Shown here in pieces: positions 1 to 48,406 of a stretch of 48,406 nucleotides of DNA. This DNA is from a virus, in the IMG/VR virus record IMGVR_UViG_3300005468_000026, positions 1 through 48,406 of that record; one strand, written 5' to 3'. How positions within the stretch are numbered: position 1 is the first letter of the stretch; every line of letters starts with the position of its first letter. The notes under the pieces are model-generated. The model had not been told where the DNA came from. It did not search any database and saw only the letters and a list, made by a program, of their open reading frames with translations. The position numbers and the translations under genes are program-made.

Positions 1-986
1 GCCGCCACATACCCGTCCCCAAACCCCAGGAGTTGTTCGGTGCCGAACGCAGCCGTCAGATCAGACAGGGGGGCGCTATTGACAAGATCGTAGCGGTGAA
101 TGACGGCGGATGCGGTCCGCGGCCCATAGTAAAAGATGCTGCCGTCGCGCGCGACCGCGAAACACCGCGCCGCGGTCGAATCGGCTGGCAGCGCCCAGCT
201 CGCCACCTGCACGCCAGTGAGAGAAATCTTCCGAACCGTCTGTGCGCCAGCCTGCCCGGTGACCACGTAGAAGAACGCTGACCGGTCAGTTTTAATGCCA
301 CGCACGGATGCCGGTGCCCAATCGAGCGTCGCGATCTGTTGAAAGTTCGCGTTCAGCAACGCTACGCCGGTATCGGCCTCGCCATTTTGAACGCAGTAGA
401 TGCCAGAAGGCACCGAGTCGCTGGTCTCCCCGGCTGGATAGCCCGTGATGAATTGCAGAAACGATCCGTCCGCCGCCGAGAGGGTGGCGGCCGGAAAACC
501 AAAAACGTCATCATTGACGAGCAGGGACCCGATTGGGACGCCGAGATCCGGTGCTGAGCGCAGCCGAAACAGCAGCCCATTGCCCAGTGGGGACGTATTG
601 TTGCTGTCAGTGACGAGGAAGTAGTAGGTCGTCAGCGGCGTGACGGGGATGTAGAACCAGAAACCACCCGCCAGATTGCCGCAATAGTTCTGGGTCTCGC
701 TCGGCCCAACGACTTTGACCTGTGTGAGTGCTGGAGGGGTACCCGTCCACACTGAAAGCAACGGCCCGTAAAACCCACCGATCCCGATCAGGTCTGCGTT
801 GACTGAGATGAGTCGTTCGCCCGGCTTGGTCGTGTACTTGTACCAGACGGCGTGGTACTGGTTGGCATCGCATGTTGAGGCATAGCCGGTCCCAGTCGGG
901 GCGGCCTGGATCTCGGCCTCTGGCTGGGTCATCGTGTAGGGCAGCGCCGAAATCAGCGTCGCGGTCTCTGGGGTGTAGTTACTCAC
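1..986 (-). CDS. Putative tail or receptor-binding structural protein (3' end outside window)
   Basis: The reading frame is open for 328 codons and runs off the left edge, so the C-terminus is missing. It starts with GTG at 986-984, whose last bases form a GTGA overlap with the stop of the gp10-like gene, and begins VSNYTPETATLISALP. The residues are rich in Ser, Thr, Gly, Tyr and aromatics with alternating hydrophobics, as in beta-rich extracellular or virion proteins. Segments such as WFYIPVTPLTTYYFLVTD look like carbohydrate-binding or propeller-type beta sheet. Its place directly after the gp10-like gene suggests a tail accessory or adsorption protein. I do not recognise the family; the function is inferred from composition and position. 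Confidence 0.7.
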   Translation of the reverse strand, partial: MSNYTPETATLISALPYTMTQPEAEIQAAPTGTGYASTCDANQYHAVWYKYTTKPGERLISVNADLIGIGGFYGPLLSVWTGTPPALTQVKVVGPSETQNYCGNLAGGFWFYIPVTPLTTYYFLVTDSNNTSPLGNGLLFRLRSAPDLGVPIGSLLVNDDVFGFPAATLSAADGSFLQFITGYPAGETSDSVPSGIYCVQNGEADTGVALLNANFQQIATLDWAPASVRGIKTDRSAFFYVVTGQAGAQTVRKISLTGVQVASWALPADSTAARCFAVARDGSIFYYGPRTASAVIHRYDLVNSAPLSDLTAAFGTEQLLGFGDGYVA

Positions 987-2119
987 GCGAGCACCACCCG
1001 GTATTCATAGATCTCGTCGGACATCTCGTAGATCGTGTTCGTCGCCCGGTCGCCCACCAGATGCTTGCCGAAGGCGAAGCAGTGACAGCGCCCGACGTCT
1101 GGAATGTACTTGAGCTGGCGGTCATCGTACAGGCCGCGCTCATGCCAGAGGCCCGTCGAGACGTCGTAGACCCAGCTGGTGTGATCGGCCCCGCCGGCGC
1201 GCGGCGGCGTGGGCGAGAAGAGCACATAGAACAGATGCCCGGCCTCCTGGTACGTCCACGCGATGATGTTGTCGAACCGGCCGAGCGACCGCAGGTAGCG
1301 TTCGACCGCGAGTGTCGAGATGCGCGAGGGCGTGTAGCCGTTGGCCCGCATGACCACGCCGTTGCCGCGTTCATCACCGGCCACCCACATGATCGTGTTG
1401 TCGAGTTTGGCGACCGAAAATGGCGCCCAAATGCCAGACTCGATGAAGGCACCAGAGATCGGCTGAAACGGAAAGTTCCCGGCGCCCGAGTTGTACCAGA
1501 TCTCAGTCGTCTTCGTGCCCTGCAGCCAGAGTTCGCGGTGGTCCGCCGTCATCGCGAGCAGCTGATTGCTTGACTCGCTGACCTGCGCGAAATCCAGGGC
1601 ATCCCAGAGGAGCCCGTCCTCCGGGCTCGAAATATAGAACTTGTTCGATTGATCGAGGAGCGCACAGAAGTAGCCGTCGAAAAAACACCCCATCTTGGCC
1701 GGGTAGGGAAACCCGCTGGCCGTGATCTGCGTGAACGTATTGGTCGTCGTGTCGAAGATGTAGCCGAGGCCGCCGCTGGTGATGAAGACCTGATGCCCGG
1801 CGGCGCCGTTGGCGGACATCGTCGCCGGATTGCCGTCCACCTCCACCTGGCCGCGCACGACCGAGGTCCCGCCCGCGAGCACTTCGCTGAAGATCCCACC
1901 GCCGACGGCGAAGCAGCGTCCATCGACCTCTATCTCCCCGCGTACGGGTCCGGCGCTCAGCGGCGCGAATGGCGCGTAGCCTGGGACGCCAACGAGCGAG
2001 GCGCGGACCCGCGGCGTCCCAGCGTCGATCAGCTCAGGGAAATAGTTAACCGTGCGCTCGGCGTCGACGTCGAGCGACCGGTTGGCATTCGTCGGTCCGA
2101 TGAAGCCCGCATACTGCAT
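983..2119 (-). CDS. P22 gp10-like packaged-DNA stabilisation / tail hub protein
   Basis: This 378-residue protein opens with a pattern (GFIGPTNANRSLDVDAERTVNYFPE) familiar from phage proteins annotated as packaged DNA stabilisation protein, the P22 gp10 group. In P22, gp10 sits below the portal, closes the head and carries the tail parts. The rest is beta-rich with repeated Gly/Trp strand segments, consistent with a propeller-like virion protein. It is shorter than P22 gp10, which is about 470 residues. It overlaps the next structural gene by GTGA. Virion role is fairly sure from the N-terminal motif and neighbours; exact equivalence to gp10 is inference. Confidence 0.72.
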   Translation of the reverse strand: MQYAGFIGPTNANRSLDVDAERTVNYFPELIDAGTPRVRASLVGVPGYAPFAPLSAGPVRGEIEVDGRCFAVGGGIFSEVLAGGTSVVRGQVEVDGNPATMSANGAAGHQVFITSGGLGYIFDTTTNTFTQITASGFPYPAKMGCFFDGYFCALLDQSNKFYISSPEDGLLWDALDFAQVSESSNQLLAMTADHRELWLQGTKTTEIWYNSGAGNFPFQPISGAFIESGIWAPFSVAKLDNTIMWVAGDERGNGVVMRANGYTPSRISTLAVERYLRSLGRFDNIIAWTYQEAGHLFYVLFSPTPPRAGGADHTSWVYDVSTGLWHERGLYDDRQLKYIPDVGRCHCFAFGKHLVGDRATNTIYEMSDEIYEYRVVLA

Positions 2120-2149
2120 GAAGTTGTCACGGCCACTCCAGGCCCGTTG

Positions 2150-2557
2150 TTACTTCGCGAGTTCGCGTTCGCGGGCGTCGAGCGCCTTGATGACACCAGG
2201 GCGTGGCCCCTTCGGGTTGCGCGCTTCGAGCGTACGGACCTGGGCGATCATCTCCGGGGATGTGATGGCGCTGATCTGCGCCGCGACGTCACCGACCTTG
2301 GCTTTGTAGAGTTCGGCCGCCCGGACGTCATCGGCCTCCTGCGCTTTCGCGGCCGCGTCGTTCACGGGCGGCGCGCCCACGCGGGCCGTCTCAAGATCGG
2401 CCGAGGCGACACTCTGGGTCGGCACGTCAGGCGCCGGATAGGGCGTGTCGCGCCATTCTTTCCCAAGCGCGTCGTCCTGTGCCGCATTGTGAACCAGCCG
2501 CGGCGGTTCGGACGGGTGGTATCGGTACGACGGGTAGTGCACGTGGACGTAACTCAT
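2150..2557 (-). CDS. Conserved small phage structural-region protein
   Basis: This is a 135-residue protein beginning MSYVHVHYPSYRYHP. The ATG is chosen because it forms an ATGA overlap with the stop of the glycosyltransferase upstream; the longer frame before it is the antisense of nothing useful and has no ribosome site. The N-terminal third is rich in His, Tyr and Pro. The C-terminal half (residues about 60-135) is an Ala/Glu/Lys/Arg-rich helical segment that could form a coiled coil. N-termini of this kind recur in uncultured phage genomes next to head genes, but I know no assigned function. Confidence 0.7.
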   Translation of the reverse strand: MSYVHVHYPSYRYHPSEPPRLVHNAAQDDALGKEWRDTPYPAPDVPTQSVASADLETARVGAPPVNDAAAKAQEADDVRAAELYKAKVGDVAAQISAITSPEMIAQVRTLEARNPKGPRPGVIKALDARERELAK

Positions 2558-3282
2558 ACAGGTATGCCTTCTCTTTCTGTCGTCACGATGTCTGGGGCGC
2601 CCTGCCACGGGGCCGCAAAGAACGGCTGTTGATGGCGGGCGAAGACGACCGCCCATGTCTGCGTGGCCGCATCGAAATACGGCCAGATGTCGATATTCGC
2701 CGTGTGCCCCATCCGGACCGTGGTGTCTCCCCACATGGCCACACCTGCATCCAGGAGTTTGCGGCAGAAGTAGACGTCATCGTCCCATCGATCCAACTGA
2801 CCGGCTTGCCCAATCGCCACGTAAGGCGGTTCGACGCCCTCCAGGGCGGACAGCCGGAGCAGCATTCCGCCGAAGGTGGCGCCCTGGATCCGCACGAGCT
2901 GGCCGGGCGGTGGCAATGCCGTGATCAGCGCGTCAGGCGTCGGATCGGGCCGGCTGAACCAGATGGCCGCAAACGGCGGCTTCCGCATGAACGTGAGGGG
3001 CACGAGCACGTCGAGTTGCTCGGATTCAAACCGGGCCAGCAGCCGCAGGAGCGTATCCGGCTGGAAGGTCAGATCGTCGTCGAGAAACCAGATCCAGCGC
3101 GCACCGACCGCTTGGGCGTACGCGATCCCGAGGTTGCGATTCTCGGCCGGCGAACAGCCAGAGACGACGCGCACGCGAACGCGTGGAGGACGCTCGAGGT
3201 CCTCCACGCATCCCCAGAACGAGGCGTACCGCGCCAGTTCGGCTGACGGGGCCACGATGACCCCGTCGTAGGTCGGCGCCAC
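2554..3282 (-). CDS. Glycosyltransferase, GT-A fold (family 2-like)
   Basis: This 242-residue protein begins VAPTYDGVIVAPSAELARY at a GTG. The upstream in-frame extension overlaps the preceding structural gene and looks non-coding. It contains ARWIWFLDDDLTF, the nucleotide-sugar and metal binding DxD-type motif of GT-A enzymes. It also has WDDDVYFCRKLLDAG, typical of phage and capsule family-2 transferases, and ends in the His-rich segment WAVVFARHQQPFF. Such phage enzymes may glycosylate virion proteins, modified DNA bases or the host surface; the acceptor cannot be told. It lies between virion genes and is the first of two glycosyltransferases in the window. Confidence 0.82.
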   Translation of the reverse strand: MAPTYDGVIVAPSAELARYASFWGCVEDLERPPRVRVRVVSGCSPAENRNLGIAYAQAVGARWIWFLDDDLTFQPDTLLRLLARFESEQLDVLVPLTFMRKPPFAAIWFSRPDPTPDALITALPPPGQLVRIQGATFGGMLLRLSALEGVEPPYVAIGQAGQLDRWDDDVYFCRKLLDAGVAMWGDTTVRMGHTANIDIWPYFDAATQTWAVVFARHQQPFFAAPWQGAPDIVTTEREGIPV

Positions 3283-3289
3283 GGGTCGG

Positions 3290-3856
3290 TTACGCGAGCG
3301 TGACGTTCCGCAGGTCGCGGACCAGCCACTTCCCGCCGTAGGCCGTGATGACCATGTTGTCCCCGATGGCGCCACCGAACGTGGCGACGTCGGTGCTCGT
3401 GCCACCGCCGTTGAAGCCGGTCGTGTTGGTGACCGTGTGCGCCTGTGCGGTCGACGACTGAATCGTCAGCTGCAGCCCGTCCTGATCGACGGCCGGGTCG
3501 GCCAAGGTCATCGCGCCCACACCGGCCTTGTTCAGGAAGATGCGGGTGTCGACGTTGGGGACCGCAATCGCTCCCGAGACGCCGTAGCTGGCGACCGGCG
3601 AGCCGGGCGGCACGTCGGCAAAATCGGCCGCCGGGCCGAAGGCCGCGTTCGCCAGCGTGTTGTGCGCGACGGCGAGCGTGCCGACCTGGCCACGTTCGAC
3701 CTTCACGACCGGCGAGGCCGAGACGTCTTGGACGGTGACGAACTCGCTATCGATCCGGATGAGTTGGCCCACAGCGATGCCGGTCGCGCTCGTCAGTTTG
3801 AGCGACGTATCGGTGGCTGTGATGGCCCCGTTTAGGGTGGTTGCAGTCAAGCTCAT
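3290..3856 (-). CDS. Virion-associated protein, decoration-like (inferred)
   Basis: This 188-residue protein is rich in Ala, Thr, Val and Gly and begins MSLTATTLNGAITATDTSLKL. The N-terminal 80 residues, with the segment GQLIRIDSEFVTVQDV followed by VERGQVGT, resemble a small beta domain common in phage proteins downstream of the capsid gene. Residues about 90-188 look like a second beta domain rich in Thr and Gly. Before the GIY-YIG gene arrived this gene would have followed the coat gene directly, a usual place for decoration or head-fibre proteins. The stop overlaps nothing; the start shares ATGA with the endonuclease stop. Confidence 0.65.
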   Translation of the reverse strand: MSLTATTLNGAITATDTSLKLTSATGIAVGQLIRIDSEFVTVQDVSASPVVKVERGQVGTLAVAHNTLANAAFGPAADFADVPPGSPVASYGVSGAIAVPNVDTRIFLNKAGVGAMTLADPAVDQDGLQLTIQSSTAQAHTVTNTTGFNGGGTSTDVATFGGAIGDNMVITAYGGKWLVRDLRNVTLA

Positions 3857-4677
3857 GTCGTGTTCTCCTCAGAAGTGTTGCACGTGAAACGTCCCGGCGC
3901 GGTGAGGTACTGCGCCTCACCGCGCTTGACGAGCGTCTTGAAGTTCTGCCGACTCAATCCGGTGGCCGTCATGGCCGCGTCGACTGAAGGGTAGGTCACG
4001 CCCTGATAGGCGATAGCCCGCATCTTCCAGAAGGTGCGGCCCTTGCGGGCCTCCGACATCTTGCGGCGCGCTTCGGCGCTCGCTGTTTTCCCCTTGTTCC
4101 ATCCGCCGAATCCGGCCGGGAGCTTGCTCGGCTCGAGATACCGAGCCAGCCCCAGCGCGAGACGACGGCGCATTTGTGTCAACGAGAGGCTGTGTGCCCG
4201 TGCGGCGAGTGCCGCGCTCGGATACGCCACGCCGTTGAATTCGACCGCGCGTTGATTCCAGCCGTGGCCCTTGCGGGTTGCTGACATCTTCGCTTTCACT
4301 TCCGGCGTGTGCTGTTTGCCGGTGATCCAGGGCGTTCGTCCAAGATGTGCGAGGCGCTGCTTCTCTCTCGTCGCCTCGGACATCGGTCCACTTCCCGGAC
4401 CACCTGGACTGAGGTTGTAGCCGTGCGGCACCAGCGAGTTGTAGAGCACGATCGCGGCTTTTTCCATCTCCGCGAGTTGCTTCGCTGATTCCGCACGGCC
4501 CAGTTCCGTCACTTCGAACGCGTCCCACCCGTACTCGCGAATCGCGCTGGCGAGCGGATACGTCAAACCCCTGGCTGCAAACGAGCGGTGATTCGAGAGC
4601 CGCTCGTACAGTGAACGTTTCGTCGACCCGATGTAGTTCTGACCCGTGATCCGATTTGTGATCTTGTAGACAAGCAT
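3853..4677 (-). CDS. GIY-YIG homing endonuclease with NUMOD motifs
   Basis: This 274-residue protein carries the GIY-YIG nuclease domain at residues about 1-90. It has MLVYKITNRITGQNYIGST for the GIY...YIG pair, a conserved Arg in SLYERLSNH, and the catalytic Glu in EMEKAAIVLYN. Three NUMOD3-like DNA-binding motifs follow (SEATREKQRLAHLG, TPEVKAKMSATRKG, SAEARRKMSEARKG), with two NUMOD1/helix-turn-helix-like segments (FNGVAYPSAALAARAHSLS and YQGVTYPSVDAAMTATGLS). An AGGAGG site sits five bases before the ATG. It is a free-standing mobile gene inserted directly after the major capsid gene, which is a typical homing target neighbourhood. It probably cleaves the coat region of related phages lacking it. 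Confidence 0.93.
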   Translation of the reverse strand: MLVYKITNRITGQNYIGSTKRSLYERLSNHRSFAARGLTYPLASAIREYGWDAFEVTELGRAESAKQLAEMEKAAIVLYNSLVPHGYNLSPGGPGSGPMSEATREKQRLAHLGRTPWITGKQHTPEVKAKMSATRKGHGWNQRAVEFNGVAYPSAALAARAHSLSLTQMRRRLALGLARYLEPSKLPAGFGGWNKGKTASAEARRKMSEARKGRTFWKMRAIAYQGVTYPSVDAAMTATGLSRQNFKTLVKRGEAQYLTAPGRFTCNTSEENTT

Positions 4678-4761
4678 GGAAGCCTCCTGTGAAGGTGGCT
4701 ACCAACTTATCACTAACGTCAGTCCACATGGTCAAACTTTTCTCTGTCGTATCGACGTTCT

Positions 4762-6090
4762 TTACCCTTGGACTCGACAGGCCAATTCAGGCCGTAAAGT
4801 GCTCCACCCAAAGAGCACGTCGAAGCGGCAAGGAAAGCGGTCGAGATTTATGTCGTAAGCCCTAACCATCCGAATGCTGATCCCGAGCTGCTTGTCCGAC
4901 ACGCGCGCGGCCATGTCGACCCCACGCGGCAGCGGCAGATCGGCCGTCACGAGTGTGAAGGCATCCTTGTGCATCGCGATGCCCTGCGGGCTGACCGCGC
5001 CAGTCGCACCGGCGACCGTGATCGCCGCGTTGTCGGCCGGCGATCCGCTGACGGTCTGACCCGACCCGCTGGTGATGATCGAGGGGCTGATCGAGATCGT
5101 CATGTTGCCGGTCGTGTCGCTGATGGTCTGCGTCACGACGAAGTTCTGCAGCTGGTTGGTCGACTGCCGGCTCTGCGGGTTGATCGAGAAGACGCCGGCC
5201 ATCGTGAACGTGTCGCCGCGGTTGAGCGTCGAGGCGCCCGAGGTCCAGCCGTCGGTGATGATGCTCGATCCGGTCTGCGAGGCCCCGTTGACCAGCGGCG
5301 TGCCGCCGTACGCCCCGTAGGTGTGGGTCTGGACGTTCTGGTCCATCGAGAACTTGAACCCGGCCGTCCGGCCCATCGTGCCGCTGGCGTACTGCTCGGC
5401 GATGGACGATGCCTGCTGGAAGAGGCCCTTCAGGGCATCGACCAGCGTGGCTTCCATCAGCGGGCTGATCGTGACCGACCGCTGTCCGTCGTTGGGCGCC
5501 GCGGAGTTGTTCAACTGCACGCCAGCCAGGAGGTAGGTCAGGAGCGCGTTGGGCGTGGTGCCCGGCGTGCCGACCGCCTGATAGATGTCCACGTAGCGGG
5601 CCATCCCCGCGGCATCGATCCGGTTAGCCACGGCGGCGATCGCAGGGGCAATGAATCGATCCGAGAAGTCATCGATCGACAGCGCCAGGTCCTGCGAACT
5701 GAACGCCAGATCGACCCCAGCCTGGGTATCGAGCGTGACGGGCACCTGCGTTTCGACGGCATCCTGCAGGTCGAGTGCCTGGCCCGTCCTGGTCGTGTAC
5801 CGTGGCGGTTTGCGGACGTTGACGACCGTACCGATCTTCGCCCCGTCGACGCCGAACTTGTCGTCGAACTGGCGATTGACCTGCTTGGTAAACGTCAGGT
5901 TGTTTTCGAGTACGCGCAACGCTTCGCGCGTGATCATCGTGATCGTCAGGAGCGCATTGCCGGCCAGCAGGACGCCGGACGGATGCGACCACTGATTGAG
6001 CAGATGACCGACCAAGAGAGCGATGAGCAGCGCGAGGCCCTGCATCAGGGCTTCTCGCACCGTCCAGCGAGGGAAGGGACGAGCAATCAT
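4762..6090 (-). CDS. Major capsid protein, P22 coat family, with hydrophobic N-terminal extension
   Basis: This is a 442-residue P22 gp5-type coat protein. The family core starts at AGNALLTITMITREALRVL and ends with LRPELACRVQG, with long Thr/Ser/Gly-rich beta regions between. The chosen ATG (6088-6090) has an AGAGG site nine bases upstream. Use of this start puts about 45 residues ahead of the usual family start. They include a charged MIARPFPRW, then a membrane-helix-like GLALLIALLVGHLL. No ATG, GTG or TTG lies at the usual family start itself, where the codons read GCC GGC AAT. The next internal ATG (MITREAL) has no ribosome site and would cut into the core. Coat subunits normally have no hydrophobic leader, so this one is odd. 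Confidence 0.9.
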   Translation of the reverse strand: MIARPFPRWTVREALMQGLALLIALLVGHLLNQWSHPSGVLLAGNALLTITMITREALRVLENNLTFTKQVNRQFDDKFGVDGAKIGTVVNVRKPPRYTTRTGQALDLQDAVETQVPVTLDTQAGVDLAFSSQDLALSIDDFSDRFIAPAIAAVANRIDAAGMARYVDIYQAVGTPGTTPNALLTYLLAGVQLNNSAAPNDGQRSVTISPLMEATLVDALKGLFQQASSIAEQYASGTMGRTAGFKFSMDQNVQTHTYGAYGGTPLVNGASQTGSSIITDGWTSGASTLNRGDTFTMAGVFSINPQSRQSTNQLQNFVVTQTISDTTGNMTISISPSIITSGSGQTVSGSPADNAAITVAGATGAVSPQGIAMHKDAFTLVTADLPLPRGVDMAARVSDKQLGISIRMVRAYDINLDRFPCRFDVLFGWSTLRPELACRVQG

Positions 6091-6289
6091 GGGAACACAC
6101 CTCTTGCCGAGCAAGAAAAGCCACGAGACCATCGCACCGTCTCAGGTGTGTCGCGGCCGTCACGACAAGAACGTCGGCCAAACAGCGAGGACCGAATTGC
6201 AGGTGGCGTCCTCGTTCCCACCGGCACGGGCCGCAGCCCGCGAGGGGTCGTACACGCACGGCGTCAGCGCGCCGCGTAAAGTCGTTCGC

Positions 6290-7462
6290 CTAGCGTGTTG
6301 CCACGCCGCGTTTCTTCGAGTCGCGCCACGCGCGGAATTCCTCCGCCGGCAGGGCCGCGAGCTCGTCATCGGTCATCTGGTCGGGCGTCTTCGCCGTGCG
6401 CGCACCGCTCTGACCCACACGCGGGGCCGGCGGCGGCGCGGATCCGACCGGAATGGGGACCGGCGGCGCAGCAGCGCGCGCCGGCGGCGGCGCGGCAGCA
6501 GGCGCCCCGGGCGCGGTCGCTGGCGGCGCGTCGTCCGCGGGCCCGCCAAAGAGTCGGCCCTCCTCGAACTTGCCTTCGAGCCGACCGAGCGCGGCAATAC
6601 AGCGCGCGGGTGGCAGGCGCGAGATCTTCTCGGCCTCTTCAGGATGCGTGGCCAGGAAGTACAGGACTTCCATCCCGGCCTCACTGTCCTGCAGGTACTC
6701 GGTCATGTACTGGGGGGTTTCGATCGCGCCGTTCTTCTGGAGGGCAGCGTCGAAGTCCGGATGCTGCTCGCGGGCGGCTTTCAGACGCGTCTCGATCGCA
6801 CTCTTGCGCCGGTCGAAGACCTCACGCTCTGATCGCTCAGTCTCGCGCTTGGCTTCTTCGGCAGCTCGGACGACCAGCGCGCGGCGGACCGTATTTTCTG
6901 AGGTCCACTTCGTCAGTTCCTTCACGTACTGGTTGAAGTCCTCGAAGTCGGCTTCCTTCGGCTCGGGCTTTTCGGCCCCAAGCGCAGCCAGTTCGGCACT
7001 GGCGGGCGTGGACGGCGTCTCGGGCACGGCCGGCGGGGGTGCCGCTGGAGGCGTCGCGGCCGGCGCTGGGGCCGGTGGCTCGGCACGCGTTTTCAACTCG
7101 CGCTCGAGTCGTTGCCGCTCGCGCTGCTCGTGGTAGAGCTCGCGGGACAATTCCTCGATGCGCTCTTTGGCACGTGACCGACGCTTGTTCAGCGTCTTGG
7201 CGGCCGCCGTCGCGGCTTCCTGAGAGACGGGCTCGTCGTCGCCCTCATCGCCCTCATCCTCGGCGTCGGCGTCAGCCGGCTGTGTGGGCGTCGCCGCAGG
7301 CGTCGCGGGAGGGCTGCCCGCTGGCGGCGTCTCAGCCGGCGTCTCCGGCGTCGCGGCCGCCGGGGCGGCTGGGACGGCCGGCTCGGCGGGTGGCAAACCC
7401 GCCGCGGCGCGGACCTCGTCCAAACTGTCGGTCGTCGAATCGATTCGGATCTCGTTGGGCAC
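6290..7462 (-). CDS. Probable scaffolding protein
   Basis: This 390-residue protein starts at a GTG. Residues about 20-90 are low-complexity Ala/Pro/Thr followed by an acidic patch. Residues about 90-125 are a charged coiled coil (KRRSRAKERIEELSREL). A further Ala/Pro linker and a helical central domain (about 170-310) follow, and the tail is Pro-rich and then charged. This layout and the position between portal and coat genes fit a phage scaffolding protein, the internal template for P22-type proheads. A short basic helical C-terminus (EFRAWRDSKKRG) could be the coat-binding end, as in P22 gp8. Identification rests on composition and synteny, not on a firm sequence motif. Confidence 0.72.
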   Translation of the reverse strand: MPNEIRIDSTTDSLDEVRAAAGLPPAEPAVPAAPAAATPETPAETPPAGSPPATPAATPTQPADADAEDEGDEGDDEPVSQEAATAAAKTLNKRRSRAKERIEELSRELYHEQRERQRLERELKTRAEPPAPAPAATPPAAPPPAVPETPSTPASAELAALGAEKPEPKEADFEDFNQYVKELTKWTSENTVRRALVVRAAEEAKRETERSEREVFDRRKSAIETRLKAAREQHPDFDAALQKNGAIETPQYMTEYLQDSEAGMEVLYFLATHPEEAEKISRLPPARCIAALGRLEGKFEEGRLFGGPADDAPPATAPGAPAAAPPPARAAAPPVPIPVGSAPPPAPRVGQSGARTAKTPDQMTDDELAALPAEEFRAWRDSKKRGVATR

Positions 7463-7479
7463 TCACGGCTCCAGCAGGA

Positions 7480-7550
7480 ACAAAGGAAAAGGGCCACTGC
7501 ACCCGCCCGGTTACGGACGAATCCAGAGGCCCCTTCCCTGTCCCCTTTGT
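7480..7550. repeat. Imperfect inverted repeat in the portal-scaffold gap
   Basis: The 226-base gap between the portal stop and the scaffold start has no supported gene. It contains ACAAAGG at 7480-7486 answered by CCTTTGT at 7544-7550, with an inner GGGCC at 7491-7495 answered by GGCCC at 7528-7532. The long loop and lack of a T-run argue against a simple terminator. It could be an RNA processing or translation-control stem, or chance. Confidence 0.3.
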
Positions 7551-7688
7551 GTCGCGACAACCCGATGACCGGGGCGGCCATCGTCTCGCCCTGGAACGGC
7601 CAGCCCCAGGGACGCAGTCGCGCGCAAACTCAGTTACGACATCGCGGGATATGCTCCCAAACTTTTTCGCCCCCCGCAAACCACTCCG

Positions 7689-10010
7689 TCAGGCCCCTGG
7701 TTCGGCTGGGGGTTCGGCCTGCCGCGCCAGGGTCTCATGGGCCGCGCGGTGCGCCGCCATCCCGAGCTCGTGGGCGCGGCCTTGCTGCGCCTGGTCGACC
7801 TCGTGGGCGTGGTTAATCGCCTTGTCGCGTGTCTCGATGATGTGGTCCAGGAGCCGCTGAATGTGCGCGACGGTCGCCTTCAATTGCACGATCTCGGCTT
7901 CGGCGTGCTGCTTCTCCTTGTCGCGAATGATGTCGGTCGACAGTTTGGCGGCTGCGATCCGTTCGTCGGAGGCGATCGTTTCGCTTGCGATCCGCTCGCG
8001 CGAGTCGGTCTCAAGCTTCTTGGCCTGCAGGCCCGATTCGGCCTCTTGGAGCTGCTGTTGAAGCTCCTTGACCAGACCTTCCAACTGCTGCATCTGCTGT
8101 TGCGCCTCGGGCGGAATCGGCGCCGGGCCGCCGTCCTTCTCGGGGTCCAGGAACTGGGGCGGCACGGCTTTCTTGAGGCGCGCCGCGGCCGCTTGGGCCC
8201 CAGGCCAATCCATGTTGCCCACGATGATGTCGCCCAAAATAGGAAACGCGGCCGGGTAGACCTGCACGAACTGATTGAGCGCCTCCAAGGCTTCCTTCCG
8301 CTTGGTCGGCATGGCTGGCCCGGTCGAGACAGTCACGTCGTATCGTCCGGCGCCCAGGTTGTAAATCCCCTGGACCCCTTCCGGTAAAGTCTCGGGCACT
8401 TCCGGCTGGTCGCGGTGGACCATGACCGTCCGCGGCGTCTCGTCCTCGCCGATGATCCGCATGACGCGGAGCGCGTCGTAGTAGTGCGGGATGAGGTCGA
8501 CCAGATACCGGCCCGAACACCGGATCGACCGGCCCATGTTGTCCTGGAAGTTCGACGTGGCGATCTCGCCCTGCTGTTGGAGAGCTGAAATCGCTTTACC
8601 CGACTGGCTGCTCGACGATCGCTTGCCCAGCGACTCCTGGTACAGGCCCATGATGGCCTGCAAATCGTTCTCGTCCTGCTGAATCGCGGTCACAATGCCG
8701 CCGATCGGTGGCTCGGACGTGATCCGTTGCGGAAGCGGCACGACCTTGCCGTCGAGCGTGAAGGGGCGGACGGTCAGATAGGGGCGGCGCCGGCGGTTGG
8801 CTTCCTTCCATTCGGTCTGATGCCCGTCGAACTGGCCCTCGTACCCGACCCACTGGCTGAGCGGCGCGAGGCTGAGCGCCTCGGCCAGCATCGTCTTCTC
8901 CCAGTTGAGCAGCCGCTGCGTGTCTTTCGCGTCGCGCGTCATGCCCCGCAGATCGACCTTGCCATCGATGTCGATCTCGTCGCCAATGACGGGGATGATC
9001 GGGATCCACCGGCCGGGCCACTCCTTACCGTCGGTCCGATCGGCGTTGCCCTCGATGATGCCCAGACCGTTGATGAGCGCCCACTTGACGCGGCGCGCGT
9101 CGACCTGGCGCGAGGTCCGAATCGTGAAGCCCACCTTCTGGCGCCCCGAGTCAGCCGGCGGCGCTGGCAACCGGTCGAGGGCCTGCTGGAGGTTCGCCCG
9201 CTCCTGGTCGGTGACCACTTCCTCATCGCCGCTGTGGGTCCAGCGAATCAGGTGGATCGTCTCCTTGTACATCTCGACGAACCAGTACATGGCGACCCGG
9301 ACCTTGCCGGTCGGCATCCAATCGGGCGCCTGGTTGCCGATCGCCTCGAAGTCGTGCAGGCTACTGTCGGTGCCGAGCTCGCCGTAGCGGGCCAGATACT
9401 CTTCCTTCGGGATGTCCTCCACCTCGAAGGCGTAGTTCATGTCCGATCCGTCGAGCTCGGTATGCGCCGGATCGACGTAGACCGAGAAACAATTCCGCAC
9501 GCGCTTGATGCGGAGGTCCTGCGTGAAGCTGCGATCGTGGGAGTACTCGGCGATGATCTTCCAATAGCCCCGGCCCACCGTCGTCTGGTCGTCGCCGGCG
9601 GTCGCGTACGCCGCCTGAGCATCGCTCTGGTCTTCAATGTGCCGGATGATGCCCTGATAGACCTCCGCGGTCTTGACGTCGGCCTGGTCGTCGTTGGGCA
9701 GCACCTTGATCGCGATCTGGGCCTGCCGCATCTGGTTGGTCACCAGGCGGATGAACTGCCGGATCCGGTTCACCGTGATCATCGGCCGGTCGTCCTGCCG
9801 ACGCTCGGTGATGGCGCGCGGCTCCCACTGATCGGAGGCCGCGAACCGCTTGTCATCCAGTTGGTTCTGTCGGAGCTCGCTCTCAGCCGCGACCACGGTC
9901 TGGAAGCGCGAGCGAGCGGTCGACATGAACTTGGCGACCTTGTCCCGCTGGGCTTGCGCCTGCGGCGTGTCCTCGACGCGCTCCTGGGCGACAATCACCA
10001 GGTCAGACAC
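7689..10010 (-). CDS. Portal protein, P22 portal type
   Basis: This is a 773-residue portal protein, the dodecameric ring through which DNA is packaged and ejected. The GTG at 10010-10008 is chosen because GGAGG lies six bases upstream; the longer frame overlaps the previous gene. Sequence hallmarks of the P22-type group include SDQWEPRAITERRQDDRPM, TVNRIRQFIRLVTNQMRQ, IRHIEDQSDAQAAY and GRGYWKI. The C-terminal 120 residues form a Gln/Glu/Lys-rich coiled coil (QQMQQLEGLVKELQQQLQ), comparable to the P22 portal barrel. It overlaps the preceding small gene by eight bases. Confidence 0.92.
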   Translation of the reverse strand: MSDLVIVAQERVEDTPQAQAQRDKVAKFMSTARSRFQTVVAAESELRQNQLDDKRFAASDQWEPRAITERRQDDRPMITVNRIRQFIRLVTNQMRQAQIAIKVLPNDDQADVKTAEVYQGIIRHIEDQSDAQAAYATAGDDQTTVGRGYWKIIAEYSHDRSFTQDLRIKRVRNCFSVYVDPAHTELDGSDMNYAFEVEDIPKEEYLARYGELGTDSSLHDFEAIGNQAPDWMPTGKVRVAMYWFVEMYKETIHLIRWTHSGDEEVVTDQERANLQQALDRLPAPPADSGRQKVGFTIRTSRQVDARRVKWALINGLGIIEGNADRTDGKEWPGRWIPIIPVIGDEIDIDGKVDLRGMTRDAKDTQRLLNWEKTMLAEALSLAPLSQWVGYEGQFDGHQTEWKEANRRRRPYLTVRPFTLDGKVVPLPQRITSEPPIGGIVTAIQQDENDLQAIMGLYQESLGKRSSSSQSGKAISALQQQGEIATSNFQDNMGRSIRCSGRYLVDLIPHYYDALRVMRIIGEDETPRTVMVHRDQPEVPETLPEGVQGIYNLGAGRYDVTVSTGPAMPTKRKEALEALNQFVQVYPAAFPILGDIIVGNMDWPGAQAAAARLKKAVPPQFLDPEKDGGPAPIPPEAQQQMQQLEGLVKELQQQLQEAESGLQAKKLETDSRERIASETIASDERIAAAKLSTDIIRDKEKQHAEAEIVQLKATVAHIQRLLDHIIETRDKAINHAHEVDQAQQGRAHELGMAAHRAAHETLARQAEPPAEPGA

Positions 10011-10266
10011 GCCCGACCTCCGGAAGTGCCGGCCAGCCGCCACGCTCGACGATTCGTTTGAGCGCCGCGTAGACGTGTTCGTAGTCGGACCGCCAGAGGT
10101 CCTGATTGGCGCACTGTTCCTGGGCGATCCGCACGAAGGCGTCCTCGCCACCGGCCACGATGGTCACGACCAGATGCCACGGTTGCAGCCGGAACGATTC
10201 AAAGAGTGCCCGTGCGAAGTACTCCCGCGACCCTTGGTCGACTTGCTGTAACGGGGTCAGCGGCAT
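10003..10266 (-). CDS. Small protein of unknown function upstream of portal
   Basis: This 87-residue protein begins MPLTPLQQVDQGSREYF. Its start shares a TGATG junction with the gene before it and its end overlaps the portal start. It is a compact, probably alpha/beta soluble protein with aromatic-rich segments such as FRLQPWHLVVTI and NQDLWRSDYEHVYAAL. I do not recognise it. The tight coupling to the portal gene suggests a head or packaging role. Confidence 0.72.
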   Translation of the reverse strand: MPLTPLQQVDQGSREYFARALFESFRLQPWHLVVTIVAGGEDAFVRIAQEQCANQDLWRSDYEHVYAALKRIVERGGWPALPEVGRV

Positions 10267-10655
10267 CAGAGTTTCCCGATCATTTTCAAGAGCCACAAGG
10301 TCAGGCCCGACCCGCCGCCGGCGCACACCAGATACCACTTGAGACTGGCGATCGTGACCGACGTCCCGTCAAAATCTGACGGCCGAGCTCCACCATCACG
10401 ACCGATGAGTCGACGAAACAATGTCTTAATCTGTTCATCGTGGCGCACGACGTTCCCGTTGGTCTTATCTTGTTTCTCCTCGATCCGCTCGAGATGGCGA
10501 CGATTCTCCGCATGGCGCTCGGTTTGCACCTGTTCGATCTGATCGATCCGCGCATCGTGCTGCTCACGGAAATCATCGATCCGTTGGTTCGACGAAGCGA
10601 ACCCGAATTCGACGGTCGCCTTGAGGGCTATGAGTTCCCGCTCCATGTGCTCCAT
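10266..10655 (-). CDS. Coiled-coil protein with C-terminal membrane anchor (holin accessory or spanin-like)
   Basis: This 129-residue protein has a long charged coiled coil at about residues 1-85 (RIDDFREQHDARIDQIEQVQTE, then ERIEEKQDKTNGNV). A single membrane helix lies near the C-terminus (about 108-128, SLKWYLVCAGGGSGLTLWLL). This layout matches XhlA-like haemolysin/holin accessory proteins of phages. Two ATGs lie four codons apart and either could be used. The next two genes upstream are also membrane plus coiled-coil proteins, so I read 10266-11572 as a lysis group, though no endolysin is seen. Confidence 0.68.
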   Translation of the reverse strand: MEHMERELIALKATVEFGFASSNQRIDDFREQHDARIDQIEQVQTERHAENRRHLERIEEKQDKTNGNVVRHDEQIKTLFRRLIGRDGGARPSDFDGTSVTIASLKWYLVCAGGGSGLTLWLLKMIGKL

Positions 10656-10706
10656 GTCCCTCGGGTCACCATCTCCAGAGCATGGTGGACGTTCCAGAGA
10701 TGAGGC

Positions 10707-11114
10707 TCACTGCTTCTTCACCGCTTTCCCAGAGGCGGGATCAATCGTCCAGCCAGGATGCGCCTTCTCGAAGTCAGCGACGATGGCTGCCGCGCTCTGC
10801 TGAATCTGGTCGCTCGCCGTCTTGTACGCCTGTGGCGCCAGTTGGCCCTGACAGACTTGGAGCTGGGCACTGAAATAGGCGACTTGTTGCTGGAGACTCG
10901 CCACCTTCAGTTTGAGCGTGTCAAACTCGCTGAGGACCGGCGGCGTCTGGAGTTCCGGCGCCTTCGCAATGATCGCTGGCGACCCGTCAGACTGGTCGGA
11001 GATCATCGAGACAGTCTGCCCATGTACCACCGCAAAGACGATCAGCACGATGGCGACGCCTGCCGCGATGAGCGTACGTAGCACTGCGAGTGGTCGATTC
11101 AATGGCCGCCTCAC
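10707..11114 (-). CDS. Single-span membrane protein with periplasmic coiled coil (i-spanin-like)
   Basis: This 135-residue protein starts at GTG in a GTGA overlap with the previous gene. A basic N-terminus (MRRPLNRPL) is followed by a strong membrane helix at residues about 14-34 (LIAAGVAIVLIVFAVV). After that comes a helical region with heptad-like spacing (FDTLKLKVASLQQQVAYFSAQL). N-in membrane helix plus coiled coil is the plan of inner-membrane spanins. The double Arg at residues 2-3 is not followed by Phe-Leu, so I do not count it as a Tat signal. Confidence 0.66.
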   Translation of the reverse strand: MRRPLNRPLAVLRTLIAAGVAIVLIVFAVVHGQTVSMISDQSDGSPAIIAKAPELQTPPVLSEFDTLKLKVASLQQQVAYFSAQLQVCQGQLAPQAYKTASDQIQQSAAAIVADFEKAHPGWTIDPASGKAVKKQ

Positions 11115-11572
11115 TTGGTAGTTCTTCCCATCCGATCCTCGACCATCTTAGTTACCTCGCGTTCCTTCACGACCAGCGGCATCAACGCCTTGAGGGCACT
11201 CGCCGCCTCAGCTTCGATAGGCGGAGTAGACGGATCCGCAATCTGCGCGTCCAGCACAGCGATCAGTTCAGGCACCTCATCTGGTGTGAGCGCCACGTTG
11301 TCTAGTTTCTCAAGGAGCCGATCCTGCCGACTATGCTTCGGGTCTGGATGATGGAGACCAGCGGTCAGCAGATCCTGGACCTGTTTCATCAGCGGCGATT
11401 GCTGGCGGGCCATGTCCAATTCAAGTTCACGAATCCTCTCGTCCTGCTTCTTGAGGAGCGCGTCATGGTGGTCGGTAACGCGCACGCGGTTCGAGTGGCC
11501 CTTGAGATAGATCGCCCACGCCAACGCCAGCGCACTGAGAATCCACGGAACGTAGATGACGAGGGCGTCCAT
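11111..11572 (-). CDS. N-terminally anchored membrane protein with coiled coil
   Basis: This 153-residue protein begins MDALVIYVPWILSALALAW, a membrane helix at residues about 3-22. A charged coiled coil follows (HDALLKKQDERIRELELDMARQ) and then a helical domain with LTPDEVPELIAVLDAQ. The ATG is placed one base from the stop of the Ig-like gene. The topology resembles spanins and holin-linked proteins; together with the two genes after it, it forms the probable lysis or envelope group. The family is not recognised. Confidence 0.65.
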   Translation of the reverse strand: MDALVIYVPWILSALALAWAIYLKGHSNRVRVTDHHDALLKKQDERIRELELDMARQQSPLMKQVQDLLTAGLHHPDPKHSRQDRLLEKLDNVALTPDEVPELIAVLDAQIADPSTPPIEAEAASALKALMPLVVKEREVTKMVEDRMGRTTK

Positions 11573-11574
11573 GC

Positions 11575-11937
11575 CTACTTGATCACGAGGTTCTGCGACT
11601 TGCCCGGCACGACGACGTTCACTGTCAGCGTCGCAGAAGGCGAATTGCCCCACGCGTTCGTCGCCACGACGGAGAAGGTGTGCGTCCCGGCCGTCGTGAA
11701 TGTCACCGCGACGCTGCACTTGGTCGGATCAGGCGTGCAGGGTGGCACGCTCGTGACCGCCCCGTCGAAGGTCATCGTGTAACCTGAGACGCCTGCCGTG
11801 GTCGCGTCGGGTTGATCCCACTGCAGATTCTTCGTGGCCGGGAGCGACTGCGCGCGCACCTTCACAATCGGCGCAAGGGCGCTCGCGCACGCGACGAAGA
11901 CAGCCGTGACGAGAATCAGAATCGTGCGCTTCGACAT
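11575..11937 (-). CDS. Secreted Ig/fibronectin-like beta-sandwich protein
   Basis: This 120-residue protein has a Sec-type signal peptide (MSKRTILILVTAVFVACASA, likely cleaved before or near VRAQ at about residue 29). One fibronectin-III or Ig-like domain follows, with NLQWDQPDATTAGVSGYTM at the start and GTHTFSVVATNAWGNSPSATLTV at the end. Two Cys (PPCTPDPTKCSV) could form a disulfide, which suits export. Phage Ig-like domains usually decorate virions and bind carbohydrate; the signal peptide makes this one unusual. The next two virion-type genes also have signal peptides. Confidence 0.72.
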   Translation of the reverse strand: MSKRTILILVTAVFVACASALAPIVKVRAQSLPATKNLQWDQPDATTAGVSGYTMTFDGAVTSVPPCTPDPTKCSVAVTFTTAGTHTFSVVATNAWGNSPSATLTVNVVVPGKSQNLVIK

Positions 11938-11941
11938 GTGA

Positions 11942-13660
11942 TTACCTCAACTTGAAGACGTGGACGATCGGCTTCGGCCCGGTCGTATCGGCGCCGTTCG
12001 TGCTGAAATAGACGCACGACCCGCCGCTCTGCCCAGGGCATGGACTGCTGCCCCACGCGGCGCTGATGATGCGCCGTCCTCGACTATTTGACGGCCCAAC
12101 GAACGCCATGATTGACGACGAGGACGAGAGCGGCCATTCGGCATACGGGGCAACCTGCCACGGTTGCAAGGCCCCGGTTTTCACCGAGAGCAAATCATTC
12201 ACGTCGTAGGCGTAGAGCGTTTCCACGTAGGGATAACTGTGCGTGCCCTTGTCGCTCGACTCCGGGTCGTAGCAGTAGAAATCAGGACTCACGCGCCAAA
12301 CCTGAGACGTGAGATTGCCTGGGAACGCCGCCGTCGCCGTAACCGTGACATAGGCGGTCGCCGTCCCACTGTTCCCGCTGCCGGTGATGCGCGCCACGCC
12401 AGGATGCCCACCGCCTGCCGTGAAAAAGTTCGGCGTGGTCTGGTTGTCTAGTTCAATGAACCGCTGATCGGTCGCCCACTGCGCCGTGTTCTGGTTCGGC
12501 AGCGTGATCTGCGTCCCGGCCGAGTTGGTCGAAGCATTCGAGCCTGAACCTAGTCCTCCAGTTGACGCGGGCTTCGGCGTCGTCTGCGAACTCTCCCCAT
12601 CCCCGTAGCACCAGCCGGTGAGGCCCTTGGTGCCGGTTGTAATCACGGTGCGATAGCCTGCCGGGAAGAACCCGCCACGTAGCCAGTCCTCTTGTGAGAA
12701 GGCGATGATGTAGCTCGTCGAACCGCCGTGTCGAGGATCGGTGATCGTGTAGGTCGGGACCGTCACGCCGTCCTGTACTTCGTTGGTGGCGATACAGGTC
12801 GGACACGACCCGTCCCAATCCCCTGCGCCGAGTCGTTGATGCCCGGTCGGATATTCGCTGAGTGCCGTGACCGTGATGAGCGTGCTCGTCGCTGGTTGTG
12901 TCGCGAGCGTGTCGGCATCAATGCACCACACGGACGGCCCGGCCGACGCCGACCCGATGATGCTCTGCGCGCCAGTCCCTGAGAGCACCTTGCAGCCGAG
13001 CGAGGTCTGATAGCCGCTCGGGACCGAGAACATGAAATGCCCGGCGATGATGCGCGCACACGTTGAGGAGTTCGGTGTGTAGGCTCCGGTCGCGCTACTC
13101 GCATTCGAGAAGGTCATCGACGACACCCAAAACGCCTGCGGGATGTCGTTACAGCTGGCATACCGGAGTTCGCTCGCGCCGATGAAGTTCGATCCGAACG
13201 GGACGCCTGTGGACCACGGCCGCACGCCACCACCACTCCATGTCGTGTTCACGATGCCATTCGAGAGGTCCACGAAGTTCTGCGCCATCGTGCCGCTGGT
13301 CAGCCCCGCTAAGCCAACACTCGTGGGGTCATTGATCGTGGCAGGAACACACACTTCAGCGAAGGTGCCCTTATTGGCCGTCGTGCCGCTAGAGTTTGTC
13401 CCGCCTAAGACAATCGACTGGCCCGAGGCGCATCCGCCATTCGAGACGACCGCCCCCGCCATTGGTGCATCCGAATCATTGAACGAATCTGTTCCGTTTC
13501 CGGCTGGCAGACGGAACGCCCCGATGTAGGTCGAATCAGTCGGCCATTGGACGCGCGGAAGGCCGTTCAGCGTCATGCGGAGCCGCAAACTCTGCGGTGC
13601 CATTGGCGCAGGCGCAAGCGAAAGGCCACCGACGAGGAGGGCGAGAAGCGCAGCCTTCAT
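11942..13660 (-). CDS. Large exported adhesin- or tailspike-like protein
   Basis: This 572-residue protein has an N-terminal hydrophobic signal (MKAALLALLVGGLSLAPAP). A long Ser/Thr/Gly/aromatic-rich beta-type protein follows, with the segment DSTYIGAFRLPAG near residue 40. It contains many Cys in spaced pairs (for example CPTC near residue 285, and CPGQSGGSC near the end), as expected of a disulfide-bonded extracytoplasmic protein. Start and tail-fibre stop share ATGA. It sits where a tailspike or receptor-binding protein would be, but virion proteins are normally assembled in the cytoplasm without signal peptides. No catalytic motif for a depolymerase is visible to me. Confidence 0.68.
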   Translation of the reverse strand: MKAALLALLVGGLSLAPAPMAPQSLRLRMTLNGLPRVQWPTDSTYIGAFRLPAGNGTDSFNDSDAPMAGAVVSNGGCASGQSIVLGGTNSSGTTANKGTFAEVCVPATINDPTSVGLAGLTSGTMAQNFVDLSNGIVNTTWSGGGVRPWSTGVPFGSNFIGASELRYASCNDIPQAFWVSSMTFSNASSATGAYTPNSSTCARIIAGHFMFSVPSGYQTSLGCKVLSGTGAQSIIGSASAGPSVWCIDADTLATQPATSTLITVTALSEYPTGHQRLGAGDWDGSCPTCIATNEVQDGVTVPTYTITDPRHGGSTSYIIAFSQEDWLRGGFFPAGYRTVITTGTKGLTGWCYGDGESSQTTPKPASTGGLGSGSNASTNSAGTQITLPNQNTAQWATDQRFIELDNQTTPNFFTAGGGHPGVARITGSGNSGTATAYVTVTATAAFPGNLTSQVWRVSPDFYCYDPESSDKGTHSYPYVETLYAYDVNDLLSVKTGALQPWQVAPYAEWPLSSSSSIMAFVGPSNSRGRRIISAAWGSSPCPGQSGGSCVYFSTNGADTTGPKPIVHVFKLR

Positions 13661-16062
13661 TGCTCAATCACCCACACGGTAAAGACTTGCGCTGCGTTGC
13701 CCACATCTACGTTGAACGAGATGAAATCGCCTGCGGCTAGACTCGCGTGGACACCAATCGTCGTGCGTGTGCTGGCGGTCATGGTTGAAGCAGCCGTGAC
13801 TTCTCGATTGGTGGCCGACGTTCCCCCGCTCTCCACGACCATTGCGTAGACAGTGCGGTTCGTGCCATCCGCGACGAAATAGGCGGGTGATCCGTTAGCG
13901 TCCATCGCGCCGTTCAGCCACATGACCGTCATGCACGTCTTGCTCGCGCTGCATGTGAAGGCTGTGTTGTTGCCAGACGACGGTCCAAGGACACGTCCTT
14001 GCTTTAATCCGTTCGTCGCGTCGAACTCAAAGATGCTGATGCTGACGTTCAGACTCACCGATCCGCTGGTGATATTGGTGTTGATGGCGATGGCCTCGCC
14101 AGCCTCAAACATGATCGGAATCGCTGGGGTGCTCGCCACAGAGCCTGCCATCGCAATCGCACTTTGATTCCGGTAGTACGTTCCAGAGACTTTCACCTCA
14201 AAGTAGTAGTTCACCGTCCCGCTGTTGTTGTTATAGAGCGATTGGCCTGACACGATGCAGCGTTTCCCAGTGCCACAGGTGTAGATGTCCGTGTCGGTCG
14301 AGGTCGTGATGGCCGACACGCGGCCAGATTTGAAGGCGCATCCAGTCAGCGGCACGCCATACGTGCAGTTGGTCGTCGTCGCGACCGTTTGCGTGGCGTC
14401 CTGCAACGTCACGACTCGCGCGGCGGTCGCCACGCCTGTGATCTGGAAATTATTTGTCCCCGGCGTGCCGCTCGTGCCAGCAAGCCACAGGTCTTTCCAA
14501 GGCTTCGTAGCTGAGCCGAAATCCAACCCTGCTGCTGAGGATGGAATCAGCGCCGCATTGATAGCGACCGATGCCAGATTCGACAGCGCCGTGTTCGCTC
14601 CACTCGCGCCGCCCGACGTGCCGCACGAAAAGGCATTCGTGCTTTGCGTGTAATTGAGATGGTTGCCGCCCGTGTCCGTGCAGTCGGGCAGCGTTTTGGC
14701 AACCCAGGCCGTGCCTGAATTCACCAGCACCTGATCATCGGAGGCTTGCGTCAGGTTGGCGAAGGGCAACAGGCCCGTGACGCCGTTGCTCAAATCTACT
14801 TGTGCCCACGCGGGGTTGTTTGACGTGCCGGTGTTCGCCAGATAGCGCGTGGCGGTCGTGTTCTTGTTGAGGAGCGCGAAGGCCGTCGAGGACGTTGCGT
14901 AGATAATGTCGCCCTGCGCGGGCGTCCCGGTGATCGACGGAAACGAATTCACGTTCACGCCGCAGTCCACAAACTGCTTGCCGGTCGTCCCGCTCGTGCA
15001 GGCGAAGTCGGTGTCGGTCCAGGTGCCGGACGACGCCATGAGATTGCCGGTCGTCGGCACGGTGACGTTCGTCGCGCCCGTGCTCGTCAGCGTGATGGAA
15101 TTCGCGCCCGACGTGACGAGTGAGGAACCATCTGCCAGCGTCAACGTGGCGCTACTCGCCGGGGCCGTGATCGTGACCTTGTTGACCGAGGTCGCGGTCG
15201 CCACGCCAATGTTCGGAGTCGTGAGCGACGGCGACGTGGCGAAGACCGCCGCTCCACTGCCAGTTTCGTCAGTCAAGGCCGCGGCGAGGTTGGCGCTCGA
15301 TGGCGTCGCGAGAAATGTCGCGACGTTCGTCCCAAGGCCGCTGATGCCGGTGCTCACCGGCAGGCCCGTTGCGTTCGTCAGGACTGCGGCCGATGGCGTG
15401 CCGAGCGCCGGAGTCACCAGAACCGGGCTCGTGCCGAAGACAAGCAACCCCGAGCCGGTTTCGTCGCTGATGACGCCTGCGAGCTGCGCGCTGGTCGTCG
15501 CGGCAAACTGCTGCAGGCCCGTTCCGGTGACGCCGCACGTAGCACAGGCAATGGTCCCGGTGGTGGTAATAGTGCCGCCGGTGATCGGGCCGGTCGTGCC
15601 GACCGACGTGACGGTACCGCCAGTGCCTCCGCCACCGACGCCTATCTGTTGACCCGCCGGCAGGACCGGGTCCGCGGCCTGGACACTGACGGTCGCCGTC
15701 CCCGACGTGTAGGTGGAGAACCGAACCCGGAAGATGGCCAGGCCGCCCACCCCGCCGGCAAAGGCCCCGTTACTGGTCGCGGTCGTCACCTGGGTCGTAC
15801 CGCCGATCGCGACCATGTTCATCGCGACAAAGGTCCGGGTATCGACCGACCCCTCGAAGGTCAGCGTGCCCGACCAGGTGCCGGTGATCTGGACCCCGAC
15901 CGTCCCCAAGCCGGCGACCGACAAGCTGATGCAGCCGGTTCCAGGGCACGTGGCAGAACTCAGATCCTGCTGATCACGCGGCGATGGTTGAGCATGGGCA
16001 AGAGCGGGGAGAATCGCGAGGAGGCCGCAGAGCGTGGCGAGACGTACGCGAGACAGGACCAT
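13657..16062 (-). CDS. Tail fibre-like protein with tandem repeats and a signal peptide
   Basis: This 801-residue protein starts at an ATG with GGGAGGGG seven bases upstream. Residues 1-25 form a textbook Sec signal ending AHAQ. The body contains the fibre-type repeat DETGSGxLVFxTSPxLxTPxLG at about residues 200-290 in at least two copies (around ISDETGSG and LTDETGSG). Low-complexity Thr/Ser/Ala segments follow, then a Cys-containing C-terminal receptor-like region. Repeats of this type are common in phage tail fibres. A cleavable signal on a fibre is unexpected and is discussed in the findings. Confidence 0.8.
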   Translation of the reverse strand: MVLSRVRLATLCGLLAILPALAHAQPSPRDQQDLSSATCPGTGCISLSVAGLGTVGVQITGTWSGTLTFEGSVDTRTFVAMNMVAIGGTTQVTTATSNGAFAGGVGGLAIFRVRFSTYTSGTATVSVQAADPVLPAGQQIGVGGGGTGGTVTSVGTTGPITGGTITTTGTIACATCGVTGTGLQQFAATTSAQLAGVISDETGSGLLVFGTSPVLVTPALGTPSAAVLTNATGLPVSTGISGLGTNVATFLATPSSANLAAALTDETGSGAAVFATSPSLTTPNIGVATATSVNKVTITAPASSATLTLADGSSLVTSGANSITLTSTGATNVTVPTTGNLMASSGTWTDTDFACTSGTTGKQFVDCGVNVNSFPSITGTPAQGDIIYATSSTAFALLNKNTTATRYLANTGTSNNPAWAQVDLSNGVTGLLPFANLTQASDDQVLVNSGTAWVAKTLPDCTDTGGNHLNYTQSTNAFSCGTSGGASGANTALSNLASVAINAALIPSSAAGLDFGSATKPWKDLWLAGTSGTPGTNNFQITGVATAARVVTLQDATQTVATTTNCTYGVPLTGCAFKSGRVSAITTSTDTDIYTCGTGKRCIVSGQSLYNNNSGTVNYYFEVKVSGTYYRNQSAIAMAGSVASTPAIPIMFEAGEAIAINTNITSGSVSLNVSISIFEFDATNGLKQGRVLGPSSGNNTAFTCSASKTCMTVMWLNGAMDANGSPAYFVADGTNRTVYAMVVESGGTSATNREVTAASTMTASTRTTIGVHASLAAGDFISFNVDVGNAAQVFTVWVIEQ

Positions 16063-16212
16063 AGCGTGCCCCTCCCTATCGGGAGCAAAACGGACAATGG
16101 TGCTGGCTCGCGCTGACCAGGCGTTGACAACGTGCGCGGGAATCGAACGGCAGTGGCGGGTTGGTTGTAGGCGGGAGCCACCGTCACCCGCCCCGACGCG
16201 TGGCGAGCGCCG

Positions 16213-16335
16213 TTACTTCTTCTTACCGCCGCCTGAGTCGACCTTGCCGCTGGCGACCTTGGCGACGGTCTTCATTGACCCTTTGGTCCCGGTCGTGGCC
16301 GGGCCGGCGTTGCTCGTGCTGAGCTTCGTTCCCAT
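16213..16335 (-). CDS. 40-residue Lys/Gly-rich microprotein
   Basis: This gene encodes 40 residues, MGTKLSTSNAGPATTG followed by KGSMKTVAKVASGKVDSG and a GGKKK end. GAGGGAG lies eight bases before the ATG, a strong ribosome site that argues for real translation. It is basic and probably disordered, with a polylysine tail. It lies between the coat N-arm paralogue and the tail fibre. Function is unknown; nucleic-acid or lipid headgroup binding is possible from charge alone. The 150 bases between it and the tail fibre hold no gene I can support. Confidence 0.6.
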   Translation of the reverse strand: MGTKLSTSNAGPATTGTKGSMKTVAKVASGKVDSGGGKKK

Positions 16336-16349
16336 CCGAGTGACTCCCT

Positions 16350-16754
16350 CTATCCGACGCGGTACCGCATCGGTTTGCGGACATGCGCAACGGCGCCGAT
16401 TCTAGCGCCTTCCTGAGCGAAGGCCGAGCCATAGGCGCGGTCAACGCCCTTGGCGAAGGTCAGATTGTTCTCAAGCACACGCAGCGCCTCCTTCGTGATC
16501 ATGTCGATCGTGAGGAAGCGATTCCCTGCCGCGGCTTCGTACGCCTCGAGGCCAGCACGGTCGATCGAATCGGCGAGGGCTTTGACAGTTGCGTCGAGGT
16601 CACGGCGAATGCCAGCGTCGCCAAGGTCAACGATCATCTTGCGGCTTGGCACCCAGAGCGCCTTCTCAGGATCAAGCTCGAGCGCGCCGACACCAACAGC
16701 CGCCGCCCCGATGGCGCCAAAGCCGAGGAGTCTTAGAAACTGTCGTCGTTCCAT
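16350..16754 (-). CDS. Twin-arginine-like signal fused to P22-type coat N-terminal arm
   Basis: This protein has 134 residues. Residues 1-22 are a Tat-like signal: RRQFLRLL followed by the hydrophobic GFGAIGAAAVGVGAL. Next comes a LDPEKALWVPSRK linker, shared with the protein at 21557-22183, and a helical stretch. From AGN at about residue 75 it matches the start of the major capsid protein: MIT-x-EALRVLENNLTF and VRKP-x-RY are the same, and by hand I count 36 identities in 56 positions. It stops (TAG) where the coat protein continues. In the shared 12-residue run EALRVLENNLTF, 9 codons differ between the two genes, so this is an old, selected paralogue. Function is unknown; membrane tethering or export of a coat arm is inferred. 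Confidence 0.85.
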   Translation of the reverse strand: MERRQFLRLLGFGAIGAAAVGVGALELDPEKALWVPSRKMIVDLGDAGIRRDLDATVKALADSIDRAGLEAYEAAAGNRFLTIDMITKEALRVLENNLTFAKGVDRAYGSAFAQEGARIGAVAHVRKPMRYRVG

Positions 16755-16891
16755 CGGTGTGTCGAAGGCGTGACCAGTCTACCGAGGAGCAGCACGTAGA
16801 GGCCAGCGGACACAACCGCCAGGACGATCCAGCGATCGGTCGATGAGGCGAGGCATGCGCGGCCGATGTAGGCGAGCAGGTCGAGCGTCAT
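16733..16891 (-). CDS. 52-residue single-span membrane protein
   Basis: This protein begins MTLDLLAYIGRACLAS and has one strong membrane helix at about residues 21-40 (WIVLAVVSAGLYVLLLGRLV), followed by a short polar tail. It starts in an ATGA overlap with the coat C-tail paralogue and runs 22 bases into the coat N-arm paralogue, so the three are translated together. It could anchor or partner these two exported proteins, or be a small holin-like protein. No family recognised. Confidence 0.65.
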   Translation of the reverse strand: MTLDLLAYIGRACLASSTDRWIVLAVVSAGLYVLLLGRLVTPSTHRWNDDSF

Positions 16892-17124
16892 ACCTGGACG
16901 CGACAGGCGAGCTCCGGCCGGATGGCGGCCGTTCCGTAGAGCACATCGAGACGAGAGACGTGAAGGGTGCCGCTGAACTCGTACTGCCGGAGGAACCTGA
17001 CCGACAGATCCGCGCCAGGCAGTAGGGACGCCTTTTGGCGGACCGGCGGTGCCGGCACGTGCGGCGCCAACGCCGCGGCGAGCGGCGCGACCACCAGGGC
17101 GTAAAGGAAGGATCGACGCTTCAT
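16888..17124 (-). CDS. Signal-bearing paralogue of the coat C-terminal tail
   Basis: This protein has 78 residues. The N-terminus MKRRSFLYALVVAPL is a Tat-like (KRRSFL) or strong Sec-like signal, with hydrophobic residues to about 21 and a Pro/Ala-rich stretch after it. From about residue 36 it parallels the end of the major capsid protein: coat LGISIRMVRAYD versus LSVRFLRQYE here, coat FDVLFG versus LDVLYG, and an identical RPELACRVQ at the end. In that nine-residue run five codons differ. Start overlaps the zinc-ribbon gene by ATGA and stop overlaps the membrane peptide by ATGA. Together with 16350-16754 it looks like the two ends of a coat protein, each given its own export signal. Confidence 0.82.
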   Translation of the reverse strand: MKRRSFLYALVVAPLAAALAPHVPAPPVRQKASLLPGADLSVRFLRQYEFSGTLHVSRLDVLYGTAAIRPELACRVQV

Positions 17125-17372
17125 ACCTGATGTAGAACGCTCGAGACGCCTTTCCACCCACACCAGCACTCCACGGGGAGATCGGCCGTGGGAGTCTCGC
17201 GAGCATTCGACGGGAAGAGAATCGCCCGACCGCATTTCGGGCAATGGGGCGATGTCTGGCTGAGCGCCCGCTCGGGCTGCGATCCATGCGTGGATCCAGG
17301 CGTGGCGACCACGCCAGCGGCGACAGGGACCGCGACCGCATCGAGCCGACGAAACAACTCGCGGCGGTTCAC
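17121..17372 (-). CDS. Tat-like N-terminus plus zinc ribbon
   Basis: This 83-residue protein starts at a GTG that forms GTGA with the previous stop. It begins VNRRELFRRLDAVAVPVAAGVV, an Arg-Arg motif followed by a moderately hydrophobic stretch, which is weaker than the other two RR-FL signals. The C-terminal part has CPKCGRAILFPS and, about 25 residues later, CWCGWKG, a four-Cys zinc ribbon. If exported, a metal-binding, prefolded domain would be a sensible Tat cargo; this is inference. A cytoplasmic zinc-ribbon protein is the alternative. Confidence 0.65.
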   Translation of the reverse strand: MNRRELFRRLDAVAVPVAAGVVATPGSTHGSQPERALSQTSPHCPKCGRAILFPSNARETPTADLPVECWCGWKGVSSVLHQV

Positions 17373-17539
17373 GGCGATGGCGCCTTCTTCGCGCGCCGCT
17401 TCGCCTTCCGGGCCCGGTAACTCTCGCGCTTCTTGGCGTACGCCGCGGCGAGCGCCTGTTTCTGCGGATGGCCGGCGTGCATCATCTCGCTGACGTTCCG
17501 GCTGAAGACGGCCGACGACGTGCCCGATTCGAGCGGCAC
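17369..17539 (-). CDS. Small basic phage protein with AxAxAYAKKR motif
   Basis: This 56-residue protein starts at a GTG preceded by GGAGGG and an in-frame TAG. It ends in a GTGA overlap with the zinc-ribbon gene. The sequence has EMMHAGHPQKQALAAAYAKKRESY followed by a very basic tail (RARKAKRRAKK). Small proteins with a GxPQKQAxAIA-type motif are frequent in phage head regions, but their role is not established to my knowledge. Confidence 0.68.
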   Translation of the reverse strand: MPLESGTSSAVFSRNVSEMMHAGHPQKQALAAAYAKKRESYRARKAKRRAKKAPSP

Positions 17540-17542
17540 CGT

Positions 17543-17797
17543 CTACCCTCCGTGGTGCCAGTGCTTCGCGTTCTCCGCGAAGGTGGCGCGCTTGCGGACG
17601 GCCGGGTCGGCACTGTGTTTGGCCGCGGCGAGTTTGCCGGCCGGAATCGGCTGACCAGCCGGCACACCCAGGTCTCGGTGTAACCGCCCCTTGTGCGCCT
17701 GGTTCAGATGAATCCCGCGGCGCCGCTGCTTGCGGGCCCGATAGCGATCGCGACTCGCCGCGTGAGGAGAACTCTTCGTGCCGTGCACTGAGACCAT
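17543..17797 (-). CDS. Small basic conserved phage protein
   Basis: This 84-residue, Lys/Arg/His-rich protein begins MVSVHGTKSSPHAASR with GGGAG six bases upstream. The second half, GQPIPAGKLAAAKHSADPA then KRATFAENAKHW, matches a small-protein family seen often beside the AYAKKR protein in tailed-phage genomes. It probably binds nucleic acid or another head component; no function is known to me. Confidence 0.7.
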   Translation of the reverse strand: MVSVHGTKSSPHAASRDRYRARKQRRRGIHLNQAHKGRLHRDLGVPAGQPIPAGKLAAAKHSADPAVRKRATFAENAKHWHHGG

Positions 17798-17855
17798 GCC
17801 TGACTCCCGCGAATGAAAAGGTTCGGCGGCCCCACCTTGCGTCAGCGTCTGAAAT

Positions 17856-17882
17856 GGGAAGGCCCATGCCTGAAACCTTCCC
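17856..17882. other. GC hairpin between two small genes
   Basis: GGGAAGG at 17856-17862 pairs with CCTTCCC at 17876-17882 across a 13-base loop, inside the 121-base gap between genes. There is no T-run after it on the minus strand, so termination is not assured. It may slow transcription or protect mRNA ends. Confidence 0.3.
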
Positions 17883-17918
17883 CACTCGGCCGACCCGGGA
17901 AACCGCCGAAGTTCGAAC

Positions 17919-18269
17919 CTACGAATTCACTTGGCCGCCGGCGTCGCCCGCGACCGGCGCCATGTCACCTCCGCCCGCTGCCGGCGCGCTCGGTTCCGAC
18001 GGGGCCGCAGCCGCTTCGTCGCCCTGGTCCACCCCGAGCTTGCCCGACAGGTAGTCCTCGGCGTCGTACCAGTTCTCGAACTTGTTGGGCGCCATCGATC
18101 GGGCGCCTTCGAAGCACTCGACGGTGAACCCGCCGGTCTTCTTGTCGTGGTTGATGACGACCTTGTCTGGAACGCCAGTCGACTCGGTCGGCGACTCCTT
18201 CGGCACGGTGACGCTCTGGTACTGCCCAGGATTCTCGTAGCCGTCTTCCTTGGTCATGCTGTCGGCCAT
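17919..18269 (-). CDS. Acidic/Ala-rich small protein of unknown function
   Basis: This 116-residue protein begins MADSMTKEDGYENPGQYQ. The ATG is preferred because GGGAG lies five bases before it. The centre has a compact VVINHDKKTGGFTVECFEG and FENWYDAEDYLSGKLG; the C-terminal 35 residues are low-complexity Ala/Pro/Gly. An AT-rich block (about 18284-18301, containing TGTACA) precedes it and stands out in this GC-rich DNA. No family recognised. Confidence 0.68.
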   Translation of the reverse strand: MADSMTKEDGYENPGQYQSVTVPKESPTESTGVPDKVVINHDKKTGGFTVECFEGARSMAPNKFENWYDAEDYLSGKLGVDQGDEAAAAPSEPSAPAAGGGDMAPVAGDAGGQVNS

Positions 18270-18366
18270 GTTCGCTCCCATGAAAATTTTGTGTACAAAA
18301 ACACCAGCAACGGGCAATCACCTGAGACGTGCGCGCGCCACGCCCCTCGACACGCCCTCGGATCGG

Positions 18367-20076
18367 TCAGCGCATCCACCCAAGTCCGCTCCGCTCGCCC
18401 ATGTCGTAGATGAGCGTTTCCTGCGGTTCGACGGGCAGCGGCTCGGTGATCATCCGCGACAAGCCGGAACGTACCAAGTAGCGCGTGTTGTGCACCACCG
18501 CGCCATTGTGAACGACGAAGGCTGACGCGCCAGGAACTGTGAGGCAATAGACATCAGCCCGTCCGGCTGGCACGACCGACACGCACGAGAGCACCGCAGC
18601 GTCTCGAGCAGGACTTTGTCGGATGGTAACGACTCGCCACAAAACTGCGGCCGCAGCCCAAGCACACGCGTTCCTCATTGTCCACACCAGACGCGCGACG
18701 AGCGGCGGCCCGGCAGTTCGCTGAGCAGAATTTTGTCTGGTTGTTGTCGACCCCGTTGAATCGCTTGCCGCAACTGGAATGCGCGCACACCATCGGCCGA
18801 CGCTTATGAAGAAGCCTCTGAGTCGCCTGATAGTGCTTCTGGTGCCAGCGCCGGCCGTTGGCGCTGCCATGCCAGACGATCGCAGCGGCGCGGGCCGCTG
18901 CGGGAAATGGTCGCTTGGGACGGCTGCGCTGGTGGTCGGAAATATGTTTCGATCCCAGTTTGGCCTCCAAGTTCCAGACGTTGTTGTTGGCGGAATTCCC
19001 ATCCTTGTGATGCACGTGATGTCCGAATGGAATCGGTCCGTAGGCGGCCACATAGACGGCCTGATGGAGAGAGACGCCACCACGGCGGAAATAGCGTCCG
19101 CACAGGTGATAGCGAACGCCTTGGAACATCTGGCAGGTCGCTGAAAGTACCTGTACAAAAAGCGTTTCCATTGGACGCGCTGCGTTATCCCATTATAAAC
19201 GGGCGCACCCCTAAGGGCATCAGCTCGGACCCAGCCAGTCGGCGTTAAGAACGGATGGTCTGGCGTGCACGTCACGACGCTTCCGTCGCTGAAGCGCACA
19301 TCCACAATCGGCGAGTTGATGATTGTCCGACGCGCCCCAAGGAATGTCGCCCATACCCCTTCCCTGGTCAAAATCCGGCCGCGAGTCCCTACGAGACTCG
19401 CGATCGGCACGATGCCGTCAGGCGTCACGACACCGGTGCTTCCAATGACACACGCATCGAGGAGGTGATCATTCGATTTTACGACCCGATGCTTGTCATC
19501 GCGCCGGTAGAGCCGAAACTCCGCGAACCACGCTTGGCAGCTCGCGAAGACCTTGAGCTTGCCTTCGCTCAGCCGATTGTAGACGTCGTAGATGCCGGTC
19601 TCGACGGCCTTGTCTGGCAGCTCGAGGTTGAACCCGTGCCGACGGTAGAGCGAGATGAACTGCGTCCGGTCCTCGTCGATGACGTCGGCCGCATCACCCA
19701 CACCTGGGATCCACGCGCCGCGTGCGCGCAGCGCCTCGGCGTGTACGGCGATCTCAGCCTGGGCCCGTTTGTAGACGCTGTAGATGTAGAGCACCTGGCT
19801 CTCGGCATCGAGCGCGCCCCAGACGGCCGCCGTCGTGCCCGAGAGCGCCGTGTCCAAGCCGAAACCGCGGCGGTAGTGCTTGGGGATCGGGAAGTCCTCG
19901 ACGCGGACGCCGCTCTCAGGGAACGGGTAGATCGCGCCGGACCCCAGCTGCGGGATGCCGCGCGTGCGCGCGTCGAGCTGATACTTCGGGTACGACGCGG
20001 CGAGCTCGGCCTTGGCCGTCTCATCCAGATGCGGCGCCGAGTCTTGCCACGTCGCGCCGATGACAAGCCTACTCAC
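18367..20076 (-). CDS. Terminase large subunit, nuclease domain, interrupted by an intein
   Basis: This 569-residue frame starts at GTG with GGAAGGAG five bases upstream. Extein residues 1-208 and 531-569 form the RNase H-like packaging nuclease. They include VIGATWQDSAPHLDE, DARTRGIPQLGSGAIYP, the metal-binding Asp in GFGLDTALSG, and DHLLDA joined after splicing to TRYLVRSGL. The intein sits exactly inside this last nuclease motif, so no active nuclease forms without splicing. The ATPase half is a separate gene (20315-21115) with another gene between them. Both halves are needed for headful packaging at the portal. Confidence 0.88.
   Translation of the reverse strand: MSRLVIGATWQDSAPHLDETAKAELAASYPKYQLDARTRGIPQLGSGAIYPFPESGVRVEDFPIPKHYRRGFGLDTALSGTTAAVWGALDAESQVLYIYSVYKRAQAEIAVHAEALRARGAWIPGVGDAADVIDEDRTQFISLYRRHGFNLELPDKAVETGIYDVYNRLSEGKLKVFASCQAWFAEFRLYRRDDKHRVVKSNDHLLDACVIGSTGVVTPDGIVPIASLVGTRGRILTREGVWATFLGARRTIINSPIVDVRFSDGSVVTCTPDHPFLTPTGWVRADALRGAPVYNGITQRVQWKRFLYRYFQRPARCSKAFAITCADAISAVVASLSIRPSMWPPTDRFHSDITCITRMGIPPTTTSGTWRPNWDRNIFPTTSAAVPSDHFPQRPAPLRSSGMAAPTAGAGTRSTIRRLRGFFISVGRWCARIPVAASDSTGSTTTRQNSAQRTAGPPLVARLVWTMRNACAWAAAAVLWRVVTIRQSPARDAAVLSCVSVVPAGRADVYCLTVPGASAFVVHNGAVVHNTRYLVRSGLSRMITEPLPVEPQETLIYDMGERSGLGWMR
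18487..19452 (-). other. Intein in terminase nuclease gene (322 codons)
   Basis: The frame shows all four splicing blocks. Block A starts with Cys (CVIGSTGVVTPDG), block B has TPDHPFLTPTGWV, block F is DVYCLTVPGASAF, and block G is NGAVVHN, followed by Thr as the first extein residue. Cys1, the block B His, the penultimate His and the final Asn are all present, so splicing chemistry looks intact. Between blocks B and F the same-frame peptide is Arg/Pro/Ser-rich and shows no domain, because a separate HNH gene occupies the other frame there. Confidence 0.87.
18554..19171 (-). CDS. HNH homing endonuclease nested out of frame inside the intein
   Basis: This 205-residue protein is encoded in a different frame from the intein that surrounds it. 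It has an AP2/HNH-style N-terminus (VRYHLCGRYFRRGGVSLHQAVY). The HNH core reads HHVHHKDGNSANNNVWNLEA. Two C4 zinc modules follow (CAHSSCGKRF...FCSANC and CLGCGRSF...CSRRC). Its frame has a TAA eight codons before the ATG and ends just ahead of intein block F. No strong ribosome site is visible. It is a typical phage homing enzyme that probably mobilises the intein; nesting out of frame is unusual. Confidence 0.85.
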   Translation of the reverse strand: METLFVQVLSATCQMFQGVRYHLCGRYFRRGGVSLHQAVYVAAYGPIPFGHHVHHKDGNSANNNVWNLEAKLGSKHISDHQRSRPKRPFPAAARAAAIVWHGSANGRRWHQKHYQATQRLLHKRRPMVCAHSSCGKRFNGVDNNQTKFCSANCRAAARRASGVDNEERVCLGCGRSFVASRYHPTKSCSRRCGALVRVGRASRTG

Positions 20077-20318
20077 GCGTGCTCCTTCCAGACCGGCGCG
20101 GGACACAGGCCGCGGCCAGCGACCGAGGCGAGTGCGCGGCGCGGCGGGACCGCCGGCGTCGCGGAGGTCGTCGGCACGTCTTCGCCGTTCGGTTCGATCT
20201 TCCGATACAGCGTCACGTAGCCACTCTTAATGGCCGCAACCGGAATGACGCGCGCCTCGCGACGCCCATCGAGGCGCTCGAGCAGAATGACGGTCTCAAT
20301 CGGTGTCTTCAGCGTCAC
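20073..20318 (-). CDS. 81-residue protein inserted between the two terminase halves
   Basis: The protein begins VTLKTPIETVILLERLDG from a GTG in GTGA overlap with the ATPase stop. It ends in GTGA overlap with the nuclease start. Residues 1-40 look like a small beta domain (REARVIPVAAIKSGYVTLYRK); the rest is Pro/Ala-rich. It has no similarity I can see to the terminase linker it replaces. It could bridge the two terminase proteins, or be a remnant of the event that split the gene. Confidence 0.68.
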   Translation of the reverse strand: MTLKTPIETVILLERLDGRREARVIPVAAIKSGYVTLYRKIEPNGEDVPTTSATPAVPPRRALASVAGRGLCPAPVWKEHA

Positions 20319-21115
20319 GCGGCCTGGCCGGCGGGGAAGAAGATCTCGTACGCGGAGCGGAGCTCACCCTTGTCGTCGGGCATCACCGCGGTCTCGAGGT
20401 AATGCTGGAGCCCTGGCGTCAGCCCCTGCAGCGGTGTGAACGTGTAGAGAATCAGCCCGTTGGTCGTCATCGTCCTGGTGAGACATTCGGCGTAGACGTC
20501 CTCGGGTGCCTCTTCATCCAGCCAGATCAGCTCCTGCTCGGTGCCTTGGAACAGGCGCCGGCCCTGGTCGTAGCTCTTGAACTCGACGACCGACTTCCCG
20601 CCGCTCGCGTGCGAGACGATGATCTGGTCGACGCAGTCCGAGATCCCTCCGCTCTTGCGCGAGAAGTCCAGAACGGCGTGCTGCGGCAGCATCCCGGTCC
20701 AGTGCCGGATGTCCAGGTTGTCGATCGGGCCGAGCATAGCGACCTGGAGAATGTCGCGCGTCGAGAGCATCGTGTCGCCGGCCACCCACATCCGTACGGG
20801 CTTCTCAAAGCGTCGGCCAGTCCACCAATGCGGATACTCGCCGGTCACGTGCGCGGTGGATTCAAAGGCGGCGCAGTCGCTTTTTCCCAGACGGTTCGCG
20901 GCCAGGAACAACCGCTCACGATGGATGCGGCCCTGATCCATAAACAGCACGTGGCGCGGGTAGAGCACCCGGCAGCACCAGACGTGGTCCTTCGGATCCA
21001 TCGAGTCTGGCTTGCAGGCGGGCTTGCAGTCCGGGAAGTAGCGCGAGAACTTCTCGCCGGCCCGCCGCTTGGCCTCGGCCTCGAGCCGGAACTTCGCGAT
21101 CAGATCGTCGCCCAT
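20315..21115 (-). CDS. Terminase large subunit, ATPase domain (separate gene)
   Basis: This 266-residue protein carries the packaging motor ATPase. It has a Walker A variant AANRLGKS at 72-79, Walker B LIWLDEE at 196-202, and the coupling motif LYTFTPLQGLTP near residue 230. A Cys-rich segment (CKPACKPDS, WCCRV) precedes Walker A. In other phages this domain continues directly into the nuclease, for a total near 450-500 residues. Here it stops after YEIFFPAGQAA and the nuclease is a separate gene about 240 bases on. The motor presumably works as a two-chain enzyme with TerS and the portal. Confidence 0.9.
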   Translation of the reverse strand: MGDDLIAKFRLEAEAKRRAGEKFSRYFPDCKPACKPDSMDPKDHVWCCRVLYPRHVLFMDQGRIHRERLFLAANRLGKSDCAAFESTAHVTGEYPHWWTGRRFEKPVRMWVAGDTMLSTRDILQVAMLGPIDNLDIRHWTGMLPQHAVLDFSRKSGGISDCVDQIIVSHASGGKSVVEFKSYDQGRRLFQGTEQELIWLDEEAPEDVYAECLTRTMTTNGLILYTFTPLQGLTPGLQHYLETAVMPDDKGELRSAYEIFFPAGQAA

Positions 21116-21120
21116 GCTAC

Positions 21121-21240
21121 TCAGTGCCGATGGGTCTCAGGCGTGTCCAAGCCGGCGATCCACGAGCCGAGCCGCAGGGTGAACCGGAAGACAATGAGCC
21201 ACACCATCGTCAGGGCAACGACCATCACCCATGGCGTCAT
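21121..21240 (-). CDS. 39-residue single-span membrane peptide
   Basis: The sequence is MTPWVMVVALTMVWLIVFRF then TLRLGSWIAG and a polar His-containing tail. Residues 4-20 form a membrane helix. It starts in ATGA overlap with the preceding membrane protein and ends five bases before the terminase ATPase start. No family recognised; coupling to its neighbours is the main support. Confidence 0.6.
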   Translation of the reverse strand: MTPWVMVVALTMVWLIVFRFTLRLGSWIAGLDTPETHRH

Positions 21241-21563
21241 CGGTCCCGCGTCCAATTCTGGACGAGATCGCAGACGTCTGGGCCAGACGCCGACGGCAGG
21301 CAGAGGATCAGATCCGCCGGCGCCGACCTGGTCACCGTGATGCGTCGGTCACTCAGGTCCTCGATGAGCCAGTTCGTCGACGGACCTTCTGAGGTGTACG
21401 CCCTGACCACCGGCCTCGGGCCGGAGCGCGCGGCGCCGTGGACAATCGCCACATCACGGCTGACCGACATCCACTCCGAGTAGACCGACCAGCCGACACT
21501 GCCAATGACCAGGAGGCCGATGACTAAAAGGAGGACGCTGACCTGGACGTCACGGCTCACCAT
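21237..21563 (-). CDS. N-terminally anchored membrane protein
   Basis: This protein of up to 108 residues has a membrane helix at about residues 8-27 (VSVLLLVIGLLVIGSVGW). A soluble domain with RSGPRPVVRAYT and SDRRITVTRSAPADLILC follows. The ATG at 21563 gives a 7-base overlap with the previous gene; the in-frame GTG at 21560 would give the usual GTGA overlap and only drops one residue. Probably inner membrane with the soluble part outside; function unknown. Confidence 0.68.
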   Translation of the reverse strand: MVSRDVQVSVLLLVIGLLVIGSVGWSVYSEWMSVSRDVAIVHGAARSGPRPVVRAYTSEGPSTNWLIEDLSDRRITVTRSAPADLILCLPSASGPDVCDLVQNWTRDR

Positions 21564-22183
21564 GTCCAGTCCTCGTCATCCTCGATGATGTACGGGTCGC
21601 GCTCGTCGCGGATGTGGTATCGCTCCCGTCTCGCCGCGGTCTCTTGGAGGTGCCTGGTGAGCGTCCGTTCCTTGATTGCCGCGAGGTTCGGGGCATCTGT
21701 CGCGTTGAAGTTCCGCGCGATCGCGCCGTTGTCGAAGTGGAGCTCAAGGTCGCGAGCCGTGGCAAAGGCAACCGCCCCGTTCTTGACAAACTCGGCCTCG
21801 GACATCATCACGATCTGCTCAATTGTCCGGCCTCGATCTGCTGCCGCGGCTTCCGTGGCATCGTCCATCCCCGTCACGCGCCCCGACGCATCGAGTAGAT
21901 AGAGTGGCGCCGCGTCCTTGAACTTCACCCGAACCATGTGCTGTCCGGTCAGTTGAGACACCTCTTGCGGCGTCGCCTGGCGGATGTTCTTGATGGCAAT
22001 CTTGTCGTCCGGGATGAAGAACGTCTTTGTGCCGGGCGTCCAGAGCTTCCGCTCCGGGTCGAGCAGGCTGGCGCCGGCGCCGTCGAGTTGCTCGAGGTCG
22101 AGGAGGGAGCCTGCCGTCGCGGCCGCGGCGACCGCCGCGCCGCCGACAAAGAGCCGTTTGAGAAACGCGCGCCGTCCAAACAT
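21557..22183 (-). CDS. Protein with full twin-arginine signal and LDPERxLW linker
   Basis: This 208-residue protein begins MFGRRAFLKRLFVGG, the complete RRxFLK consensus. A hydrophobic, Ala-rich stretch (AAVAAAATAGSLL) follows. After a spacer comes LLDPERKLWTPGTKTFFIP, closely matching LDPEKALWVPSRK in the coat N-arm paralogue at 16350-16754. The remaining 140 residues are a soluble, mostly helical domain (RTIEQIVMMSEAEFVKNGAV) with an acidic end. The AxA-like TAG/GSL region could be a cleavage site. I do not recognise the C-terminal domain. It is the best Tat substrate candidate in the window. Confidence 0.8.
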   Translation of the reverse strand: MFGRRAFLKRLFVGGAAVAAAATAGSLLDLEQLDGAGASLLDPERKLWTPGTKTFFIPDDKIAIKNIRQATPQEVSQLTGQHMVRVKFKDAAPLYLLDASGRVTGMDDATEAAAADRGRTIEQIVMMSEAEFVKNGAVAFATARDLELHFDNGAIARNFNATDAPNLAAIKERTLTRHLQETAARRERYHIRDERDPYIIEDDEDWTW

Positions 22184-22196
22184 ATTGGTTCGCCCT

Positions 22197-22898
22197 CTAG
22201 GATACCGCTGTCGTCATCCTGTCGGCCAATTCTCGTCGAATGCGGTCGCGCTCGGGCTGACGTGCCGAGTAGAGAGCGCGGTCGCGCGTCATGGCCTCGA
22301 CGTCATGCGGGTAGTACATCGTCCGGCCATCACGCTGGACGGGATGCCCGGGCGGGTGGTCAACGAGGTGCAAATGCTCCATGACGACATCTTCGAGATA
22401 CACGCGCCGCTCGGCCGGCACGATGTCAAAGATGGTGTCGTCGATCGCATACCGCTGGTACGGCACCGGCCAGGGCACCGCGTCCATGACCAGCCGACTC
22501 GTGACCGGGTAGCAGGCCAGCGCGCGACCGAAGATCAGGTCGTTTGGGTAGATGAGCACGACATCGTCGGGATACTTCTGCAGTTCGGCCTTGAACCGAA
22601 GATCCCAATCCTTCGTCCGGCAGATCGTGTCATCGCCGCTCAGGAAGATGTACGGCGCCGTTGATTGCTGGTAGCAGAGTTCGGTCAGCTCGTTCACACT
22701 GAACGCTCCGTGCGGCACAAAAATCTCACGGACGGCGCCCCAGCGCGCGCGCTCGAGCGTGTCGACGCGCTCCTCCACGGTCAGTGAGACTTCGACGCCC
22801 AGGGGGTTCACGCAGTGCGTATGGAGTGACTCGAGCCAGCGTCTCAGATCGTCAGGCCGACAGGATGGGCAGAGGAGCGAAAGCCAGGGCGCCGTCAT
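22197..22898 (-). CDS. Glycosyltransferase, GT-A fold (second copy type)
   Basis: This 233-residue protein starts at the ATG in ATGA overlap with the previous gene (MTAPWLSLLCPSCRPDDL). Residues about 75-95 hold the donor-binding motif YIFLSGDDTICRTKDWD. Further on are YPNDLIFGRALACYPVTSR and AIDDTIFDIVP, the second acidic motif, and a His-rich end (MEHLHLVDHPPGH). It differs strongly from the transferase at 2554-3282, so the phage has two unrelated ones. The acceptor is unknown; location among packaging genes suggests virion or DNA decoration. Confidence 0.78.
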   Translation of the reverse strand: MTAPWLSLLCPSCRPDDLRRWLESLHTHCVNPLGVEVSLTVEERVDTLERARWGAVREIFVPHGAFSVNELTELCYQQSTAPYIFLSGDDTICRTKDWDLRFKAELQKYPDDVVLIYPNDLIFGRALACYPVTSRLVMDAVPWPVPYQRYAIDDTIFDIVPAERRVYLEDVVMEHLHLVDHPPGHPVQRDGRTMYYPHDVEAMTRDRALYSARQPERDRIRRELADRMTTAVS

Positions 22899-23089
22899 TC
22901 GGTGTAGAGCCACGGTTCGGTCTCTTCGCGCCGATGGCGCCAGACCTGGACGTAGGCCCACCCAACGCGCATCACGAGGGCAGCGAACGGACCGCCGTTG
23001 CCACACAGGACCAACCCGAAGCAATCCCACATCCAGCCGACCTCGACGTGCCAGCCGGGTTTCGACAGATCGGGCCAGCAGCGCATCAT
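22895..23089 (-). CDS. 64-residue Trp/Cys-rich protein
   Basis: The start MMRCWPDLSKPGWHVEVGW is set by a TGATG junction with the preceding gene, and the stop by ATGA with the glycosyltransferase. It is rich in Trp, Val and Gly and could be peripheral to the membrane (FGLVLCGNGGPFAALVM). No family recognised. Confidence 0.6.
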   Translation of the reverse strand: MMRCWPDLSKPGWHVEVGWMWDCFGLVLCGNGGPFAALVMRVGWAYVQVWRHRREETEPWLYTE

Positions 23090-23337
23090 CAGAAGGCCCT
23101 GTACCGGTCCGCGATCCGCCGCGCGGCGCTCGCGTCCTTGCACCGCTGCCAGTACGCGTCGTCTGTCGGTTCCCAGCGCCGCAGCCGGTGAAACGGCACC
23201 ACGCGCTCGGTGACCACCGCCGTCGGCTCCCACGTCACGCGGACACGCGCCTGGTCCCCTCGGGCCTCGAGGATCGTCGCCCGCATCGGGCCGATCTTCA
23301 GCGCGGGCGTGTAGGCCCAATCAGACGCGGTGAACAT
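23089..23337 (-). CDS. 82-residue small beta-rich protein
   Basis: The protein begins MFTASDWAYTPALKIGPMRATILE. The central RVRVTWEPTAVVTERVVPFHRL reads like an SH3/KOW-type strand pattern; the tail is a charged helix. It overlaps the previous gene by 17 bases and the next by one. No family recognised. Confidence 0.62.
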   Translation of the reverse strand: MFTASDWAYTPALKIGPMRATILEARGDQARVRVTWEPTAVVTERVVPFHRLRRWEPTDDAYWQRCKDASAARRIADRYRAF

Positions 23338-23740
23338 ACGGGCGATTCGCGCGTTCTCTCAGCGCGGCGGTGGCCGCCTCGTCGATCTCGAAGAGGACGT
23401 AGTCGTAGACCACGATCTTGCCGTCCTGGCGCTCGACGAGTTGCTCGACCATGTGCGGCTTCGGGCGCTTGTCGACCGGCCAGTTCGCCGGGCAGACCCG
23501 CGCGACGAGACGTGCGCGACCAGCGACGAAGCAATCCGCTTCCACGTCGTACTCGTTCGGGAGATACGTGTCGACCGGGCCTGCCGCCGCCGCGGGCTTT
23601 TGAGCGCGAATAACACCGCCGGGGCTGGCTAAGCCAATCGTCGGCCGCGCGATGGCGTACAGCCCTTCCGGCGCCTCGAGGACCTCGCTGTCAGTCAGCA
23701 GGGGCAGGGCGAGCACTTCGCGCGCGCGTTCCGGCGTCAC
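23321..23740 (-). CDS. Unknown protein adjacent to TerS
   Basis: This 139-residue protein begins MTPERAREVLALPLLTDSEV; the start shares ATGA with the TerS stop. The C-terminal half has KPHMVEQLVERQDGKIVVYDYVLFEIDEA, a compact alpha/beta pattern. Always-coupled position after TerS suggests a packaging or DNA-related role. Not recognised. Confidence 0.7.
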   Translation of the reverse strand: MTPERAREVLALPLLTDSEVLEAPEGLYAIARPTIGLASPGGVIRAQKPAAAAGPVDTYLPNEYDVEADCFVAGRARLVARVCPANWPVDKRPKPHMVEQLVERQDGKIVVYDYVLFEIDEAATAALRERANRPYVHRV

Positions 23741-24315
23741 AGGCTGTTGACCGCCTCCTGGAGCCGGCGCTTGAGCTCGGCCGTCGTCACGCCCTTGAAC
23801 TCCTCGGTTTCGACCTTGACCTTCCCGCTATGCTCCACGAGCTCACGGAGCATCCCGAAGTGCTTGGCGAGATTGGTCAACGCCGTATTCTTATCCCAAA
23901 ACCTGAGCTTGTGGAGATATTCGACAGGGTTTTCTTTGTCGCCCGTCGGACGCTTGACGACCTCGACGCCGGCTACGGCGCGCGCGAGGTCCTCCGGCAG
24001 CTCGTGGACCGGTCTCAGGTTGCCAGCCTCATCGAATGCCCCACGCACATCGGCGAGCCCGAGGCGCTCGAGTTCCTTCAGCACGCGGGCCGCGTCGATG
24101 TCGGCCATCTTGACCTGCCGGCTGAGCCGGCGCTCTAGTTCCTGGGCGACCTTTGGGTGAGTTAACAGTCGGCTCGCCTGGACGGTGGCGGTCTTCTTCG
24201 AGTAGCCCGCGGCCATCGCGGCCTTCTGGCCGTTGAACCCGTTCTTCATGTACTCGGTGAGAAACCGCTCCTGTTGCGGGAGCAGGCCATTCTTTCTCGG
24301 TTTCTTCGTGCCCAT
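23737..24315 (-). CDS. Terminase small subunit
   Basis: This is a 192-residue TerS of the Terminase_2 type. The N-terminal helix-turn-helix region reads LLPQQERFLTEYMKNGFNGQKAAMAAGYS followed by KKTATVQASRLLTHPKVAQEL, the usual family signature. A helical oligomerisation segment follows (MADIDAARVLKELERLGLADV), and the C-terminal part includes KNTALTNLAKHFGM. It recognises the packaging site and feeds DNA to the large subunit. The terminase large genes lie about 2.6 kb downstream, farther away than usual. Confidence 0.92.
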   Translation of the reverse strand: MGTKKPRKNGLLPQQERFLTEYMKNGFNGQKAAMAAGYSKKTATVQASRLLTHPKVAQELERRLSRQVKMADIDAARVLKELERLGLADVRGAFDEAGNLRPVHELPEDLARAVAGVEVVKRPTGDKENPVEYLHKLRFWDKNTALTNLAKHFGMLRELVEHSGKVKVETEEFKGVTTAELKRRLQEAVNSL

Positions 24316-24321
24316 GCGGAC

Positions 24322-24525
24322 TTATCTTCGCGCGGACTCGCCCGAACCTGTTAACCGCTCGTTAACCCGGTCGGCCTTCTCCAACTCTGCCAGGGCGACC
24401 CGAATCGCCTCCGCTTCCCGCTGCCGGCGCGCCCGAGTCACGCTGTCGGCCTGCGAGAGCGTCACGGGCGACTCAATCCAGGTCAAGAGGTGCCAGAGTT
24501 CGGCGATGGCTTCCAGTTTGTTCAT
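24322..24525 (-). CDS. 67-residue helical protein
   Basis: The protein begins MNKLEAIAELWHLLTWIE and is predicted all-helical with a charged coiled-coil middle (ARRQREAEAIRVALAELEKAD). It starts two bases after the stop of the zinc-ribbon gene and ends just before TerS. Unknown function. Confidence 0.66.
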   Translation of the reverse strand: MNKLEAIAELWHLLTWIESPVTLSQADSVTRARRQREAEAIRVALAELEKADRVNERLTGSGESARR

Positions 24526-24526
24526 G

Positions 24527-24805
24527 TCAGCCTTCCGCGGAGATTCTGAGCGAGCGCAAGAGCACGCGGTCCTTTGGCGTCAGGAGTTTGGCCCAGATCT
24601 CGAGGATGTCTAGGTCGCGCTCCGTGATCGCCACCGCGCCGCAGGCCGAGCACTGCCAGACCCGACCAACCTCTTGTTGCTTCGCCAGGAGGAACACCGC
24701 ATTCCCACAGGGGCAGCGCGAGAGGTTCTTCGAACGCGCGTCCACGCGACCGATGGTAAACAGAAGCGACGACGCGGGCAATTCACTGTGGCGTAATGTT
24801 GCCAA
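24527..24805 (-). CDS. Zinc-ribbon protein
   Basis: This frame of up to 92 residues starts at TTG. The core is CPCGNAVFLLAKQQEVGRVWQCSACG, a four-Cys zinc ribbon, followed by a helical ITERDLDILEIWAKLLTPKDRV. The start is uncertain: TTG at 24805 overlaps the previous gene by 23 bases, and later in-frame TTG and GTG codons could serve. Small zinc ribbons of this type often bind nucleic acid. Confidence 0.66.
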   Translation of the reverse strand: MATLRHSELPASSLLFTIGRVDARSKNLSRCPCGNAVFLLAKQQEVGRVWQCSACGAVAITERDLDILEIWAKLLTPKDRVLLRSLRISAEG

Positions 24806-25082
24806 GTACTTCGGCCGTCACTCGCGGGTTCGCGCTGTGGGTCACCTGATAGGTGCTCTTCGCACAGTCGCGGGCGACGCCTAGGACGTTCTCGCGTTGG
24901 CGGTCGGTTGTGGTCGCTTCGAGGAGCGAGACGAACACCGACAAGAAGAGTTCGTTCAGCGAGACCATCATCGCGACGATCGCGCGCGAGTCCTGCGTGT
25001 TGAATATCTCCTCGACGACTGGGCGCAGCTTGGCATTGACGGCGGGCTTGTGCTCGGCGACAACCTCTCGCACTGAAGGCAT
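24783..25082 (-). CDS. 99-residue helical protein
   Basis: The start MPSVREVVAEHKPAVNAKL has GGAGG about eight bases upstream, next to the stop of the preceding gene. It is a soluble helical protein with VVEEIFNTQDSRAIVAMMVSLNELFLSVF and a second helical part including TDRQRENVLGVARDCAKS. Not recognised. Confidence 0.68.
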   Translation of the reverse strand: MPSVREVVAEHKPAVNAKLRPVVEEIFNTQDSRAIVAMMVSLNELFLSVFVSLLEATTTDRQRENVLGVARDCAKSTYQVTHSANPRVTAEVLGNITPQ

Positions 25083-25086
25083 CGGC

Positions 25087-25452
25087 TTACCCTCCGGCAC
25101 TTCTGGCCACGCTGACAGCGCGCGCCTTCCCGACGTCGATCTGTTGCTTTCGTGGCCGTCCACGCTGGCGCTTGGCCAGCAGCGCCGGGCCATCATCCAT
25201 CCCGGTCCTCGGCGCGGCTGTGGCTGGTTCTTCATCCGGCACGCGCACAACGTACTTCCCGCGCTCCGCGTCAACCTCGATGGCGCGCGTGTAGGTCCCG
25301 TCCTCCATCTGGACGAGAATCGCGTAGCCGCGCGTCTGCATATCCTTGAGCATCCGCAGGGCCGTCGCGCGCTCGGCCGCGTCCAGATGGTTGAAGGCGA
25401 CGGTGATGTCCCCGCCGCCGGTATTCAGCACGTGCAGTTCGCCCTCGTTCAC
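25087..25452 (-). CDS. Conserved phage protein with C-terminal VARSAGG tail
   Basis: This 121-residue protein starts at GTG in GTGA overlap. Residues 1-75 form a compact domain: GELHVLNTGGGDITVAF, then a helix ALRMLKDMQTRGYAILV, then strands TYTRAIEVDAERGKYVV. Residues 85-121 are a basic, Arg/Lys/Pro-rich tail (KRQRGRPRKQQ, an AT-hook-like core) ending SVARSAGG. I have seen this architecture, including the final AGG, in many uncultured phages; no function is known to me. DNA binding is plausible from the tail. Confidence 0.75.
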   Translation of the reverse strand: MNEGELHVLNTGGGDITVAFNHLDAAERATALRMLKDMQTRGYAILVQMEDGTYTRAIEVDAERGKYVVRVPDEEPATAAPRTGMDDGPALLAKRQRGRPRKQQIDVGKARAVSVARSAGG

Positions 25453-26222
25453 AGTCCGGCCTCCATTCGGTCTACGGGATGTTGATTCGCGCGCCGCCAG
25501 AACAGGTGCTCGTCACCACGCATGAGCATCAGGTGCGCGATCACGTCGTCGGTCGGCACCATCGAGCCACAGAACGTCCGTTCGTAGTACCCAATCGGGT
25601 GAAGACAGAGCGAGACCAGGAGCGCGACGTTGTGCTGGTCCTTGTGTGGCGTCAGCACCAGCGTGGGCCGGCTGCGCCTGAAGATGTACGTGAGTCCAGA
25701 GCGTTTACTGGTCTCGATGACCATGCCGGCCAGTATGTAGTAGCGCATCTGATGTTCAGCGACCAGGGTCTCGAGGCGGGTTATGGCCGCCAACTCAGCC
25801 TCCAGATCCCATGCGTAGGCCGCGTCGAACATTTTGATCAGCATGTCGAACCGCTTCGACGGACGGTCCTTCGCCTCCTTGAAGAATCCGACGCCATTGC
25901 GGTCTCGGTAGATCACGATCTGACAGTGCAGGCGACGCGACCACCACTCGTTGACGAGGGAGGTCGTCTCGTCGACCTCCTCCGATGAACAAGCGTGCGC
26001 GCGTGAGCCGTGGCGGCGCACGTCCTCATCGCGCGCCATCGCGCGCGTGAGTCCTTCCAGTCGCGCGCGCCAGGGGTTTTTCTCCTCGATCGACAGCGTC
26101 AGCCCGGAGATCGGCAATGGCAGGCCGCACCACTCACCCGAGAGCTTGGCGACCTTCGCGACCTCGCGGTTCACGTCGTCCCACGACATGCCGGCGTGGA
26201 ACTGCGGTTGCCAGTCGTGCAT
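25449..26222 (-). CDS. Unknown 257-residue phage protein
   Basis: The start MHDWQPQFHAGMSWDDVNREV is set by a TGATG junction. It is a soluble alpha/beta protein with LHCQIVIYRDRNGVGFFKEAKD, MRYYILAGMVIETSKRSGLTYIFRR and RPTLVLTPHKDQ near the C-terminal half. The last part has YYERTFCGSMVPTDDVIAHLM. No catalytic motif is recognised. Its length and placement among small genes before TerS suggest an early or middle function. Confidence 0.7.
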   Translation of the reverse strand: MHDWQPQFHAGMSWDDVNREVAKVAKLSGEWCGLPLPISGLTLSIEEKNPWRARLEGLTRAMARDEDVRRHGSRAHACSSEEVDETTSLVNEWWSRRLHCQIVIYRDRNGVGFFKEAKDRPSKRFDMLIKMFDAAYAWDLEAELAAITRLETLVAEHQMRYYILAGMVIETSKRSGLTYIFRRSRPTLVLTPHKDQHNVALLVSLCLHPIGYYERTFCGSMVPTDDVIAHLMLMRGDEHLFWRRANQHPVDRMEAGL

Positions 26223-26467
26223 CAGTGCCCCCTGCTGGTTGGCGCCAGACGCAGGCTCAACCACGCATCGAGCTCGTGAATGATGGCGATGGCGTCTTCC
26301 TTCGATGGCGCTGGCAGATCGTGCACCGCGGCCGCCGAACCGATCGCGGTCATCAGCGCGGCGGCGTGGACCTCACTGTTCGACATGCCGTCACGCACGT
26401 ACTGCGCCAGCGCGGCGATGAAGTCCGCCGTCACCAGGAAGGCGACATCAGTGGGATCGGGCCGCAT
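26222..26467 (-). CDS. 81-residue helical protein
   Basis: The protein begins MRPDPTDVAFLVTADFIAALAQ with AAGGAG four bases upstream. It is all-helical by inspection (HAAALMTAIGSAAAVHD, KEDAIAIIHELDAWLSL). It overlaps the previous gene by 20 bases. Unknown. Confidence 0.64.
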   Translation of the reverse strand: MRPDPTDVAFLVTADFIAALAQYVRDGMSNSEVHAAALMTAIGSAAAVHDLPAPSKEDAIAIIHELDAWLSLRLAPTSRGH

Positions 26468-26846
26468 GGCGCTCCTTGGCGTACGACGGCAGCAGCGTGA
26501 GGGTGAAGCGGCGAAGGTTGTCGGGGTAGGACCGATGGATCCACTCCAGCCAGTCGACGCCGTGATGGCCCCAGAACGACGCGGTCGGGTAGTGCGGTTG
26601 GGCCCAGCAGACCAAACAGCGGGTGCAGTGGTAGTGCACGAAGCCGGCGGGGCGAATGAATACCTGACGCCAGGATGTTGACCGCACCTTCCGCCAGCTG
26701 TACGCATGGCAGCGCGGGCAGATCCCGCCATAGCTGATGCCACACCCGTCGCGATGGATGCGCGGCGGCGGATCGAACATCCCGAGGAACGCCCAGGCTT
26801 TCAGCGGTGGCGCGTCGCCCCTTGGCCGGTTCAGCGGGAGCCTCAC
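26448..26846 (-). CDS. Zinc-ribbon protein rich in aromatics
   Basis: This 132-residue protein starts at GTG in GTGA overlap with the Mom-like C-terminal frame. It has ICPRCHAYSWRKV and, about 25 residues on, YHCTRCLVCW, a likely zinc-binding pair. An aromatic-rich C-terminal half follows (FWGHHGVDWLEWIHRSYPD). Unknown function; nucleic-acid contact is plausible. Confidence 0.65.
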   Translation of the reverse strand: MRLPLNRPRGDAPPLKAWAFLGMFDPPPRIHRDGCGISYGGICPRCHAYSWRKVRSTSWRQVFIRPAGFVHYHCTRCLVCWAQPHYPTASFWGHHGVDWLEWIHRSYPDNLRRFTLTLLPSYAKERHAARSH

Positions 26847-27635
26847 GACGCCTGACTCCACTTCGGGTAGGCCGACGCGTCGAGCTTGACCTGGACGCGG
26901 CGGTCGAGCGGCCACGCGTACCGATGATTGCCGGGATGACGGAGGGGACGGGCGACCGCGGCGAGCGCGCGGCGCAACCATGATTTCAAATCATGTGATT
27001 TCACATCAATGGGCGGCGCGCCGGCGGCGACGAGCTGCTCGGCCGCGTATTGCCAGCCGCGTTCCCCCGACCGGATCTTCTGGAGGGCCCGCGCGCTCAT
27101 CACCGTGCCGTCCGGTAGGACGTGGAGCGTGCGCGCCGTGCCGCGGCCGAGGTAGCGCCCGTTGTGCGCCTGGTAGATCGTGCCGAATGTGGCCCGGGAA
27201 GATGCGGACGCCCGCGGCATTGGTGCGCGCGAGCGGGTCCGAGAAGCTGACGACGCCGCGCAGCCCTTCGCGCTTCAACTGCTCGAAGCAACGCGCGAGG
27301 AACCACGTCTCGCCGTTCGCCTCGACGTCGTCCAGTAGGACGAAGCGTCCGAGTTCGACCGCCGACAGCGCCGGCAGGTCGAAGACCGACGTCAGGACCT
27401 TGTCCTGGCACGGATGCGAGAAGACGGCCACGCCCACCAGGGCGCCGCCGCGATGTAGGCCGAATCGTCGGCGGGCCGCCGGATACGTGCCGGAGTAGTG
27501 ATGCGCCAGCACGAACGCCTTCGCCTCGACGTCTGAGTCGAGCGCGGCGACCTCGTAGCGGTGCGTCGCGATCGTCTCGCCGGCCGGGCGGTAGCTGTCT
27601 CGACGCTCGCGCCAGCGTTGCGGAGGGCCGATCAC
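26843..27635 (-). pseudogene. Mom-like DNA modification acyltransferase, split by a +1 frameshift
   Basis: The protein starts at GTG (27635) with AGGAGG seven bases upstream and reads VIGPPQRWRERRDSYRPAG. It continues through the Mom-like signatures AFVLAHHYSGTYPAARRRFGL, LVGVAVFSHPCQDKVL, VELGRFVLLDDVEANGETWFLARCFE and GVVSFSDPLART to FPGHI. The frame then fails, and the expected continuation GTIYQAHNGRYLGRG and HPGNHRYAWPLDRR lies in another frame (ending 26843). Leaving out one base near 27185 joins them exactly. Mom proteins are GNAT-like enzymes that modify adenine to protect phage DNA from restriction. The break could be a true inactivating mutation, a programmed slip, or a sequencing error. 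Confidence 0.82.
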
Positions 27636-27988
27636 TTCACGGCCTCCTGGCCGGGATACATCGGCAACTGGGGACACAAGCCCGCGCCATGACGCGTCGG
27701 CAGCGCCACCGCCGCCGCGTACCGCAGATAGCCGGCGGCGTCCATGTCGACCGACACGCTCGTGTCCTCGTTGGGAATCAAGAACTCAGCCCGCGTGTGC
27801 CGATCGGTGGTGGTCGTCTCCGTGCCAGCCGACGACGTGACCGTGATGGTCACGTGCTCGATAAACTGTCCGGTCGTGCCGTCCACCGGGCAGAACGTAT
27901 ACCGGGTCATGCCAGGGTCGGCAGAGACCAAGCCAGCCAAGCCGGCGAGCAGCACCACCACCACGGCGATCAGTTTGACTTGCGTCAT
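27632..27988 (-). CDS. Small exported protein
   Basis: This 118-residue protein begins MTQVKLIAVVVVLLAGLAG with GGAGG eight bases upstream. It has a Sec-type signal peptide (cleavage likely after VSA, before DPG). A beta-type domain follows with FIEHVTITVTSSAGTETTTT and EFLIPNEDTSVSVDMDAAGY, similar to carboxypeptidase-regulatory or Ig-like folds. Two Cys could pair. It overlaps the Mom-like start by GTGA. Periplasmic or surface role is inferred. Confidence 0.7.
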   Translation of the reverse strand: MTQVKLIAVVVVLLAGLAGLVSADPGMTRYTFCPVDGTTGQFIEHVTITVTSSAGTETTTTDRHTRAEFLIPNEDTSVSVDMDAAGYLRYAAAVALPTRHGAGLCPQLPMYPGQEAVK

Positions 27989-28007
27989 TGTCCTTTCCTC
28001 CAATTAG

Positions 28008-28109
28008 TCACAGCAGCAGCCCCACGATCGCGATCGTTGCGAAGGTGACCAGGAGCGCGACGAGCGCGATGGCGTCGGCGGCACGCTGGGTGATGAGGAT
28101 CTTGATCAT
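28008..28109 (-). CDS. 33-residue membrane peptide
   Basis: The sequence is MIKILITQRAADAIALVALL followed by VTFATIAIVGLLL, one long membrane helix to the very end. It starts in ATGA overlap with the preceding gene. Such tiny hydrophobic phage proteins can be holin-like or toxin-like; no family recognised. Confidence 0.58.
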   Translation of the reverse strand: MIKILITQRAADAIALVALLVTFATIAIVGLLL

Positions 28110-28354
28110 GCCGGGTCCTGTGGGAGTGGGGCGTTCGTGAAGCCGATCGGGTGAATCTTGCTGGTCCCTAAACGGGTCATCACCGTCACGATGTAGGTGT
28201 TCCAGCCAATCCGGGCGTCGAAGCCGCCGTACGGCTCAACGCTGACGAGTTTGAACGGCGCGACGATGCGCTCGAGGTCAGCGCGCGTCTCCCACGACTG
28301 GACTTCGCGCATGGCGTCGGCGAGGAGTTCGCGGTGCGGGCGGTAGAGCGGCAT
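28106..28354 (-). CDS. Conserved small phage protein (MPLYRPHR type)
   Basis: This 82-residue protein begins MPLYRPHRELLADAMREVQ, a start seen in many phage small proteins. It continues with LERIVAPFKLVSVEPYGGFDARIGWNTYIV. The TGATG junction fixes the start. Function unknown. Confidence 0.7.
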   Translation of the reverse strand: MPLYRPHRELLADAMREVQSWETRADLERIVAPFKLVSVEPYGGFDARIGWNTYIVTVMTRLGTSKIHPIGFTNAPLPQDPA

Positions 28355-28644
28355 CAATCCCTCGCGTCTGGCCCGGTGACGGTCGCCGTGAGCGCCGCGC
28401 CGCACCGATCACAGGTCTGCGGCTTCCCTTCGCGCCGCGCGAGCTCGTCCAAGTCGAACTGCGTCAAGAGGACGACCGGCGTCCCTGGTGAGGCGTCCGC
28501 GATGTTGCGCGCCATCTCGCGGCAGGTTGGCCGCCCGCAGAACAGGCGGGTCCCGATGATCTTCAAGGGACTCTCGACCCGACGTGCCGAGGCCGCGTGG
28601 CGGGGCGTGAAGGCGCGAAAGAGTTCGTCGGCGAACTGCGTCAT
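28354..28644 (-). CDS. 96-residue Cys-containing protein
   Basis: The protein begins MTQFADELFRAFTPRHAASAR. It has FCGRPTC in the middle and CDRCG near the end, a possible zinc site, with MARNIADASPGTPVVLLTQFD between. Start and stop are both in overlaps. Unknown. Confidence 0.66.
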   Translation of the reverse strand: MTQFADELFRAFTPRHAASARRVESPLKIIGTRLFCGRPTCREMARNIADASPGTPVVLLTQFDLDELARREGKPQTCDRCGAALTATVTGPDARD

Positions 28645-29030
28645 GCAACCTCCTCGGGCCGAGCGTCGGCACTCTTGACGAACCTTAGATGTGCAGCGAT
28701 GTAGACCGCGAGCACAGTAAGCGGACCGAAGAATAAGAACAGATCGCCGAGGCTACTTCCGCCAGGGAAGATGTCGGTGAGCCAATAGACTCTGACGGTG
28801 TCCCGCGGTAAGAACACGTGCGCGTCGCCCGGCGCACCGAAGTGCATGAACTGAAGACCGACAGGCATCTTGAAGCCATTGGCGCAGACGGCGACGGTGT
28901 TCATCGTGGCGCCGATGAATTGAAGGCTGCGGCTCACCGCGTTCCAGAAGCGCCGCTTGCGCCAGTAGCGGAACGCGTTGAGGCCAATCAACGGGGTGGC
29001 GATCAGTAAGAACACGATGCGGAGGCTCAT
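28641..29030 (-). CDS. Integral membrane protein
   Basis: This 129-residue protein has membrane segments at about residues 3-19 (LRIVFLLIATPLIGLNAF), perhaps 38-55, and 97-115 (LFLFFGPLTVLAVYIAAHL). Between them is NGFKMPVGLQFMHFGAPGD and a DTVRVYWLTDIFP loop. The layout resembles DUF5317-type small membrane proteins (a NGxMPV-like motif), but this is only a resemblance. It precedes neither a holin nor an endolysin; inner-membrane location is the only firm statement. Confidence 0.66.
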   Translation of the reverse strand: MSLRIVFLLIATPLIGLNAFRYWRKRRFWNAVSRSLQFIGATMNTVAVCANGFKMPVGLQFMHFGAPGDAHVFLPRDTVRVYWLTDIFPGGSSLGDLFLFFGPLTVLAVYIAAHLRFVKSADARPEEVA

Positions 29031-30889
29031 GCGACCTCCTCAGCAGTGCGAGACTCCAGGTTCGCGCCGACCAGGGCCGCGGCCAGATGCGGCGGCACGC
29101 TGTTGCCGACCAGACGCGTCTGGGCCTGCTTGGTCAGCCGCTTCGCCTTCTGGTTCGGGACCTTCACGACCAGGTCGATGCAGTACGAATCCTTGAACCC
29201 TTGGGCACGGAAGAGCTCGCGCGGCGTGAGCATTCGCATCCCGATGTCGACGATCGCGTACTCTTCGCCGCCGACCATGACGGTCACCAATCCGAAGCGA
29301 TCCTTCGTCGTGACCGTATCGATCGGGCCGGTGACCGGGATGCCGTCCTTCTTGGAGCCGTAGAACTTGACCAGGAAGGCGCGAACCTCCGCGACGTGCG
29401 TGCCCCCGGCCGTGAGCGTCGGCAGCGGCTGGCGGACGTCCTGGCTAGTCTGCGGGTGGTCTGAGAGCTTGCCCCGGAGTTTCAGCAGGTGCGATGTGAC
29501 CAGCGCCTTGCTGTCACGTGTCGTGACCGTATCGGTCGGCTTCTCCAGCCTCTGGCCTGTGGCCTCATGTCCCGCGTTGTGCTTGGCGAGGAAGGCCGAG
29601 ACGAGCTGATACGTCCGACAGCCGGCCGCAGTGAGCGTGCGAACAGGTTCGTCGACCGGATAGACACGGTCGCCGCGCGTCTCGCTGTTGTTGACGAGCA
29701 CGGCGGTCACGAGCGCGCCCTGGCTCCCTTGCGCAGTCACCGTGCGAAATGGTTCAGTGATGTCGTAGACGCGCGGTGCTTGCCCCTCGCGTTCGCCGTT
29801 GCGCGTGTTGATGAGGGTCGGCACGACCAGGGCGAAGCGGTTGGATGTGTCGAGCGTGGCGATCGGCGTGTCGGCCCGATGTGTCCGGTCCTGTTCGCGG
29901 TCCTGGTGGTCGCCGTGGTACTTCGTCAGGACAGGCGCGACCAGGGCGAACTCGCCGCGCGCCGCGCTGGTGACCGTGCGGAAGGGCTCGTCGATCGAGT
30001 GGACGCGATCATCGCCCTGGTGCGTGACCGGGATGATGAACGGGTCGGCCGAGTTCACGACGAAGCGCATGACCCCGCGGGCGATCCGCCGGAGCGTCGC
30101 GGTCGCGAGCGGCCGCCGCGGCGCGGGCACGCCGCGCGCCTTCGCCCACGCCTTGGCCTGTGTGGGCGACATGAAAATCGACGGCACGTCCTGCGACCAC
30201 TCAATGCACTCGGCCGCCGTGCGGTAGGGCTGCGCGCGCTTGGGCCCGTGCGTCGGCGTCGGCCACACGATCGGCCGACCGTCGCAGCGGGCGATGATGA
30301 AGAGGCGCTTGCGCGACGTCGGCGCGCCGAAGTCGCACGCGCGCAGCTCCTTCCACTCGACGACGTAGCCGAGGTTACGGAGCCGGGCGACCCACTTGCG
30401 GAAGTTCTCGCCCTTGCGGCGCGGGTTCAGTCGGCCGTCGGCCCGGAGCGGCGCCCAGTCCTTGAACTCCTCGACGTTCTCGACAAACAGGATGTCCGGA
30501 TGAATCTCGACCGCGCAGCGGACCGCTTCCCAGGCCAGCCCGCGAATGCGGCGCGCGCGGTTCCGATCGCGGAAGGGCTTCCCGCCGCGGGCCTTGCTGT
30601 GGTGCGTGCAGTCAGGCGAGAACCAAGCGAACGCGAACCGGCGCCCGGGCGCGAGCCGCTTGTAGCGCACGACACGGATGTTCGACCGGATGTGCTTGGT
30701 CTCGGGATGATTGGCGCGGTGCATCGCCAAGGCTTCGGCATCATGGTTGATGGCGAAGTCAGGCGGCCGCCCGAGAATCGCCTGGATGCCTTCCGAGGTC
30801 CCGCCGCCCCCGGCGAACCCGTCGAGGCAGAGCGCGTTGCCGAGCGAGTGTTCGAAGAGCCGAATCTGCGGCGGCCGTTTGACGCTCAT
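29027..30889 (-). CDS. DNA cytosine-C5 methyltransferase with tandem internal repeats
   Basis: This 620-residue enzyme shows motif I LDGFAGGGGTSEG at about 22-34. The catalytic Cys is Cys94 in SPDCTHHSKARGGKP, a variant of the usual PCQ, and ENV is at 137-139. GAPTSRKRLFIIA lies near 188-200, and motif X is RLVGNSVPPHLAAAL near 592-605. Between about 298 and 545 lie about seven repeats of 35-40 residues, each with a core like EPFRTVTxxxRxxxALVxPxL. These sit where a target-recognition region would be. It probably methylates phage DNA against restriction; the target sequence is unknown. Confidence 0.93.
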   Translation of the reverse strand: MSVKRPPQIRLFEHSLGNALCLDGFAGGGGTSEGIQAILGRPPDFAINHDAEALAMHRANHPETKHIRSNIRVVRYKRLAPGRRFAFAWFSPDCTHHSKARGGKPFRDRNRARRIRGLAWEAVRCAVEIHPDILFVENVEEFKDWAPLRADGRLNPRRKGENFRKWVARLRNLGYVVEWKELRACDFGAPTSRKRLFIIARCDGRPIVWPTPTHGPKRAQPYRTAAECIEWSQDVPSIFMSPTQAKAWAKARGVPAPRRPLATATLRRIARGVMRFVVNSADPFIIPVTHQGDDRVHSIDEPFRTVTSAARGEFALVAPVLTKYHGDHQDREQDRTHRADTPIATLDTSNRFALVVPTLINTRNGEREGQAPRVYDITEPFRTVTAQGSQGALVTAVLVNNSETRGDRVYPVDEPVRTLTAAGCRTYQLVSAFLAKHNAGHEATGQRLEKPTDTVTTRDSKALVTSHLLKLRGKLSDHPQTSQDVRQPLPTLTAGGTHVAEVRAFLVKFYGSKKDGIPVTGPIDTVTTKDRFGLVTVMVGGEEYAIVDIGMRMLTPRELFRAQGFKDSYCIDLVVKVPNQKAKRLTKQAQTRLVGNSVPPHLAAALVGANLESRTAEEVA

Positions 30890-31107
30890 GGCTTGGCCGT
30901 GTGATTGGTGACGATGCCGATCGCCGTCTCATACGGCACGGCCCGGAACCCGAGCCGCTCAAGGTCCGGTCGCTCCACCAGCCGACAGGCGAGGAATTCA
31001 CTCAGGACGAGCGCCTGCTCGGCGTCCGGCGTCGTGACGAGACGCTGACCCTGGAGCACGCGCGCCTGGAGGAAGTGACCGTCGCGATCGCGCAGCACGT
31101 AGGACAT
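30886..31107 (-). CDS. 73-residue protein ahead of the methyltransferase
   Basis: The protein begins MSYVLRDRDGHFLQARVLQG. The sequence resembles small phage proteins with a beta-hairpin then a helix (DAEQALVLSEFLACRLVER). Start is in a TGATG junction and stop in ATGA with the methyltransferase. Unknown function. Confidence 0.68.
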   Translation of the reverse strand: MSYVLRDRDGHFLQARVLQGQRLVTTPDAEQALVLSEFLACRLVERPDLERLGFRAVPYETAIGIVTNHTAKP

Positions 31108-31379
31108 CACCGTCCCACCCGCTTGACGAGCGTCTTCAAGGGCGGCAGGCCGCGCTCGGCGCGCCGCTCGTTGCGTCGTAGGAGTCGCGCCTTCTCCTGC
31201 GAGACCAGCGTCAGCTCGCACGCGAGTCGATACACCCGCCCGAGCGGAACCGTGTGCTCGTGACGTGTTCTCGCGGGCCGCAAGCCGAGTAGGCCATTCG
31301 GGTAGACCGTCACGACAAGGCCGTGACGCTCGTAGCCGGTGAACTTCCGACGAACGGGTTTCGTGCAGAGGGTAGCCAT
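31107..31379 (-). CDS. 90-residue basic protein, possible first gene of a transcript
   Basis: The protein begins MATLCTKPVRRKFTGYERHG and is basic, with a beta domain (LVVTVYPNGLLGLRPARTRHEH). A helical, very basic tail follows (QEKARLLRRNERRAERG). No ribosome site precedes this ATG, but a sigma70-like promoter ends ten bases upstream, which would give a near leaderless message. An earlier in-frame ATG (residue 17 of the longer frame) lies inside the promoter region and seems less likely. DNA binding is plausible. Confidence 0.64.
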   Translation of the reverse strand: MATLCTKPVRRKFTGYERHGLVVTVYPNGLLGLRPARTRHEHTVPLGRVYRLACELTLVSQEKARLLRRNERRAERGLPPLKTLVKRVGR

Positions 31380-31388
31380 GGTCGGGAC

Positions 31389-31418
31389 ATGATACGTCCA
31401 GAGTCCGGCCGGTGTCAA
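31389..31418 (-). promoter_or_regulatory. Candidate sigma70-type promoter
   Basis: On the minus strand TTGACA (31418-31413) is followed after 18 bases by TATCAT (31394-31389). The match to the -35 is perfect and the -10 keeps the first T, A and last T, in otherwise GC-rich DNA. The -35 overlaps the TGA stop of the preceding gene. Transcription would begin near 31382, two to three bases before the ATG at 31379. Confidence 0.55.
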
Positions 31419-31702
31419 CTCCCCTGGCATGGCGCCGCGTAATTCTTCCGCGTCTGGACGGCGCCGCACACGACGCAATGCGGATCAGTCCGCTGTTCGG
31501 TGTCCCAGTCGTGCCGCGGCTTGGCATCGTCGCCAGTGACCACGACCAACGCGCGCTCGGCTGTGCGCGGCGAGAAGAACGATTCGCGCGGCAGGCCGTC
31601 ATCCCAGGCAACCCGCGCGTAGCCGACCGGTGAGACGTACACCACGGTCCCGATCGCGGGAAAGGTGTCGTCGGTGCAGCGGACGCGATCGCCGGCGGTC
31701 AT
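31415..31702 (-). CDS. 95-residue SH3/Tudor-like protein with Cys motif
   Basis: The protein begins MTAGDRVRCTDDTFPAIGTVVYVS. Residues 1-40 have the strand pattern of small KOW/SH3-like barrels (GYARVAWDDGLP). Near the C-terminus is HDWDTEQRTDPHCVVCGAVQTR, a zinc-knuckle-like CxxC. Start shares ATGA with the winged-helix gene. Unknown function. Confidence 0.66.
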   Translation of the reverse strand: MTAGDRVRCTDDTFPAIGTVVYVSPVGYARVAWDDGLPRESFFSPRTAERALVVVTGDDAKPRHDWDTEQRTDPHCVVCGAVQTRKNYAAPCQGS

Positions 31703-31935
31703 CGCTTCACGCGGCGGCGAAGGCCGGCGGCGCGCCGGTAGAGGGCGGGGTGACGTGGCCGGCTCTCGGCCGTTTTCCTGACCAACCCGAGTTGCTCGAG
31801 CCTGGTCAGGAGCCGCAGCGCGGAGCGGCGGTGACATTTCAGATGCACGGCGAGTTGCTCGGCGCTTTTGGGTTTGCTGAGGAACGCGACCGCGGCGTCC
31901 GCTTTCACGAGGATGTCGTAGCCGTCGGAAAACAT
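31699..31935 (-). CDS. Small winged-helix DNA-binding protein
   Basis: This 78-residue protein begins MFSDGYDILVKADAAVAFLS with AAGGA about five bases upstream. KPKSAEQLAVHLKCHRRSALRLLTRLEQLGLVRK is a clear winged-helix pattern of the MarR/IclR type, followed by a basic tail. It is the best candidate for a transcription regulator in the window and lies about 300 bases upstream of the candidate promoter at 31389-31418. Its operator is not identified. Confidence 0.72.
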   Translation of the reverse strand: MFSDGYDILVKADAAVAFLSKPKSAEQLAVHLKCHRRSALRLLTRLEQLGLVRKTAESRPRHPALYRRAAGLRRRVKR

Positions 31936-31943
31936 TCGCGTCC

Positions 31944-32384
31944 TTATCGTTCGCCCGGCAGCGTGATCACGACACCGTATTCTTCGGCGGCAAACCGCGC
32001 GACCCACTCCATGTAATCACTGAACTCTTGGCGACTGGCTTGGCTGGTGCGGAACTTCCGCACGTCTAGGCCGGTGATCGGGTCCCTCACGGTGCCGCCG
32101 TATTTGATGCACAGCCCCTCGTGCAGTTTCTCTTTCCCGTCTCTGTCGTGCCGATCGTAACTAACAGCATCCGCGAGGCCGTCGATCAGCTGATCATAGA
32201 TGGGCCCCCAGAGGGCTCGGTTCGCTTGCAGACTGCGCTTGTCGACGGGCTTCGCGATCTTGACGACCACTTCCTCGCCATCGCCCAAGGTCGCGATTGC
32301 GCGGGCGAAGAACTCGGGGCTGCGATAGACCAGCGCGCCCTGGCTTTTCACCGCCGCGAACTCGTAAGACCAAGCGCCGCTCAT
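31944..32384 (-). CDS. NinB-like recombination protein
   Basis: This 146-residue protein begins MSGAWSYEFAAVKSQGALV. The family-type segment is VVVKIAKPVDKRSLQANRALWGPIYDQLI, matching the KRSxxQNxxxWxLL signature of NinB/Orf proteins. It is followed by KLHEGLCIKYGG and RKFRTSQASRQEFSDYMEWV and an acidic end. In lambda, NinB (Orf) helps recombination mediators load on single-stranded DNA. It sits close to RusA and SbcCD-type genes, which supports a recombination role. Confidence 0.78.
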   Translation of the reverse strand: MSGAWSYEFAAVKSQGALVYRSPEFFARAIATLGDGEEVVVKIAKPVDKRSLQANRALWGPIYDQLIDGLADAVSYDRHDRDGKEKLHEGLCIKYGGTVRDPITGLDVRKFRTSQASRQEFSDYMEWVARFAAEEYGVVITLPGER

Positions 32385-32533
32385 CGTCGGTCTGGTGTGC
32401 CGGTCTGCCGGCGAGGACTGCCGTACGGGTGACTCCACTCACAGCGACAAAGGCGCCAGGTCAAATTGTTCAGCGCGACGAGCGGGAGCCAGACGAAGAG
32501 TGCAAAGAGGATCAGGCCAAAGGTGCGAATCAC
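32381..32533 (-). CDS. 50-residue membrane peptide with basic tail
   Basis: This peptide starts at GTG in GTGA overlap: VIRTFGLILFALFVWLPLVA is a membrane helix, followed by NNLTWRLCRCEW and a Pro/Arg-rich tail. It lies two genes after TatA. The tail is probably cytoplasmic by the positive-inside rule. Unknown. Confidence 0.62.
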   Translation of the reverse strand: MIRTFGLILFALFVWLPLVALNNLTWRLCRCEWSHPYGSPRRQTGTPDRR

Positions 32534-32805
32534 TTCAACCGCTCCACGTCTTTGAGCGGTTGTCCGCTGAGCGCCGCCATGACCCGCTCTGGCGTTGGTT
32601 GGTGCGCGGCGTGCATCAGCCGGCCGACCAAGTCGTCGACGGTCAGTGTGAAGGTGTCGTGATGCTCTTTCGACAGATGCGCGAGTTGGCGCGCGAAGAG
32701 CGTGTAGGCCACCGATGCCCGGCACATGCAACAGACGTTCAGCGCCTCGGACCACTCGTTGAGTTGGCGCTCGAACAGATCGAGCTGCCGGCCAGAGTCA
32801 CACAT
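32530..32805 (-). CDS. 91-residue helical protein after TatA
   Basis: The protein begins MCDSGRQLDLFERQLNEWSE, is helical and has CCMCRA in the middle. The last half reads FTLTVDDLVGRLMHAAHQPTPERVMAAL. It overlaps the TatA gene by eight bases. Unknown function; close coupling to TatA makes it a candidate partner. Confidence 0.66.
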   Translation of the reverse strand: MCDSGRQLDLFERQLNEWSEALNVCCMCRASVAYTLFARQLAHLSKEHHDTFTLTVDDLVGRLMHAAHQPTPERVMAALSGQPLKDVERLK

Positions 32806-32980
32806 GGCGGTCGCCGTCCTGGTCGTCGGTCCAGCCTTTGGTGAGTTCCTTGCCGGCATTGCGGAACTCCCGGATCGATTCGCCGATCGACTTGCCGAGC
32901 TTTGGCAGTTGCCGCGGCCCGAACAGCAGCACCGCAATGATCGCGATGATGATGATCTCCGGCATGCCCAATCCCATCAT
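32798..32980 (-). CDS. tatA: TatA/E-type twin-arginine translocase subunit
   Basis: This is a complete 60-residue TatA. It has a short N-terminus with an acidic residue at the start of the helix (GMPEIIIIAIIAVLLFGP), the FGP hinge, then the amphipathic helix LPKLGKSIGESIREFRNAGKEL and a short acidic tail. AAAGGA lies about nine bases before the ATG. TatA forms the pore of the host Tat system with TatB and TatC; neither is seen here, so it would have to work with the host's. A bacterial gene caught by a phage is the likely origin. Holin-like use of the same helix is an alternative. Confidence 0.92.
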   Translation of the reverse strand: MMGLGMPEIIIIAIIAVLLFGPRQLPKLGKSIGESIREFRNAGKELTKGWTDDQDGDRHV

Positions 32981-32994
32981 GTGACACGTTCCTT

Positions 32995-33771
32995 TCAGAG
33001 GCTGCGGGTGTCGAGCCACCACGCGATGAAGAACGACACGACCTTGCGCGGGCGTCCCCACCTGCCGCCCACGCCGCCGCGCGGATCGATAATCTGCCCG
33101 ACGACCACTGGGTCTTCCCGCCGTCCAGTCACGACGCCGATCCGGTCGAAGATCTTCAGCGACATCGCGCGGGCTGTGGCGTCCATCACAATCGGCTTGA
33201 CGGCGAGGATGGGAAAATCCACGTCGCCGAAATCCGCGGCTTCGACCCGTGCGTAGTGCATCCGCTTCTTCGGATCGTTCGGCTGTGGGTTGGGTTGCGA
33301 CCAGCGAGACACCTTAACGAGCGCGTCCTCGTCCACATACCGACCCTCGCCGGTCGGAAGTAGATCTGGCTTTAACTCCCCTAGATACGGCTCCTCAGCC
33401 GGGCGATAGTCGTTGCTTTCGACGCGGTCGCTCTGTCGTGGCGTGGACCGCTGCACGCGCACGGCCATCACTTCGATGTCGAAGTTCGGCACGATGAGAT
33501 AGCCAGCGTCGACGGCGGCCGCGAGTTTCTCGTAGTAGACCTGACGCCGTTCAGCGCGCTTGGCCGCCGCTTCCAGTTTCAGAAACGCCCAGTTGTTGCT
33601 GCGTGCGATGCGCGCGTTGTCGAGCATGTCGGATCGCTCGGTCGCGGCTTCGTGCGCTTTCCGCTTGCACCAGACTGAGAGCTGTGCCTGTTGCCCAGGC
33701 ACATCGCCTGGCGTCAGGGCCACAAGGGTCAGGTTCTCGACCGGCGTGGTCGTCGCGAGTGCGTCTGACAT
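32995..33771 (-). CDS. Unknown 258-residue phage protein next to TatA
   Basis: The protein starts MSDALATTTPVENLTLVALTPGDV with GGAAGGAG seven bases upstream. The first 120 residues are helical (VWCKRKAHEAATERSDMLDNAR, LEAAAKRAERRQVYYEKLAAAV). Then follow beta-type segments with NFDIEVMAVRVQRSTPR and DVDFPILAVKPIVMDATARAM. It lies directly after DUF2303, a usual place for early/recombination genes. Not recognised. Confidence 0.72.
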   Translation of the reverse strand: MSDALATTTPVENLTLVALTPGDVPGQQAQLSVWCKRKAHEAATERSDMLDNARIARSNNWAFLKLEAAAKRAERRQVYYEKLAAAVDAGYLIVPNFDIEVMAVRVQRSTPRQSDRVESNDYRPAEEPYLGELKPDLLPTGEGRYVDEDALVKVSRWSQPNPQPNDPKKRMHYARVEAADFGDVDFPILAVKPIVMDATARAMSLKIFDRIGVVTGRREDPVVVGQIIDPRGGVGGRWGRPRKVVSFFIAWWLDTRSL

Positions 33772-33793
33772 GATTTGACTCCTTCCCGCACGC

Positions 33794-34651
33794 TCAGGCA
33801 ATCGTCCCAAGACCAAACCGGTCGATGGCACCGAGCACAATCTCACGGACGTGTTCTTTCGTTGACTCCCGAACGGTCATGAGCACTTCCTCGAAGACCT
33901 CGTTCACGACTTCGTGTGGACGGACGAGCGTGTACCAGAGTGTCAGTTTGCCTCCGGCCGCGATGCGATAGCGCAACTTCGCCGTGAGGAAGTGCTTGTC
34001 GGTGCCTTCGAAGGCTTCGAGGTAGAGGCGGAACTCGGCCGGCACCTTGAGCGTGCGGCTCCCGGTGACTTCCTCGTTGTAGGTGAACTCGACCTGGCCG
34101 TCGCTCATCCGCCGCGAGGACTTGAACTCGACGTCCTTCTTGGCCTCGAAGTTCATCGCCATCTCGACGAGCGTCGCGCCAGCAGGCTCCGAGATGTCCG
34201 GGATGTGGTCCTCGAGGAACGTGCCGAAGGCTTCCTGGTCGAGCGGCTTGTCGTTCTGCGCCGTCCACTCCTGCCATTCCTTGGTCGGCTGGAGGGTGAA
34301 GAGCGCCACGTGCTCGTTCCAACTCGGCTTGTCTGGCGCCTCGTGATAGTCGAGCACCGCGCCGAAGGCTAGCACCTTCCGGTCGGCCGCGATGATCGTC
34401 TGCTCCTGGCGCCCGAACAGGTTCACGTAGCGGGCGAAGCTGTCTGGCGTGGCCAGCGTGACCTTCTGCTTGAGCCGCGGCGGGACCGTGAGCAAACTCG
34501 AGAAGTCTTTCAGCTCGTACCCGGTCCGCATGAACGCGAGGAGCCGGTCTGAATGTTCAAAGAGCTCCGGCTTCTCGCTCTCGGCGATGGCGCTCGCGAG
34601 CTCGGCCGCGGCGGCGGTTTCGGTCACGGTTTTGCTGAGGTCTGGTTTCAT
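33794..34651 (-). CDS. DUF2303 family protein
   Basis: This 285-residue protein matches the DUF2303 plan: a helical N-terminus, then VNLFGRQEQTIIAADRKVLAFGAVLDYHEAPDKPSWNEHVAL, then LQPTKEWQEWTAQND and QEAFGTFLEDHIPDI. DUF2303 proteins are common beside phage recombination genes, but the function is not established. ATGA overlap with the gene before it. Confidence 0.86.
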   Translation of the reverse strand: MKPDLSKTVTETAAAAELASAIAESEKPELFEHSDRLLAFMRTGYELKDFSSLLTVPPRLKQKVTLATPDSFARYVNLFGRQEQTIIAADRKVLAFGAVLDYHEAPDKPSWNEHVALFTLQPTKEWQEWTAQNDKPLDQEAFGTFLEDHIPDISEPAGATLVEMAMNFEAKKDVEFKSSRRMSDGQVEFTYNEEVTGSRTLKVPAEFRLYLEAFEGTDKHFLTAKLRYRIAAGGKLTLWYTLVRPHEVVNEVFEEVLMTVRESTKEHVREIVLGAIDRFGLGTIA

Positions 34652-35034
34652 TCCTTGACTTCTCCAGTCTCGCGATCGACGTCGTCACCGACGGCGATCG
34701 GGCGTGAAAACTGCCGGACGTCGGAGGGGCTCTGCATCTCCGGCAGTTTGGGTTGGCGGGGATCACGCCGACTGAGTCGGTTCGCGTCGTCCGCGTACAG
34801 GACGGTGAATTCCTTCTCGGGCTTGGGTGGCGTCGCTTTGATCTCGTCGGTCACGACGAGGGTCGCCGTGCCCTGCGGGGCGAGTTTGATCGTCAGCTGC
34901 AACGTCCCGGCTTTACCGAGCGAGCGGACGTCGCCGACGAGCTTCATCAGCTCGACGTGTAGGTCGTTCAGGGTCTCGCCGCCGCGTAAATCCTGCAGCG
35001 CCGCGAGGAATGAGTTCGTAGTGGGTGTCGTCAT
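34648..35034 (-). CDS. 128-residue protein preceding DUF2303
   Basis: The protein begins MTTPTTNSFLAALQDLRGGETL. A beta segment LQLTIKLAPQGTATLVVTDEIKA is followed by a charged, disordered tail ending in DRETGEVKE. The pairing with DUF2303 recurs in many phages, in my recollection. Function unknown. Confidence 0.72.
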   Translation of the reverse strand: MTTPTTNSFLAALQDLRGGETLNDLHVELMKLVGDVRSLGKAGTLQLTIKLAPQGTATLVVTDEIKATPPKPEKEFTVLYADDANRLSRRDPRQPKLPEMQSPSDVRQFSRPIAVGDDVDRETGEVKE

Positions 35035-35099
35035 TGGCTCTCCGGAAAATAGCCGTCATCACCAGTCCGTGGCGATGGCGGGACGTAATATGTCACGAG

Positions 35100-35531
35100 T
35101 CAAGGCTGGAAGTCTACGGCAAACGAGCGCAATCTGGCGTAAATCCCGACCTTGTCCGGCGGCCCAAGCCACCGCTCGACAAGCAGGCGCGAGATCTGGG
35201 CGTCATCGATGAAAAACCCCTCAGTTTTCATCGAATCCTGGAGTTGTTTCGCGTGGTTGTCGCAGTCCGGCGGCGTCATCTTCGGCCACAGCTTCGCGCA
35301 GTCGCCCTTCCGGGTCCGTTTGGGGTGCGCCCAGACCGTGCGGATCGTCAACTCGAGGGGCCCGATGAGTGGAGTCGTCGGTCGGTGCGGCTTCAGCGCC
35401 ACCGCGTAGGTCCACTTTGCCGCCAGCATCGTCGGACTGTCGTAAAACCGCGGGCGCTTCCCGCGGGTGTCCAGCCGCTTCATCTGTGCGGTTGTCTCTG
35501 GCGGGTCGATCTTGAGGAAGAATTCCATCAT
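35100..35531 (-). CDS. rusA: RusA-type Holliday junction resolvase
   Basis: This 143-residue protein begins MMEFFLKIDPPETTAQMKRL with GGAG about five bases upstream. RusA signatures are YDSPTMLAAKWTYAVAL, PLIGPLELTIRTVWAHPKR, and the catalytic region KMTPPDCDNHAKQLQDSMKTEGFFIDDAQI, which carries the conserved Asp residues. It is slightly longer than E. coli RusA (120 residues). The enzyme resolves four-way junctions in recombining phage DNA. The first half lies under the 3' part of the preceding reading frame. Confidence 0.9.
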   Translation of the reverse strand: MMEFFLKIDPPETTAQMKRLDTRGKRPRFYDSPTMLAAKWTYAVALKPHRPTTPLIGPLELTIRTVWAHPKRTRKGDCAKLWPKMTPPDCDNHAKQLQDSMKTEGFFIDDAQISRLLVERWLGPPDKVGIYARLRSFAVDFQP

Positions 35532-35724
35532 CGGACTCCTGAAATAAGTCTGGCTGCTGGCCCACGACGAAGGCATCGGGCGGGACGGCCAGGTCGAGAT
35601 GGAGGGCGTACATCCACAGCGCCGCGCGGACAGCGTCGCCATCCGAACTAAACGCCCCGGCTGTCCGCATCGCGACAATCACCGCCGCTTCCTCTTCGGT
35701 GAGTAGGAGCGAGAAACGGATCAT
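35221..35724 (-). CDS. RHH-like N-terminal protein whose frame runs into rusA
   Basis: Residues 1-60 look genuine: MIRFSLLLTEEEAAVIVAMR, a ribbon-helix-helix-like start, then ALWMYALHLDLAVPPDAFV. From about residue 65 to 167 the frame overlaps rusA by 311 bases and the peptide becomes Arg/Asp/Gly-rich like a shadow frame. Either the gene has lost its natural stop, a frameshift hides it, or the long overlap is translated. I trust the first 60-65 codons only. Confidence 0.55.
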   Translation of the reverse strand: MIRFSLLLTEEEAAVIVAMRTAGAFSSDGDAVRAALWMYALHLDLAVPPDAFVVGQQPDLFQESDDGILPQDRPARDNRTDEAAGHPREAPAVLRQSDDAGGKVDLRGGAEAAPTDDSTHRAPRVDDPHGLGAPQTDPEGRLREAVAEDDAAGLRQPRETTPGFDEN

Positions 35725-36629
35725 GCCAACTTCGCGTACTGGCGCTCAAGCTCGACCGTCCGGACGCTGACGCGGCCCTCACGGACTAACCCATCGAGAA
35801 CCGCTTGCAGTTCGCGATCAGTGACCCCGCGAATATCAGTCATAAATGTCAAGAGCCCGGCAGTCGTGTAGGCGCCGAACCGCTCGAAGGGCCGTTCGAA
35901 GAGCCGACGTTGAATCCGCTCGTGCAACTCAGGGGCCCTGGTGTAATGGCGCTCTCGGCCCTTCATCACCACGGCGATCACGCCCTCGCTTTCAAGGTCG
36001 GTGAGCACCTGTTTCAAATCATCGAAGGTGCAGCCACCACGGTTCGCGAGTTCCGCCACGAGATCGCCGGCGGCATAGACCTTCCCGTCGACGAAGATGT
36101 CGCTCAGCAACACAAAGGCGAGTTTGGCGCGGATGCCGTCTGTACCCTTGGGTGACGCCGCGCTGCCGCCGTTGGGCGCTGGGGGAACAACCTGCGGGTC
36201 CTTCTCGACCGAGATCCAGCGATACTCCGTCCCAGCCGCTTGGCCACGCCGTTCAACTTTCCCAGAGGCCAACAGTTCGACCGTATCGGATGACTCAAGC
36301 CGATGGGTTCCGAGTCGCAGGAGTTGTTTGTTTATCTCGGCGGAACGCGTCCAGGCGACGGCAGTTTTGAGCAGACGTTCCACGATCTGTCTCCGCTGAC
36401 CAGTAGGCGCTGGGACTGGTGGCCGAGGTCGAGGCGCGTTCGAGTCGGGCTCGGCCGCCGCCGGTGGTACCGCGATCGCGACCGGCTTGGTCGCGATCGC
36501 ACTCACGGCATACTCCTGCCTGAGCGTGACCGCGGACTCGCGGCATCGCTGCGCGCGGGTTTCATATTCTCGAGCCCGGCATTCCAGGTCGTCGATGGCG
36601 TCGAGAATCGCCTGATGAGGCGTGGTCAT
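35721..36629 (-). CDS. Multi-winged-helix DNA-binding protein
   Basis: This 302-residue protein begins MTTPHQAILDAIDDLECRAREYE. It opens with a coiled coil, has a Pro-rich linker at about residues 50-72, and then three winged-helix-like units. These are VERLLKTAVAWTRSAEINKQLLRLG, a second with VAELANRGGCTFDDLKQVLTDLESEGVIAVV, and a third with RGVTDRELQAVLDGLVREGRVSV. It could act in replication initiation or regulation. No catalytic motif seen. Confidence 0.7.
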   Translation of the reverse strand: MTTPHQAILDAIDDLECRAREYETRAQRCRESAVTLRQEYAVSAIATKPVAIAVPPAAAEPDSNAPRPRPPVPAPTGQRRQIVERLLKTAVAWTRSAEINKQLLRLGTHRLESSDTVELLASGKVERRGQAAGTEYRWISVEKDPQVVPPAPNGGSAASPKGTDGIRAKLAFVLLSDIFVDGKVYAAGDLVAELANRGGCTFDDLKQVLTDLESEGVIAVVMKGRERHYTRAPELHERIQRRLFERPFERFGAYTTAGLLTFMTDIRGVTDRELQAVLDGLVREGRVSVRTVELERQYAKLA

Positions 36630-37351
36630 AAGGAAGCAACCTTTTTCTGCTGGAACCAGGACGTGCGAAGACCGTGGGCGATGATGACGACAGAGCGAGC
36701 GGTTGGACGTCGCTGTCCCACACAGAGCGCGCAGTGCTCGCACGTCAATCGGTGACCAGCCTCATCGCTGGCAGGGCACACGATCTCATCAGGGCGCGCT
36801 GACTCGGTGACCAACCTCGTCCGAAATGTCCGCCAACCCAACTGGTGGGCCTGGGCTACCTCACCCTCAGATTCGACCGACGCCATGCAAAAACTCCGAA
36901 AGCGTTGATCGCAGGTCCGCCACTGATGGGTATAGCTTGGGGCCGGCGCGGCGTGCACGAGCAGTTCGCGCCACACATCGAAGGGAATCGCGGCAGGGTC
37001 GCCGTAGGCAGCGATCCGAATCGGCCGCGCGCGTAGTTCCCTGGCGGCCGCCAGCGGCTCCAGGCGCGCATAGGCGCTGCGCCGGTACGCGTCGTAGACC
37101 TTCAGCGGCCCCTGCCACCAGATGACGTAACAAGACCGTCCCTGCGCCGTGCCGCTGCGGTGAACACAGTCGCCGCAAATCGACCGATCCCGACCAGTCT
37201 GAATCGCCTCGCTCGGCGAAACGTCGGCGCGCAACACCCAAGCTTGTGGAATGTCCCCCGTCTTTGTGTTCAGCGATGACAGGGTCACCACGAGTACGAC
37301 TGGCTCGCTGTCCAGTCGAGAGGGACCCTCGTAGACCACAAAGCCATTCAT
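36626..37351 (-). CDS. Cys-rich protein, DUF7227-like
   Basis: This 241-residue protein starts MNGFVVYEGPSRLDSEPVV. The sequence has DRSICGDCVHRSGTAQGRSCYV, then VYDAYRRSAY, RIAAYGDPAAIPFDVWREL, SYTHQWRTCDQRFRSFCMASVES, GWRTFRTRL, and CPASDEAGHRLTCEHCALC. This signature set matches a phage/plasmid family that I recall as DUF7227, though I could not check the name. The conserved Cys pattern suggests a metal cluster. Function unknown. Confidence 0.78.
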   Translation of the reverse strand: MNGFVVYEGPSRLDSEPVVLVVTLSSLNTKTGDIPQAWVLRADVSPSEAIQTGRDRSICGDCVHRSGTAQGRSCYVIWWQGPLKVYDAYRRSAYARLEPLAAARELRARPIRIAAYGDPAAIPFDVWRELLVHAAPAPSYTHQWRTCDQRFRSFCMASVESEGEVAQAHQLGWRTFRTRLVTESARPDEIVCPASDEAGHRLTCEHCALCVGQRRPTARSVVIIAHGLRTSWFQQKKVASL

Positions 37352-37554
37352 TCGAACAACCACCCTTGCGCCTGTTCGGCAGCGCGTCGCTCGCGCGCCG
37401 CTCGGTCGGACGCGGTAAACCCGTCACGGTCAAACTCTCCGCGCGCCACCGCAGCATCGAAGGCACGGTCCAATGCAGCTGCTTCATCGAGACAGCCTCG
37501 ACATGGACCACAGGGCCACGGCGCGCCATTGCCGCAGACGAGACGATGGTTCAT
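37348..37554 (-). CDS. 68-residue Cys-rich small protein
   Basis: MNHRLVCGNGAPWPCGPCRGC carries four Cys likely to bind zinc. A charged helix follows (LDRAFDAAVARGEF) and the end is AEQAQGWLFE. Start and stop lie in ATGA overlaps. It sits beside the DUF7227-like gene; unknown. Confidence 0.68.
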   Translation of the reverse strand: MNHRLVCGNGAPWPCGPCRGCLDEAAALDRAFDAAVARGEFDRDGFTASDRAARERRAAEQAQGWLFE

Positions 37555-37781
37555 TCGCCCATCGCGAGCGCGGGCCCGCCCTCCGACTGCCACAGGCGAT
37601 CGACGATCGGGAGTGGAACTCCAGCCTCAAGCCGCACGCGGCGGCGCTCGAGCACCCCGGCTAACGTCCCGCGGGCGCTCGGCCGCTCCTGGTGCGTCAC
37701 GGAGAGGCATTGCCCCGGCGCAACCTCGATGAGCTCGGTGAAGCCGTAGAGTTCGCCGAGCGGGAAGAGGTCCTCGCTCAT
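37551..37781 (-). CDS. 76-residue unknown protein
   Basis: The protein begins MSEDLFPLGELYGFTELIEV and continues with PGQCLSVTHQERPSARGTLAG and VPLPIVDRLWQSEGG, a small alpha/beta protein. Both ends overlap neighbours by ATGA. Not recognised. Confidence 0.66.
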   Translation of the reverse strand: MSEDLFPLGELYGFTELIEVAPGQCLSVTHQERPSARGTLAGVLERRRVRLEAGVPLPIVDRLWQSEGGPALAMGE

Positions 37782-38026
37782 GCGAAGGGATCCTCGTCCT
37801 CGTCGCCGGCTTGGCGGTCTGCCCGCTCGGCTTGTTCGGCATCGAATGTCGCTTTCGCCGCCTGCACGGCGTCCCACTCGATTACGCCCAGCGCATGATC
37901 CAAACAGCGCAACAGCGTCGCCGAGCTGCCCGCGAGCGCCACGATCTGCCGCGGCTTGCCCTTCAGGGAGACGCCGCAGAAGCCACAGGTGGCGAACGTC
38001 TGGCTCACGGCCCAGGTGTGCGTCAT
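37778..38026 (-). CDS. 82-residue CxxC protein
   Basis: MTHTWAVSQTFATCGFCGVSL has a CxxC. Then KPRQIVALAGSSATLLRCLDHAL is followed by a helical, acidic C-terminus ending EDEDPFA, which resembles single-stranded-DNA-binding tails. Unknown function. Confidence 0.66.
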   Translation of the reverse strand: MTHTWAVSQTFATCGFCGVSLKGKPRQIVALAGSSATLLRCLDHALGVIEWDAVQAAKATFDAEQAERADRQAGDEDEDPFA

Positions 38027-38814
38027 GCCGTCACGTTGGCCGGTTGTGGTAGCCAGTCGAGATCAGCGCCTCCGATGTCGCCTACGCGCGTCCAGCCATC
38101 TGTCGTCGTCCGCGCAGGCAACCACGGATGCACGACGGCGTGGCAGACGGCGCACAAGGGCAGTCGGTTGCGAGCCGCGTTGCTGCCGCCGTGCTGAATC
38201 TGAATCACATGGTGCCAGTCCATTGGGCGCGAACCGGAGAGGCACGCGAAACACCGTTGTCCAGACATGGACGGGCGCGTCGCCTCGTGTGCGGCTCGAA
38301 TCGCTTCTGGGTCCCACTCCGCGTCACGGAGAATCGCGAGCTCCGCAAAGTCCTTCAGCGCCTGCAGGCGATCAGTTTCGGCCGCGCGATAGAACCGCGC
38401 GAGCACTTCCGGTTCCGACACCGTCAGCGTCTCTCTGGCCGGTGGCGCCTGCTGTCCGGCCACCGCCTTTGGCGTCAAGTTCCGCAGGAGACTCGCCATG
38501 CGCGCCCATTCCGCCGGCGTCGGCTTGCTTGGTAGTTCAACCGGCGCGGGCGCCTGGTCCTTGGGCCGCATGGATGACTGCACGTGCCGAGGCCCGAGTG
38601 TCTTCGCCAGCGCGTGGCTCACCGACGATGTTGCGGACGCTATCTGATCCGGTCGGGGACAGGCGAATCCAAGGGCCGCAAGTCGATCCTTGATGCGATC
38701 CGCCCACTCGCCGTCTGAGATCGTCGGTGCGGCTAAGACTTGCTCGCGCGCGATGGCGCAGAGCTGCCGATAGTGGACGGCTGGGCGGTCGATGTAGCGG
38801 GAGAATGAATTCAT
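38023..38814 (-). CDS. HNH endonuclease-domain protein
   Basis: This 263-residue protein has a helical N-terminal region of about 165 residues with no recognised domain. The HNH region follows at about 195-245: CFACLSGSRPMDWHHVIQIQHGG, NRLPLCAVCHAVVHP. The HH, N and H residues and two CxxC pairs are present. It could be a homing-type enzyme, but the long N-terminal part and the tightly overlapping genes on both sides fit a resident phage nuclease. ATGA overlaps on both sides. Confidence 0.78.
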   Translation of the reverse strand: MNSFSRYIDRPAVHYRQLCAIAREQVLAAPTISDGEWADRIKDRLAALGFACPRPDQIASATSSVSHALAKTLGPRHVQSSMRPKDQAPAPVELPSKPTPAEWARMASLLRNLTPKAVAGQQAPPARETLTVSEPEVLARFYRAAETDRLQALKDFAELAILRDAEWDPEAIRAAHEATRPSMSGQRCFACLSGSRPMDWHHVIQIQHGGSNAARNRLPLCAVCHAVVHPWLPARTTTDGWTRVGDIGGADLDWLPQPANVTA

Positions 38815-39398
38815 TCCCGTTCTCCAGCAAAGATTAACCGACGCGTCAGCGGCGGTAGATCTTGATCTTTTTCGAGTGAGCGATCCTCTCGGACTACTGA
38901 TCGTTGGTTCACAAGATCTTTTTCGGTCGGTCGGAAGGAAGGAAGGTCGGAAGGAAGGATAGGGTTTTCAGGGTGGTTTTCGTCCTTGCTAACCTTTGGT
39001 TTTTCGGCAGGATAACCATCATGGTTAACCTTCCAATTTTTAGGCGGCAAACCTTCATGGTTACCCTTCGGCCTGCCACCAAGGTTTCCGGCTTCAGCCC
39101 GGCGACGCATCGTCGCTCGGACCTGCTCGGCTGACTTGTTGTGCTCGAGATAGTCATGAATCTGCCAGCCGTCGCGGACCTTGTCCCACAACTGACAGTC
39201 CACCAGACGTTCTGCGAGCTTCTGAACCTTCGCTGCCGGTACGCCGAGAAAATTTAGGGCCGACGATGGAATGTGGCCGTTGGTCAAACCCTCCTGGCAA
39301 TATCCGAGGCCGCAGACCCACAGCCATGACGCTGACGGTCCCGCCTTGAGAAACTTTCGATGCGTCCGCACGTTCGCCTCAATTTGGATATAGGCCAT
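38811..39398 (-). CDS. Probable phage replication protein
   Basis: This 195-residue protein begins MAYIQIEANVRTHRKFLKAG. The N-terminal domain has SWLWVCGLGYCQEGLTNGHIPSSAL and LVDCQLWDKVRDGWQIHDYLEHNKS, the winged-helix pattern of phage replisome organisers. A low-complexity Asn/Lys/Pro linker follows (GRPKGNHEGLPPKN) and a charged end. These proteins load helicase or primase at phage origins. The linker codes for a local run of short direct nucleotide repeats (GGTTACC/AAGGTTT type near 38970-39080). Confidence 0.66.
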   Translation of the reverse strand: MAYIQIEANVRTHRKFLKAGPSASWLWVCGLGYCQEGLTNGHIPSSALNFLGVPAAKVQKLAERLVDCQLWDKVRDGWQIHDYLEHNKSAEQVRATMRRRAEAGNLGGRPKGNHEGLPPKNWKVNHDGYPAEKPKVSKDENHPENPILPSDLPSFRPTEKDLVNQRSVVREDRSLEKDQDLPPLTRRLIFAGERE

Positions 39399-39648
39399 CA
39401 GCACTCCTACGCCCCGGCGTCGGCAGCTCGACGCCGGCCATCTGCCGACGTGATTCTTTCGCCAACGGTAAGGGCCAATTCGCCCATGACCAACAGACGT
39501 ACCGCCAGAACAAGCCTTGTGCCGCCAGCGAGAGATGCGACGTGTCACCGCGCCAGTGTTGGTAATAACAGGGAAGCGTTGGAGGGGATGGCACGGTGTT
39601 AGTCAGCGCCGCGGCGCGCGCGAAGGCTGCATTATAGAGAGTCGTCAC
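39379..39648 (-). CDS. DUF1376-like replication protein, truncated
   Basis: This 89-residue protein carries PTLPCYYQHWRGDTSHLSLA and QGLFWRYVCWSWANWPLPLAKESRR, the start of a DUF1376 (YdaU-like) domain. It ends soon after instead of completing the usual domain, in a 20-base overlap with the next gene. DUF1376 proteins are linked to phage replication. The short length suggests a truncated or split copy. Confidence 0.62.
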   Translation of the reverse strand: MTTLYNAAFARAAALTNTVPSPPTLPCYYQHWRGDTSHLSLAAQGLFWRYVCWSWANWPLPLAKESRRQMAGVELPTPGRRSADGLYPN

Positions 39649-39693
39649 GTCTTCCTCAATCGCAAGATACAGTGATCTCGCGCACGGGCGTCG

Positions 39694-40062
39694 CTACTGC
39701 TGGTAAAAGTCCGGATCGTGTGGCGACGTCCGCGTCGCGAAGAACTCGGACAGGTCCGGCTCGCGCCGCATGATCTCGCGTGCGTACCAAGCCGTGTAGT
39801 TGTTATTGAGTTTGTAGAGATCGCCCACCGTCTCGATCGCTTTGAAGCGCAGGACCTCAAAAGCGGCCTTGATACCCCAGCGGCGCAGTCCTTTCGACTG
39901 GGCGTACCGCGCGAGCCGAACGAGTAACGCGTAGACGTGCGGATTGTTGGCATGGAACGCCGCAGCCCGTTCGGCCCAGGTGCCAGTAGCCGGCCCGTCG
40001 ACCTCGATGATCGGTGTGACGTCGGCCGGTTGGATCTCAAAGAGTGAAGGTTGCTGAGCCAT
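39694..40062 (-). CDS. Conserved phage protein with KLNNNYTAWYAR motif
   Basis: This 122-residue protein begins MAQQPSLFEIQPADVTPIIE. The second half, GLRRWGIKAAFEVLRFKAI then VGDLYKLNNNYTAWYAREIM, is a signature seen widely in phage early regions. Function is not established to my knowledge. Confidence 0.75.
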   Translation of the reverse strand: MAQQPSLFEIQPADVTPIIEVDGPATGTWAERAAAFHANNPHVYALLVRLARYAQSKGLRRWGIKAAFEVLRFKAIETVGDLYKLNNNYTAWYAREIMRREPDLSEFFATRTSPHDPDFYQQ

Positions 40063-40064
40063 GA

Positions 40065-40262
40065 TCAACTCCACACAAGCCGGGCGAGGATGTAGCCCAG
40101 CGCGATCGTGACGGGCACAAGGAAGCCCCAGACCGCCCCGAACTTGACGGCATGCCAGCACGGGCGGCAGAATCGCTTACCCTGCTCGATCTCGAAGGCC
40201 GAGAGCCGGCGGCCGCAGCCCTCCATCCAACACGTGTCAAGAGCGCCGAGCTCGCGTTTCAT
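40065..40262 (-). CDS. Small zinc-finger membrane protein
   Basis: This 65-residue protein begins MKRELGALDTCWMEGCGRRL. A CxxxxC and CRPC pair may bind zinc, and the C-terminal VWGFLVPVTIALGYILARLVW is a membrane helix. A GTG seven codons earlier is also possible as start. Probably tail-anchored with a cytoplasmic zinc domain. Unknown function. Confidence 0.62.
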   Translation of the reverse strand: MKRELGALDTCWMEGCGRRLSAFEIEQGKRFCRPCWHAVKFGAVWGFLVPVTIALGYILARLVWS

Positions 40263-40266
40263 GCGG

Positions 40267-41316
40267 TCATCCTGGGAAATCACGGACGCGCAAGGCTTCA
40301 GGCCATTCGGCCGGGTCGCCGCCTTTCCGATCTTTCAAGACGATCTCTATCCCGCCGCTAACTGCGGTGACGCGACACGGATTCGTCCATTCGTCTAGTG
40401 CACAAGGCCCAGTCAAGCAAGGGCGAGTGCCAACCTGCTTCACAAAGGACGCCACATCAGCCTCACGGCACTGTTGGACGATGTGCTTGATCCAATCGAC
40501 GGCGCACAGGCGTGCCTTCGCGCCACTCTCGCCGCCGACGATCACCCAATCGAGCGGCAACTCCTCGTACATGGGATAGAGCCAGCGCCGATGAAGTCGC
40601 TCGTATTCCTCATGGCCGCAATGCGGGCAGGTCTGCCCGCGTCCAGGCACGATGCGACTGTCGAAGGATAGTTGGCACTGGACGCACGTCAGCCGGTCGA
40701 GCGTGATCGGCCCAAGCAACGGCTCAGCAGAGATGAACCGTACCTTCGCCGGGGTCTTGAGCAGCAGTGGAATCCGTTCATCGGCACGTAACTGATCCTC
40801 GCAAGACACGCCCAGCCAGACATTCCGTAATGGCCAATCGCCAGTGTTCACGGCCCGTCGCTTCGGATGATGAAACCCGAGGATCGCCTTGGCAGCTTCA
40901 TGCACCCGCTCGTGTTCGAAGCCTTGTGTCACCCATCCAAGCATCCGCCCTGGACGTTTCGTCAGGATCTGAAATGTGTGCTGTGGACAACAAGCCATGA
41001 TTCCGAAGACCTTATCAATGAATTCGAAGGGCACGCCCTCATGGAAGAGGTCGCTCATTGAGTTCACGAACACGCGCTGAGGCTGCTTCCAAGAAAGCGG
41101 CTGCAGTAGCGCGTCAGCCACGAGCGCAATCGTGCCGGTCCACTGCGGCCCGGCTTTCGTTTGCTTCGTCAGCCCTTCATAGGCACGCCCTGGTCCGCTG
41201 AAGCGGTGGGCCTGCTTCATGGCATAGCAGTTCACGCAGCCAGGGCTGACGATTGAGCAGCCGCGGACTGGATTCCACGTGCGGTCAGTCCATTCGATCG
41301 ACGATGTCGCGCTCAC
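40267..41316 (-). CDS. Phage Gp37/Gp68 (DUF5131) family protein
   Basis: This 349-residue protein starts at GTG in GTGA overlap: VSATSSIEWTDRTWNPVRGCS. The family hallmark is SPGCVNCYAM, a cluster-binding Cys set similar to radical SAM proteins. Then come VFVNSMSDLFHEGVP, FQILTKRPGRML, NVWLGVSCEDQ, RFISAEPLLGP and WVIVGGESG. A zinc-type insertion CVQCQLSF...CPHCGH is present. The enzymatic reaction is unknown; it is frequent in phages and plasmids. Confidence 0.9.
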   Translation of the reverse strand: MSATSSIEWTDRTWNPVRGCSIVSPGCVNCYAMKQAHRFSGPGRAYEGLTKQTKAGPQWTGTIALVADALLQPLSWKQPQRVFVNSMSDLFHEGVPFEFIDKVFGIMACCPQHTFQILTKRPGRMLGWVTQGFEHERVHEAAKAILGFHHPKRRAVNTGDWPLRNVWLGVSCEDQLRADERIPLLLKTPAKVRFISAEPLLGPITLDRLTCVQCQLSFDSRIVPGRGQTCPHCGHEEYERLHRRWLYPMYEELPLDWVIVGGESGAKARLCAVDWIKHIVQQCREADVASFVKQVGTRPCLTGPCALDEWTNPCRVTAVSGGIEIVLKDRKGGDPAEWPEALRVRDFPG

Positions 41317-41612
41317 TGGTGTCTCCGGCCAGTCAGATTCACGACATCCGCGAGCCTCGGCGCCGGCCCTTTCTTTTTCGTCGGCTTGTGGAACTTCCGG
41401 CCGGTCTCGCTCTGCGCGCGCGCCCGCTTGGCGCCGCGTACGGCGAGCTGCTCGTCGTAGCGCCCTACCGAGATCGGCGCTTCGCGATCGCGCGGGTTCA
41501 AGAGCGCCGTCGTCCCGCACCTGGCGCAGATCCAGTACCACCCATCGTCCCGATGCTCACGGATCGTGTGCTTGTGACGGCAGAACCGGCGCAGGATCGC
41601 GCGGAACATCAT
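41313..41612 (-). CDS. 99-residue basic zinc-ribbon protein
   Basis: The protein begins MMFRAILRRFCRHKHTIREH. WYWICARCGTTALL completes a possible zinc site. The C-terminal half is strongly basic (GRKFHKPTKKKG). Overlaps on both sides. Nucleic-acid binding plausible; unknown. Confidence 0.66.
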   Translation of the reverse strand: MMFRAILRRFCRHKHTIREHRDDGWYWICARCGTTALLNPRDREAPISVGRYDEQLAVRGAKRARAQSETGRKFHKPTKKKGPAPRLADVVNLTGRRHQ

Positions 41613-41959
41613 GCGAGAGACCGCTCCATTTTCTTGACGTCGTTCGGATGGTCGCGGCGCCACTCGGCCCAACTGCGATGCCGCAGTTTGTGGCGAGTCC
41701 ACCGTGGATGATCAGGCTTCGGCTTGAACAATGTCTTCACGCGTGGGTTCGCACACTTTTCGCAGAGCGAGCCAGCACTCAGGTGCTTGCCGCAGAAGTA
41801 GAGGCCGCAACCTTTCTCGCCTCCGTACGCTTCACCACCGCAAACGTACGCTAGGCCGCGGTCAATGGCCCTGCTGCAGCCGGGGTGATCACAGAAGGCG
41901 GGGACACCATAACCGATGTCCCGGTGCCAGCTCGAATCCCAACCGATCGACCAGCCCAT
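41609..41959 (-). CDS. Conserved Cys-rich phage protein (GWSIGWD type)
   Basis: This 116-residue protein begins MGWSIGWDSSWHRDIGYGVPAFC, a start I know from many phages. Cys/His pairs CDHPGCSR, CGLYFCGKH and LCEKCANP suggest two zinc sites. The rest is basic (KPDHPRWTRHKLRHRSW). Function unknown. Confidence 0.75.
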   Translation of the reverse strand: MGWSIGWDSSWHRDIGYGVPAFCDHPGCSRAIDRGLAYVCGGEAYGGEKGCGLYFCGKHLSAGSLCEKCANPRVKTLFKPKPDHPRWTRHKLRHRSWAEWRRDHPNDVKKMERSLA

Positions 41960-42423
41960 CAGCCTTTCGTCCTTCTCACGCTCACCCCAATCCTCTGCTC
42001 GGTGTAGCCGAGCCATTCGCCGGTCTTCTCGCTTCGCAGATACCAGTCGAGCGTCCCGTCAGCGCCGAGGCGGTCGTCGTGCGCGACGATCCGAATGGGC
42101 GAGTCGACGCCATCGTACAGACCATGTGAGATCCTGCACATCGACACGATCCAGCGTCGATCGGTTCTCGCGCCGGTTTTATCGCCGCCCATGCCGCGGT
42201 GTTTCGTCCCGTCCGGCTGCGTGATGTGCACGGGGTCGATCGCGTACTTGCGTGACCGGCACGCGCAGGTCGGTACGCGACACTTCCGCTTCCCCTTCCC
42301 ACCCCCGTCCCGATCGAGCGCGGCCTGCATCGCCCTCTGCTCGTGGGCCCGACGCTTGGCGGACCGTTCCTTCGCCGCCTTCAACGCTGTCCCGCGAGCT
42401 TCTTTCCAGAGTGGACCGTTCAT
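41959..42423 (-). CDS. HNH-like/DUF968-type protein, possibly degenerate
   Basis: This 154-residue protein has a basic helical N-terminus. CRVPTCACRSRKYAIDPVHI and HRGMGGDKTGARTDRRWIV then SMCRISHGLYDG follow the layout of small phage HNH nucleases (Cys pair, His, GMG, Cys-x-x-His). The usual second Cys of the last pair reads CRISH, so metal binding may be altered. Its last part DGTLDWYLRSEKTGEW could be an added domain. Probable DNA-end or junction nuclease. Confidence 0.66.
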   Translation of the reverse strand: MNGPLWKEARGTALKAAKERSAKRRAHEQRAMQAALDRDGGGKGKRKCRVPTCACRSRKYAIDPVHITQPDGTKHRGMGGDKTGARTDRRWIVSMCRISHGLYDGVDSPIRIVAHDDRLGADGTLDWYLRSEKTGEWLGYTEQRIGVSVRRTKG

Positions 42424-43421
42424 CGCTTAACCACGTAGACCTTCGCCGGACCGACAGGTAGGTCGGCTGGCCCTTTCAAATATGGCGCAATCCAAACGAC
42501 TTCGTGGGCCTGTTTTGAGGGATACCACTGCGATCGGTAATGTCCGGAGACCCACCACTGATGTTTCCAGTCGACGTGCCGCCTTTGCGCGTCACGCTCT
42601 GCATCCACCGCGCGTTTCGCCTCACGGCGAAGCATCACAACACGTACAGGCGGGTCCGGTCCAAGGTGCCCCTTATGTTGCATTTCACGGCGCCACGCCC
42701 GCGGTGCGACTTCCTCACGCGTGGCGATGTAGGGCGAGCGCAGAAATGCCAGGCGCTTCAAGATCCCTTCCAATGCCTTAGCCACCGTGGGGTCAAGATC
42801 GTCAGGATACTTCACGCCGTACCGAACCGATCCACCAGAAAGACGCTGTCGGCCATCACTGGTCGCGATGTTGAAGATCAGATTCAAATGGTCGCCAGCA
42901 TCCATCAAAAAAAGAAAATCTCTCGAGCCATCGCCATCGACCGCTTCGCCGGTGCCAGCGTGTTTCAAGAGGCTGGCGACCTCGTCCGACCACCACAACG
43001 CTGGTGCCGGCAAAATATCTCGACTGATGATGTGTGGCGGGAGAGGCGCCGCCTCGACAAGGTCCGCGATCTCGCTGGACCAGAGATAGGGCGTCCCCAC
43101 CACAAACCCGAACGCGATCCGAACGCGCGCAACATCTGGCGACTCATCCTTGAACATGACATCACGACAGTCGACATGACCGGTGATGACCGCCAGCGCA
43201 AAGGAGAGCTGCTCGCCGAGCGCGTGCCAGCCAGCAGTGGCGCGGAATTCTCGGCCCATTGCGTGTAAGAGTTCCTGCTCACGCACAAGTTGCTGAACGA
43301 CGACGTGCTCGGAGAGGGTCTTTCTGAGGGCCTGGGCCATGTCCTCGGCCTCCGCGAGCGTCGGCGCGACACCCTCTCCAAACTTGGCGCGGAGTGCATC
43401 AAGCGCGCTAAACGTCAGCAT
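42420..43421 (-). CDS. Unknown 333-residue protein after SbcC
   Basis: The protein begins MLTFSALDALRAKFGEGVAP with AGGAG close before the ATG. The first 120 residues are helical. The last 90 have VVMLRREAKRAVDAERDAQR followed by WKHQWWVSGHYRSQWYPSKQ and VWIAPYLKGP, a motif found in proteins of Actinobacteria plasmids and phages. Function unknown. Confidence 0.7.
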   Translation of the reverse strand: MLTFSALDALRAKFGEGVAPTLAEAEDMAQALRKTLSEHVVVQQLVREQELLHAMGREFRATAGWHALGEQLSFALAVITGHVDCRDVMFKDESPDVARVRIAFGFVVGTPYLWSSEIADLVEAAPLPPHIISRDILPAPALWWSDEVASLLKHAGTGEAVDGDGSRDFLFLMDAGDHLNLIFNIATSDGRQRLSGGSVRYGVKYPDDLDPTVAKALEGILKRLAFLRSPYIATREEVAPRAWRREMQHKGHLGPDPPVRVVMLRREAKRAVDAERDAQRRHVDWKHQWWVSGHYRSQWYPSKQAHEVVWIAPYLKGPADLPVGPAKVYVVKR

Positions 43422-43428
43422 GGATCTC

Positions 43429-45969
43429 CTAGTACGGTGGATAGACGACCGAGACGTGCCCGTCGGCCACACGAATCTGCGCGTCGGCGAGCGCCGAAAT
43501 GTCTGGCGACTGAGAGACGAACAGCACGTGGTACGCCCCGCTGCGCTCGAGCACCCGCCGGAGCATCGCGACGTACCGGACCGAGTTGTCCGGGTCGAGC
43601 GCGCCGGCGGTCTCGTCGCGGAACACCGTCCGGATCGGCGCTTCGTTTCGCTGATTGACGAAGATCGCAATCGCTGACTTCAACGCCTCATCGACGATGA
43701 CTTGCTCCCCGCCTGATAGATCCAGCAGATCGCGCATCGCCCCACCCCGCTCGGCGTCGAAGACGCGAACTTCGAAGGCGTCCTTGAAGCCTTTCTTGTC
43801 GGCCTTCGGCTCTTGGGTGATGAGTTCGATCTGGAAGCGACCGTCGAAACAGACCTGGAGCAGATCGTTCGCGAGCGCGCTGACACCAGGGCCCGCGGCG
43901 TCGATCTCCAGGACGGGCAGTCCTTGCTTGCCGAAGACCCGATCAAGGGCCTGCCACTCGACCAGATCGGTCTGCAGCTGCGTGACCGCGGCTTCGAGCC
44001 GCTCGCGCGTCGCTTGTCGTTGGCGGAATTCGCCGCGCCGCTGTTCGAAGGCGCGGATCTCGGCATCGAGTCGCGCCTGGTCGGCCACGGCCTGCGTGTG
44101 CGACTGTCGAGCCTGTTCGAGCGCGGCGGCCGCCGCCGCCAGATCGCGTTCGGCCTCAGCGTGCTGGTCGGCCGACGTCTCCAAGGTCTGCGCCTGCTCG
44201 TGAAGCTGCCTGATCTCAGTGCTGATCCGATCGTGCTCGGCAACCAGATCGGCCAGCCGCTTAGCCGCCGCCTCTTCGATGACGCCCTGCTCAGTAAGCG
44301 CGTCGGCCTCGGCTTGCTTGGTCAGCGCAATAGTCCGTGCCAGTTCACGTGCGTTCGACGCCAGCGCCTCGGCCTTGAGCGTGTCTGCCTGATCCAATGC
44401 CTGGCGCTCGTCGGCTCGGGCCGTCTCGATGTCCTGTTCCAGTTCCTTCACCCGCGCGGTGGCGACCTGGAGCCGCGCCGCGTCCTCGCGAGTCGCAGCA
44501 TGTTCGGTCTTGATCGCGTCGTCGATCGCGCGGGCCTCGCCGCGATATTCCTCCGCTCGCTGGCGGACCTCCTCCACACGGGCCGTCAGGCTGTCGAATG
44601 CCTCTTGGGCCTGCTGGAGTGCCTCCACGCCGGCCTCACAACCAGGGATCGCGTCCCGGGCGACGACGGCATTCTGGACGAATTCGCAGTGGGCCTCGGC
44701 GCAGCGTTCCCCGAAGGGCGTCCGATCGAGCAGGGTCACCGCCTCTTTGGCGCGGGCCAATTCGTCGGGCCAATGGAGATGTTCCACGAGGCGGCCCTGC
44801 GCCACGCTCCGCTCGCGCTCGATCAGGCGTCGCGCCTGCTCGCATTGATCGATGGCGTCGGCGACCTCCGCGCGACGCCGTTCCAGGAGGTCGAGGGCCG
44901 CGACGTGGCGCTCAATCTCATCGCGGCGATCGAGCAGGGCCCGGTTGTTCGCGATGCGCGTCTCGGCGGCCGCGATGCGCGTTTGGCTTCGCTGATGGAT
45001 CTCGGCGACCGCGGTTGCCCACGTCTGTTCGATCTGGGGCACCGGTGGCACGGCTCGGACCGCGTCCTCGTACTCGAGTTTCCGTTGATAGACCCGGGTA
45101 GCCAAAGCGTTCAGGTCGCGAACGCGGGCTGCCTCGGCGGCGCGCTGATCGGTGAGCGTTCGCTCCCTGGCGGCGACCTTCTCGAGCATGACGCTCTTGA
45201 CCCGCACGAGTTCCCGCGCGTCGGTCGCGTGGGCCTCGACGCGCTGTTGGCAGGGTCCAATCTGGTCCGCCGCGCGCTGTTGCGCCGCTTTGGTGCTCCT
45301 GACGCGCTCTTCGGTCTCGCTCAGCTCCACCTGATACCGGTTGCCGAGGGCGCCGAGCTCGTCGGCCTCCTCGTCGGTCGTCTGCGGGCGCAAATGGCCG
45401 ACTAGGCTCTGGAGTTCAGCGACACGCCGATCGACCGTCAGGGCGCACGTGCGGGCGGTAGCGGCCAACGCCTCGTAGTGGTCCAACCCGAGCAGCTGCG
45501 CGAAGAGTTCCTTCCGCTTGCCCTTGTCGAGCCGGAGGAACGATCCGGCCTTGTTCTGGGCGGCGAAGGCTGAGGCGAGCACCAGTGGCAGCGGTGGGAG
45601 TTCACGCGCGACCGCTTCGTCGAAGGTCGAGACCTTGCCGTCGTTCAGGAGCCGCCCGTCGCGCTCCAGGATGGCGTCAGAGACGCGTTTGACCCCGTCC
45701 AGTTGGAGACGGGCTCGGTACGTCCCGCGGCCCTCCAGCACGGCCGTCACGTCGATATAGGCCGTCTTGGTGGTCGCGTAGTCGAGGATCTCGCCCCGCG
45801 ACGGGAATCGCCGGAACCACGCGGCAACCATGCTTTCCAAGAGAAAAGTTTTCCCCTGTCCGTTCGCCCCGCACACGGCGATCAATCCGGACGGGACGTC
45901 CCGCAGATCAAGTGTCACAGGCTCAGCAAACGGACCGATACCGGCCACGCTGACGGTGAGGATCTTCAT
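43429..45969 (-). CDS. sbcC: SbcC/Rad50-like ATPase
   Basis: This 846-residue SMC-type ATPase has Walker A GANGQGKT at 34-41. QNKAGSFLRLDKGKRKELFAQLLGL near residue 145 follows the SbcC pattern. Long antiparallel coiled coils (about 170-690) surround a hook with CAEAHC near 421-426, a spaced version of the zinc hook CxxC. The signature LSGGEQ is at 751-756 and Walker B TVFRDET at 781-787. With SbcD it processes DNA ends and hairpins. Shorter than E. coli SbcC (about 1050), as usual for phage versions such as T4 gp46. Confidence 0.92.
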   Translation of the reverse strand: MKILTVSVAGIGPFAEPVTLDLRDVPSGLIAVCGANGQGKTFLLESMVAAWFRRFPSRGEILDYATTKTAYIDVTAVLEGRGTYRARLQLDGVKRVSDAILERDGRLLNDGKVSTFDEAVARELPPLPLVLASAFAAQNKAGSFLRLDKGKRKELFAQLLGLDHYEALAATARTCALTVDRRVAELQSLVGHLRPQTTDEEADELGALGNRYQVELSETEERVRSTKAAQQRAADQIGPCQQRVEAHATDARELVRVKSVMLEKVAARERTLTDQRAAEAARVRDLNALATRVYQRKLEYEDAVRAVPPVPQIEQTWATAVAEIHQRSQTRIAAAETRIANNRALLDRRDEIERHVAALDLLERRRAEVADAIDQCEQARRLIERERSVAQGRLVEHLHWPDELARAKEAVTLLDRTPFGERCAEAHCEFVQNAVVARDAIPGCEAGVEALQQAQEAFDSLTARVEEVRQRAEEYRGEARAIDDAIKTEHAATREDAARLQVATARVKELEQDIETARADERQALDQADTLKAEALASNARELARTIALTKQAEADALTEQGVIEEAAAKRLADLVAEHDRISTEIRQLHEQAQTLETSADQHAEAERDLAAAAAALEQARQSHTQAVADQARLDAEIRAFEQRRGEFRQRQATRERLEAAVTQLQTDLVEWQALDRVFGKQGLPVLEIDAAGPGVSALANDLLQVCFDGRFQIELITQEPKADKKGFKDAFEVRVFDAERGGAMRDLLDLSGGEQVIVDEALKSAIAIFVNQRNEAPIRTVFRDETAGALDPDNSVRYVAMLRRVLERSGAYHVLFVSQSPDISALADAQIRVADGHVSVVYPPY

Positions 45970-46100
45970 GGCTGAGGCTGACTGTTCTTGTCGCCCTCGA
46001 GGACTTTCGCGATACGGCCGAGCTTGGTGTTGATCTCATCGAGAAGACACAGCACCGCGATCGCACTCAAGAACATCTGAAACATCAACACGAAGATCAT
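45966..46100 (-). CDS. 44-residue membrane peptide between sbcD and sbcC
   Basis: The sequence starts MIFVLMFQMFLSAIAVLCLL, a membrane helix, then DEINTKLGRIAKVLEG and a polar tail. Start shares ATGA with sbcD and stop shares ATGA with sbcC, so the three are translated together. A membrane peptide inside the nuclease operon is unexpected. Unknown function; attachment of the complex to the membrane is one possibility. Confidence 0.62.
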   Translation of the reverse strand: MIFVLMFQMFLSAIAVLCLLDEINTKLGRIAKVLEGDKNSQPQP

Positions 46101-47311
46101 CTGAGCTCCGGTTCACGGCCCGCTTCGGCCGCGCAGGTTGTGACCGTGGCAACCGCATCAGCGTGCGGATCGAGAAGTAATTGGAGTTTCGATTCCAAGC
46201 ACGCGCCCCAGGCCAGCCCTTGGGACGCCGCGTAGACCGCGACCTTCTCAGGGATCGTCTGCGCGGTGAGCAGCTCGGGCGCGCGGATCGAGTGCTCGAG
46301 TTCAGGGATTGGGTCGAGCTTCAAGGACCGACAGCCCTCGAACGCCCGATGGATGTGCCCGACGTCGAGGACGCCGACCTCGGCCTTCTTGAACGTGTAC
46401 TGCACGCGGATGTCGGCGCCGCCGATGAGGAATGGATCGATCGGGTCACACAGAAAGCCGTCGCGCGTCAGGCGCCCCTCGACGTGGAGCTGCGCGGGCA
46501 CCTTCAACGGCACGAACTGCCAGGACCACTGGAGCCAATCGGCGAGCTGGCCGGGCTGACGCGTGCCATCGTACTCGACGACGTTAAAGCCCTTGATCTC
46601 TTGTTCCCCGAAGTCCAAACGGCAGATCGACCCAGCGTAGATCGCGCCGCCGAGCTCCTGAGCCCGATGGACGTGATTGAGAAGTTTGGGAATCGGGCCG
46701 AACAGCTGCAGCAACCGCTCGTCGAGTTCGATCTCCTGGCCGATCGACGGTTGCCCGGTCGACATCACCGCCCCGGCGACATTCACGTGCCCGATGAACA
46801 GTTCCGGCGAGTCAGGATGTCGGTCCTGTGCGAGCTTGTCGGCGAGCATCCGGAAGATCGCCTCGAGCGGCGCCTTTGCCTCTTGGCCGAGCAGATCATG
46901 CGAGATGCCGGCCGCGACGAGACCACCGCGGTTGGGATAGGGTAAGCACGCGATGTTCGCGTGCCCGGTCGTCGTCGCGATCGTGATGACCTCGGGCGTG
47001 GTGACGACATGGACCCCATGCACGGTCGCGAGCCGACCGAAGACGTCCAGGTCACCCGGCGCATCGTGATTACCTTGGACCACGACCACCGGCGCCCACG
47101 TGGCCAGTCGTCGGATCCGCTCTACCATCGCGTTCCGATCCTCGGGCGTGCTCTTCGTGTGGTACAGGTCGCCAGGGTAGATCCACGCCGAGACCTCATG
47201 CGACTCACCGAAGGCGATGATCTGGTCGAGTGCGTCGAGCCGATCCTGATTGCGCGGATGGCTCGACTGCACGTGTGTATCGCCGATGTGAACAAACCTG
47301 TGAATGGTCAT
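46097..47311 (-). CDS. sbcD: SbcD/Mre11-like nuclease
   Basis: This 404-residue metallophosphoesterase shows GDTH at 10-13, GDLYH at 47-51, GNHD at 80-83, GHVN at 174-177 and NHVHR at 212-216, which supply the two-metal site. The C-terminal region includes LDVGHIHRAF and an SbcC-binding helical part. Its length is close to E. coli SbcD (400). It works with the SbcC-like ATPase to open and trim DNA ends during replication or recombination. Confidence 0.92.
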   Translation of the reverse strand: MTIHRFVHIGDTHVQSSHPRNQDRLDALDQIIAFGESHEVSAWIYPGDLYHTKSTPEDRNAMVERIRRLATWAPVVVVQGNHDAPGDLDVFGRLATVHGVHVVTTPEVITIATTTGHANIACLPYPNRGGLVAAGISHDLLGQEAKAPLEAIFRMLADKLAQDRHPDSPELFIGHVNVAGAVMSTGQPSIGQEIELDERLLQLFGPIPKLLNHVHRAQELGGAIYAGSICRLDFGEQEIKGFNVVEYDGTRQPGQLADWLQWSWQFVPLKVPAQLHVEGRLTRDGFLCDPIDPFLIGGADIRVQYTFKKAEVGVLDVGHIHRAFEGCRSLKLDPIPELEHSIRAPELLTAQTIPEKVAVYAASQGLAWGACLESKLQLLLDPHADAVATVTTCAAEAGREPELR

Positions 47312-47580
47312 CGGCGGACTGGCGAGACGGTGACAACGAACTCTTTCCCGTCGACGACAATGCGGCTACGTCCATCCTCAAGCCGGTCGATCGCCTGAGA
47401 AAATGCTCGGCTGAGTTCATCGAGCGCGCCAGGGTCTGACACTTTGGCGACACAGACGATGGCACCAGTGTCGCTGTTGGACAGCACCCGCCAGCCGGTC
47501 GATCCTTTTTGGTTGATAGACGGCTCCCTGGTAGCCGCTTTCAGCACTCGGACCAAGAGACGATCGAACTTGAGTCCCAC
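47308..47580 (-). CDS. 90-residue unknown protein
   Basis: This protein starts at GTG: VGLKFDRLLVRVLKAATREP. A beta-type segment GWRVLSNSDTGAIVCVAKVS and a helix LDELSRAFSQAIDRLEDG precede RIVVDGKEFVVTV. The stop overlaps the sbcD ATG by ATGA. Not recognised. Confidence 0.66.
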   Translation of the reverse strand: MGLKFDRLLVRVLKAATREPSINQKGSTGWRVLSNSDTGAIVCVAKVSDPGALDELSRAFSQAIDRLEDGRSRIVVDGKEFVVTVSPVRR

Positions 47581-47584
47581 GGTT

Positions 47585-48406
47585 TCAGTACCTTCCCTCG
47601 TCGGTGCCAGGGAGATTCGGCTGGCGCGGGTCCACGATTTTCAGCGTCTTGACGTTGAGTTGATCCGGGTACTGCTCGTTGGTTTCGTCCTCAATCCGGA
47701 CCGGCCAGCCTTTCTCCTTGGCGAAGTCGGCGTCCTTGGCGTGTTCGTGACTGAAGGTCGTCCAGCTCTCGCCGGTCTTCGCGACGATCTCGTAGAGCGT
47801 CCAGGACTGGCCTTCGCGCTGACCGCTCTTGTACTGGCCGGTGCGCTTCTTGTTCACCGCCGCGATGAACTTCGCATCGGCCGGCATCTTGAACCCTGGG
47901 ACGGCGTCTTTGGGAGCCGCTGGACCCGTCGCCGCGGCAAACGGATCCTCGTCGTCGTCCTCTTGGTCCGGCGGGGGCTCCGGTGGAGGCGGCAGCGCGG
48001 CCGCCGGCGGCTCTGGATAGAGCGCCCCGATGCCCGCCATCGCCTGCTGCGTCACGAGCTTCTTGATCGCTGGATCACTCATGTCTGGCGTGAATGAAAA
48101 CCGCACGACGAGGAAGGGTTTCTTGAGCTGATCGACCGTGTAGGACTGATCGACGTAGTTCCGGATCGCCCGGTGCATGGCCTTGGTCTCGCAGATCTCG
48201 TTCCCGCGGGATCGCTGCTGGAGCAGTTGATTGGGCGTCATCGTCTTGGATTCCGCGGATCCGTCGCGCAGGTCGAGCTCGCGCGTCCCCTTCACGGTTT
48301 GCAGTTGGCCGTCGTGGGTGCGGATGTAGCCGACGTACTGCCAGAGCCAGTAGTGCTGCTGGCGCATGTCGTCCAACCGTCGGCAGGCCCGATCGTCCCA
48401 CTGAAT
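47585..48406 (-). CDS. Recombination-region protein (5' end outside window)
   Basis: The frame is open to the right edge; 273 codons are visible. GQLQTVKGTRELDLRDGSAES and ICETKAMHRAIRNYVDQSYT then LKKPFLVVRFSFTPDM form a signature that I recall from phage proteins near recombination genes. A low-complexity Pro/Glu/Asp linker follows (ALPPPPEPPPDQEDDDED). The C-terminal domain has GQYKSGQREGQSWTLYEIVAKTG, resembling an OB-fold nucleic-acid-binding part. Its function is not assigned here. Confidence 0.66.
   Translation of the reverse strand: MQWDDRACRRLDDMRQQHYWLWQYVGYIRTHDGQLQTVKGTRELDLRDGSAESKTMTPNQLLQQRSRGNEICETKAMHRAIRNYVDQSYTVDQLKKPFLVVRFSFTPDMSDPAIKKLVTQQAMAGIGALYPEPPAAALPPPPEPPPDQEDDDEDPFAAATGPAAPKDAVPGFKMPADAKFIAAVNKKRTGQYKSGQREGQSWTLYEIVAKTGESWTTFSHEHAKDADFAKEKGWPVRIEDETNEQYPDQLNVKTLKIVDPRQPNLPGTDEGRY

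Follow-up and report, generated by a model that had tools for sequence, protein, structure and literature searches.

The window, by which we mean the whole stretch of DNA analysed (48,406 nucleotides, IMG/VR virus record IMGVR_UViG_3300005468_000026), belongs to a phage with a P22-type coat, the predicted structure of which (pLDDT 78) resembles the coats of Sf6, CUS-3 and P22. Read along the coding strand, between TerS, P0003 and the terminase upstream and the portal, scaffold and coat genes downstream lies a cluster of four overlapping minus-strand genes, in the order RR zinc-ribbon-like ORF, P0001, membrane peptide and P0002 (Table 1). The stop of the zinc-ribbon-like ORF overlaps the start of P0001, the start of the membrane peptide overlaps the P0001 stop (ATGA) and its end overlaps the start of P0002. 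This peptide had been noticed between the two genes in a sequence-only reading of the window and was located there. A Cys-rich RR gene resembling the zinc-ribbon-like ORF (E 0.002) occurs in another phage (L071:3588-3851, equal to L157:5970-6233; L-numbers are labels of the compared phage records or contigs).

Table 1. Genes and segments of the window discussed in the text
Feature	Position	Strand	Basis
P22-type major coat, 456-aa ORF including N-terminal extension	4762..6132	-	PF11651 E 7e-44; phrog_283 E 3e-81
Hydrophobic helix, in-frame N-terminal extension of coat ORF, residues 25-47	5992..6060	-	sequence
Scaffolding protein	6290..7462	-	phrog_8865 E 2e-28
P22-like portal protein	7689..10061	-	PF16510 E 5e-161
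P0002, 134 aa, RR leader with LDPEKALWVPSRK, spine-helix piece, coat N-arm/E-loop start	16350..16754	-	BLASTP, coat HMM
P0002 coat N-arm/F-loop/E-loop start, residues 76-133 = coat HMM 2-57	16356..16529	-	BLASTP, HMM
P0002 spine-helix segment, residues 50-73 = coat HMM 101-124	16536..16607	-	phmmer pieces; HMM 0.4 bits alone (weak)
P0002 leader and LDPEKALWVPSRK module	16638..16754	-	sequence; weak PF25471 TM_PetC match
Single-span membrane peptide, 52 aa	16733..16891	-	maximum 19-residue Kyte-Doolittle 2.34
P0001, 78 aa, RR leader and coat C-tail (P-domain strands)	16888..17124	-	BLASTP, PF11651, coat HMM
P0001 coat C-tail segment, residues 40-77	16894..17007	-	BLASTP, coat HMM
P0001 leader MKRRSFLYALVVAPLAAALAPHVPA	17050..17124	-	sequence; begins the protein, coat C-tail later
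RR leader and zinc-ribbon-like ORF (CPKC...CWC), GTG start	17121..17372	-	sequence
P0003, 208 aa, third RR gene, RR leader and LDPERKLWTPGTK	21557..22183	-	passenger not coat-like (p 0.33)

The two genes that the sequence-only reading had described as leaders joined to the ends of the coat are both present as ORFs, and their similarity to the coat is real: in BLASTP alignments with the window's own coat, P0001 is identical to the C-tail at 18/38 residues (E 2e-10) and P0002 to the N-arm at 36/56 (E 1e-20). P0001 corresponds to PF11651 positions 384-420, with which phrog_283 agrees (E 2e-5), and scores 41.6 bits against the coat HMM (positions 357-398), where P0002 reaches 63.8 bits; the PF11651 scores of 17.5 bits (P0001) and 13.1 bits (P0002) are partial matches, below the curated 24-bit cut-off for a full coat. 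P0002 begins with MERRQFLRLLGFGAIGAAAVGVGALELDPEKALWVPSRK, continues with a weakly matching spine-helix-like piece that had previously been missed and ends with the N-arm, ahead of which the residues AGN are common to P0002 and the window coat. The earlier count of synonymous differences proved exact, with 9 of the 12 codons differing over EALRVLENNLTF and 5 of 9 over RPELACRVQ. On the coding strand the C-tail gene precedes the N-arm gene, so the two did not arise by a simple division of a single coat gene.

The proposed RR-type leaders were likewise borne out: KRRSFL lies near the N-terminus of P0001 (maximum 19-residue Kyte-Doolittle value 1.73) and ERRQFL in P0002 (19-residue hydropathy 1.81), each with an uncharged, moderately hydrophobic h-region. 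Leaders of the wider family described below are also RR-type and weakly hydrophobic (mean 19-residue hydropathy 1.05), and Tat signals are usually weakly hydrophobic. PF10518 (TAT_signal) is matched at E<=0.1 by 10/54 family members, P0001 and P0002 not among them, and PF25471 (TM_PetC) matches P0002 residues 1-22 with E 0.012 and 15.8 bits, below the curated 37.1. In common with Tat signal peptides (PF10518) and the uncleaved Tat anchors of Rieske type (PF25471, PetC), the family has RRxFL, a short N-region and a weakly hydrophobic h-region; it differs in having a conserved module, LDPERLLWVPGxKxIxIP, in place of a visible cleavage site, in carrying phage coat pieces rather than cofactor enzymes as passengers, and in being essentially phage-only.

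Judged by sequence, P0001 and P0002 belong to a family of phage genes in which an apparent N-terminal twin-arginine-type leader is joined to short segments of the major coat protein encoded by the same phage, and similar genes were found in dozens of other phage records. The usual layout is RRxFL, a weakly hydrophobic stretch, most often the module, and then short passengers. Viral loci with the module (LDPE..LW.PG) numbered 46 by DNA pattern and 70 by alignment search, and RR lies upstream in 64/66 module motifs, RR not having been part of the search. Among 84,980 bacterial and archaeal genomes a single matching contig was obtained, from an Acidobacteria MAG (L142), which carries a portal gene and three overlapping RR genes holding, in coat order, the N-arm, the I-domain, and FHPDAF plus the C-tail. 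Complementary pieces also occur as gene pairs in L099 and L177, and L131 has three coat motifs in scrambled order; the window pair thus recurs in kind, as pairs and a triplet, but no second copy of the pair itself was obtained: an exact search with 29 bases gave no match, and near-identical records may be hidden from it. The RR genes lie among the late head genes, close to portal and coat, and in 23/29 portal comparisons the strand is the same. As coat pieces the passengers measure 15-70 residues, about half of the module genes have no detectable coat piece, and no single passenger is common to all members, the pieces and their orders being highly varied. The term coat ends is too narrow for the family, the passengers being drawn from the N-arm/E-loop, spine helix, I-domain and C-terminal strands. 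These are parts of the P22-type coat (PF11651/phrog_283; P22, Sf6, CUS-3), from which the RR genes differ in holding only pieces, sometimes scrambled and without the A-domain, behind an RR leader.

Several members depart from this layout. In L197:12227-12754(-) the leader is joined to an N-terminal piece of a P22-type portal (phrog_156, E 3e-9), and the principle of fusion to an RR leader may therefore extend beyond the coat. L022:1268-2221(+) encodes an RR protein of 317 aa in which coat N-arm, core and C-tail occur together with a domain resembling DUF2158 (E 0.012), the normal coat lying a few kb downstream, and L129:4639-7806(-) has five RR genes close together in one contig, two of them with coat C-tail pieces. 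A second type of passenger, with a LLTDQEYALLVDRGR motif and not coat-like, is found in L098:3187, L109:6909 and L132:5081 (dN/dS about 0.5-0.6), and L123:752-1237(+) is a DPERALWVPGRKTIFLP module protein without an RR leader. For the passenger of L141 the match (E 2e-6) is to a capsid-like protein of another type (phrog_133) encoded on the same contig; in L101, L170 and L192, pieces that by eye might come from further kinds of capsid were not confirmed. Among cultured phages, P0001, P0002 and the L100 gene match coat genes only, and the bare leader gave no BLAST match there, a search in which the low-complexity filter may hide some. In the open-licence literature, subscription journals and preprints being outside this scope, we found no earlier description of the family.

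The preference for coat was assessed with an HMM trained on 114 coats, each protein being shuffled 200 times for comparison (threshold p<=0.01); the training phages overlap the test set. The threshold was reached by 27/67 module genes and 8/37 other RR genes (35/104 in all, counts that are not fully independent, some RR genes being related), compared with 2/250 control ORFs, which were small, coding-like and taken from these loci (Fisher 1e-18). The pieces descend in frame: out-of-frame translations reached p<=0.01 in 2/335 cases. A portal HMM was matched by 4/67 module and 5/37 other RR genes and a TerL HMM by 2/67 and 0/37, and among 38,880 PHROG families the major head protein was the commonest match (7/54 members; others 1-3 each). 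Chance similarity is ruled out by the shuffles, control ORFs and out-of-frame controls, and an assembly chimera by the repeated occurrence of this architecture in many contigs that are independent of one another; capture of any structural gene was likewise rejected, portal and TerL matches being few.

Passengers resemble the coat of their own phage. Tested on 23 passengers, from 20 records in which the coat is known, the coat of the same phage had a mean percentile rank of 0.185 among 64-68 coats, compared with 0.589 (sd 0.059) when owners were permuted, and none of 5000 permutations reached the observed value. Identity to the own coat is about 30-64%, so the passengers are not recent coat copies. 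The regions used are also selective: HMM positions 126-220 are nearly absent (26 cells against 394 expected, sd 98; p 5e-5, and 3e-4 with weighting for information content) and correspond, the agreement between HMM and P22 numbering being approximate only, to the A-domain of P22 gp5 (residues 128-221; PMC9965877). A full HK97 fold with A-domain is thus absent from the passengers. A match with E 0.0017 connects the I-domain RR family to 6mnt, the solved I-domain of a CUS-3-type coat.

Sequence comparison indicates that the family is kept by selection, purifying in a few orthologue pairs. The L100/L115 orthologues have dN 0.028 and dS 0.40 (dN/dS 0.07 over 133 codons), and other close pairs (L197, L200, L201) have dN/dS of 0.12-0.64, the highest value being that of L200/L201. 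The earlier proposal of selection at the protein level is supported. Compared with its own coat, the P0002 N-arm has dN 0.34 and dS 2.2; for the window pair itself selection is suggested by sequence retention, since no close orthologue of P0001 or P0002 was found and dS against the coat is saturated.

A hydrophobic segment is also present in the coat itself. In five phages (the window, L211, L098:11408, L084 and L188) the coat ORF has a hydrophobic in-frame N-terminal extension and no start codon at the usual coat site, where the window ORF has no ATG, GTG or TTG. The extension looks translated and constrained, because dN is 0.35 and dS 1.71 between L211 and L098. An extra N-terminal segment is known from HK97/T5-type coats with an N-terminal scaffold domain, from which the window coat differs in having just one hydrophobic segment as its extension and in being accompanied by a separate gene for the scaffold.

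From these features we infer membrane targeting of the RR proteins and a function there. The leader would bring the protein to the inner membrane, through the Tat translocon or as an uncleaved anchor, the passengers would present coat contact surfaces at the membrane (N-arm and spine helix, I-domain and P-domain strands), and scaffold, coat or proheads would dock there in late infection. The I-domain and P-domain strands of the coat contact neighbouring subunits. In P22 gp5, scaffold contacts are made by the N-arm residues N4, D14, E15 and E18 and by the P-domain residue R101 (PMC9965877), and since the coat regions in P0002, N-arm and spine helix, are those that touch scaffold in P22, they count in favour of docking, as do the hydrophobic extension of the coat in five phages and the location of the genes near portal and coat. 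Its weakest step is topology, in that a Tat or N-in leader would place the passenger outside the cytoplasm, and we know of no tailed phage in which capsids assemble there. Against docking are also the portal piece of L197, which means that the family is not purely coat, the shortness of the passengers, several of which may, from modelling, not fold alone (an AlphaFold model of the L100 RR protein, pLDDT 46, was left unused), the module genes without a coat piece and the dN/dS of L200/L201. That passengers mimicking the coat dock scaffold, coat or proheads at the membrane is our leading but tentative reading, to which we would give somewhat less than an even chance. The broader proposition, that in a wide group of environmental phages heads are built or docked at the inner membrane by Tat-directed mimics of their own coat, with some coats having a membrane segment, is doubtful; to our knowledge such assembly is not known for tailed phages.

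The resemblance of passengers to their own coat would also fit decoys for host immunity, whose conserved coat motifs would lure defence proteins that sense the coat away, either to the membrane or out of the cytoplasm, and short conserved motifs in scrambled order, as in L131, suit such linear-motif mimicry. CapRel senses the major capsid protein. A defence protein is reported to sense two phage proteins (PMC11578894). The genes are, however, located among late head genes rather than early counter-defence genes, and the passengers avoid the conserved A-domain; decoys are in our judgement unlikely. We know of no coat sensor in the hosts of these phages. The late location, the tracking of the own coat and the coat's own hydrophobic extension would also fit a minor virion component that enters its own shell through the coat piece and whose hydrophobic leader acts at DNA ejection, but the pieces lack a complete fold and the leader is of the RR export type and not of a known ejection-protein type, which makes this possibility rather improbable.

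Coat fragments can in principle be dominant negatives, and exported or anchored coat arms might poison the proheads of related phages, as the sequence-only reading had suggested. This block of competitors is less supported, because passengers resemble their own coat more than those of other phages, so that the phage itself would be poisoned first, and the genes lie among phage late genes, with a match in only one of the cellular genomes searched; we regard it as very unlikely. Just as slight is the chance that the genes are relics, duplicated coat-gene fragments recombined onto a common leader and without present function: the variety of pieces and orders and the lack of a passenger common to the whole family would be in keeping with this, but the low dN/dS of L100/L115, the restriction to in-frame pieces, the avoidance of the A-domain and the tight gene overlaps already disfavour it.

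Should the membrane coat mimics prove true, head assembly in tailed phages would have an unrecognised membrane or export component, and if the immune decoys were true, the RR proteins would reveal coat surfaces sensed by hosts. Either way, the RR...LDPERLLWVPG leader module provides a handle for annotating many phage genes now listed as hypothetical.

Further features were observed elsewhere in the window. Just downstream of P0002, three consecutive minus-strand ORFs (11575-11937, 11942-13660 and 13657-16062) begin with apparent classical Sec signal peptides (e.g. ...ILPALAHAQ); the two large ones gave no match in Pfam and PHROG searches, and tail-fibre-like repeats were seen by eye in the largest. 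An intein lies within the terminase large subunit (18367-20106(-), PF14890, E 2e-7), an HNH-like stretch was noticed by eye in an ORF in another frame overlapping the same subunit (18554-19171), and a GIY-YIG/NUMOD3 homing-endonuclease-like gene, 3853-4677(-), directly follows the coat gene.

Follow-up and report, generated by a model that had tools for sequence, protein, structure and literature searches.

Why do two phage proteins with different bodies begin with the same N-terminus? The preliminary description of this window (by which we mean the whole stretch of 48,406 nucleotides of viral DNA that was analysed) had reported a two-part head, RRxFL followed by LDPExxLW, on two of its proteins. 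A six-frame scan confirmed this. Both genes are on the minus strand, and a regular expression for the LDPE-type plus LW pattern finds 2 sites in the window, in 21557-22183 and 16350-16754 only. The first gene codes for a protein of 208 aa (MFGRRAFLKRLFVGG...SLLDPERKLWTPGTKTFFIP), the second for a protein of 134 aa (MERRQFLRLLGFG...LELDPEKALWVPS). As judged from sequence, the head belongs to a phage Tat-type cassette that is loaded with pieces of capsid protein. The following features of the window are relevant here:

21557-22183, minus strand: head protein of the initial observation, with an RRAFLK signal, a long spacer, LLDPERKLWTPGTKTFFIP and a 150-aa body without recognised relatives.
17121-17372, minus strand: zinc-ribbon protein with an RR start (GTG start codon, VNRRELFRRL...CPKCG...CWCG); it opens a run of four overlapping genes.
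16888-17124, minus strand: RRSFL signal without LDPE motif, followed by a C-terminal piece of a P22-like coat protein (MKRRSFLYALVV...).
16733-16891, minus strand: 52-aa protein with one hydrophobic stretch, sequence read directly; overlaps the stop of 16888-17124 by ATGA.
16350-16754, minus strand: head protein with a coat N-arm; RRQFL signal, LDPEKALWVPS, a weakly coat-like helix stretch, then the N-arm.
4762-6132, minus strand: the phage's own P22-like major capsid protein (PHROG 283, 2.9e-81), with a hydrophobic N-terminal extension before the N-arm.
32798-32980, minus strand: phage TatA (PF02416, E 1.9e-19, 65 bits vs a cut-off of 21).

From 17372 to 16350 four genes overlap head to tail, as read from the sequence. 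The first of them encodes the zinc-ribbon protein, for which an Arg-Arg start had already been described and which is likewise real. RR zinc-ribbon proteins similar to it are present in G010, G040 and G032, and RR-start zinc-ribbon proteins are seen in other head phages (L165:5982-6230, L160:8631-8900 and L168:3772-4203); the last one has a weak capsid C-terminal match (E 0.009) followed by the zinc ribbon. The stop of the window's zinc-ribbon gene shares ATGA with the start of 16888-17124, a third RR protein that was absent from the preliminary description. Its body matches PHROG 283 (7e-5) and positions 375-414 of a P22-like coat HMM (E 1.8e-9). The body of 16350-16754 matches the same HMM with E 1.3e-21 in the N-arm (6-64) and weakly in the stretch 111-132, and the order of these pieces is reversed compared to the coat protein.

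In the gene 21557-22183 the head model matches 22010-22081 (E 4.8e-10). The spacing from RR to LW is approximately 43 residues and thereby unusually long; it is 22 in 55 of 108 heads. Whole-protein queries of INPHARED, IMG/VR, PHROGs and Pfam gave no convincing relative of this protein. The idea, gained by eye, that its body is similar to a coat P-domain was dropped (shuffle test: z 1.1, p 0.13), and because the test was unsupportive the body is not counted as coat-derived. The neighbouring gene 22197-23030 (minus strand) is glycosyltransferase-like (PHROG 14945, 5.8e-7). The window further contains a large terminase gene with an intein insertion (18367-20106, minus strand; PF14890, E 1.6e-7), overlapped by a frame (18554-19171) that by eye resembles an HNH-type endonuclease. 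Scaffold and portal genes are located upstream of the coat gene, and a gene for a GIY-YIG type homing endonuclease (3853-4677, minus strand; PHROG 314, 4.7e-38) adjoins it downstream.

The head is not restricted to this phage. In IMG/VR, 49 stretches fit a DNA pattern for LDPExxLW.PG: one is an unrelated protein (L028), two contain the motif without RR (L046 and L057, an identical protein), and the rest have an RR signal upstream. A second DNA pattern, LW.PG.K.I.IP, matched 107 stretches. After removal of duplicates and RR-less rows, 108 distinct IMG/VR-derived head proteins were obtained; left out were the chance match L028 and four RR-less sequences (L046, L057, L118 and the second L088 copy). 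Whole-record head counts cover 50 of the fetched records. These motif searches revealed many viral proteins with the same head and varied tails, as had been predicted.

Alignment of the 108 heads yields the consensus MxRRxFLxxLxxxxAxxxLDPExLLWVPGxKTIFIP, and the sequences downstream have nothing in common. All 108 heads have the twin arginine, though the selection let KR through. It is followed by F in 85 and by L in 83 of the 108 heads, and the residue preceding it is N in 51, S in 18 and T in 13. At E<=0.1 the Tat-signal model TIGR01409 matches 43 and the Pfam model TAT_signal (PF10518) 33 of the 108. Directly before LDPE, A or G is found in 38 of 108 heads and E in 15, and the other residues are often unsuitable for signal peptidase; the head appears to be without a clean or consistent signal-peptidase (AxA) site. 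The LDPE part had been interpreted as a loose linker, which does not hold: it is a strongly conserved motif of about 18 residues with invariant W and P, in which D, L, G, K and P are each conserved in more than 90%, and in L046/L057 and L118 it stands alone, with no signal before it. In L118 a stretch resembles, by eye, the N-terminus of the second capsid family described below.

No heads were detected in 50,697 INPHARED records. A genome collection gave 18 pattern matches with a single real case, L146, which is a 6.6 kb contig of an Acidobacteria MAG with a portal gene on the same contig. In the phylum of G047 (a record titled Acidobacteria), 3 of 396 genomes carry heads, the seed being one of them; none do in the phyla of G497 (Halomonas record; 398 genomes) and G496 (Actinomadura record; 396 genomes). 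This is only a hint of a host link to the phylum of the Acidobacteria record.

Next to the head, the bodies are informative. One head protein (L061) was excluded since its body is shorter than 20 aa, which left 107 bodies. Of these, 51 match one of three capsid-protein families, compared to 0 of 2,140 shuffled bodies (20 sets of 107). A P22-like coat HMM built from 33 P22-like coat ORFs matches 22 of the 107 bodies at E<=0.01 and no shuffled one; 27 bodies match a second capsid family, PHROG 14242 (major head protein), and two match a third, PHROG 133/4523 (head protease and major head protein). The bodies had been called otherwise unrelated, which is correct in so far as they form 54 similarity groups, but not for the 51 that are capsid-protein pieces. 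Among the 14,159 ORFs of <=260 aa in the collected loci, capsid HMMs match 46 of 116 head ORFs versus 15 of the 14,043 others. Of these 15, six are coat genes, either cut or complete, four are RR proteins that lack the LW motif, and five are RR-less pieces.

The regions of the P22-like coat that are used are the N-arm (model positions 6-64), the stretch 94-139, the I-domain (245-317) and the C-terminus (340-414), with domain names assigned by analogy with P22, as given in an excerpt of PMC9965877. Bodies listed as joining two pieces in changed order are those of L066 (N-arm, then C-terminus), L054 (C-terminal stretch, then N-arm end) and L016 (94-139, then 251-268). In L146, three consecutive heads carry the C-terminus, the I-domain and the N-arm. 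The longest coat match in any body covers approximately 67 of the 415 model positions in one stretch, and a complete HK97 fold was not encountered among the bodies.

In all 18 testable genomes the capsid family found behind the head is the genome's own (11 P22-like, 5 of the second and 2 of the third family; three of the heads at E 0.01 to 0.05), and no mismatch was observed; the match is less independent for the second and third families, because both were found via the bodies themselves. Pieces are approximately 30 to 72% identical to the own coat. The own coat ranks first for 4 of 12 heads in the P22-like family, 2 of 5 in the second and 2 of 2 in the third; its rank lies between 1 and 11 of 19 for the P22-like set and between 1 and 4 of 5 for the second family. 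We take the capsid pieces to be old rather than fresh copies. Head genes of P22-like genomes are mostly located among the terminase and portal genes, and in the five second-family genomes the heads are not close to the capsid gene.

The other 56 of the 107 bodies, including that of 21557-22183, are without recognised capsid origin and form small groups or are unique. One body, in G040, resembles another protein of the same phage (E 0.004) and has a weak match to a head-tail adaptor (PHROG 637). Structure predictions for the second capsid family (mean pLDDT 38) and the L020 group (mean pLDDT 54) were too weak for use. In L167 (10825-11103) an RR-signal protein has a body that looks, by eye, like a tail-fibre tip (GGAHTHTISG); it has no family match.

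If the signal is of the Tat type, a link to the Tat machinery could be visible in the phage genomes. Heads had been predicted to be enriched in genomes that carry TatA, which is supported with a qualification. TatA is encoded in only 3 of 49 head-bearing records, and most head phages would therefore need the TatA of the host. A search of IMG/VR with a TatA alignment yielded six loci, two of which probably belong to the same phage, and all six carry heads. The motif search had already turned up five of them; the remaining one, L347, has the variant LDPEKAPW. As the TatA query came from three head phages, other phage TatA lineages would be missed. In 50 control records (48 picked by portal protein, 2 by coat protein) neither TatA (0/50) nor heads (0/50) were found, and the window TatA as query matches 5 of 50,697 INPHARED records. 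In the window, TatA lies away from the heads. In G030, G019 and L343 the TatA gene overlaps a head gene, and in L345 a small gene separates TatA from a series of five RR proteins, which extends to the terminase and includes two proteins with coat pieces. The head protein of L347 (6759-6929 onward) carries a coat N-arm that is interrupted by an in-frame TAG, beyond which the N-arm-like frame continues; the TAG may reflect either decay or TAG recoding.

The coat protein itself can carry a hydrophobic segment. Using a best 17-residue mean hydropathy of >2.1 as criterion, an in-frame hydrophobic stretch before the N-arm was found in 4 of 38 P22-like coat rows (some records are present twice), namely in the window, L018, L109 and G019. 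All four carry heads, and TatA is present in three. The window has no ATG, GTG or TTG between the stretch and the N-arm, and therefore at least part of the stretch must be translated with the coat; for the other three a start codon downstream of the stretch is also possible. A second sample of 29 coat ORFs with an intact N-arm contains three with the extension: L348, which is a near twin of the window (99.9% over 11,132 nt), again G019, and L352, an 8.2 kb record in which a head is not in view. Most head phages lack the extension, as do the TatA phages G030 and G1324.

At the level of sequence, we regard it as established that the head is conserved, that about half of the bodies derive from capsid proteins and match the own family, that there is purifying selection, as described below, and that TatA is linked to the heads. 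The RR signal and the LDPExLLWVPGxKTIFIP motif are reused before many bodies, and the commonest cargo consists of short segments (N-arm, I-domain, C-terminus) from the major capsid protein of the same phage. Some phages add their own TatA, in places from overlapping genes. The signal would bring the proteins to the Tat translocon, and hence into or beyond the cytoplasmic membrane. Their most likely role would be that of membrane-placed capsid mimics, which bind coat or scaffold via real coat contacts and place or tune phage-head assembly at the membrane. That the cassette is Tat-targeted and acts in this way is quite possible, if short of probable.

The P22 N-arm binds scaffolding protein, according to an excerpt of PMC9965877, and the I-domain piece corresponds to a region solved alone in 6mnt, the isolated I-domain having its own structure; the pieces could therefore bind assembly partners alone. 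For T4, the part of PMC9958956 on prohead assembly places its beginning on the inner membrane. An assembly role at the membrane is likewise suggested by the hydrophobic segment on the coat of four head phages, and by head genes being placed among those for terminase and portal in P22-like genomes. Against such a role, fully exported fragments could not reach cytoplasmic phage heads unless they are kept anchored. Also speaking against the proposal are the apparent lack of a clean cleavage site, the low number of head records with TatA (3 of 49), the 56 bodies of no recognised capsid origin, the pieces for which the own coat does not rank first, the patchy occurrence of the coat extension and the distance of second-family heads from the capsid gene.

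The variety of the bodies might also reflect an evolvable export leader that is fused to pieces of phage genes by illegitimate recombination, the capsid origin being functionally meaningless. The exchange of bodies would be in line with this: grouping the 107 bodies by similarity gives 54 groups at E<1e-3, of which 46 are singletons, and 36 groups at E<0.1, and among the 44 pairs of heads with >=80% identity the bodies belong to different groups in 21. L088 contains an exact 128-nt head repeat (1132-1259 and 1344-1471) with two different continuations, for which an assembly artefact is possible, and the G040 body has the relative in its own genome mentioned above. The claim that a cassette moves between proteins therefore stands for the Tat-type signal plus motif on 54 body groups, but the LDPE part of it is no linker. 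Three capsid families are sampled repeatedly, always the own one (18/18) and from genes that are usually kilobases distant, which together with the selection on the bodies makes meaningless sampling rather unlikely. In independent pairs of related head proteins the pooled pN/pS is 0.24 for heads and 0.44 for bodies (for the body of L020 vs L037, pS is 0.30 and pN 0.032); by this measure heads and bodies are under purifying selection. These values, well below 1, the start-stop overlaps and the conserved twin arginine also largely refute the reading as debris or pseudogenes of capsid duplications, which we find hardly credible although the pieces are short and the L347 head has its in-frame TAG in the N-arm.

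Exported pieces could alternatively serve as decoys: displayed in the envelope, they might titrate a capsid-recognising factor of the host or of a rival, or exclude related phages (superinfection exclusion). Capsid proteins trigger bacterial immunity, as described in the excerpts of PMC9712102 for CapRel and of PMC11312562 for a TIR system. Decoys would also fit L146, which presents the C-terminus, I-domain and N-arm of one capsid on separate proteins, and the occurrence of heads with three capsid families and in 0 of 50 portal relatives, as is expected of a host-linked trait. The capsid sensors CapRel and the TIR system are cytoplasmic, and export would therefore take the decoy away from them. 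The bodies gave no match to defence families except for a single weak one to a PADLOC model (1 of 108, E 0.0063), and we consider the decoy role somewhat unlikely. A further explanation is that the N-terminus, instead of being a Tat signal, sorts the proteins to the virion or prohead, and here LDPExLLWVPG being as conserved as RR, and its signal-free occurrence in L046/L057 and L118, would be in favour. T4 has such a capsid-targeting sequence on its internal proteins, according to the portion of PMC9958956 on these proteins. The matches of 43 of 108 heads to a Tat model and the overlaps of TatA with head genes argue against sorting. The Tat consensus is (S/T)RRxFLK-like, with RR and then F and L, and the heads fit it; sorting thus seems quite improbable. 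Assembly of phage heads at the membrane is preferred to the decoy role, not strongly, because of the P22 and T4 precedents and the position of the head genes.

In the textbook account, the head of a tailed phage is assembled from complete coat proteins, and mostly in the cytoplasm. In the phages described here, which involve three capsid families, pieces of the own coat are found behind one putative export tag, and some phages bring part of the exporter. This would mean either a membrane stage in head assembly or a use of capsid epitopes outside the cytoplasm. We consider it possible, albeit somewhat doubtful, that uncultured tailed phages possess their own Tat export module, some with TatA, and that capsids are built or controlled at the membrane, or epitopes shown across it. 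If true, tailed phages would use the cell envelope in a new way, in some cases with a coat protein that starts with a membrane-type segment, and many unannotated small phage genes would gain a name. Searches of the literature in PMC, which most subscription papers lie outside, gave nothing on Tat-tagged capsid pieces or TatA-bearing phages.

Compared to known systems, the heads are like Tat signal peptides (TIGR01409/PF10518) in RRxFL, the short n-region and the mostly uncharged, A/G-rich stretch, and differ from them in the phage-specific LDPExLLWVPGxKTIFIP, in apparently having no consistent AxA site and in the cargo of capsid pieces. The bodies align to the N-arm, I-domain and C-terminal segments of the P22-like coat protein (PHROG 283, PF11651), but only as short and sometimes reordered pieces on a predicted export head, never as a complete HK97 fold. 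Membrane-bound prohead initiation in T4 (gp20/gp40), as outlined in the section of PMC9958956 on it, is alike in placing head assembly at the inner membrane. It differs, in a comparison by description only, in using portal and chaperone and not Tat-tagged coat pieces. The capsid-targeting sequence of T4 internal proteins is, like the heads, a short tag on different bodies (PMC9958956, in the same limited part). Again by description only, it is no Tat signal and leads into the core of the prohead. Mouse Fv1, a capsid-derived restriction gene, is like the head bodies in that a capsid-derived protein is kept for a new job, and it differs in being a host gene with a product that is not exported.
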